Shown here one piece after another: positions 1-30,887 of a DNA stretch of 30,887 bases (positions within the stretch are counted from its first letter, which is position 1; each line of letters starts with the position of its first letter). Made by a program: the position numbers and the translations under genes. This DNA comes from a virus: positions 1 through 30,887 of the IMG/VR virus record IMGVR_UViG_3300005563_000077, one strand, 5' to 3'. The notes below the pieces were generated by a model. The model worked only from the letters and a program-made list of their open reading frames with translations. It did not search any database and had not been told where the DNA came from.

Positions 1-345
1 CCCGGCTGCTTTCTGCCGCGCTTCCTGTTGTATTCGGAGAAGCTCATCTTGCTGATATTGATGGAGCCAACGTTCGTAGCAGTCTTCCGCCTCGAGCCAC
101 CGAAGCGGGATATTTGCGAACTCCCGCATTGTTTCCCGGTAACGTCGATAATGCCTTCGCTCGCGCTGGAACAATGCGATATGCGGCTGCACGAAGACGG
201 CCGGGTGGTTGTGATATTCGTATGTGACTCCATCCACTTCTTCCCAGGGGGCCGGCAAATGCTCCCTTAGCTCACAATCCCCGCCCTCATGAAATAGGGG
301 GTCCCGGACGGGGATAGCCCCTACGCTGATGCCGGCTGCAATTCT
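1..345 (-). CDS. Tail assembly chaperone extension (gpT-like), -1 frame, partial
   Basis: This frame stays open from the slippery heptamer at 345-351 to the window edge (115 codons, no stop) and lies in the -1 frame relative to the upstream chaperone gene. It has no credible start codon or ribosome site of its own near its beginning; the first in-frame ATG is far inside. The translated peptide is charged and rich in Glu, Arg, Gln, Tyr and Trp, with a helical ending (…RWLEAEDCYERWLHQYQQDE…). In long-tailed phages (lambda gpG/gpGT and relatives) the gene between tail tube and tape measure is extended by -1 frameshifting; the fusion protein chaperones the tape measure. Position and frame fit this. 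The C-terminus and the tape measure gene lie outside the window. Confidence 0.72.
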
Positions 346-881
346 AAACCCTCGCGTTCCAAATCGGTCAAGCTGAAGAGCGCGTTATAACGGAAATGCA
401 CCGCGAGGAACGTCTGCCAAGGAATTTGGTTCAGGCATTCATCCGTGATAACGCCGCCCTTTTCCTGGAAGGTCAATTGGCTTCCGTCGAAGGCGACCAT
501 GTTCTCGAACTTGAGCACGCGCTCGCGCCAGGTCTTGACGGCCTCGCGTCCCAGCGCCGCCACCTCCGAGGGTTTGATCTTGGGCGGTGCCGCGGCCTCG
601 CCCCCCTCCGTCGGCGACTCAAGACCGACAACAGCCTGGGGCTGGGACTCGGAATCTTTTTGCAGTGCCGCATCCGCCTCCATTCCCGCAATCAAATCCA
701 GGCTACCCGGCTTCCGTATATGGATGACCGGCCATTTTTCCTGGGGATATTGGGCCCGCAGGTATGCGGGCGTGAATCGGTCGATAGGGTCGGAAGTGAT
801 GGGAATATATCGATTCAGCGCGGCCCGATACTCCGGGCTCATCCGCTTCTCGACTCTCTTGCCTTCTTCGCTTGTCTCCAT
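321..881 (-). CDS. Tail assembly chaperone (gpG-like)
   Basis: Protein of 186 residues. I chose ATG 881 because an AAGGAG ribosome site sits six bases upstream; the longer GTG frame from 953 lacks one. No family motif is recognised by sequence. The assignment rests on gene order (after the tail tube gene, before the expected tape measure), the acidic and Ala/Pro-rich middle, and the -1 slippery heptamer near its end that joins it to the frame at 1-345. In the lambda gpG/gpGT model the short form and the frameshifted form bind the tape measure and tail tube subunits during tail assembly. The gap 882-964 is presumably its original leader, now downstream of an inserted endonuclease gene. Confidence 0.68.
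   Translation of the reverse strand: METSEEGKRVEKRMSPEYRAALNRYIPITSDPIDRFTPAYLRAQYPQEKWPVIHIRKPGSLDLIAGMEADAALQKDSESQPQAVVGLESPTEGGEAAAPPKIKPSEVAALGREAVKTWRERVLKFENMVAFDGSQLTFQEKGGVITDECLNQIPWQTFLAVHFRYNALFSLTDLEREGLELQPASA
345..351 (-). other. -1 programmed frameshift slippery heptamer G-GGT-TTA
   Basis: On the minus strand the zero-frame codons are GAG GGT TTA, giving the canonical X-XXY-YYZ heptamer GGGTTTA. It lies eight codons before the zero-frame TAG stop at 321-323. After slipping back one base the ribosome reads GGG TTT AGA ATT and stays open to the window edge. Pattern, position near the end of the first gene and the direction of the open downstream frame all agree with the tail chaperone frameshift of long-tailed phages. 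Confidence 0.75.
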
Positions 882-964
882 ATTTCTCCTTTTCTCCTTG
901 TTGAAATGGGGCCCGGTCCGCCAGGAGAAGAGCGGTAAAGGGTTGCGGCCCACCCGGGCATGAA

Positions 965-1585
965 TTAAGCGACTTGCTTCAATCCGTAGTAAGTGGCCAT
1001 CTCTTCAATTGACCATCCCATTCTGCGGCGGCGAATCATCGTCTGGCTCTTGATGCCGAGCCTGTCGCACCAATCCTTTTGACAAAGCCGCTGCCCCTTG
1101 TACGTGAGCCAGACATTTCGGCGCGTATTCCTGGACTGCTGCGCCTTCGTGGCCCAATGGCAATTTCCCGGTACGTATCCCTTCGAGTTATCGCGACGGT
1201 CGATGGTGTGGAGGCGGCTGGGCGCATCTCCCATCTCGGAAAAGAAAGCCTCGAATGATTCGCGCCATTGGTCGCAAACGAAGATCCCGCGGCCTCCGTA
1301 ATAATCGAAGACTGGATTTAATGGATTATGGCAGCGTCCAATCATTGCCTCCCAAACCCTATAGGTTCGGGTTTTAGACTTTCCATGCTTCGTACGAATC
1401 TCCAGCGCGAAGCACCCACAACTCTTGGAGTTCCCTGTCGAAAGGTCATTCCCGGATATCGCCTTGGATTTGCCGCAATCGCATAAGCACAGCCAAATCG
1501 ATTGGCCATATTTATTGTTGTGGTCGAACCGCTGGACAAGCAGCCGACCAAAACGCAATCCCGACAAATCCTTGGCAAACCCCAT
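965..1585 (-). CDS. Free-standing HNH-type (homing) endonuclease-like protein
   Basis: Protein of 206 residues. It has an N-terminal Cys-rich part (CLCDCG and SCGC pairs), then a YYGGRGI-VC-W segment, then IDRRDNSKGY and a GNCHWAT segment followed by Q and N residues. This arrangement is common in phage free-standing HNH-like endonucleases, with a HTH-like C-terminal part that may bind DNA. It sits three bases after the tail tube stop, between two genes that are normally adjacent in long-tailed phages, so it looks like an insertion. Codon use is more AT-rich than the neighbouring tail genes, as expected for a mobile gene. Exact nuclease subfamily and target are unknown. Confidence 0.72.
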   Translation of the reverse strand: MGFAKDLSGLRFGRLLVQRFDHNNKYGQSIWLCLCDCGKSKAISGNDLSTGNSKSCGCFALEIRTKHGKSKTRTYRVWEAMIGRCHNPLNPVFDYYGGRGIFVCDQWRESFEAFFSEMGDAPSRLHTIDRRDNSKGYVPGNCHWATKAQQSRNTRRNVWLTYKGQRLCQKDWCDRLGIKSQTMIRRRRMGWSIEEMATYYGLKQVA

Positions 1586-1588
1586 ACG

Positions 1589-2572
1589 TCAGACCTTACT
1601 CCCATATAAAAGCTCCCAAGTCGCCTGCGCATCCATCGTCGCGTCGGTGCTGCCGTTGCGCAGCGGCTTGATGGTGAGGTCCCAGAACATCTTGTTCGAG
1701 ACGTCGGCCGGCTTCGACTCGATGATTTGCCCGCGGGGAATGGTGATCTTCCAGTTCGCGGAGATGGTCAGGACCAAGGGCCCCACGGTGCCGACCTTCC
1801 ACGCATTCGACGGGTCGAAGGCGGACTGGCGCTGGATGGGGACCTTGACCTTGAGGCGCGGCTTCCGGGCCGAGATCCAATAGAACCCCATTCCCGATGG
1901 ATCGCCGAAGTCCCCGGAGGGAGAGAGTTCGTTCCCGAAATCGAGCTCAAAGCTTTCGGCCAGGTGGCTCACCGTGAGGAAGGTGAGCGACGACCCGACG
2001 AGCCGCTCGGCTACCGTGTTGTCGGGCGTGGCGGGCAGGAGCTTGCTTCCGCTTATGATATCCGCGTCGGCCAGGGACCATGCGCCCTTGTAGCTCAGGT
2101 CGAACTGCACGGGCTTCACGCGCTTGTCGGCCATCAGCTTGCCGGTGCCGACCATGCCCTTGAACTTCATCGCGCGCTGCTGCGGGTTTGCGCCGACCTC
2201 CTGCTCCAGGCCCCATTGGGACATGGTGCGCTGGTCGTTATCCGTATGCGGCACCCAGGACATGCCCACCGAGGTATACGCCGTGCGCTTCAGCCCGCAG
2301 GATTCCAACCAGGTGGACCAATCGGGAACCACGGCCACGCCGGAGCTGCTGGCCAGCTTGATTTTCGTCTGGGTGTCGCCGGTCGCTTCCCCGGGGATGC
2401 TTTCGTTCTCCGCGAGGTCGCCGGTCGCCCACTTGTCGTCCTCGGCCTCGAGGTTCGGCGTCCAGCTTCCTTCGCGCGTGCGATAGTTCACGTCGGAGCT
2501 GGTGATGGTGACGGCCGTTCCCGGCGTCGTCTCGGCCTTGCCGGTCAAGAATCGAAGGTTCCTGTTATACAT
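1589..2572 (-). CDS. Major tail tube protein
   Basis: Protein of 327 residues starting MYNRNLRFLTGKAETTPGTA, a typical opening for tail tube proteins of long-tailed phages (an N-terminal strand, then a TxxGTAVTIT turn). The rest is rich in beta-strand-like stretches, including a threonine- and serine-rich segment and a C-terminal WDLTIKPLR-type strand, with no membrane segment. ATG 2572 overlaps the end of the upstream small gene by eight bases. The gene lies after the tail terminator candidate and before the tail chaperone, the usual place for the tube subunit. Assignment is by position and general composition; a DALI/HHpred comparison would settle it. Confidence 0.72.
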   Translation of the reverse strand: MYNRNLRFLTGKAETTPGTAVTITSSDVNYRTREGSWTPNLEAEDDKWATGDLAENESIPGEATGDTQTKIKLASSSGVAVVPDWSTWLESCGLKRTAYTSVGMSWVPHTDNDQRTMSQWGLEQEVGANPQQRAMKFKGMVGTGKLMADKRVKPVQFDLSYKGAWSLADADIISGSKLLPATPDNTVAERLVGSSLTFLTVSHLAESFELDFGNELSPSGDFGDPSGMGFYWISARKPRLKVKVPIQRQSAFDPSNAWKVGTVGPLVLTISANWKITIPRGQIIESKPADVSNKMFWDLTIKPLRNGSTDATMDAQATWELLYGSKV

Positions 2573-2876
2573 GGTCGCTCTCCTCTACGGGCGGCACGCT
2601 GCCGTCCTGGGGTTGTCCTTCGGCCTCCGGGGCGGTGGGGATGATGGGGTTTCCGGTATGGTCGATATGACCGGCGATGTAGGCGGCGATGAAGCCTTCC
2701 CATTCGTCGGCGTGAACGAGCGCGCTCGCGCAATTCGGATTCTGAGCCGCGAGGACGTTGATCTCCTCGTCGGTCAGCATGACCGTTTGCCCTTCGTTGT
2801 ACTCGATGCCGCGCACCACGACCTGATGCTTCGGCTTCACGCGGAAGGGGAATTGCTGCTTTTGTTCTTCGGCCAT
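2565..2876 (-). CDS. Small acidic virion-region protein, unknown
   Basis: Protein of 103 residues, acidic and proline-rich toward the C-terminus (PTAPEAEGQPQDGSVPPVEE). The N-terminal half (PFRVKPKHQVVVRGIEYNEGQTVMLTDEE) looks like a small beta domain of the kind often seen in short proteins next to tail tube or connector genes. Its stop overlaps the start of the tail tube gene by eight bases, so the two are probably translated together. No family is recognised; a tail completion or accessory virion role is only an inference from position. Confidence 0.6.
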   Translation of the reverse strand: MAEEQKQQFPFRVKPKHQVVVRGIEYNEGQTVMLTDEEINVLAAQNPNCASALVHADEWEGFIAAYIAGHIDHTGNPIIPTAPEAEGQPQDGSVPPVEESDHV

Positions 2877-2885
2877 GGTCTCTCC

Positions 2886-3404
2886 TTACCCGAATAGCTC
2901 GGGCTCTTTGCGGGATTGGCTGTACTGGATGCGCCAGGGCATCAGGAGCTTCGCCGGGTTGCTGGCATCCGTCGAATACGTGATTTTCGGCTCGATGTCC
3001 CGAGGCCGGTAGATGTCAAAAAGACCCTTGCCGCCCAGCTCGTTACGATGGTGGTCGAAGAAGCGCTTCAGGTCTTCCTGGCAGCGGATGATGTCCTGCT
3101 GCCCGCTCCATTGCGGATTCTCGGGAGGCGGGTCGTAGAGGTACTGCACCTCGATATTGATGTCCGCGATATTTTCGTAGAGACCGCCATTGTTGCCGCC
3201 CTCTTCCTCGTTGAGCGGCCGCTCGCCCTGGTAGTAGAGCGAGGCGTTCGGGCCCGGCCGCATCTGCGCCGCGTCGAAGATATTGGTGGGGTTCCAATCG
3301 AAGAAATAGCCTTGCGTGCCGGCGCCGGCATCGTCCCCCGCGCGGATGAGCGCGATGAGGCGCGCGATGTCCTCGAGGATGGAAAAGAGGATGGGGGAGC
3401 TCAT
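2886..3404 (-). CDS. Tail terminator / tail completion protein candidate
   Basis: Protein of 172 residues from ATG 3404, which overlaps the upstream stop in an ATGA; an ATG six bases further upstream (3410) is also possible. It opens with a helix (SSPILFSILEDIARLIALIRAG), has a beta-like middle (ADINIEVQYLYD) and a helix LKRFFDHHRNELGG, and ends with a WRIQYSQSR strand. Size and alpha-beta make-up resemble tail terminator proteins, which cap the tube and join tail to head. It sits two genes before the tail tube gene. The assignment is inferred from size and place, not from a diagnostic motif. Confidence 0.55.
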   Translation of the reverse strand: MSSPILFSILEDIARLIALIRAGDDAGAGTQGYFFDWNPTNIFDAAQMRPGPNASLYYQGERPLNEEEGGNNGGLYENIADINIEVQYLYDPPPENPQWSGQQDIIRCQEDLKRFFDHHRNELGGKGLFDIYRPRDIEPKITYSTDASNPAKLLMPWRIQYSQSRKEPELFG

Positions 3405-3694
3405 TGCCATCCGAGTTCCCCTTCGAACCAAACCTTGAGCTTGTACCAGTGCGCCTTGCGCAGCTTCCCGCCGAGGTCCACAGCCTCCCCACCGAAGCGC
3501 CAGATGCCACGGATGAGCTTGGTCTTGTCCATGTCCACCGCGAGGAAGGTCTGGAGGTCGACGGCGGCCGCGAGCTGCCCTTCGTTTCCCGCCGGGTCGA
3601 TCCATTTCACCAGGCGGGCGGTGTAATCGCCGAGGGCGGTATCGTTGGTGGGGACGCGGACGCGGAGATCCTGGTATTCGAGAATGATGCTCAT
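3401..3694 (-). CDS. Small virion-region protein, unknown (possible head closure/tail completion)
   Basis: Protein of 97 residues. ATG 3694 overlaps the stop of the repeat-fibre gene (ATGA), and its own stop overlaps the next start in the same way. The sequence is strand-rich (RVRVPTNDTALGDYTARLVKWIDP, then RGIWRFGG and AHWYKLKVWFEGE). No family is recognised. Translational coupling to both neighbours shows it belongs to the tail operon. A head-tail joining or fibre-attachment role is possible but not supported by a motif. Confidence 0.6.
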   Translation of the reverse strand: MSIILEYQDLRVRVPTNDTALGDYTARLVKWIDPAGNEGQLAAAVDLQTFLAVDMDKTKLIRGIWRFGGEAVDLGGKLRKAHWYKLKVWFEGELGWQ

Positions 3695-5073
3695 GACCAG
3701 CCCCCCGAGAATTCGATGACGGCCGGTGCCCACTCCCCATCCCATTGCACGGTTTCGCCAATCACGAGAGCGCGGGAGGAAAGGATGCCGAACCCGTATG
3801 CTCCGCCCAGGCCATAGGCCGCCAAGGCTCCCGGGGCCATCAGCAGGGAGCAGGACGCGCCCTGGCCCTGCCCGATAGAAGCAAGCTGGCCCACGCCCAG
3901 GAGACGGCCATAACCGCTGGCCTGACCAGCACCGAAGCTCGATAGAGCGGCGCCGAACTGGATGCTGGAGAATCCTGCAGCCCCGCCATGGCCCTGGCTG
4001 GACAAGTTGCCCACGCCGGCCACGGCACTCCAATCCGTGGCCCCCGCGGCCCCGAAGGAAGCGAGGAGGCCCGGAGCGGTGAGCAAGCTGAAACCCTGGG
4101 ACTGGCCGGCCCCGTAGGATGCCATGGCGAAAGCCGATTGAACCCCAAGCAGGGATTGCCCGTAGGCTTCTCCGATTCCGAAGCTCGCGAGGGCCCCGGG
4201 GGCCTGGAGGAGCGACGAATCCACGGCGCCGCCAGCCCCCAGAGATGCCAATGCGCCTACGGCCGTGAGGAGGCTATACCCATGCGAGCCGCCGGCGCCG
4301 AACGAGGCCATCGCCGAGGAAGATGGCGCGCTGAGAAGTGATTGCCCGACGGCGCCGCCTGCCCCGAAGCTGGCCAGGGCCCCGGCCCCGCCCAGTTGCG
4401 AGAAATCGGTGGCGCTCCCCGCGGAGAACGAGGACAGCGAACCCAAGGCCTGCAGGTTGGATTGCCCGATGGCCTGGCCGGCGGAAAAGGACTGCATGCC
4501 CGTCTGGGTATCGAGTAGGCTGAAGGTGTACGCCTCGCCCATGCCGAAGGAAGAGAGGCTCCCGCGTGCCGTCAGGGCGTTGTCGCCGAGGCCTTGGCCA
4601 AACCCGTAGGAAGACATCCCGCCCGCGGCGGTGGCGGCCGAGGCGTCCACGGCTCCGCCTTGTCCAAACGATGCCATGGAGCCGGCAGCGGAGAGCAGGG
4701 AGGAATCGTAGGCCTGGCCGAATCCGAAGGAGGCCGCTTGCGCCCCCATTTGTCCCGCCGAGGCATCCACGGATTGTCCGGCGCTGTAGCTGGATAGGCT
4801 GCCAGCAGCGGAAAGAAGGCTGTAGCCATGGGATGCGCCGGCGCCGTAACTCGACATCGAGCCTACGGCGCTCGGATTGTTAAAGCCCGTCGATGCTGCA
4901 GGTGAATAGCTGGCGAGAGCGCCCAACCCCGATAGCAGCGAGAACCCGAGCGCTAGGCCGCTGGAAAAGCTCGAACCGTCCACCGAAGTGGAGCCTGCGG
5001 GAGCCGTAGGTATCCAAGCCCTCTTACGAGGCCGATATCTCCTGGGCTGCTTAAAGAGGCGGCCGTAAATCAC
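3691..5073 (-). CDS. Tandem-repeat tail fibre-like protein (about 20 repeats of about 20 residues)
   Basis: Protein of 460 residues with a GTG start at 5073. After a basic N-terminal tail (RRYRPRKRAW) residues about 30-430 are about 20 tandem repeats of 19-22 residues with the consensus GALASFGAGGAxGxSLLxA. Aromatic or hydrophobic residues recur at two places per repeat (the ASF/SSY and SLL positions), separated by Gly/Ala/Ser turns. This spacing suggests two short strands per coil, as in a beta-solenoid or another extended fibre fold. A non-repetitive C-terminal end (VQWDGEWAPAVIEF) may be a cap or binding module. The gene lies among appendage genes and is coupled to a tail gene by ATGA, so an extended virion fibre is likely. 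No known repeat family is recognised. Confidence 0.7.
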   Translation of the reverse strand: MIYGRLFKQPRRYRPRKRAWIPTAPAGSTSVDGSSFSSGLALGFSLLSGLGALASYSPAASTGFNNPSAVGSMSSYGAGASHGYSLLSAAGSLSSYSAGQSVDASAGQMGAQAASFGFGQAYDSSLLSAAGSMASFGQGGAVDASAATAAGGMSSYGFGQGLGDNALTARGSLSSFGMGEAYTFSLLDTQTGMQSFSAGQAIGQSNLQALGSLSSFSAGSATDFSQLGGAGALASFGAGGAVGQSLLSAPSSSAMASFGAGGSHGYSLLTAVGALASLGAGGAVDSSLLQAPGALASFGIGEAYGQSLLGVQSAFAMASYGAGQSQGFSLLTAPGLLASFGAAGATDWSAVAGVGNLSSQGHGGAAGFSSIQFGAALSSFGAGQASGYGRLLGVGQLASIGQGQGASCSLLMAPGALAAYGLGGAYGFGILSSRALVIGETVQWDGEWAPAVIEFSGGWS

Positions 5074-5076
5074 TGC

Positions 5077-5547
5077 TTATCCGATTTCCTGAATATCGAT
5101 GTACCCGTTCATCGTGATGGAGTCGGCGGGGGTCTGGGCAAGTTCGACGGTGAACCGCCGAGTTGCCGCCATCAGAAGCTGCTGCTCCTGCGTGAACAGG
5201 ATGTCCATGGGCTGGCGTACATTCCATGCGTAGACCGGATGGGTTACAATGGTTCCGGCGCTGGCCTTGGTGGTGTTGTTCACTTCGGCCGTGAAGCCGG
5301 CTGCAACGCCGCCGCCGGGTTCGTTGCTGCTCGGGGTCGGGGCGCTCCCGCCGCTCCCGCTAGTGGTTTGGCCGCTTTTGAGCAGGATTAGTAAATCCTC
5401 CTCCTGCGCATCTCCGGTCTCCGTGGTTTGAGAGAGGCCGAAACCCAGGATCACGTAGGGACGCGTAGCGTGCCCGGTAATCTCGAATAAGTCCTGTTGG
5501 GCGGTCACTGCAACGCCGTTGAATTGAACGCGATAAGATCCTGACAT
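5077..5547 (-). CDS. Virion appendage protein, unknown
   Basis: Protein of 156 residues, strand-rich, with a Gly/Ser/Pro linker in the middle (SGSGGSAPTPSSNEPGGG) that divides it into two small domains. The N-terminal part (SYRVQFNGVAVTAQQDLFEI) and the C-terminal part (RRFTVELAQTPADSITMNGYIDI) look like beta strands. It lies between the repeat-fibre gene, four bases downstream, and another appendage gene, so a structural role on the tail or head surface is likely. No family is recognised. Confidence 0.6.
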   Translation of the reverse strand: MSGSYRVQFNGVAVTAQQDLFEITGHATRPYVILGFGLSQTTETGDAQEEDLLILLKSGQTTSGSGGSAPTPSSNEPGGGVAAGFTAEVNNTTKASAGTIVTHPVYAWNVRQPMDILFTQEQQLLMAATRRFTVELAQTPADSITMNGYIDIQEIG

Positions 5548-5558
5548 CTTCCAGCCTT

Positions 5559-6281
5559 TCAGAAGTGCATGAAGGGGCGCATGCGATTGTTGTTTCGGAC
5601 CAAGAAACTTGCGGAAGATCCGCCGCCCCCCGCTTCCGGGGCCGTGATCGCCAAAGTGATGTTTTGCCCCGAGCCATCACTGGTGGTAAAGGTCGCGGCC
5701 TTAGCGCTTGTGGAGGTAATGCGCACGTCTTCGTAACGGCTGTGTGGGAGCGAAATGCTGTCCCACGTCGAAAGCCCACCGTTATCTGCGAATCCTGTCC
5801 CGCCCGCATAGGTGGGCGTGAGGCTGCTGGTATTGAGGACGAATCCCCCAAAGAAGGCGGGTTGAGCAGGTGGGGTAATGTTGCCGCTGGTGATAGCGTC
5901 AATCGCATTGCCAGCGCCGCTCTGAAGTTGCCCACCACCAACAGGAGTGGTGGTATTGTCCAGGCCGTGGATAGGGAGAACAAATATGCCACGGTTTGGG
6001 CGTGTGCTGGCAAGGTTAAACGAAACCGTTGGCGTTCCCGCCGCGCAATCCTTGCAAAAGAACTGCGCCATGCACTGGCTGTTGGTCGGATCAACTACCG
6101 TCGATCCGACCTTCACGTAGGTGTTCACTCCATCCGTAACCGTCTCGGTGATTGCGGAGGTATTGTCATACGTGACCACGACCCATGACGAATCGTGCGC
6201 CAAGTAAGTGGGTGTGCATGTCAGAGCCGTGCCAGTGGCTGCTGCCGCGTTTTGGGCCATCGTTCCCTTGGAGTAAGCCAT
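5559..6281 (-). CDS. Beta-rich virion appendage protein
   Basis: Protein of 240 residues, rich in Thr, Ser, Gly and Asn, with a jelly-roll-like strand pattern (SSWVVVTYDNTS, NRGIFVLPIHGLDN, YEDVRITSTSAKAATFTTSDG). The pattern is like that of phage fibre or decoration proteins that present surface domains. The end (FLVRNNNRMRPFMHF) is basic and aromatic. ATG 6281 directly follows the stop of the upstream gene, so the pair is probably co-translated. Function is inferred from composition and from the run of appendage genes; no specific family is recognised. Confidence 0.6.
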   Translation of the reverse strand: MAYSKGTMAQNAAAATGTALTCTPTYLAHDSSWVVVTYDNTSAITETVTDGVNTYVKVGSTVVDPTNSQCMAQFFCKDCAAGTPTVSFNLASTRPNRGIFVLPIHGLDNTTTPVGGGQLQSGAGNAIDAITSGNITPPAQPAFFGGFVLNTSSLTPTYAGGTGFADNGGLSTWDSISLPHSRYEDVRITSTSAKAATFTTSDGSGQNITLAITAPEAGGGGSSASFLVRNNNRMRPFMHF

Positions 6282-6983
6282 CTATAGCCCCGCCGCAGTG
6301 AACTGGGTAATGCAGTACCTATCGGGAGTGCCGCCAGGCCTGACGAAGAACCCCATGCCGGGGCCGCCGTCGCTGTATTGGCTGTCGGTCACGGTGTAAA
6401 TCAGGCTTCCGTTTTTATAGACCGTGATGACGTTCCCTACCGCTTGGGCTTTGACGACGTCCCCGGTGACCAGTCCGCCTGGTCCTGCACCCGTACCAGA
6501 GAGTTCGGGGAAGACGTCGCCTATAGACCCATGCCATGCGAAGACCTGTATGGTTGTTCCGGCATTCCCTAAAGTGATCTCATAACCGCGCGCGACGTTC
6601 GCGGAGATTTTAAAGCGGAGTAGAAGCTCGACTTCATGCGAGTCGGGAGCGGTATAAGTCGCATCCTGATAAATGGTGACTTGGGCGCTATGGTTCGCAG
6701 GGTATCCCGAAAGACAGGCAACGCAATCGTTGTATCCGGCGGATGTTGCGGAAGCGTACGCCTTCCCCGCCGTGGTGCGCGGGTCCTGCCAATCCAATCC
6801 GGTGGTCCCGCCAGGAGTCCACAATCCGCCCTCGGAAACGGGATTTTCCGTGAGAGGAAAGCTTGTCGAGTAGGACGCGCTGCTAGCCGGATTCGATCCA
6901 ATGACCGACCGCGACGGCATCGGAAGCCGAGACGGCCTCACGATGCGCGAAGGCGGGACAGATAGCAGCGACGGCGTACGCAT
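6282..6983 (-). CDS. Tail fibre-like protein with LamG/concanavalin-like domain
   Basis: Protein of 233 residues. After a low-complexity Ser/Pro/Arg N-terminus of about 30 residues there is a domain with the layout of concanavalin-like (LamG-type) jelly rolls: SEGGLWTPGG, then SHEVELLLRFKISANVARGYEI, VFAWHG, VVKAQAVGNVITVYKNGSLI and a final GMGFFVRPGG. Such domains bind carbohydrate and are common on phage fibres and spikes, so a receptor-binding or decoration role is plausible. It is placed between other appendage genes. The start could lie further in, since the first 30 residues look unlike the rest. Confidence 0.62.
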   Translation of the reverse strand: MRTPSLLSVPPSRIVRPSRLPMPSRSVIGSNPASSASYSTSFPLTENPVSEGGLWTPGGTTGLDWQDPRTTAGKAYASATSAGYNDCVACLSGYPANHSAQVTIYQDATYTAPDSHEVELLLRFKISANVARGYEITLGNAGTTIQVFAWHGSIGDVFPELSGTGAGPGGLVTGDVVKAQAVGNVITVYKNGSLIYTVTDSQYSDGGPGMGFFVRPGGTPDRYCITQFTAAGL

Positions 6984-6987
6984 GGTC

Positions 6988-7326
6988 TCAGGGCTTGATG
7001 AATTTCCGCTCGATACCCAAGGCCAGCTCCTCTTCGGTCAGCGGAGCTCCCTTTTTATGTTTGATTTTCACTTGCTCGGCCAGCGCGTCCTTTTCCGCCG
7101 CGGCGCGGCCGGCCTTGGCCTCCTCGATGGACGGCAAAACCATCTCTGCCGCTTCGGCTTGGAAGGCGGTATAGTCCTCGCCGCTGGTAATGCCCTTCGC
7201 TGCCATGTACAGGGCCGTGATGCGTGCGCAGGTCATCGGGTCCTTTTCCATGGCGCGGAGGTTGTAAATCAACCCCAGCTCCGGGAAGATGCGCGCGCAG
7301 AGGGCCGCGAATCTCATATTGTTCAT
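6988..7326 (-). CDS. Helical virion-region protein, unknown
   Basis: Protein of 112 residues, mainly helical and charged, with a long helix EAKAGRAAAEKDALAEQVKIKHKKG followed by LTEEELALGIERKF. ATG 7326 overlaps the upstream stop by one base (TGATG), so it is coupled to the fibre gene at 7326-8018. No family is recognised. Position among appendage genes suggests a fibre assembly or attachment helper, but nothing in the sequence proves it. Confidence 0.58.
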   Translation of the reverse strand: MNNMRFAALCARIFPELGLIYNLRAMEKDPMTCARITALYMAAKGITSGEDYTAFQAEAAEMVLPSIEEAKAGRAAAEKDALAEQVKIKHKKGAPLTEEELALGIERKFIKP

Positions 7327-8018
7327 CAGTCCTCCACGAAGACCATCTGTCCGATGGCATACTGCGGGTTGATGTTGGTGTCGATGGCGAGCCCGACCAC
7401 CTTCGCGATGTTTCCTGAACCGGCGGCCGTGATGTCCAACGTGGCGCCGCCCTGGGTCGCGGAGAGCGTGAGGTCGTTGCTGCTCACGGTCTTCACGAAG
7501 TAAACAGTGCCCTCGGTCACGCCGGTCGGCAGCGCCGCGGCGGGCGTCGAGAACATCGCGACCTTATCGTTCACGGCGAGCGAGTGCCCGGGCACGGTGA
7601 CCACGTCGGCCGCCGTGGCGGTGAAGGCCTTGGGGGCGGTGGCTACGCCGATGGGCGCGCGGTACAGGATGACGCTGGCGCCGGAAGCGGCCACGCCAAC
7701 CGAAACGAAGTTCGCGGTGACGGGCCCGCCGGCCGTGCAGTTGCCGAACTGGATGAGGGCGGCATTGCTGACCTGGTTGCCGGACACGGTCCAGCCGGCC
7801 GAGCTGCGCGGAACGGCCTGGCGCGAGTACCCCGTATACGAAAGCTCGCTGGTGGTCTGGTCGCCCGCTTCTCCCGGGTCCGCGCTATGCAGCGCCGCGT
7901 ACAGGCTGCCGGCGGTGGTGCTTCCGCGGAGGCCCGTGGCATCGCCGATGTTCGCGATTCCGGTATTGTTGAAGACCAACAACAGGAAAGAATTCTCGAA
8001 ACTGTTACCCTTGCTCAT
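7326..8018 (-). CDS. Phage tail fibre-type protein
   Basis: Protein of 230 residues. Residues 35-95 contain SLYAALHSADPG, TSELSYTGYSR, then SAGWTVSGNQVSN, which matches the pattern of a widespread phage family annotated as tail fibre or putative tail protein (ALHTADPG … YTGY-R … GW). The rest is Thr/Val/Gly-rich beta sequence. It begins the appendage block downstream of the two membrane-protein genes, and its start overlaps the stop of the preceding gene (ATGA). A structural virion role is likely; whether it forms a fibre shaft or a head decoration cannot be told. Confidence 0.65.
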   Translation of the reverse strand: MSKGNSFENSFLLLVFNNTGIANIGDATGLRGSTTAGSLYAALHSADPGEAGDQTTSELSYTGYSRQAVPRSSAGWTVSGNQVSNAALIQFGNCTAGGPVTANFVSVGVAASGASVILYRAPIGVATAPKAFTATAADVVTVPGHSLAVNDKVAMFSTPAAALPTGVTEGTVYFVKTVSSNDLTLSATQGGATLDITAAGSGNIAKVVGLAIDTNINPQYAIGQMVFVED

Positions 8019-8239
8019 TGTTGGTTTCCTTTCCGAATGAGAAGCTTGAGGAGTTTGCTGAGGCCGAAAAACAGGGCTTGCGTGAGGCTATTCGCCCGGA
8101 ACTTGAAGAGGGGCATGGCCTGCTCGATGAGCCACAGCGCAACCGCGACGAACAGCACCTCGCGGGGATGCTTATCGAGGTAAGGGGTCACCGTGGGCAG
8201 GACCGCGGAAATCAGATTCGCGATCATCGTCGTATCCAT
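8015..8239 (-). CDS. Small membrane protein (holin-like candidate)
   Basis: Protein of 74 residues. One clear hydrophobic segment at about residues 28-45 (VLFVAVALWLIEQAMPLF), a hydrophobic N-terminal stretch (MIANLISAVLPTVTPYL), and a basic C-terminal tail (KLLKLLIRKGNQQ). ATG 8239 shares one base with the upstream stop (TGATG). Size, membrane segments and charged tail would fit a small holin, and the coupled upstream gene also encodes a membrane protein. Position inside the virion-gene operon is unusual for lysis genes, so the holin idea stays tentative. Confidence 0.55.
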   Translation of the reverse strand: MDTTMIANLISAVLPTVTPYLDKHPREVLFVAVALWLIEQAMPLFKFRANSLTQALFFGLSKLLKLLIRKGNQQ

Positions 8240-8532
8240 CACGGCCCCCTGAACTGAAAGAGGGGGTAGCCGGCGGATGCGGAGGGCTCTGGCCGGAAGG
8301 CCTTCTCTTGGGCCTGGACGGTATCCTCATGATTCAGGTAGTCCTTCCAGATCCCGCGCCGCTCGAAGTCCCAGCGGACCATCTTCACCAGCGGGCTCAC
8401 CTGCTGATGCACTTCGGAGCGCAGCAGGTTGATGCCGAAAAGGCCGATGGTCGTAATGATGCCCAATAGCCAGGCGTTTTCTTTGAGGGTCCGGTATCCT
8501 TGGGAAAGCCACTCGATGAATCCCTTCGCCAT
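8239..8532 (-). CDS. Small membrane-anchored protein
   Basis: Protein of 97 residues from ATG 8532. One membrane segment at about residues 20-38 (AWLLGIITTIGLFGINLL) follows a short amphipathic N-terminus. The rest is soluble and charged (SEVHQQVSPLVKMVRWDFERRG). It is translationally coupled to the next small membrane gene. A lysis role (holin partner or inner-membrane spanin-like) is possible from topology, but no family is recognised. Confidence 0.55.
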   Translation of the reverse strand: MAKGFIEWLSQGYRTLKENAWLLGIITTIGLFGINLLRSEVHQQVSPLVKMVRWDFERRGIWKDYLNHEDTVQAQEKAFRPEPSASAGYPLFQFRGP

Positions 8533-8536
8533 CGCA

Positions 8537-8929
8537 TCAGCTCCTGTAAACCTGAATGCCGGTGCTTGCGAACTCGGGCGGGGTATCGGCATCGCCGGTC
8601 AGCACTTCGGCGGTCACCATTGGCTCGAGCCGTTCGAATTCCTTATTCCAAATCGTCCACTTGACCTTGTACAGGTCCACTTCGACCCCGTATCCATTGG
8701 CCTGGACGTTGACGCCGATCTTGTCCTGCGCGATGGTTTTGCAGAGGTAGGCGAGTGCCAGTTTCTTCGCGGTGAACGTGAGCGGGACCTTGATATCGGC
8801 CGTGGTCAAGCCGAGGCGAAGAGCGAGGTCCTGGATGTACTTGTCCGTGTCCAGCAGGTACGTGTCGCTGACGAGCTTCTGCAGCTGATCATCGCGCACC
8901 TCGGTGGCGTTGCAATAGAAGACGGTCAT
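8537..8929 (-). CDS. Head-tail connector/adaptor candidate
   Basis: Protein of 130 residues. The N-terminal half is helical (LQKLVSDTYLLDTDKYIQDLALRLGL), followed by a helix KKLALAYLCKTIAQDKIG; the end is strand-like (VEVDLYKVKWTIWNKEFERLEP). ATG 8929 overlaps the stop of the gp10-like gene in an ATGA. It lies between the coat protein module and the tail genes, where head-tail adaptor and stopper proteins are encoded. The call is from position and size; there is no diagnostic motif visible. Confidence 0.55.
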   Translation of the reverse strand: MTVFYCNATEVRDDQLQKLVSDTYLLDTDKYIQDLALRLGLTTADIKVPLTFTAKKLALAYLCKTIAQDKIGVNVQANGYGVEVDLYKVKWTIWNKEFERLEPMVTAEVLTGDADTPPEFASTGIQVYRS

Positions 8930-9441
8930 GCCAGGCCGCCTTCCGCGATAGCGGCGCCAACCGCCTTATCGAAGCGGGCGCCGATGTTCTTCTCCTCACG
9001 GTCCGCGGCGCGGTAGAGGAAGGGGTCGCCCTTGATGCCCGGATTCATCACGCGGCGCCGGAATATGAACTTGCCGCCGGCCAAGAATCGCAGGGCCTTG
9101 CCGCTCTTAGCCTGGATGGGAAACGGCTTGCCGCTGGGGCCGTGAACGCCCGTCCCGTTATGCAGGAAAGGGGCGTAATCAGCCAGGCCCGTATCGAGGT
9201 AGACGCGGCCGCCCAGTCCCGAGGAATTCGCCTCCGGGGCGATGGACTTTTCCGCCATCCCGCCGCGGGAGACGAACGCATGATTCTGCTGCGCGCTGAC
9301 CTGGATATCGCGCAAGCTGGCCTTGGTGGCCAGCCGAAGCTGCTTCTGCGTCGCCTCGGGAAACTTACGCAGGGCGGCGAGTGCCGCTTCCCCGTTGATG
9401 GCGGTCTTCAGTTCCAAGGAAGGGTTACCCCTTCCCGGCAT
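8926..9441 (-). CDS. HK97 gp10-like head-tail joining/tail component protein
   Basis: Protein of about 171 residues if it starts at ATG 9441; a TTG about 24 bases in is an alternative, because the GGAGG touches the ATG with no spacing. The layout resembles the HK97-gp10 family: an N-terminal helical part (EAALAALRKFPEATQKQLRLATKASLRDI), a middle with DYAPFLHNGTG (the family's YA-yvE-GT-like stretch), and a C-terminal part GDPFLYRAADREEKNIGARFDKAV. In HK97-type phages this protein sits at the head-tail junction. The start region overlaps the end of the preceding gene by 17 bases and contains a perfect hairpin. Confidence 0.65.
   Translation of the reverse strand: MPGRGNPSLELKTAINGEAALAALRKFPEATQKQLRLATKASLRDIQVSAQQNHAFVSRGGMAEKSIAPEANSSGLGGRVYLDTGLADYAPFLHNGTGVHGPSGKPFPIQAKSGKALRFLAGGKFIFRRRVMNPGIKGDPFLYRAADREEKNIGARFDKAVGAAIAEGGLA
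9417..9434 (-). other. Perfect 7-bp hairpin with GTAA (GNRA) tetraloop at a stop/start junction
   Basis: On the minus strand GGAAGGG-GTAA-CCCTTCC forms a perfect seven-base stem with a GNRA-type loop. The TAA of the loop is the stop codon of the upstream gene (9425-9730), and the stem overlaps the start region of the gp10-like gene. It could modulate reinitiation or mRNA stability at this junction. Confidence 0.55.
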
Positions 9442-9730
9442 CCTCCGAAGGGCTGGCCTCGGTGGCCGGCGCGCCGGTACCGTCGCCCGCCGCATCCGGA
9501 GGGTTGGAGGGTTCGCTGGAATCCGCGGCCGACGTCTCGGAGCCCTCCGGGGGCACTTGAACGGGATTCGCGGTCAGGGTTTCGGTGGGCTGGGAAGGGC
9601 TGGCCTCGGTGGCCGGCACCGACGCGGGGAAATACCCGGCCTCGGCCCACAAGGCGAGCTCTTCCGGGGTATTGGGGATTTCCGAGGCCTCCGCGGGCGT
9701 GCGGTAAACCCAGATGGTGTTGCGTTCCAT
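9425..9730 (-). CDS. Pro/Ser/Thr-rich low-complexity protein
   Basis: Protein of 101 residues. The N-terminus (MERNTIWVYRTPAEASEIPNTPEELALWAEAGYFP) looks like a small folded head. Residues 38-101 are disordered-looking and rich in Pro, Ser, Thr, Glu and Ala, with the octamer PATEASPS occurring twice. ATG 9730 has an AAGGAG site just upstream. It is the first gene after the coat protein terminator-like hairpin. A decoration or capsid accessory role is possible from position only. Confidence 0.62.
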   Translation of the reverse strand: MERNTIWVYRTPAEASEIPNTPEELALWAEAGYFPASVPATEASPSQPTETLTANPVQVPPEGSETSAADSSEPSNPPDAAGDGTGAPATEASPSEDAGKG

Positions 9731-9761
9731 GCGTTCTCCTTGGGTGAAGTGGGTAGGGTCT

Positions 9762-9785
9762 GAAGAAGGGGCCCCTGCGGGCCCC
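9762..9785 (-). terminator. Terminator-like hairpin after the coat protein gene
   Basis: On the minus strand a 7-bp stem GGGGCCC with loop GCAG and GGGCCCC is followed directly by TTCTTC. It begins 18 bases after the coat protein stop. The T-tract is short, so it is probably a partial terminator that lets some transcripts pass into the connector genes and keeps coat mRNA most abundant. Confidence 0.6.
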
Positions 9786-9802
9786 GCGTGTCAGCCCGCC
9801 GC

Positions 9803-10924
9803 TTATCCCTGGAAGACGACGCCGGCCTTCGGGTAGATGGCCTTCGCTCCCGCGAAGACGTCGACCACCAGGCTGTTCGACAACGAACCCAGCGCGCCGT
9901 CCATGGACATGCGCACCGAAAGCCCGTTGTAGTTCTGGGCGAAGCTATCCATGCCGGCCAGGGGGGCCGGGGCGATGACGGCACCGGCCACCGCGCGCAT
10001 GTTGTACAGGAGATCCTGCTTGAACGCGGTCTCGAAGGTCAGGGCCGCATTGTCGGCCGGGGCTGCGGAGAGCGCCTTGTCCAAGGTCAGGGTGGTAGCG
10101 TTGCCGGCGATGGTGGCATCGGCGATGACCGTATAGGTTCCGGTGGCGCCGGTCACGGTGAAGCGGGTACCTTCCTTGACGGTGCCGGTGGCGGCGGTGA
10201 AGCCGTCAACGGCCAGCGTGGTGGAATTCTGGCCGCCGCCGTTGACCAGCACGGTGCCGGCGATATCGCCGCGGTTGAAGGAGGTCAGCGCGTTCTGGCT
10301 GGTGAAGAAAGCGGCGCCGTGCATCTTGCCGAGCGCGCCTTCGCGGATGGCCATGGGGCGCTCGGGGCCGTAATCGGCGCTGGTGAACTGGTTCAACTGC
10401 AGGAGCGCGGTTTCCGCGGTCGAGTCGATGATGCCGACCATGTTCCGGTAGGGGGCCAGGTTGTCGAAGATGGCCTTACGGCCGGCGAGCAGGTGGGCGA
10501 TGGTCGACGGCGAATTGCCGGCGGTGCCGACTAGGTAGCGGGCGAACGAGCCAGCCCACTTGGCGAGGAAGTAGGCGTCGATGGAGCGCGCGATGGCCAG
10601 CAGGGACGGGCCCGCGACTTGCACGGCGAAATCGTCCACGCTCAGGGAGAGCTCCCTGGAGGTGAGGTCGATGCGCTTGTAGAAGTGCTTCTCGAGCTTG
10701 ACGGTGGTCGAGGTTTCGGTGAGGCTGGCGGCGGTCGTGGTGCCTGTGAATTCATCGGCCTGGCCCAAGTCGGGCACGACCTTCACATCGACGCTATCGC
10801 CGACCTTCTCCGCGAACTGCGCTTCGATTTCCCTGTTGCACAGGTTCGCGCAGACGAGATTTTCCGACAGGATGATTGCGGCATCGCGAACGACTTTCGC
10901 GGTGAGCTTGAACGTATTGGTCAT
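9803..10924 (-). CDS. Major capsid (coat) protein, P22 coat-like
   Basis: Protein of 373 residues. The N-terminus (MTNTFKLTAKVVRDAAIILSENLVCANLCNREIE, then FAEKVGDSVDVKV) matches the layout of P22-type coat proteins (helix, NLV-x-R, a KxGDTV-like turn, then a strand pair). The segment VKLEKHFYKRIDLTSRELSLSVDDFAVQVAGPSLLAIARSID is another hallmark of that family. Residues about 215-285 are Thr/Ala/Gly-rich beta sequence and look like an inserted domain, comparable in place to the P22 I-domain. It lies immediately after the scaffold gene and is followed by a terminator-like hairpin, as expected for the most abundant virion protein. Confidence 0.88.
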   Translation of the reverse strand: MTNTFKLTAKVVRDAAIILSENLVCANLCNREIEAQFAEKVGDSVDVKVVPDLGQADEFTGTTTAASLTETSTTVKLEKHFYKRIDLTSRELSLSVDDFAVQVAGPSLLAIARSIDAYFLAKWAGSFARYLVGTAGNSPSTIAHLLAGRKAIFDNLAPYRNMVGIIDSTAETALLQLNQFTSADYGPERPMAIREGALGKMHGAAFFTSQNALTSFNRGDIAGTVLVNGGGQNSTTLAVDGFTAATGTVKEGTRFTVTGATGTYTVIADATIAGNATTLTLDKALSAAPADNAALTFETAFKQDLLYNMRAVAGAVIAPAPLAGMDSFAQNYNGLSVRMSMDGALGSLSNSLVVDVFAGAKAIYPKAGVVFQG

Positions 10925-10938
10925 GGCTTAGAGCCTTC

Positions 10939-11661
10939 CTAAATCGTGGCGCGCAGCATCCCAGCTAATTGGGTCCTGCGTTCCTGGTCTGTCGGCTCCT
11001 TATTGGGTTGGCCGTTACCTCCTCCTGCTCCGGGACCACCTCCACCTCCAGGGTTTTGGGAGTTGGTCACGTAAATCGTCTTCTTCTCAAGAAATTTCCC
11101 GAGGCCGTCTTCGACCGTGAAGACTTCGCCTTCGGCTTCGCCCTTCCACGTCACGCGCTCGTTTTCCTCGTCGTAGACGAGGCGGGAATCCAGCGCGACG
11201 GTGAGGTCGTCCATCGCCTCGGGCAGAACCTTTTTCTCGGTCATGGCCTTGGTGAGGGCGGCGCGCTTGGCGTTCTTGGCCGCCTTATCGCGCGCCAGGG
11301 CTTCCCTCTTGTCGCGTTCCTGGTCGCGCTTATCGCGGTCGTCCAGTTGCTTCTTCAACTTCAGGAATTCGGGGTCGGTCTGGATGTTGGGCTTCTGGAC
11401 GCCCTTTTCCTTCAGCGTCTTGTATTCGCCGATTTGGGTGTCGAAGTCCTCCGATTCGGGATCGAGCCCGAGAGGCTCGGTGACCTTCTTCAGGCGGTCG
11501 CGCAGGCCCTTGGCCTCGTTGTCCACCTTCTTCTTCTCGGTGATTCCGCGCTGCTTCTCGGCCTCGGTATCCGTCTTGAGCTTGGCCTCCACGGCCGCCA
11601 CCAATTCGGCTCCGCCTTCGAGTGCCTCCAGGGCCTTCTTCGCGTCATCGTAGGTCTTCAC
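10939..11661 (-). CDS. Capsid scaffolding protein
   Basis: Protein of 240 residues with GTG start 11661 and an AGGGGA ribosome site. It is highly charged and almost entirely helical, with long heptad-like stretches (EAKLKTDTEAEKQRGITEKKKVDNEAKGLRDRLKKV, KLKKQLDDRDKRDQERDKREALARDKAAKNAKRA), then a Gly-rich linker and a short Arg-containing end (QERRTQLAGMLRATI). This composition and its place directly before the coat gene are typical of phage scaffolds, which guide coat assembly and then leave the procapsid. A copy of the promoter-like element lies 58 bases upstream of the start. Confidence 0.82.
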   Translation of the reverse strand: MKTYDDAKKALEALEGGAELVAAVEAKLKTDTEAEKQRGITEKKKVDNEAKGLRDRLKKVTEPLGLDPESEDFDTQIGEYKTLKEKGVQKPNIQTDPEFLKLKKQLDDRDKRDQERDKREALARDKAAKNAKRAALTKAMTEKKVLPEAMDDLTVALDSRLVYDEENERVTWKGEAEGEVFTVEDGLGKFLEKKTIYVTNSQNPGGGGGPGAGGGNGQPNKEPTDQERRTQLAGMLRATI

Positions 11662-11718
11662 GTTATCCCCTCGGCCCTCCAGGAGCCGTTTTTTTCAGCG
11701 TTCGGGGATAAGGTGTTC

Positions 11719-11736
11719 CTTTAAATTCGGGACATA
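11719..11736 (-). promoter_or_regulatory. Promoter-like element, copy C (before scaffold/coat operon)
   Basis: The minus-strand sequence TATGTCCCGAATTTAAAG is identical over 18 bases to copy A at 19943-19960 before the small terminase gene. It lies 58 bases upstream of the scaffold start and downstream of both an intrinsic terminator (12825-12861) and the endonuclease gene, where a new promoter is needed. A 5-bp inverted repeat (GGGAA-CCT-TTCCC, 11739-11751) abuts it. The role as promoter or operator is inferred; the exact start point is unknown. Confidence 0.55.
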
Positions 11737-11760
11737 TCGGGAAAGGTTCCCTAATAAAAG

Positions 11761-12342
11761 TCAGGCGGGATTTACGGCATAACTCCTTTTGTTTCCAAGG
11801 ATTCCAGATGAACAAATCTGAACTGATACAATTCGATTCGACGCCCGAATTTCGTTAAGCCGAGCAAATTCACCGAATAACCGTGAGGCTGCGGCGTTGT
11901 ATGCCTCCGCAGCGGAATTCTCGTCTCTGTAATTTCCGAGGTTTAAGCTTTTTTTCTCGAACCAAATCCGCGCGATGAAAAAACCAGATCTCCGGTTATA
12001 TACGACACCCTTATAGAAGGATGTCCCGCTCTTATGCTTTGCAGCGTTCCGGCAGTTTTGCTGGCTAGTGCACGCTCGGAGATTACATCTCTGATTGTTC
12101 AGGCCGTTTCCGTCAACATGGTCAACATGGATTCCGCGGCTTGCGCCTAGAATTTCTCGGTGCATTCGTATCGAGCGGCGGCGCCCCTTGTCGTCTATCT
12201 CAAATCGGATTGCATAGATCACTTTGCTTTTGTGACATGTGTTCGCATACCACACATATTTATTAATGGTTTCGAAATCGGAATCATCTACGATTGCAAA
12301 TCGCCGACGATATCTCTCGCTCTTCAGCTTTATTTTTTTCAT
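11761..12342 (-). CDS. HNH homing endonuclease with C-terminal AP2 domain
   Basis: Protein of 193 residues. Residues about 50-105 form an HNH_3-type core: RMHREILG, then HVDHVDGNGLNNQRCNLR and QNCRN, giving the His, Asn and His positions. Residues about 105-165 match an AP2-type DNA-binding domain (SGTSFYKGVVYNRRSGFFIARI, LNLGNYRDENSAAEAYNAAASRLFGEFARLN). This pairing is typical of phage free-standing or intron homing endonucleases. The gene is clearly more AT-rich than the flanking virion genes and stands alone between the tRNA terminator and the scaffold operon. It has a GGAGAG ribosome site before ATG 12342. Confidence 0.88.
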   Translation of the reverse strand: MKKIKLKSERYRRRFAIVDDSDFETINKYVWYANTCHKSKVIYAIRFEIDDKGRRRSIRMHREILGASRGIHVDHVDGNGLNNQRCNLRACTSQQNCRNAAKHKSGTSFYKGVVYNRRSGFFIARIWFEKKSLNLGNYRDENSAAEAYNAAASRLFGEFARLNEIRASNRIVSVQICSSGILGNKRSYAVNPA

Positions 12343-12464
12343 CCCACTCTCCCGATGGATTGGGGCTCAATAAAAACCGGTTTTTCGGGTTTTTATAGGG
12401 ATTTGGTCTACTAGCTTGAGAAAGTCATGCAGGTCGGCCGGCGCCTTTGGTTAAATTGTGCGTC
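12343..12464. promoter_or_regulatory. Divergent intergenic region with AT-rich palindrome
   Basis: This region lies between the leftward endonuclease gene and the rightward gene at 12465. It contains a perfect 14-bp palindrome AAAAACCGGTTTTT (12372-12385) inside a larger inverted repeat with 9-bp arms ATAAAAACC and GGTTTTTAT (12370-12378 and 12388-12396). The palindrome could be an operator or an intrinsic terminator usable on either strand. No convincing -35/-10 pair is seen. Confidence 0.45.
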
Positions 12465-12827
12465 ATGGGCTTAAAGGAGGATTTGGAGGGCGGGGAGAAG
12501 TGGGTATTGACCGCGCCATTAGTGCGGATGCTTTGGCAATTCGCCAAGGAAGCCGAGTGGAGCGGGTGGAATACGAAATGGCGGGCCCATTGCTGCCCGT
12601 TCTGCGGCGGCCCCAAATCCTATCTCACGCATGCGGAATACTGCGCGCTCCTCATCGCGATGCGCGTGCTCGAAACGCAATATCCGCAGGTAACGCGGCC
12701 GTTACCCATGGACCCGATTACCGAAATGGAAGCGAAGTATTTGGAGCGGCTGCTACTCGGCGGGATTGAGCGAATGGTGAAGGGCGAGGAGCCGCGCGAT
12801 CCGCGGAAGCCGTTTTGGGAGGATTAA
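12465..12827 (+). CDS. Cys-rich small phage protein, the only plus-strand gene
   Basis: Protein of 120 residues from ATG 12465; a TTG at 12447 would add six residues. A zinc-binding-like cluster HCCPFCGG … THAEYC lies at about residues 44-61, followed by a helical stretch (EMEAKYLERLLLGGIERMVKG) and a charged end (EEPRDPRKPFWED). Codon use (GC-rich third positions) and amino-acid composition look like a real gene rather than a shadow. It runs against all other genes and ends exactly where the minus-strand terminator U-tract lies. Function unknown; an independently expressed accessory (moron-like) gene is one option. Confidence 0.62.
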   Translation: MGLKEDLEGGEKWVLTAPLVRMLWQFAKEAEWSGWNTKWRAHCCPFCGGPKSYLTHAEYCALLIAMRVLETQYPQVTRPLPMDPITEMEAKYLERLLLGGIERMVKGEEPRDPRKPFWED

Positions 12828-12861
12828 AAAGAAGCGGCTCCAAAGTTTCCCTCGGAACCGC
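12825..12861 (-). terminator. Intrinsic terminator of the head-gene/tRNA transcript
   Basis: On the minus strand an 8-bp stem GCGGTTCC / GGAGCCGC (one G-U pair) with a 12-base loop is followed by TTCTTTTT. It ends the leftward transcript carrying the minor head gene, the tRNA and the gene-free stretch. On the plus strand the stem carries a C-A mismatch and has no comparable T-tract. Confidence 0.78.
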
Positions 12862-12915
12862 ATTCCCGCTTTCTTCCGTCCCCGCAAGGAGGCGCGGCTT
12901 ACCGGCGCTTATGGA

Positions 12916-12984
12916 GCCAGGCCGGCTGCCCCTCGCGATAGGGTCAGAGGTTCGTACTCGCCGTACTCGAATCCCCGGCCTGGC
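12916..12984 (-). repeat. 10-bp inverted repeat closing a 69-nt branched element
   Basis: GCCAGGCCGG and CCGGCCTGGC are perfect reverse complements at the two ends of a 69-base element. Inside are a CCCT/AGGG stem (12930-12943) and a GTAC/GTAC stem (12954-12966), giving a possible three-way junction. On the minus strand the closing helix is followed by T-CCA, like a tRNA 3' end. There is no canonical T-arm or anticodon arm, so it is not called a tRNA. Confidence 0.5.
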
Positions 12985-13122
12985 ATGAATGGCGGCGCGC
13001 GCTTTATTCGAGCTTGCCCCCGGTCGGTATTCGGCGATCAACCCGAACCCTCTAACCAGTTCTCCGTGAATTGCACACGGCCTCGCGCCTGATTTTTTGC
13101 CCCCGCGAGAGATTCCGCCCTC

Positions 13123-13143
13123 GCTTTATCGGCCTGGCCGGCC
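13123..13143. repeat. 21-bp exact repeat, copy 1 (gene-free region)
   Basis: This stretch begins GCTTTATCGG and ends TGGCCGGCC and is identical to 22847-22867. Here it is in the gene-free stretch between the tRNA and terminator. Confidence 0.8.
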
Positions 13144-13287
13144 GCATCGTTTGTCTCCTGGAGTTACTTCCAGATTATTGTCCGGAAGACTTATCACGGA
13201 CTGCTGCCGCCCGCTCCCTTCGCGCTCGCCCTCGATGACCGAGGCGGAGTTGCACCGCCCTTACCCTTTGGGCCTTTGGCCCGAACT

Positions 13288-13364
13288 TGGTAGCGGGAGA
13301 CGGATTCGAACCGCCGACCTACAGGGTATGAACCTGCCGAGCTACCGGACTGCTCTATCCCGCC
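13288..13364 (-). tRNA. tRNA-Met (CAT), initiator-like
   Basis: A 77-base cloverleaf with encoded CCA. Acceptor GGCGGGA pairs with TCCCGCT, with a weak G1-U72 first pair. The D stem is GAGC/GCTC, giving the A11-U24 pair typical of bacterial initiator tRNA. The anticodon stem is GCAGG/CCTGT with loop TTCATAC (anticodon CAT). The T arm is GGCGG-TTCGAAT-CCGTC. The three consecutive G-C pairs usual next to the initiator anticodon loop are not all present (A29-U41). It could be an initiator, an elongator Met or, if modified to lysidine, an Ile tRNA; the D arm and 1-72 pair favour initiator-like. Confidence 0.88.
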
Positions 13365-13396
13365 GCCGTCGAATAAAATTCAGAGCGGGCAGGTTT

Positions 13397-13609
13397 TCAA
13401 GGCCCCGGCCGCTTCTGGAATCGAATCCCGTGATCGCCGTCGACCGGTAGCACGTGCGGGTTCTCCCCCTTCCAGATTTCATCTGGGATGCCGGCGGGGA
13501 AGGCCGCGCAGACCTTCCGCTTTTCCAGGCTCACATGGATGCAGTGCGAGCAGATGGGCGAGAAACGCGGCAAATCCTGCTCCCCGTCCAGCTTGAATTC
13601 CGCGCTCAT
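13397..13609 (-). CDS. Small conserved phage Cys-cluster protein
   Basis: Protein of 70 residues, ATG 13609 overlapping the stop of the minor head gene (ATGA). It contains CSHCIHVSLEKRKVCAAFPAGIPDEIWKG and then DGDHGIRFQKR. The pattern C-x2-C … C-AFP-GIP-EI … GD-GI-F is familiar from short cytoplasmic proteins of phages and bacteria whose function is not established. The three cysteines suggest a metal site. Coupling to the head gene suggests co-expression with virion proteins. Confidence 0.68.
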   Translation of the reverse strand: MSAEFKLDGEQDLPRFSPICSHCIHVSLEKRKVCAAFPAGIPDEIWKGENPHVLPVDGDHGIRFQKRPGP

Positions 13610-15336
13610 TCGGCAATCCTCTTCCGGGTATACTTCAGGCCCAACTGCTTCGACACCCGCTCCCAGATGACATGGTAGCGGTCCGCCTCGGCCTGGGCTA
13701 GGGTCATCTTCCGGTCGGCAATCGCGCGCATGGCCTCTGAATAAAACTCATCATCCGCCTTTTGGAAAGCGGGAGCGATTGCGTTCTTGAAATACTCATA
13801 ATTCCAGCCCTTTTCCCCGGGGGCGATGGAGAAATCATACCAGGGACTCACCGCGCGCATCTCCCGCACCTGACCCTTCGAGGCCAGGCGTAGGTCCTCG
13901 ATGGAAAAGGAATTCCCACCGCGCCGCGGGTCGTCCACGGGATGCCCCCAGCCCCGCGGATGGTTGTGCGTGATGATGTTGTCGCGCATCAGCGCCACCT
14001 CCTGCGGGGTGAAGGTGACGGAGAACTGGGCGCCATCCTTGAAGAATACCTGATTCCCGTTTCCATCCAGCACGGCCGCGGATTCGAAGCGCTGCGGGCG
14101 GATGCGGGCTTCGACGGCTGCGAGCTTTTCCTCAAGGGTTTGCGGCGGTGGGGGAGTGGGAATCGGCGAGTCCGCAAGCTTGCCGGTGAACATCTCGGGC
14201 TTGAGGCCTGACACTTGCTTCACCGGCTTCACGCCCTCCCATCCCTTCAGATGCTTCTGCCAGGTGCTCGGGTCCTTCTTGAAGGCCTCCTGGCCGGCCA
14301 CGCCGAGAAGCTCCTTCTGCTTTTCCTCGGGCAGGCTCGCGATGAACTTCAGCGCGGCCTTTGGGTCCATGTCCGGGCTGAATTCGACTTCGCCCTCGAA
14401 GACGTTCACCTTGAGGCATAGGCAATGCGGGTGGAAGGGATACGGCGGCTTATGGGTCTTCGGGTACACGCCCGGGCCCATGCCGTAGAGGTTGGCCTGC
14501 GCGTGGAAGTTGCAGATATCATATTGCGGGTGCCGCGTCGAGAGCATAATGCGCTCGGCAACGACATCGGTATCCTGCGCCTGGTGCAGGTCCACGCCGG
14601 CGCCATAGGCCCGCGCCATCTCGGTGCGCGCGATGCGCTCCGCGTTGTACCGCGCCTTGTCCTTCACCGCATGATGCAGCGCCTTGTCCAGCGCCTTGTC
14701 GTCCAGGGTTTGCGCGGCCCGGAGGATTTCGTTATACGCTGCCTTGACGCTCTGATTCGGCGCGCCATTCTGGCTCATCCGGTCGACACGTTTCTGAACC
14801 CTCTTCAGTTCGTCGAGGAATTCCGTCTTGAGCTCGGGCTGGTCCACGAAGTTCTTACGAGCCGCAGCTTGCAGGTTATCGATGTAGTCGGGGAGCGCAC
14901 CGGCAATCACCTTCTTATCGGTGAGAGAGTTCGCGACAGCCATCCAGTTGCCGCTGCGGCGCATCTGCGTGGAAATGGTGTCGATGATGATCTGGCGGTA
15001 CTCGGAGCGCGCGACCCGCTGGCTCAAGGTAAGGTCATCCCCGGGCCAGTGGTTGTTTAGGAAGGCCTTCCGAATGCCTACCGCATCGACAACGGTCTTC
15101 GGTTCCACACCGAATCCAATTGCCGCCGCGGCCACCAGCTTATTGAGGATGGAATCCGTAATGCGGGCATCTACGTTGAACTTGTGGAGCGCGGATACCA
15201 CCGCGAGCCGCGGGTTCATCCCGAGGTCAAGGTTCGCGCGAATCTCCGGGACAATCTGGTCGGCTATCTCCCCGAATTCGTCGGTGAACTGGTCCACCAG
15301 CGAGGCGATAAGCGGCCGGCGCGGCGTTTCAGCCAT
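13606..15336 (-). CDS. Minor head protein, Mu gpF-like, with C-terminal JAMM/MPN-like module
   Basis: Protein of 576 residues from ATG 15336. The first 200 residues are helical. Residues about 230-310 match the Mu gpF/SPP1 gp7 minor head domain: RIARTEMARAYGAG, DICNFHAQANLYGMGPGVYP and YPFHPHCLCL, which holds the conserved His/Cys cluster. After a linker with PTPPPPQ, residues about 415-500 resemble a JAMM metalloprotease fold: E418 in FESAAVLDGNG, H457 and H459 in THNHP, and D481 in SFSIEDL (S478-x2-D481). The spacing between HNHP and the Ser/Asp pair is longer than usual. MuF proteins enter the capsid with the DNA, so the C-terminal part may be a delivered enzyme or toxin-like module. It overlaps the upstream gene by eight bases. 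Confidence 0.8.
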   Translation of the reverse strand: MAETPRRPLIASLVDQFTDEFGEIADQIVPEIRANLDLGMNPRLAVVSALHKFNVDARITDSILNKLVAAAAIGFGVEPKTVVDAVGIRKAFLNNHWPGDDLTLSQRVARSEYRQIIIDTISTQMRRSGNWMAVANSLTDKKVIAGALPDYIDNLQAAARKNFVDQPELKTEFLDELKRVQKRVDRMSQNGAPNQSVKAAYNEILRAAQTLDDKALDKALHHAVKDKARYNAERIARTEMARAYGAGVDLHQAQDTDVVAERIMLSTRHPQYDICNFHAQANLYGMGPGVYPKTHKPPYPFHPHCLCLKVNVFEGEVEFSPDMDPKAALKFIASLPEEKQKELLGVAGQEAFKKDPSTWQKHLKGWEGVKPVKQVSGLKPEMFTGKLADSPIPTPPPPQTLEEKLAAVEARIRPQRFESAAVLDGNGNQVFFKDGAQFSVTFTPQEVALMRDNIITHNHPRGWGHPVDDPRRGGNSFSIEDLRLASKGQVREMRAVSPWYDFSIAPGEKGWNYEYFKNAIAPAFQKADDEFYSEAMRAIADRKMTLAQAEADRYHVIWERVSKQLGLKYTRKRIAE

Positions 15337-15520
15337 GGGGCCGCGTGGAAGAGGGGAGCGCAAAAACCGCGATTACGTCCCGCAGCGTTTCATCGACCAG
15401 GAAGACGGCGGCATCCGCTTGGAAGTCGCCCGCGCGTTCCGGATGCTGCCAGCACATCGAGGCCTGGCCGATTGCGATGGCCAATACCTCGCGGAGCCTG
15501 GCTTCAGCGGCCGGGTTCAC
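15329..15520 (-). CDS. Small head-region protein
   Basis: Protein of 63 residues with GTG 15520 overlapping the upstream stop (GTGA). It reads VNPAAEARLREVLAIAIGQ, CWQHPERAGDFQADAAVFLVDETLRDVI and is probably an all-helical small domain. Its end overlaps the start of the minor head gene by eight bases. Similar short proteins occur next to portal or minor head genes in many phages, with no proven role. No motif allows a function to be named. Confidence 0.6.
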   Translation of the reverse strand: MNPAAEARLREVLAIAIGQASMCWQHPERAGDFQADAAVFLVDETLRDVIAVFALPSSTRPHG

Positions 15521-15708
15521 CGCGGCACCGTCGGGGCGTTCGCCTGGGCCTGCGCATGCTTGCGCCAGGCGGCGTACCATTCCTTCTCGGTCATGGCTTT
15601 ATTTGCGGGCACGGATTCGAGGAACAGGAGCCAGCTCTGCGCCATGCGCTCGCCGGCCTTCCATGCATCCATCTTGCGCTTGCGGGTAACGAGGGTAGAA
15701 TCAGACAT
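15517..15708 (-). CDS. Small helical protein, unknown
   Basis: Protein of 63 residues starting MSDSTLVTRKRKMDAWKAGERMAQSWLLFLESVP, with ATG 15708 sharing a base with the upstream stop (TAATG). It is basic at the N-terminus and helical, with two Trp-containing helices (DAWKAGERMAQSWLLF and EKEWYAAWRKHAQAQ). It is coupled to the genes on both sides. No family is recognised. Confidence 0.58.
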   Translation of the reverse strand: MSDSTLVTRKRKMDAWKAGERMAQSWLLFLESVPANKAMTEKEWYAAWRKHAQAQANAPTVPR

Positions 15709-15965
15709 TATTTCCTTCCGAGGGTTTCCGCTTCTCGGTTCTCTGCCGCTTTCGCGAGTACCAGGGCGATAATTTGTTCTGCTTTTTCGCTGACCACATA
15801 GGAGCCGCCGCCTTCGACGTACACCTTGCCATTGAGAACTTCCAGAATTCTCTCGGGCTTGATGAATAGTGGCCCGGAATGGTGGCGGCCGTCCTCGCTG
15901 AAGAGATGGGTGAGTCGAATGAATGGGTTGTACGGGTCGGAAGCGGCCCCGGGAGCATCAGCCAT
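15708..15965 (-). CDS. Small virion-region protein, unknown
   Basis: Protein of 85 residues. I chose ATG 15965 (MADAPGAASD), which overlaps the upstream stop in a TAATG, rather than the longer frame. The sequence includes FIRLTHLFSEDGRHHSGPLFIKPERI, VYVEGGGSYVVSEKAEQIIALV and a charged helical end. The central part looks like a small beta domain with a helix, similar in size to the flagellar-type FlbD-like small proteins, but this likeness is weak. Function unknown. Confidence 0.6.
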   Translation of the reverse strand: MADAPGAASDPYNPFIRLTHLFSEDGRHHSGPLFIKPERILEVLNGKVYVEGGGSYVVSEKAEQIIALVLAKAAENREAETLGRK

Positions 15966-16078
15966 TAGTCTGCCCTCTCCATTTCCGCCTTGGCTCGTAC
16001 GAATCCGCGCAGCAGGCTGGCCAGGTACGAAAAGGCCATGACCGCCAACCCGCACAGGATGAATACGACAAGGCGCAT
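15965..16078 (-). CDS. Membrane peptide of 37 residues
   Basis: A short frame MRLVVFILCGLAVMAFSYLA… with one membrane segment (residues 3-22) and a basic and acidic tail ending EMERAD. It starts at ATG 16078, which overlaps the upstream stop (TGATG), and its stop overlaps the next ATG (TAATG). Perfect coupling on both sides and the membrane segment support a real gene despite its length. Role unknown. Confidence 0.6.
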   Translation of the reverse strand: MRLVVFILCGLAVMAFSYLASLLRGFVRAKAEMERAD

Positions 16079-16281
16079 CAGAGCCTCAAATTCCAGCATT
16101 CATCGCCGCAATGGTCGCAGCGGAGCTTGTCGTTTCCATCCCAGCTATCGACGATGATGAGCCGGCCTTCGCCGCAGGTCTTGCACCTGGGACGAAACAG
16201 GCGCCCGACCCCCATTCCGAGTAGGAACAGGATGAGGATGAAAAGACCCAGGAGCATAAAGGCTTTTTCGTCACTCCCCAT
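16078..16281 (-). CDS. Membrane-anchored zinc-ribbon protein
   Basis: Protein of 67 residues from ATG 16281, which has GGAGG at eight bases; ATG 16287 is too close to that site. A membrane segment (AFMLLGLFILILFLLGMGVG) is followed by a zinc-ribbon-like pair C-KTCGEG and C-DHCGDEC. The stop overlaps the next start, and its own start overlaps the end of the portal gene. Function is unknown; the anchored zinc ribbon would face one side of the inner membrane. Confidence 0.62.
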   Translation of the reverse strand: MGSDEKAFMLLGLFILILFLLGMGVGRLFRPRCKTCGEGRLIIVDSWDGNDKLRCDHCGDECWNLRL

Positions 16282-17872
16282 TGCCATCGCCTCCCTGCGT
16301 TCCGTTGGCTGCGCCGGATGAGCCGTCGCCGTCAGTCGGCGCCGCGGGAGGCTTGGCAGGTGCGGCGGGCCCCGCGCCCTTGTCTCCTGCGGCCGCCTGC
16401 GAAAAGACTTGGTCCGCGGTCTCCAGCACGATGCTGTTGAGCAGCTCGGTCACCAGTTCATCCTTCGAGTCGCGGAAGTTCTTCGCGACCCAGTCCTTCT
16501 TGATTTCCTGGTTCACGCGCGGGGAGATATTCAGGGCGAGTGCTTCGCTGGCCGCCTCGGTCTCCGCGGTCATATCAACCAGGCCATAGTTTTCGGAGTA
16601 ATTGACCTCGTACTGCAAATCCTTTTTTAGGTAGAGGCCGAAGATGCGGATGACTTCCATCTCCGCGCGCTCCATGACATGGCCGAAGCGGGTCAGCTCT
16701 TCGCGCGCGCTTTGGAACTCCCATTCCTTCGCCCGCCCGCTCTCCTGCTTCACGACCATGCCCACGATGCCGACCAGGCTGGCCATTTCGAACATCTGCT
16801 CGATGAGGAACTTGCGATCTTCCATGATGGCGCGGGCGATATCCGGGTCAGGGCTCATGAAGTCCGGGGGCTGCGATGCGGTCATCGGGAAGGGGATTGC
16901 GTTCTTCGTGCCAACCTCAAGCTGTCCTATTTTTCCTCCGGGCTCCACGGGGATGCGCATGAGGCTGAACATTTGATTCCGTTCCAACTCCCGCAGCTCG
17001 CTGGACACGTCGTAAACCGCGAGGTTCGTGCGCGCGACATGGTACAACGGGGGATGGGGGAGGACGGGATCTTCTTCCTCGTCCGGTTCCTCGTCATAGA
17101 CGGGGATGATGGGGATCTCGCCAATGGTGATGGCGCCGGTCTCGATGACTTTCCGCGTCTTTACGCCGGTCTTTTGGTCCTCCTCCAGCTCGAAAAGCGT
17201 CCAGCCGGTCGGAGTCCATTCGCGGTACCGCCACACCTTCTCGCCTTCGACGTTCTTCTGCCATTCGCGGAACACGACGCGGCTCAAGCGTTGCAGGTCG
17301 TCCCACTCGTACTCGCAAAGGTCTTCGGGCGAATAGCAGTACACGTAGGGATATTGCTTTTTGGAAATCGCATCGCCCTCGGACTTCGCCAGCGCCTCGG
17401 CCTTGTCGTTGTCCACCACTACGAAATAGACGCCGTACCGCTTTGTCTTCCGCGCAACCCGCTTCATGAAATCGTTGAACGTGTGCCCGCGGCGGTTGCA
17501 GTTCTTCATGAACAGGTCGTAGAAGGGATTCTCGCCGGCAATCTTCCGTACCGGCTCCTCGCGGAAAATCGGCTTGGTCAGCGCGTTCAGAATACGCTTG
17601 GTGAAGTTGAGGTAATACGAGTAGTTGCGGCGCTCCTTGAAGCTGCGCTCGCGGCTGTGCGCCGTCAGGTATTGGCCGAATAGAAACCCACCGGTCCCGT
17701 TGTCCGCGTGCCGCATGAACTCGTAGACGTTGACCTCGTTTATCCAGACTTCCTGGACATCCTCATCCTGCTTGCTTCGCCCCCTCGGGTCGACGGCCGC
17801 GCCCTTGGTGGGGAGCTGGCCCGTGGTGAGATCGGCTTGCTGCGATGCGACGGTCGGCTGCGTATTGGCCAT
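16271..17872 (-). CDS. Portal protein
   Basis: Protein of 533 residues lying directly after the large terminase, the usual place for the portal. The N-terminal part (VWINEVNVYEFMRHADNGTGGFLFGQYLTAHSRERSFKERRNYSYYLNFTKRILNALTKPIFR) matches portal proteins of long-tailed phages, with the LNxTKRILNALTKPIF helix and a later EREPxxRIPVxPG-like stretch (MRIPVEPGGKIGQL). Helices near residues 360-400 (EDRKFLIEQMFEMASLVGIVGM, KEWEFQSAREELTRFGHVMERAE) fit the stem and crown helices. The C-terminal 45 residues are Gly/Ala/Pro/Asp-rich and disordered-looking. Confidence 0.86.
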   Translation of the reverse strand: MANTQPTVASQQADLTTGQLPTKGAAVDPRGRSKQDEDVQEVWINEVNVYEFMRHADNGTGGFLFGQYLTAHSRERSFKERRNYSYYLNFTKRILNALTKPIFREEPVRKIAGENPFYDLFMKNCNRRGHTFNDFMKRVARKTKRYGVYFVVVDNDKAEALAKSEGDAISKKQYPYVYCYSPEDLCEYEWDDLQRLSRVVFREWQKNVEGEKVWRYREWTPTGWTLFELEEDQKTGVKTRKVIETGAITIGEIPIIPVYDEEPDEEEDPVLPHPPLYHVARTNLAVYDVSSELRELERNQMFSLMRIPVEPGGKIGQLEVGTKNAIPFPMTASQPPDFMSPDPDIARAIMEDRKFLIEQMFEMASLVGIVGMVVKQESGRAKEWEFQSAREELTRFGHVMERAEMEVIRIFGLYLKKDLQYEVNYSENYGLVDMTAETEAASEALALNISPRVNQEIKKDWVAKNFRDSKDELVTELLNSIVLETADQVFSQAAAGDKGAGPAAPAKPPAAPTDGDGSSGAANGTQGGDGNGE

Positions 17873-17880
17873 TGCGGCTC

Positions 17881-19449
17881 CTAGATGTTGACCTGGGCTT
17901 CGTGGTATTCGAAACCGGTTTCGAACTTGTTGACCATGTGGGCGGTGGTATCGACGCGGTCGTTTTGCTTGCCCTTCGGGAACTTCTTGTGCTCGTCGAT
18001 GAACGGGTCAACGAACGCATAGAGCAGCGGGTGGGGGAGATACAGGTCCCCAGCCTCGCAGGAAGCGGAGGCGGGCCGCGCGCGCGTTACCTTGTCGTTC
18101 TCGGCGGGCAGCGGACAGATACCGGAAATCTTGCCCGAGAGGCTGGCGATCATCGCGGCGCCGTTGGCCTTCTTCTCGACGTACTTCGCATGCGCTTGCG
18201 GCCATTTCTTCGTCATGGCCTGAAACGCGGTGATGGTGCCCGGGAAATCCACCTGCTCATGGAACTCGTCGAGCAGGTACTTGCGCGCGCCGAGGCGGCC
18301 CCAGACGACGCCCTCCACGAAGCTGCTTTCGCCCTCGCTGAATTCGCCGTCGTCGAACGCCAGATCCCAGAACTGGCAGATTTCATCCAGTTCATCCGGC
18401 AGCTCGACGGCCGTGATGCGCAGGATGTCGCCTTTGTCCGTCTTGACCTCGACGGGCGGCAGGTCCATGCCCTTGGGCTTCCAGTACCGCCACCAATGCC
18501 ACTTGAACATGCCGCCGGTGTCGGGAGAAGGCGATTGCATGATTTGGCCCGAGAAGCCATAGGAGCCCAGCCGGCGGCGGTGGCCGGCCAGGATGCTCCT
18601 ATCCAGGCGCACAGGATCGAACAGCCCATCGACGTAATGCTTCCGCAGCTCCGGAGGCTTGATGTTGTCCGCGTATTCCCCGGGGATGCAGATATGCTCC
18701 CAGCCCTCGGGGTCCGTGGTCAGCACGTGGCCGGTGAGGTCGTTTTCGTGCAAGCGCTGCATAACGACCATGCGCGCGCCGACCTTCTGGTCATTGAGGC
18801 GCGAGGCCATGGTCCGGTCATAATGCGTATTGCAGGCCTTGCGCTCGGTATCGCTATCGGCCTGCTTGGGATTCAGCGGGTCGTCGCCGATGAGGAAGTC
18901 GGCACCCTGCCCGAGAATGGTGCCGCCCGTGGATGTGGCCCTGCGGAATCCGGATTTGTCGTTGGAGAAGTAGGATTTGACGTTCTGGTCGACCGAGAGC
19001 TTGAAGACGTGGCCCCAGTTCTGCTGGTACCAATCGGAAAGGATGATGCGGCGGGACTCGACGGCCTTGTCGAGCGAGAGGTCCGCGGCATACGACCACG
19101 TGATGAACTTGAGCCAGGGATATTTCGTCCATGCCCACGGCTGCAAAAGCTCGGTTACGATGCGCGTCTTGCCCGTGCGGAAGGGTACGTTGATGATGAG
19201 GTCTTTGGTCTTCGGTACCTTCTTCGCGACGCGCTCGACCTCTTGCTGCAGGCGGTTGCAGAGGTAGGGGATATGCCAGTTGACGGTTATTTCCGTCTCG
19301 GGCTCGATGATTTCCCAGGCTCGAAGGAAGAACGCGAAATAGGACCGCTCGCATTCGCGCTTCTCCTGCTCATCGAGCAGGTAGAGCATGTCGAGCAACT
19401 TCTCACGTGAGAGGTTGTCGTTGGCGAATCGTTCGAGGACCCGGGGCAT
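17881..19449 (-). CDS. Terminase large subunit
   Basis: Protein of 522 residues. The ATPase domain shows Walker A PFRTGKT (residues 89-95), a Walker B-type ADFLIGDD (183-190), and the coupling-like QRLHENDLTGHV stretch. The nuclease domain begins near FWDLAFDD (D362), followed by VVWGRLGARKYLLDEFHEQVDF, and later NDKVTRARPASASCEAGDLYLP, a stretch usual near the C-terminus of terminase nucleases. It packages DNA into the procapsid through the portal. It begins five bases after the small terminase stop. Confidence 0.93.
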   Translation of the reverse strand: MPRVLERFANDNLSREKLLDMLYLLDEQEKRECERSYFAFFLRAWEIIEPETEITVNWHIPYLCNRLQQEVERVAKKVPKTKDLIINVPFRTGKTRIVTELLQPWAWTKYPWLKFITWSYAADLSLDKAVESRRIILSDWYQQNWGHVFKLSVDQNVKSYFSNDKSGFRRATSTGGTILGQGADFLIGDDPLNPKQADSDTERKACNTHYDRTMASRLNDQKVGARMVVMQRLHENDLTGHVLTTDPEGWEHICIPGEYADNIKPPELRKHYVDGLFDPVRLDRSILAGHRRRLGSYGFSGQIMQSPSPDTGGMFKWHWWRYWKPKGMDLPPVEVKTDKGDILRITAVELPDELDEICQFWDLAFDDGEFSEGESSFVEGVVWGRLGARKYLLDEFHEQVDFPGTITAFQAMTKKWPQAHAKYVEKKANGAAMIASLSGKISGICPLPAENDKVTRARPASASCEAGDLYLPHPLLYAFVDPFIDEHKKFPKGKQNDRVDTTAHMVNKFETGFEYHEAQVNI

Positions 19450-19453
19450 GACT

Positions 19454-19927
19454 TTATCCCGCTGCGGGGGGCTCGGGAGCCGCCGGGTCGGGTACCAGGT
19501 TTTTCATCCTGCTGATGCGCTCGGCCAGCTTGCGGCGCAGGTCGTCATCGGTCAGGCCTGCGTAAGGGTTCTGGTTGACCTGCGTGATGCGCTTCTTTTC
19601 TTCCCACTCCTCGACGAACTGGAGGAAGAGCTTCCCGGCGCGGGCATCCCCCGCCCGACTGGCCCGATACATGCCCATGACCACGTCTTCGGTGAGCATT
19701 CGGAACCGGGCGAATCGGTCCGGATTGTTTTTCAGGGAACGGAGATGGTCCTTGACCGCGGTCTCTTTGAGGCCGGTGGCCGCCATGACTTCGGCGGTTG
19801 TGGGGACCCTTTTTTCCCGGTCAAGGGTTTCAAGGAAGCACCTTTGGATGTCCGCGTGATTCTTTTCCCAATCGCCTCGGCGTGCTACATCCTCGCCCCC
19901 CGTGGGTCGTGTTTCGTCGGGTTCCAC
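19454..19927 (-). CDS. Terminase small subunit candidate
   Basis: Protein of 157 residues with a GTG start at 19927 and no good ribosome site. The N-terminal half has a helix-turn-helix (PTTAEVMAATGLKETAVKDHLRSL, residues about 42-65). A helical segment (MLTEDVVMGMYRASRAGDARAGKLFLQFVEEWEEK) follows, and then a Pro/Ala-rich tail. DNA-binding HTH plus helical oligomerisation region directly before the large terminase is the layout of small terminases. The promoter-like element copy A ends only 16 bases upstream of the GTG, so the transcript may have a very short leader. Confidence 0.75.
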   Translation of the reverse strand: MEPDETRPTGGEDVARRGDWEKNHADIQRCFLETLDREKRVPTTAEVMAATGLKETAVKDHLRSLKNNPDRFARFRMLTEDVVMGMYRASRAGDARAGKLFLQFVEEWEEKKRITQVNQNPYAGLTDDDLRRKLAERISRMKNLVPDPAAPEPPAAG

Positions 19928-19942
19928 CCCGCCAACATGATT

Positions 19943-19960
19943 CTTTAAATTCGGGACATA
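19943..19960 (-). promoter_or_regulatory. Promoter-like element, copy A (before small terminase)
   Basis: The minus strand reads TATGTCCCGAATTTAAAG, identical over 18 bases to copy C. With flanks (AAAAAGTCCTC before, AATCATGTTG after) it also aligns with copy B over about 40 bases. It sits just before the packaging and head operon. A TATGTC hexamer could serve as a -10-like site, with transcription starting about 20 bases before the small terminase GTG. Promoter function is inferred from recurrence at operon starts. Confidence 0.55.
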
Positions 19961-19970
19961 GAGGACTTTT

Positions 19971-20460
19971 TAGGGGATTGTGGGGGCTTTTGCGGCCGGG
20001 GCAATAGGGGGTCGCCACCGCTTTTACCCGGCCTTGGCTCGGGCTCTAAACCGTTCTGGAGGGTTCAAGTAGTGGATTCGCTTGGACGGATCGCCCCCTC
20101 TATCCCCATTGCCTGGCCGGTAAGCGGCGAGGCGGGAACGAGAGGGCATTGCGGGGTTTGGCCGGTCCGCCCCTTGCGAGGTGGTGGCCTATCTCCGTGC
20201 CGCACGCCAACCGTAGGTACGCACAACCCCTTGGCGCGCTGCTCCAGGCTGCCGCGGGTTATCGGTAACCCTATCCGCGGTTCAGAAAGGAAGCCCCTCC
20301 CGGGTACAGGATGCGCGGCTGATAGGCGAGTAGTCGGCCCGCCGTCTGCGCATCCCAGGAGCGACCCCCGATGGGCTGGTCTTCGGATGGCTCAGATTAC
20401 CCTGGATGGGGCGATGCCTCTTGCGAGGCGCGCGGTCCGAACCCGCGAATCGGCAATATG
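19971..20460 (-). other. Gene-free structured region: ncRNA or packaging (cos/pac) candidate
   Basis: No convincing coding frame is seen on either strand. The minus strand carries GCCTC-GCAA-GAGGC (20416-20429, GNRA loop), CCTC-GCAA-GGGG (20170-20181, GNRA loop), GGGTTA-CCGA-TAACCC with an outer CCGC/GCGG (20252-20280), and a long-range stem pairing 19993-20010 with 20104-20119 (15 pairs with one bulge and a small internal loop). Promoter-like copy B lies just upstream. Being next to the terminase genes it could also be the DNA packaging site. Neither option is proven. Confidence 0.4.
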
Positions 20461-20465
20461 ATTCG

Positions 20466-20490
20466 CATAATTCGGGATTCATAGGACTTT
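20466..20490 (-). promoter_or_regulatory. Promoter-like element, copy B (diverged)
   Basis: The minus strand reads AAAGTCCTATGAATCCCGAA followed by TTATG. Compared with copy A it shares AAAGTCCT, TATG, TCCCGAATT and, further downstream, GAATCAT-TTG. It lies just after the stop of the last accessory gene (20502) and points into the gene-free region, so that region may be transcribed. A weak hairpin CTTAG/CTAAG (20491-20506) abuts it. Confidence 0.42.
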
Positions 20491-20501
20491 CTTAGTAATG
20501 G

Positions 20502-20708
20502 CTAAGGTATTGATTTGGATGGAAATGATGGGTCCCGATTGATGTATCGCTGCGTCATTTCGTCCAGGAGGGACTGGTCTACGGCGTCCGCGATGGTCTT
20601 GGCGCCGGCTTCGAAGGCCTCGCGCCATTCCTTGGACATTGGCTTGCCATCGGGCCAGAGGAAGGGGTCGCGCCTGCTCAAGCCTTTACCCATTCCTTTC
20701 CGTTCCAT
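20502..20708 (-). CDS. Small accessory protein, unknown
   Basis: Protein of 68 residues from ATG 20708, or 63 residues from ATG 20693 (MGKGLSRRDPFLWPDGKPM); neither has an ideal ribosome site. It reads SRRDPFLWPDGKPMSKEWREAFEAGAKTIADAVDQSLLDEMTQRYI and is probably helical. The start overlaps the end of the upstream membrane-protein gene. Last gene of the accessory run. No family is recognised. Confidence 0.5.
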   Translation of the reverse strand: MERKGMGKGLSRRDPFLWPDGKPMSKEWREAFEAGAKTIADAVDQSLLDEMTQRYINRDPSFPSKSIP

Positions 20709-20917
20709 CGCTTGCCGGGGGGCTCAGGATACCGCTTGAGAAATAGCCAATCCCACTTCGTCCACCCTGGCGTCTCCGCTTTTAAAGCCTTCCATTTCGG
20801 GCGCATTGCTTCAACCTTCCTACGATACTCGCGCCTGTCTTGCTTTATGCCCATGACGCTCGCCCAAAGTAAGAAGGCCATGAGGGGAGCCCAATGCCAA
20901 TTTATTGCTTCTGCCAT
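20678..20917 (-). CDS. Small membrane protein with basic soluble domain
   Basis: Protein of 79 residues from ATG 20917 (MAEAINWHW…). One membrane segment (PLMAFLLWASVMGI) is followed by a basic region (RREYRRKVEAMRPKWKALK) and a Trp-rich end that finishes KRWNGKEWVKA. Short C-terminal WNG-x-W motifs like this are common at the ends of small phage proteins. It overlaps the upstream gene by 16 bases. Function unknown. Confidence 0.55.
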   Translation of the reverse strand: MAEAINWHWAPLMAFLLWASVMGIKQDRREYRRKVEAMRPKWKALKAETPGWTKWDWLFLKRYPEPPGKRWNGKEWVKA

Positions 20918-21342
20918 TTCCCATCCCTCCATACCTTGCCGAACTTCTCACGCATCACGACGCAGAGCGCCAGCTCATGCTCATCGTCGATGTCATCGAG
21001 CCTGTATTTCTTGGTCAGTGCCGCGACCTGCTCGAAGCGGTTGTGGTATTGCGGCGGCGTGATGATGCTGCCCATCTGCCCGGAGCCCTCGGCGGATAGG
21101 AACGGATTCGCCATGCGCGCGGGCGGGTAGAAAGGCGGGAGCATGTTGAGTAGTTGATCGAGGAGGGGGAGCCAGGCGGACGACTCGCCTATGTACAATG
21201 TAGAGCGGTCATATAGCTCGGGCCCATAATCACCGCGAAACCAATCTCCCAGGAAAAACACCTCTGCTTCGGCTCGCATCGCCTGTATCTCCGCGGCCGC
21301 CATGACCATCGGAATGTATGCTTCGCTGAACGGGTGCTTCAT
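20902..21342 (-). CDS. Accessory protein, unknown
   Basis: Protein of 146 residues, mostly helical, with ATG 21342 right after the stop of the upstream gene. Visible stretches are YIPMVMAAAEIQAMRAEAEVFFLGDWF, PLLDQLLNMLPPFYPPARMAN and a C-terminal helix FGKVWRDGKWQKQ. A central segment (EQVAALTKKYRLDDIDDEHELALCVVMREKF) may form a small folded unit. No catalytic or zinc motif is seen and no family is recognised. It belongs to the coupled accessory run. Confidence 0.55.
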   Translation of the reverse strand: MKHPFSEAYIPMVMAAAEIQAMRAEAEVFFLGDWFRGDYGPELYDRSTLYIGESSAWLPLLDQLLNMLPPFYPPARMANPFLSAEGSGQMGSIITPPQYHNRFEQVAALTKKYRLDDIDDEHELALCVVMREKFGKVWRDGKWQKQ

Positions 21343-21343
21343 C

Positions 21344-21607
21344 CTACTTCCTTTCCATCTTCAGCCGAAACCTCCCGGGCCGGGACCAGACGACGACGTA
21401 CATGCGGCCGTTGGTGAGGCCTTGGGGCGGCGGGCCGCCTACCCAGGCGATTTTGATGCGCTGGCCGATGGGCATTCGGTCCTTGCCCGGCATGGTGACG
21501 AGGATGCCGCGCCGCGAGTTCCAATATACCCACAGGCCGAAGAGCGCCACAGGGATTTGCGGGAGGATGAGGAAGGGTGCGGGGTTTGCAAGTTGAAGGG
21601 TGAACAT
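21344..21607 (-). CDS. Small membrane-associated accessory protein
   Basis: Protein of 87 residues. An N-terminal hydrophobic stretch (APFLILPQIPVALFGLWVYW) is followed by a small basic domain containing IKIAWVGGPPPQGLTNGRMYVVV, which has a strand-turn-strand look. The stop touches the start of the next gene. The ribosome site is weak (purine-rich GAGAAAGAAAA). No family is recognised. Confidence 0.52.
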   Translation of the reverse strand: MFTLQLANPAPFLILPQIPVALFGLWVYWNSRRGILVTMPGKDRMPIGQRIKIAWVGGPPPQGLTNGRMYVVVWSRPGRFRLKMERK

Positions 21608-21636
21608 GCGTTTTCTTTCTCGGCCGCTACGGCCGC

Positions 21637-21849
21637 TTAGGGGTATTCATTGGCGATAAAAGGCCCGGCTGGCGGCATCCATACCCGCCGGATATTGTCG
21701 TCCCGCCAGTTCACGTGGGAACCCGGGTGTCCGCGCTTGAGTTGGCAGAGAAGCTGGGGGATAACGCATCCCCGCCGCAGGCTTTCGGGTGCGACCGCGC
21801 CGCATCGATGGGATAGAGTTGCCTTATTCCGTTTCTTCCGCTTGCTCAT
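21637..21849 (-). CDS. Small Cys/His protein, unknown
   Basis: Protein of 70 residues, very basic at the N-terminus (SKRKKRNKATLSHRCG). A short motif CQLKRGHPGSHV resembles the C-x-L-x-x-GHxGxH unit seen in many tiny phage and bacterial proteins that probably bind a metal ion. ATG 21849 overlaps the stop of the lipoprotein gene (ATGA). Function unknown. Confidence 0.58.
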   Translation of the reverse strand: MSKRKKRNKATLSHRCGAVAPESLRRGCVIPQLLCQLKRGHPGSHVNWRDDNIRRVWMPPAGPFIANEYP

Positions 21850-22073
21850 TGAGGGGCATCCGGTGGGTTATCCGGGCAGTCGGGCAGGATCGCGCCATTG
21901 AATGGCCTGCAGGTGCAGCCGGCCGGGGCCCGGCATTCCTGCCATAGGCTGTCGATGGAGTCCATGCCATGGGCGAGACGGTGCTGGAGCTCCGCGGGGT
22001 CGCGCGGCGCGGTTTCCTCGGGCTGGTGGGTGCAGGCCGTAAGCATCGCGACGGAGAGAAGGCGCGATATCAT
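21846..22073 (-). CDS. Small lipoprotein
   Basis: Protein of 75 residues from ATG 22073 with AGGAGA seven bases upstream. It begins MISRLLSVAMLTACTHQPEE: a basic and hydrophobic signal followed by the lipobox LTAC, so Cys14 would be lipidated after signal removal. The mature part is short, with four more cysteines (QECRAPAGCTCRPF … PDCPDN) and a Pro/Asp-rich end. In size it could be an outer-membrane spanin or a superinfection-exclusion lipoprotein, but no second spanin subunit is recognised next to it. Confidence 0.65.
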   Translation of the reverse strand: MISRLLSVAMLTACTHQPEETAPRDPAELQHRLAHGMDSIDSLWQECRAPAGCTCRPFNGAILPDCPDNPPDAPQ

Positions 22074-22117
22074 GCGGGCTCTCCTTGCCCCTGGGATTAG
22101 GTCGGTCTTTGGCTGGC

Positions 22118-22399
22118 TCACACTCCTCCTCCCTGACTTGCGAAAGCGTCCTCGCCCTCTTTGCCTCCGGAGGCCTGGAAAAGAGCGTGGAGGAGGTCGG
22201 TCCGAACGAGGGACAGGTAAAGCGCCAATTGCTGAACATCGGTCAGGCCTTCGAAGGCATCGATCGGGATCGGGATGAACATGCTGCTGAGGGTGAAATC
22301 CGGGTGAACGAGCTTCCGCATCCGCAGCAGCGCGACCACGATTTCCGCCTTCATGGCCTTGCAGGTCCACTCCGTGGCCTCTTCTATTGGGAAGGGCAT
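22118..22399 (-). CDS. Accessory protein, unknown
   Basis: Protein of 93 residues from ATG 22399, which shares a base with the upstream stop (TAATG). It is helical with alternating hydrophobic positions (KAEIVVALLRMRKLV, DVQQLALYLSLVRTDLLHALFQ) and a Gly-rich end. No membrane segment is certain. The coupled start and clean amino-acid composition support a real gene. No family is recognised. Confidence 0.58.
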   Translation of the reverse strand: MPFPIEEATEWTCKAMKAEIVVALLRMRKLVHPDFTLSSMFIPIPIDAFEGLTDVQQLALYLSLVRTDLLHALFQASGGKEGEDAFASQGGGV

Positions 22400-22683
22400 T
22401 AGAGGTTGCCTTCCTGTCCCTCGGCCCGGGCCGCGAATTCGAATGGATCTCCGGTGAGCTCGGGCACCGGATGACCCGGGCATCCAGTTTGATAGTCGAA
22501 TCCCTCGCAGTTTGCTGCCATGGGGAGCACGCGCCGGCCCATGGCCTTTTGCTCCTTCAGCCAGGCGCGGGATTTAGCGTCGGATAGCTCGCGGCCCTCA
22601 TCGTCCGTGACCCAGCCCTTGAGGTTGCGGCGCTTTAATAGGCCGTCGATGTTAACGCATAGATGCACGGTTTTGCCGCCCAT
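22399..22683 (-). CDS. Small Cys-containing accessory protein
   Basis: Protein of 94 residues from ATG 22683 (TGATG overlap with the upstream stop). The stretch DDEGRELSDAKSRAWLKEQKAMGRRVLPM is helical, and NCEGFDYQTGCPGHP is a familiar end motif of short phage proteins (GFD-x3-GC-GH). Two cysteines and a histidine in the end motif could hold a metal ion together with Cys8. Function unknown. Confidence 0.6.
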   Translation of the reverse strand: MGGKTVHLCVNIDGLLKRRNLKGWVTDDEGRELSDAKSRAWLKEQKAMGRRVLPMAANCEGFDYQTGCPGHPVPELTGDPFEFAARAEGQEGNL

Positions 22684-23426
22684 CACGCTTCCCCCTGACC
22701 CGCCGCCCCGGGCTCGAAACTGCGGATCCGGTATTCGATTTCCTTGGCAATTTCGCGTGGCCCCTGCCAAACGCCGCCCCCAATGGGGTAGGAATCAATG
22801 AGGATGGAATCGAATTTGCCATGGCTTTCGTTGTAGATGGTGCGCAGCTTTATCGGCCTGGCCGGCCTCTCCGGGTTCCCCTGGGGGGAAGATTCGGAGG
22901 GTTGGGACGGTTCGCGCGGGGCGCTCACCGAGCTTCGCTCTAAGAGGGCAGCCAGCTTTTTAGCGGCGCCGGTGATTGTTGTTTCGGCGGCATCCTCATC
23001 GGATCCTTCCTCTTCCAGGTGGTGCAAGTCCGAAATCAGGTCGTATAGCACGTCCTCAATGGGGCCAAGGTCCTCGGCCACCGCCTCCCGCAGGGCGTCC
23101 AGGCTCCCCACGGGGCGGGCGCACAATTCCTTGATTTCCTTGATCATCGCCACCACGCGAGCGTCGATCATCCCGTCTCCGTCGATGATAAACGATTGGC
23201 GTATCGCGTCAAGGTCCAGGCCCTTGCCTCCCCCTTCCCCGGCGCTCGCTCCCTTGATTTTCCATGCCTTGACCGCGCAAGCGTGGCATCGGGCCGCGCG
23301 CTTATCGCAGTCATTCGACAAGTTTTGGCAGTCCCCGCACCTAATCGTGTAGTGGCCGGCGGCGTAGCCGTATGGAAGCAATTCCTTTTCGGTTGGCTCT
23401 CCCCCGGCGCTCGGATGGCTAGACAT
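22683..23426 (-). CDS. Zinc-knuckle accessory protein
   Basis: Protein of 247 residues. The N-terminal 55 residues carry a Cys cluster RCGDCQNLSNDCDKRAARCHAC, most likely a zinc site. A helical middle (DALREAVAEDLGPIEDVLYDLISDLHHLEEE) is followed by a Pro/Ser-rich linker (APREPSQPSESSPQG). The C-terminal part contains LRTIYNESHGKFDSILIDSYPIGGG. The start overlaps the upstream gene by eight bases. A 21-bp stretch inside the gene (22847-22867) is repeated exactly in the gene-free region near 13.1 kb. No enzyme motif is seen. Confidence 0.58.
   Translation of the reverse strand: MSSHPSAGGEPTEKELLPYGYAAGHYTIRCGDCQNLSNDCDKRAARCHACAVKAWKIKGASAGEGGGKGLDLDAIRQSFIIDGDGMIDARVVAMIKEIKELCARPVGSLDALREAVAEDLGPIEDVLYDLISDLHHLEEEGSDEDAAETTITGAAKKLAALLERSSVSAPREPSQPSESSPQGNPERPARPIKLRTIYNESHGKFDSILIDSYPIGGGVWQGPREIAKEIEYRIRSFEPGAAGQGEA
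22847..22867. repeat. 21-bp exact repeat, copy 2 (inside zinc-knuckle gene)
   Basis: Same 21 bases as at 13123-13143, in the same orientation. Here it is coding, within the PARPIKL segment of the gene at 22683-23426. Confidence 0.8.
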
Positions 23427-23613
23427 GGGGGGCCTCCGGGGGTGCGTTCCGCATGTCGTCCCTACGGAAACAGTTTTGGCATAGGCCCTGCAAGGTGCCG
23501 TCGTCTCGGATATGCTCCGCCCCCGAATAATTCCGGACGGTCAACTCGACCCCGCAATCGTGGCAGGTGTTCTCGTGGTATTTGGGCAAATTCGCCAATC
23601 CGTCAAGCGTCAT
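23419..23613 (-). CDS. Small zinc-finger-like protein
   Basis: Protein of 64 residues from ATG 23613 (ATGA overlap with the upstream stop). It has two Cys pairs, CHDCG and CQNCF, separated by about 28 residues, the layout of a small zinc ribbon, with ELTVRNYSGAEHIRDDG between them. It may bind nucleic acid or a host protein. It is one of several consecutive Cys-pair proteins in this run. Confidence 0.62.
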   Translation of the reverse strand: MTLDGLANLPKYHENTCHDCGVELTVRNYSGAEHIRDDGTLQGLCQNCFRRDDMRNAPPEAPHV

Positions 23614-23927
23614 GCTTCCTTCCCCTTCTCCCCGGCCCCGGGGTCCAACTTTGGGCAATTGTTTGCCGGATAGTGACCTACTTGGATTTTTTCGTCGCTG
23701 CATTGCGGGCATATGCCGGCCATGGATTCGGTCACTGGGGCGCGATGGCGCTCGTACCATCCGGCGAAGTAGGCCTCTGCCAGGGATAGATTTGCGCCTT
23801 CCGGAAGGCTTTGCGTCGCCCAATCAAGCCATTTCTCATAGGCTTGGTATACCTGCCTGCGCTCTTCGGCTGCGCGCCTCGATCCTTCTTCCGCCATCCG
23901 CTCCATGCTGTTCGGAAATCGGCTCAT
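23610..23927 (-). CDS. Cys-pair accessory protein
   Basis: Protein of 105 residues. A long N-terminal helix (RMAEEGSRRAAEERRQVYQAYEKWLDWATQSL) is followed by AEAYFAGWYERHRAP, then a CPQC pair and a further Cys (NNCPKLD) that could complete a metal site. GGAGG lies in the end of the upstream gene, eight bases before ATG 23927. Function unknown; coupled to both neighbours. Confidence 0.6.
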   Translation of the reverse strand: MSRFPNSMERMAEEGSRRAAEERRQVYQAYEKWLDWATQSLPEGANLSLAEAYFAGWYERHRAPVTESMAGICPQCSDEKIQVGHYPANNCPKLDPGAGEKGKEA

Positions 23928-23929
23928 GG

Positions 23930-24091
23930 CTAATCCTCCATGCTTTCAAGTTCAAACGCGGTATCCCATCCATGCTTCCAGATATCCGCCTTCTCGCTGT
24001 TCTTGCGATACGGGCAGGCGTCCGGGCCCTTTCCGGCCTCATAGGCATCCATGCCTTCGGTGTGGATTTTATCCTCGGTCTTAGCGTCCAC
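23930..24091 (-). CDS. Rmf-like (ribosome modulation factor-like) small protein
   Basis: Protein of 53 residues with GTG 24091 and a purine-rich AAGGGGG ribosome site; it overlaps the upstream stop by 11 bases. The sequence follows the Rmf pattern: a helix with G-x-x-AYEAGKG, then CPYRKNSEKADIWKHGWDTAFEL, comparable to Rmf's GY-AG-G … CPY … R-x-W-x-GW-A. Rmf drives 70S ribosome dimerisation in stationary phase by binding near the anti-SD region. A phage version could dampen or redirect host translation. The likeness is by motif only. Confidence 0.62.
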   Translation of the reverse strand: MDAKTEDKIHTEGMDAYEAGKGPDACPYRKNSEKADIWKHGWDTAFELESMED

Positions 24092-24263
24092 GGTCCGCCC
24101 CCTTCTCCCCGGTGATCTCAGGGGCCACGGGCTTGCCGCTATAGGGGCAAGGATCGTTGTTTTCCTGGTCGATTTCATGGCGGTAGTGTTTGCGAAATTT
24201 GCCTGTTTTTGTGACCCAGCGGTAGTAACCGCATTCGGGACAGATTGACATGTTCATTCTCAT
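24081..24263 (-). CDS. Small Cys-pair protein
   Basis: Protein of 60 residues, ATG 24263 overlapping the upstream stop (ATGA); ATG codons at 24257 and 24251 are also possible starts. It begins MRMNMSICPECGYYRWV, with a CPEC pair and a later Cys (DPCPYSGKP), followed by a charged end. A small metal-binding fold is likely. A short match to the promoter-like element core near 24233 falls in its CPECG codons and is not taken as regulatory. Confidence 0.58.
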   Translation of the reverse strand: MRMNMSICPECGYYRWVTKTGKFRKHYRHEIDQENNDPCPYSGKPVAPEITGEKGADRGR

Positions 24264-25864
24264 TCCGCCCCTCCTTCCGGGGCCTGGGGCACTGGTAACA
24301 CGGGAGTTACGGGGGAAGATTGTTCCGGTTCGGCTTTCGCCTCACCGGGCTTCGCCAAGAGGGAGAGGATTTGCTCCTGTTTGCTCCTGATGTCCATGCG
24401 GCTGGCCTTATCGGCCTCGGTGATCGGGAGTAGGATCGTCCAATGCGGCGGGACCGGCTTATCGTCCAGGGCTCCTTCCGGGTCCATGTCGAAGCCGTAA
24501 ACCCGCAGGCCGGCCAGCGCCTCCCGTATTTGGCCGCTTGCGGCCCGCTGGAGCGAAGCGGAAGCGGAACCTTCTTCCATTGCCCCCATGGTGCGCAAAT
24601 AGGAGATCACCTCCATCCACCCGTTCCTGAAGTCTGCGCTTTTGCCTAGGGGGCATTTATCCAGGGCATCCCGAAGCCCTCCCTCCCCCGGGCAGTTATC
24701 CGGGATTTCCGGAGAGGGGGGGGACGCCCCCGTAAGGTGGAAAGGAATACCAGGTTGATTTGCGACTGTTCCGGTAAGGTTTTTGCCATCGAAGGATGCC
24801 GATTCAATGCCCGTCCCGGGGCCGCATTTTACGCTTCCGCTCAAGGCGGGACCCCGGCCGCCTGGCTGGGCCGCATCCAATCGCTTCCAGCGCGGAACGT
24901 TGGGCGCGGCCATCCAAGCCGCTTCCGCTACACCCCTCTTGGTTGCAGCCGAATTCCAACCACCTCTCTCCCACCACTTATCAAAGGTTTGCAGATCATT
25001 CTCGCCCATGGGGGCGTCGGTGGACGCGGGCGCGGGGACACCAGCCATAATCCGGTCAATGGCCGCATTCCGCTCCGCGTGGTCGGGTATGCAATACCGG
25101 AGAGCGTCGTGGAGATCTTCCCGGGAAATCAGGGAAATCGGCTTCTCGTCCCTAGGGTCGGCGGCAGCCGTCAAGGATTCCTTGACTACTGGGGTGGACA
25201 GGGCGGCGCGCGTAGTGATAAGCGAGGTCTGAAGGTCTTTCAGTGACCGATCTTCCTCACAGATTCCTTTGATCGTTCGAGGGTGACCCTTATAGGGCCG
25301 GCCGCATTTGCAGAACTCGCCGATTTTAAGGCTCAGGAGATCGCCGGAAACCAGCTTTTGTAGAGCGTCCAGAAGTGCGCCCATGTTGATGCGCTCGCCG
25401 ACCTTTACCAAGTCATGATTTTTCCAGTATTCCTGGATTTCCTCCACAGTTTCACGAATCTTCAAGATGTCCAGCCCGGCGGCCGGTGCCTGAGCGGGGG
25501 TGGGGTGGCAGATGGCGCATGTATCCTTGATTCGGTCCACGGGGATTTCGTGGCTGCGTATTCCGCAAGCACTCCCCATGATAGGAGGCTCCCTCGGAGC
25601 GGGGGTGGACAGGGATTTGGCGATCTTCCAGGCTTCAAAGGCGTCCTTGAGTCCGCAATCGCAATGTTCCAGGTAATCCAATGGGTTGTCATCGATTTCT
25701 GAATCCTTGTCTTCAGCGTCAGCATCCGGAGGCTTTCCGAAGGCGTTGCAATCATCGCCATGGCACGCATCCGTTAGGCAGTCCAAGAGTGTGATGAGGC
25801 GATCTAGCCCGGCGGCCGGGGACCCGGTGTTCAATCCCTGGGGGGCGGAATTGGGGGTAGTCAT
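24260..25864 (-). CDS. Large mosaic accessory protein, unknown
   Basis: Protein of 534 residues from ATG 25864 (ATGA overlap). It has several distinct parts: a Cys-containing N-terminus (ACHGDDCNAF, EHCDCGLKDAFEAWKIAKSL), a helical part around TVEEIQEYWKNHDLVKVGERINMGALLDAL, a Cys/His stretch GEFCKCGRPYKGHPRTIKGIC, and FDKWWERGGWN … AAEAAW-like helices. Near the end is an Asp/Gly-rich stretch (YGFDMDPEGALDDKPVPPHW). Pro/Ala-rich linkers (STPAPREPP, PTPAQAPAAGLD) join them. The DKWWERGG/AAW pattern is seen in Ea22-like early phage proteins of unknown role. No enzyme signature is visible. Confidence 0.55.
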   Translation of the reverse strand: MTTPNSAPQGLNTGSPAAGLDRLITLLDCLTDACHGDDCNAFGKPPDADAEDKDSEIDDNPLDYLEHCDCGLKDAFEAWKIAKSLSTPAPREPPIMGSACGIRSHEIPVDRIKDTCAICHPTPAQAPAAGLDILKIRETVEEIQEYWKNHDLVKVGERINMGALLDALQKLVSGDLLSLKIGEFCKCGRPYKGHPRTIKGICEEDRSLKDLQTSLITTRAALSTPVVKESLTAAADPRDEKPISLISREDLHDALRYCIPDHAERNAAIDRIMAGVPAPASTDAPMGENDLQTFDKWWERGGWNSAATKRGVAEAAWMAAPNVPRWKRLDAAQPGGRGPALSGSVKCGPGTGIESASFDGKNLTGTVANQPGIPFHLTGASPPSPEIPDNCPGEGGLRDALDKCPLGKSADFRNGWMEVISYLRTMGAMEEGSASASLQRAASGQIREALAGLRVYGFDMDPEGALDDKPVPPHWTILLPITEADKASRMDIRSKQEQILSLLAKPGEAKAEPEQSSPVTPVLPVPQAPEGGAE

Positions 25865-26055
25865 GGGTACGTCGCTCCTCCCTGGATGCGGATCGGATGG
25901 GAGTATCCGCGCTCTTCCAAGGCCCAACGCATCGCGCGCGTCACGTCTTCGCCGAAGAGGTTGCTTACTGCTTTGTGGATGATTTTCGCAGCATCGAAGG
26001 CATTCCTGGGAGCCTCCACAGGCTTACGAATCCGCTTGGTTTTCTTTTGATTCAC
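25861..26055 (-). CDS. Small basic accessory protein
   Basis: Protein of 64 residues with a GTG start at 26055 that overlaps the upstream stop (GTGA). A basic N-terminus (NQKKTKRIRKPVEAP) precedes a helical region FDAAKIIHKAVSNLFGEDVTRAMRWALEERGY. The basic tail may bind nucleic acid. No family is recognised. Confidence 0.55.
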   Translation of the reverse strand: MNQKKTKRIRKPVEAPRNAFDAAKIIHKAVSNLFGEDVTRAMRWALEERGYSHPIRIQGGATYP

Positions 26056-26282
26056 GGTCTAACTCCTTGGATAGGGATCTGCTTGGGAAGAGGGGAGGGT
26101 GCGGGGAGGGGCGCGCCTGTGCATTCTTTGCACAGGTCCACCATCGACTGTCCGCGCCTGCGCCGCGACCAGCCTTTACGAGCCAGGAAATAGCGCGTCT
26201 CGCGTGCGCTTTCATTTTCGGCCACGGCCTGGAGCCTATTGCATCCATCGCATTCGATAAGCCGGACCGCGAAGATGCTCAT
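26052..26282 (-). CDS. Small zinc-finger-like protein
   Basis: Protein of 76 residues from ATG 26282, which overlaps the stop of the membrane peptide (ATGA). Cys pairs CDGC and CKEC are separated by about 40 residues that contain helix-like AENESARETRYFLARKGWSRRRRG. The layout suggests a small zinc domain with a basic surface. The end is Pro-rich (PLPAPSPLPKQIP). Function unknown. Confidence 0.58.
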   Translation of the reverse strand: MSIFAVRLIECDGCNRLQAVAENESARETRYFLARKGWSRRRRGQSMVDLCKECTGAPLPAPSPLPKQIPIQGVRP

Positions 26283-26410
26283 AGAAACAGGTCCACGGCC
26301 CACTTAAAGATGAAGATTGCTGCAAAAATGGCCAGCAGCGCAATCGCGGCACCCGCGCCCAATCCACCGATGAGCGCAACGCAATTTTCGAATAACAATA
26401 ATGGATTCAT
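26279..26410 (-). CDS. Membrane peptide of 43 residues
   Basis: A short frame MNPLLLFENCVALIGGLGAG… with an almost continuous hydrophobic stretch (residues 10-35, GAGAAIALLAIFAAIFIF) and an end KWAVDLFL. It has AGGAG seven bases before ATG 26410, and its stop overlaps the next start. A single-span membrane peptide; role unknown. Confidence 0.62.
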   Translation of the reverse strand: MNPLLLFENCVALIGGLGAGAAIALLAIFAAIFIFKWAVDLFL

Positions 26411-26418
26411 CTATTCTC

Positions 26419-26679
26419 CTATTTGAAACTCGGGTCGAACCGACGCAGCATGCCGCGAAGCTGCGCGACCAGTTCATCCTGCGGCAGACTCATGAGCTTG
26501 AAATCGTCGGGCATGATGAGGATTTGGTCCGCAGTTAGGTTCGGGAACGCCTTCAGCAGTTCCCGAGTGACCATGGCCGCGTTGACCTCGCGTTGCCCCG
26601 ACTTCAATATGAGCACCTTGCCATCGAGCTCGATAGGTTCGATGGTTTCGATGCTGGTGTACTTGATGCTGGACTTCAT
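26419..26679 (-). CDS. Small accessory protein after the sigma factor
   Basis: Protein of 86 residues from ATG 26679, overlapping the sigma factor stop (ATGA). A small beta-like N-terminus (IEPIELDGKVLILKSGQ) is followed by helices (NAAMVTRELLKAFPNLTADQILIMPDD, QDELVAQLRGMLRRFDPSF). Strict coupling to the sigma-like gene makes a regulatory partner (for example an anti-sigma or co-activator) an idea worth testing, but nothing in the sequence shows it. Confidence 0.58.
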   Translation of the reverse strand: MKSSIKYTSIETIEPIELDGKVLILKSGQREVNAAMVTRELLKAFPNLTADQILIMPDDFKLMSLPQDELVAQLRGMLRRFDPSFK

Positions 26680-27470
26680 TTTGCTTTCGTTCCTTTTTGG
26701 ATAGGGCGCCCGAGGTAGGTGGCCATGCGGGTGCGCAGTTTGAGCCGTATTTCGTGCGTGATCTGGTCGACGCGCTGCGCGGTTACGCCGAGCCGCTCGC
26801 CGATTTCCCTGTTCTTCAGTTCATGGTCCGGGTGGTACCGCCACTTCCAGATGCGAAATTCCTTGGGGGTGAGGGACTGCTCGATTTTCTTCCAAAGGTC
26901 GGCCTCGGTCGGGCGTCCCAGCGCATCCCGCGGATCTTCCCCGGCCATCAAATCCTGGATCTCCTCGCCGTCCGGTCCGAGCTTTTGGTTCATGGACTGG
27001 GTCCGAATCATCATCGAATCCAGGAACCTCTTCTCATCTTCGGATACAGGTTTGCCCTTCGCGACCCGGCGCATGATTTCCCGGCGCTTGTTAAGCTGGT
27101 TTTGCGGGATGTGGATGGCGAATTTCTCCTGCCTCCACAGGGATAGGCTATGCAGCTTCCACCCGATGAGATGCGAATGCAGGTGGCCCAGGCGCGGGTC
27201 GTACGCCATGAGGGCACGCGGCAAGATGAGCTTGTATGTCTGAAACCAATCCGCCTCGTCCATCGGGCTATCGAATGTCGCCGGCGGCTTTTTCAAATAG
27301 TTGAAGTTGAGTTCCAGGAGTGTGGCAATGAGCTTGCGCTGCATCTCCGGGGCTGCGCCCGCATACCGTGCGCCAATGCTATCGTTCAGGGCGGCGAGAG
27401 CCCCCGCGCTAATCTTCTCCCGCTTGCCGCGGAACAAAAGGCTATACGTTTTCTGCGCCACGGCTATCAT
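26676..27470 (-). CDS. Sigma-70-family-like transcription factor
   Basis: Protein of 264 residues. I chose ATG 27470 with AAGGAG eight bases upstream. Residues about 72-125 resemble sigma region 2: DWFQTYKLILPRALMAYDPRLGHLHSHLIGWKLHSL, like the AxxxFDPxRGxxFxTYAxxWI signature, followed by FAIHIP (compare xIRIP). Residues about 199-250 form a region 4-like HTH: LTPKEFRIWKWRYHPDHELKNREIGERLGVTAQRVDQI, then RLKLRTR. It would direct RNA polymerase to phage promoters, possibly the repeated elements near 11.7, 19.95 and 20.48 kb. The small 71-residue gene upstream overlaps its start. Confidence 0.75.
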   Translation of the reverse strand: MIAVAQKTYSLLFRGKREKISAGALAALNDSIGARYAGAAPEMQRKLIATLLELNFNYLKKPPATFDSPMDEADWFQTYKLILPRALMAYDPRLGHLHSHLIGWKLHSLSLWRQEKFAIHIPQNQLNKRREIMRRVAKGKPVSEDEKRFLDSMMIRTQSMNQKLGPDGEEIQDLMAGEDPRDALGRPTEADLWKKIEQSLTPKEFRIWKWRYHPDHELKNREIGERLGVTAQRVDQITHEIRLKLRTRMATYLGRPIQKGTKAK

Positions 27471-27657
27471 CCGTTCTCTCCTTGGGTGGGGTGATCTGCT
27501 TGGGCTTCCGCATAAGCCCTTTTCTGATTTTTTGCTGTTCTCGATAATCCGTGAGGCATAAACGCCCCTGGTACTTGTTATGGTTCCGCCAGGTGAGGCG
27601 CACGCCACACACCTTGCAAAGGCTGGGGTAGAGGTTATGGCCGCGGTGGCGGGTCAT
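27442..27657 (-). CDS. Small Cys-pair basic protein
   Basis: Protein of 71 residues, ATG 27657 overlapping the upstream stop (ATGA). A CKVCG pair near the start (LYPSLCKVCGVRLTWRNHNKYQGRLCLTDY), a further Cys at LCLTDY and a very basic remainder (REQQKIRKGLMRKPKQITPPKERT) suggest a metal-stabilised nucleic-acid binder. Its end overlaps the sigma-like gene by 29 bases. Confidence 0.6.
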   Translation of the reverse strand: MTRHRGHNLYPSLCKVCGVRLTWRNHNKYQGRLCLTDYREQQKIRKGLMRKPKQITPPKERTDDSRGAENV

Positions 27658-28478
27658 TCGTCTACCTCGGCGATCGCAGGAACCTCAGGGGAAAATTTCT
27701 TTTCGATATTTCTCAGCGAATCCTGGAATCGGTCGAGTGTCGATTTAAGAGAGTGAAGCGCTACTTCGAGCTCTGGTGGAATGGCCTTCCTGAGGTCCTC
27801 CACCTTTCTTTCAACCTCGAAAGTCGAGAAGTATTTATCTGCCTTGAATCCGAGATTGGAAAGGATGTTTTTTACATCCTCATATTTACGGTTCTGGTCC
27901 CTGATTCTTTTGTTTTCCTCTTCAACTTCCAGGATTCTTTTCTTAACCTCATTCCTGATGGCACCTTTAACTTCCCAACCGAAATTTCGGTCTATCTTCT
28001 TCTCTCGAAGCCAGTTTTCCCAATACAGCCTCTTGTTTGCGCTGGAAGATTCGCGGGAGATTTTAGCTCGGGTGTAGAGGATATATCGGAAAATCGAATC
28101 GGGGATTATGACATCCCGCCATTCTGCTTTTTTCTTTTTGAAAAGGATGGTTCCCGTACTCGATACGGTCATGAGTCCGGCCGGCGCAGGAATTTCTTCG
28201 GGCTTGAGCATTCCTGCCGGGCATACGAAATAGAACTCGTTGCAGTAGGCAAGGTATCCTCGCCACTTATCGTCGCGGGAGAAATCCGAACGGCTGACCT
28301 TGATTTCATACCCCGTCGCGCAAGGATTCGCCCAGCTCTTCTTCATGGCCCAGCCATCAAGGATCAGGAGTCCCTGGCCGTAACTGGCTCCGTCCTTGCA
28401 TTGGGATACGAATACGTCGTCCGTGTGCTTATTCGCGAGCAGTCTCTCGATGTCCCGGGCTGTTAAGGTGCGGGTCAT
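27654..28478 (-). CDS. MmcB-like PD-(D/E)XK nuclease-fold protein
   Basis: Protein of 274 residues. Residues about 37-105 carry the MmcB-type nuclease pattern: ILDGWAMKKSW, YEIKVSRSDFSRDDKWRGYLAYCNEFYFVCP, where E-I-K is the catalytic E-x-K. The C-terminal half is a long coiled coil (EVKKRILEVEEENKRIRDQNRKYEDV, RKVEDLRKAIPPELEVALHSLKSTL). MmcB-type proteins take part in DNA repair in alpha-proteobacteria; a phage version could process DNA ends or attack host DNA. The gene is clearly more AT-rich than its neighbours, so it may be a recent import. Confidence 0.68.
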   Translation of the reverse strand: MTRTLTARDIERLLANKHTDDVFVSQCKDGASYGQGLLILDGWAMKKSWANPCATGYEIKVSRSDFSRDDKWRGYLAYCNEFYFVCPAGMLKPEEIPAPAGLMTVSSTGTILFKKKKAEWRDVIIPDSIFRYILYTRAKISRESSSANKRLYWENWLREKKIDRNFGWEVKGAIRNEVKKRILEVEEENKRIRDQNRKYEDVKNILSNLGFKADKYFSTFEVERKVEDLRKAIPPELEVALHSLKSTLDRFQDSLRNIEKKFSPEVPAIAEVDE

Positions 28479-28864
28479 TGGGGCTCCAAGGAAAGAGACT
28501 CTTGTCCCTTTTGCGCGTCTCGCGTCCGGCGCGCGTTCACCATGTGATGCGCCTGGTCATGCCGAAGATGGCACCGCTGGCATAGGGCCGCAAGATTGGG
28601 CCGGTTGCCCAACTGGCCATTGTTCCTGGGATCATGGTCGAGGTGAGCAATGGTCAACACGATGCGCAGTAGCCCATGTAAGCGCGGGTCCACGCAGCCT
28701 GTGAGGTCATGAAATACGCCATCCTCGGTCCGATATCCGACCGCCTGATTGTTTACCCCGCAGTTCGCGCAGCGGTTATCGTCGCGCTTTAGCACCTCGG
28801 CGCGAATCGCCAGCCATTCCTTGCGTGGCGGGTAGAGGTGGCGGTTTTCCGGTTTGATGGGCAT
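28475..28864 (-). CDS. HNH endonuclease
   Basis: Protein of 129 residues from ATG 28864 (TGATG overlap). The HNH core reads CANCGVNNQA, then LTIAHLDHDPRNN, NRPNLAALCQRCHLRHD: the Cys pairs and the AHLDHD … N … H residues are all present. It resembles small phage HNH proteins, some of which act with terminase, but this one lies in the early region next to the methyltransferase and MmcB-like genes. A role in DNA processing or attack on unmodified DNA is inferred. Confidence 0.82.
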   Translation of the reverse strand: MPIKPENRHLYPPRKEWLAIRAEVLKRDDNRCANCGVNNQAVGYRTEDGVFHDLTGCVDPRLHGLLRIVLTIAHLDHDPRNNGQLGNRPNLAALCQRCHLRHDQAHHMVNARRTRDAQKGQESLSLEPQ

Positions 28865-29535
28865 CAGTCGCGCCTCCGGAAGCTCACCGCCCAAACCCAC
28901 GGGTTCCCATCCCAGGAACCCGGGCCGTTGATGGATTCCCAGAGCGTGCGAAAGGATTCGCGCGCGGTGGCGCAATACTCGTAGCCTTCGCCCTGGTAAT
29001 CCGGCGGGAAGCCGTAATGCCGGTATCCATCCTCGGGGCGCCACTCAGCGGGAACGATTGCGTTCTTTTCTACACCTTCCGCAATGGCATCTGCCTCGGT
29101 GATGTCCTGCAACCGCTCCACGCGGATGTCGGTAATTTCAAGGGTCAGGCGCGAGGCCCAGCGGGGCATGTGGATGCCGGGTTTGCACTTATCGGATAGA
29201 TGAAACCACTCAGCCCCGGATGGCGTGCCATCTGCGGGATACCAAATAGGCTTATTGCCCCATTTGGAGGGCGGGAATCCGTCGTATCCCGCAGCGCCGC
29301 GGAACGTCTCCCGCACCCAAAGCAGATCCCCGTCAAGACCGTAAGGCGATTTGATGATGGTATGCGGGCAGATGTTCGGGAAGTGGAATAGGTCGCCAAA
29401 CCGAACCCATGATCCGGCCCCATGCGGTTGAACCTTCACGATGCGGCGCGTGACGGTCTTCGGGCTCACCTCCCGCATCACGGCGCGAACCATGGGCGCG
29501 GAAAACAGAATGGGCTTCTCGCTCACCTCGTTCAT
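28864..29535 (-). CDS. ASCH/PUA-like phage protein
   Basis: Protein of 223 residues. It opens ILFSAPMVRAVMREVSPKTVTRRIV, then PYGLDGDLLWVRETF, IHMPRWASRLTLEITDIRVERLQDITEADAIAEGV and ends with a WVWAVSFRR strand. This is the layout of a widespread phage protein of ASCH/PUA-like fold (GDxLWVRET … PRWASRxxLxI … RVERLQDI). The fold is associated with RNA or modified-base binding; the phage members are often labelled morphogenetic, with no firm proof. ATG 29535 overlaps the peptidase stop (ATGA). Confidence 0.78.
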   Translation of the reverse strand: MNEVSEKPILFSAPMVRAVMREVSPKTVTRRIVKVQPHGAGSWVRFGDLFHFPNICPHTIIKSPYGLDGDLLWVRETFRGAAGYDGFPPSKWGNKPIWYPADGTPSGAEWFHLSDKCKPGIHMPRWASRLTLEITDIRVERLQDITEADAIAEGVEKNAIVPAEWRPEDGYRHYGFPPDYQGEGYEYCATARESFRTLWESINGPGSWDGNPWVWAVSFRRRD

Positions 29536-30065
29536 GCCGCCGCCCTCCGTCCGAACTTATCGAAGGCCTTCCAAACCCCTTGTAAGCCCTCGGCCTGGAG
29601 GATGTCGTACATCTGATGCACGCGCAGGCCGAAGCCGTTCTGGAAGGTCGGCAGCTCCGGATAGGTGGTCCACCGGCCGCCCCACTCCATTCCCACCAGC
29701 TCCCCGAGCTGGCCCAAGCGCGACCAGGGAAGCGGCCGCGCGGGGTTGAAGGTATCGAGATCCGTCCACGCCCATTGCGCGCCCTGCTTCTGATGGTTGC
29801 CGTCGAAGGCCATGTCGATGGCGACCCCGTAGGCGTGCAGGCCGAAGCCGGGGAAGGCCCGTGTCACCACCAGCTCCGGATGGATGATGATCCACTTCCC
29901 GTCCTTGCACACGCGGCCCTTCGCGTAGAGCTCCAGCTCGCGCTCCATGGGTCGGAAGCCTTCGAAGACGTGCGCGCCCAGGCCTTCGGAGTTCACCTTG
30001 TAGAGGAACCGCTGCACCTGCTCGGCGAATGGGGGATAGAGGTGGGAAAGGTCGTTGTCGATCAT
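29532..30065 (-). CDS. M15-type peptidase (endolysin candidate) lacking one zinc ligand
   Basis: Protein of 177 residues from ATG 30065, preceded by GGAGG at ten bases. Family M15 features: EGFRPMERELELYAKG (the SxxRxxxxQxxLYxxG-like stretch), GLHAYGVAIDM with zinc ligands H77 and D84, and E127 before WGGRW. The third zinc ligand is normally the His of a PHF motif; here the motif reads LPTFQNG, with Thr140 in its place. A His occurs ten residues later (RVHQM). The protein would cleave peptidoglycan cross-link or stem peptides during lysis if active. It lies in an early-side position beside a methyltransferase. Confidence 0.75.
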   Translation of the reverse strand: MIDNDLSHLYPPFAEQVQRFLYKVNSEGLGAHVFEGFRPMERELELYAKGRVCKDGKWIIIHPELVVTRAFPGFGLHAYGVAIDMAFDGNHQKQGAQWAWTDLDTFNPARPLPWSRLGQLGELVGMEWGGRWTTYPELPTFQNGFGLRVHQMYDILQAEGLQGVWKAFDKFGRRAAA

Positions 30066-30109
30066 GCGATGGCAGCCTCCGGATGGGTGTGAAAGAGTTT
30101 CATTGCGCA

Positions 30110-30784
30110 TTACGGTCCCCCGAGGATTTTCCACGCGACCGCCGCGCAGAGGGGAACTTGCCCATCGCCATAGGCAGCAAGGAGCTTGTGGGATTCGGCC
30201 AGCCCATCATCCAGGCGTATTTCCTCGGGGTCAATTTCCCAAGGGCCAGGGTCAGGCGTCGGCAGCACGGCCATTTCTGCATGGACCGGCACGATTGGTT
30301 CGCGGTGCGCGTCGGAGTGGCCAAGAGCCCAGTATCGGGGCCGAGAATGCGGCGCACCCACCGCGGCAGCGTCCAAGATGAGCGGACGGGTAAGGGTGTA
30401 TCCGATTTCTCGCATATCCTGAGCAAGTCGGCCGTGCTCTCGGCGATAGTTTGCCACGCATTCCAGGAAGACCCATTCGGGCTGAAGCAGGCAGACTGCT
30501 CGGATAACCGTTTCTGTATGGTCGATCGGGTCTCCCATGCCACGGCGGGCCGAACTCCATTTAGGACAAGGGGTGCCCGCATGGAGACAATCCACGCGTC
30601 CCGCCCAAAGTGAGAATTCAACGGTTCGGGCGTCGGCTCGGATGATTTCGGTATCGGGGAACTGGCAGGCAAGCCAGCGGGCCCGCCATTCGTCCCATTC
30701 GACGGCGAAGACGGGCTGGTGTCCAAGGATAAGGTCGGCGTACAATCCGCCCCCACCCCCGGCAAAAAGGTGTCCGGTCCGCAT
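30110..30784 (-). CDS. C5-cytosine DNA methyltransferase
   Basis: Protein of 224 residues with the C5-methyltransferase motifs in order: motif I FAGGGGG (residues 7-13, AdoMet binding), the acidic VEWDEW after strand 2, motif IV GTPCPKWS (catalytic Cys73), motif VI FLECV, motif VIII-like HSRPRYW, and a final motif X-like YGDGQVPLCAAVAW. It is shorter than typical 330-residue enzymes, with a small target-recognition part, as in phage solitary methyltransferases. Probable role: protecting phage DNA from host restriction or regulating expression. It starts one base after the stop of the partial gene at the edge. Confidence 0.88.
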   Translation of the reverse strand: MRTGHLFAGGGGGLYADLILGHQPVFAVEWDEWRARWLACQFPDTEIIRADARTVEFSLWAGRVDCLHAGTPCPKWSSARRGMGDPIDHTETVIRAVCLLQPEWVFLECVANYRREHGRLAQDMREIGYTLTRPLILDAAAVGAPHSRPRYWALGHSDAHREPIVPVHAEMAVLPTPDPGPWEIDPEEIRLDDGLAESHKLLAAYGDGQVPLCAAVAWKILGGP

Positions 30785-30785
30785 A

Positions 30786-30887
30786 TCATGACCTTTCCCC
30801 GGCTAATTGGCGCCCCTCTAGGGCATAGAACTCCCTGCAAAAAGCCTCGCGGGCTTCATTGCTGGTCATGGGCTCTATTCGCACCTT
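30786..30887 (-). CDS. C-terminal end of an unknown protein (edge of window)
   Basis: An open frame enters from beyond the right edge and ends at TGA 30786-30788. The visible part is KVRIEPMTSNEAREAFCREF… and about 33 residues long; a short version could start at ATG 30869. The stop is separated from the methyltransferase ATG by a single base, so the two are in one operon. Nothing more can be said. Confidence 0.45.
   Translation of the reverse strand, partial: KVRIEPMTSNEAREAFCREFYALEGRQLAGERS

Follow-up and report, generated by a model that had tools for sequence, protein, structure and literature searches.

Gene organization of the late region

The window analyzed here, that is, the whole stretch of DNA under study, is the entire IMG/VR record of 30,887 bases, which is linear and has no end repeats. 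Nearly all genes lie on the − strand, and + strand genes are few. Because no replication gene and no tape measure were recognized in the window, the contig is probably incomplete.

Late operon 1 begins with the gene for the small terminase subunit TerS (19454..19927, − strand), which was assigned by position and has no significant family match. It continues with the large terminase subunit TerL (17881..19449, −; phrog_38, E 3e-81), the portal protein (16271..17872, −; phrog_145, E 4e-62), head morphogenesis, and a tRNA-Met (CAT) at 13288-13364, midway through the structural region. The tRNA is followed by approximately 430 nt without coding signal, up to a strong leftward hairpin resembling an intrinsic terminator (12834..12861, −), with a 12-bp stem, a U-rich tail, and a fold z of −5.2. 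This terminator closes the first late operon and lies 5′ of the scaffold operon. Facing it on the + strand, convergent with the late operon, is a probable small gene at 12447-12827 (126 aa with a CPFC motif), for which no PHROG match was obtained.

Late operon 2 starts with the head scaffolding protein (10939..11661, −; phrog_206, E 4e-8), followed by the major head (coat) protein (9803..10924, −; phrog_283, E 5e-58), whose relatives show 42-46% identity, and then by probable tail genes. Between the terminator and the scaffold gene lies a homing-endonuclease-like gene of the HNH/AP2 type (11761..12342, −), assigned from its codon score and from two Pfam matches that are both sub-threshold, HNH_3 (E 2e-5) just below the cut-off and AP2 (E 1e-3) well below it. 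The gene has low G+C and foreign codon use. It is one of three HNH-type nuclease genes in the window; relatives of the one at 965-1585 (39-40% identity) occur in locus L205, and the one at 28475-28936 matches PHROG HNH families. The gene for a sigma-70-family protein is found at 26676..27470 (−), and upstream of it, at 27654-28478, an MmcB-like DNA repair family protein is encoded (relatives at 30-36% identity in L033 and L102).

Two long exact repeats were also observed in this genome. A 24-bp repeat (9447-9470 and 9594-9617, 147 bp apart) is contained within a small gene (9425-9730) 3′ of the coat gene. A 21-bp direct repeat, GCTTTATCGGCCTGGCCGGCC, occurs at 13123-13143, in the non-coding stretch 3′ of the tRNA, and at 22847-22867, within a predicted gene (22683-23426); it is longer than the 18-mer described below.

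The 18-bp element and its diverged copy

The 18-mer TATGTCCCGAATTTAAAG occurs exactly twice in the window, at 11736..11719 (element A) and at 19960..19943 (element B), both on the − strand. Element A is located 57 nt 5′ of the GTG with which the scaffold gene starts (11661) and 24 nt from the end of the HNH/AP2 gene, whereas element B is located 15 nt 5′ of the TerS start (GTG 19927). Both lie in non-coding gaps and are oriented with the genes. The first-pass annotation had reported an identical 18-bp element before the scaffold/coat genes and before the TerS/TerL/portal genes, and this was confirmed. It had also expected that a motif search would return copies only before operons; in the whole window, every exact copy was found ahead of a structural operon, and no copy fell within a gene. 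Even when up to three mismatches were allowed, A and B were the only sites in the whole window, with 0.01 expected by shuffles.

An 18-bp repeat as such is only mildly unusual on the scale of the whole window, where approximately 2 of 60 one-strand Markov shuffles contained an exact direct repeat of that length. The repeat is significant because of its position. Among the gaps, defined as the ~2.1 kb remaining outside a hand-drawn gene map, the longest gap-to-gap match was 18, beyond the maximum of 17 reached in 3000 shuffles.

The identity between A and B forms one contiguous block with sharp edges. Apart from a few scattered bases, nothing else is shared, and the flanks are unlike. Three copies of the nine-base core TCCCGAATT are present in the window, always on the − strand and always at the gap sites A, B, and C (the diverged copy described below), and never on the + strand. 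The element sites are local A+T peaks (0.65-0.70 vs. about 0.4 genome-wide). None of the three sites has a match to the host sigma-70 consensus TTGACA-(16-18)-TATAAT nearby, and a common bipartite pattern of the −35/−10 type did not rise above shuffles among the gaps. Furthermore, no dyad was evident in the 18-mer, and neither exact-element site folds better than usual (z −0.3 and +2.8). A four-codon open frame, ATG TCC CGA ATT TAA, is complete inside both exact 18-mers (11719-11736 and 19943-19960), possibly by coincidence. Elsewhere in IMG/VR, the exact 18-mer was found once (L003), within a gene of an unrelated T4-like contig, and this was rejected as a chance match.

Element C (AAAGTCCTATGAATCCCGAATTATGCGAATC; about 20460..20490, −) contains TCCCGAATT and lacks TTTAAAG. 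Inside the 18-mer, TTATGCG replaces TTTAAAG and TATGAA replaces TATG. Its alignment with B covers ~40 bases and scored 48 against a shuffle maximum of 35, with the shared pattern CTAA.AAAGTCC..CTATG..TCCCGAATT....GAATCAT.TTG. In contrast, its likeness to A was within chance (score 26, equaled by 93 of 1000 shuffles). Because the match of C to B extends to the flanks and has a broken 18-mer, whereas the match of A to B is confined to the 18-mer, C is regarded as a paralogue of the B region and not as a third clean copy. The diverged copy that the first-pass annotation had placed at 20466-20490 thus stands as regards the core and the wide match to B, but not as an intact 18-mer or as a relative of A. 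C is probably decayed or non-equivalent to B and would not be a working third promoter.

The gap that holds B and C (19928..20501, −) spans 574 nt and is non-coding in all six frames. A structured RNA was considered for this gap and rejected; the Rfam scan found no family in it, and its folding was only slightly above shuffles (z −1.4). Similarly, its resemblance to the gap 3′ of the tRNA was not above shuffles.

The sigma-like protein and candidate readers of the elements

The sigma-70-family protein, a candidate reader of the elements, has 264 aa from ATG. This start, at 27470, is reasonable, and a GTG extension upstream has non-coding codon statistics. The helix-turn-helix of region 4 is present (Pfam Sigma70_r4, 30.5 bits against a cut-off of 24.1, E 2.5e-7) and was also aligned to FliA. 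The product matched phrog_351 (RNA polymerase sigma factor) with E 7e-12 over residues 113-296 of the longest frame. Its alignment with RpoS (E 7e-4) is collinear and takes in the linker before region 4, and tblastn matches to RpoD/SigA, although weak (E 2e-3 to 5e-3), extend over 80-87% of the length. The Sigma70_r4, phrog_351, RpoS, and RpoD/SigA matches bear out the sigma-70-like protein proposed earlier for 26676-27470, which by its sequence is a genuine though divergent sigma-70 relative. No separate Pfam match to region 2 was obtained; the presence of this region, responsible for core binding and −10 recognition, is plausible. A single-sequence AlphaFold model had a mean pLDDT of 51 and was confident in region 4 only.

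As judged from their sequence and placement, the two 18-bp elements are likely a pair of late promoters. Element A would be the promoter for the scaffold/coat/tail operon and element B that for the terminase/portal/head operon. Late promoters are the best account of the element positions, because within the window the exact 18-mers precede the two structural operons only, the core is found solely at A, B, and C and solely on the − strand, and the sites are local A+T peaks. In addition, late operon 2 needs its own promoter because the leftward terminator at 12861-12834 ends late operon 1, and A is the sole repeated element in the stretch between this terminator and the scaffold. It had been claimed that a copy lies behind a terminator, where a promoter is required; this is upheld for the scaffold copy by the 12-bp stem and U-rich tail (z −5.2).

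The best single reading is that these putative late promoters are used by the sigma factor encoded at 26676-27470, a reading we hold tentatively, at somewhat less than an even chance. It is favored because a sigma-70 family protein is present and a host consensus promoter is absent at the sites, and because phiEco32, 7-11, and T4 set a precedent in which a phage sigma, with the host core, serves late promoters. The early and middle genes, including the sigma-like gene, would be expressed first from host-type promoters. The phage sigma would next bind the host RNA polymerase core and steer it to the elements. A dedicated late-promoter system in this phage is plausible, and we infer the transcription start at the elements, its late timing, and the identity of the reader.

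Several observations weaken the sigma-read interpretation. The contiguous, sharp-edged block lacks −35/−10 type architecture, and only two clean copies exist. If B is the promoter, the leader of TerS (GTG 19927) could not exceed about 15 nt, and a well-placed ribosome site would be missing from it. Furthermore, no relative has the sigma together with the elements. Relatives with the sigma were found neither in IMG/VR (pattern scan), nor among isolated phages, nor in the records of coat relatives, and scanning IMG/VR with the sigma and with TerL as single proteins yielded no matches. TerL relatives showed at most 43% identity in viral contigs and at most about 41% in genome contigs, and a matching portal, scaffold, or coat accompanied none of them; the coat relatives at 42-46% identity lacked a matching sigma. 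When the TerL and coat relatives were searched for Sigma70_r4, a few weak matches appeared; one of them exceeded the cut-off and belongs to a phage with a terminase of only 30% identity. None of the TerL and coat relatives shares a gene set with the window. Phylogenetic footprinting was not possible, as a relative combining this sigma with this capsid set was not found.

The unlikely alternative that survives best is that a phage RNA polymerase of the single-subunit (T7/Xp10) type, coded in a missing part of the genome, uses the elements as promoters, with the 18-mer at roughly −17 to +1. A contiguous, sharp-edged 18-bp identity in few copies before structural genes is the Xp10 pattern (PMC4331800) and fits promoters of such polymerases at least as well as phage-sigma promoters, and the linear record without a recognized replication gene or tape measure would leave room for the polymerase. 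However, no such polymerase was recognized among the window proteins scanned (small ORFs in part), and the phage carries a sigma gene. Likeness to T7-group promoters was not significant either; among the T7, T3, SP6, and K11 sequences, the best match was 9/18 (T3), which 10% of shuffled 18-mers equal, so that a resemblance to T7-type promoters was rejected.

Binding sites of a phage or host activator of the late-regulator type, aiding host RNA polymerase at poor promoters, are improbable to a slightly greater degree. They would account for an identical block in both late upstream regions that lack a consensus host promoter, but the 18-mer has no evident dyad, and B, at 15 nt from the TerS start codon, leaves no space for a promoter downstream. 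We consider it just as improbable that the repeat is a by-product of recent local duplication or homing-endonuclease activity, or an RNA-level leader element, with no promoter role. The HNH/AP2 gene of foreign codon use next to A, the four-codon frame in both copies, and the fact that the 18-mer is only one of three long exact repeats in the window are consistent with such an origin. Nevertheless, it leaves unexplained why both copies lie on the coding strand ahead of structural operons, B has no HNH gene nearby, and neither site folds unusually well. The least probable alternative takes B and C, which are alike over ~40 bases and flank a non-coding gap directly 5′ of TerS, a usual location for such sites, as terminase/packaging recognition sites (pac/cos type), with A as a secondary or fortuitous copy, but the perfect repeat is between A and B, and a packaging site would not be expected at A, 8.2 kb away and ahead of the scaffold gene.

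Late promoters read by the phage sigma remain the preferred reading. Its most specific form, that a phage sigma without detectable close relatives reads one contiguous ~18 bp element instead of a two-part one at just two late promoters, is by itself a long shot. If the preferred reading is right, one protein and two 18-bp sites would form a compact sigma/promoter pair in a phage group without a cultured close relative, and the small number of phage sigma factors whose target sites are known would grow by one. The general understanding of late phage transcription would be left unchanged.

Comparison with known phage promoter systems

In Xp10, two 43-bp repeats upstream of structural genes contain two ~20-bp promoters of the single-subunit polymerase (PMC4331800). 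Similarly, a contiguous block of about 20 bp is present twice upstream of structural genes here. In contrast to Xp10, a polymerase gene was not recognized in the window; this comparison is by description, as T7-group sequences alone were scored.

In T4, gp55 provides sigma-family late specificity with a −10-like element only, at late promoters of the form TATAAATA (−13 to −6) (PMC1524935). The sequence TTTAAAGA in copy B is loosely similar to this late promoter. However, T4 requires gp45 and gp33, neither of which was recognized here, and eight positions are conserved there compared to 18 bp here. At 18 bp, the contiguous block exceeds the length of the phage-sigma promoters used for comparison.

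In phiEco32 and 7-11, late promoters 5′ of structural genes are served by the host core under the direction of a phage sigma (PMC8948821). The mapped late promoters of the 7-11 sigma, SaPh711_gp47, are bipartite, GTAAtg-(16)-aCTA (PMC8948821). The present system would share with 7-11 a phage sigma, late genes, and the host core polymerase, whereas one contiguous block is found here instead of two parts with a variable spacer. An earlier repeat-based prediction for 7-11 gave TGTGATGTTATA-like motifs (PMC4331800). Our own comparison of the two papers showed that these predicted motifs differ from the promoters mapped later; a comment on the earlier prediction was not found in PMC8948821. Finding a repeat ahead of structural genes therefore hints at promoters but does not prove them.

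The phiEco32 sigma, gp36, uses middle/late promoters with the 9-bp motif tAATGTAtA, mapped experimentally in six copies (PMC4331800, PMC8948821). The present case differs in having 18 bp in two clean copies and a candidate reader, and no sequence relation was shown between the two motifs. Like phiEco32, this phage encodes a sigma factor and would have few, single-block promoters before its structural operons.
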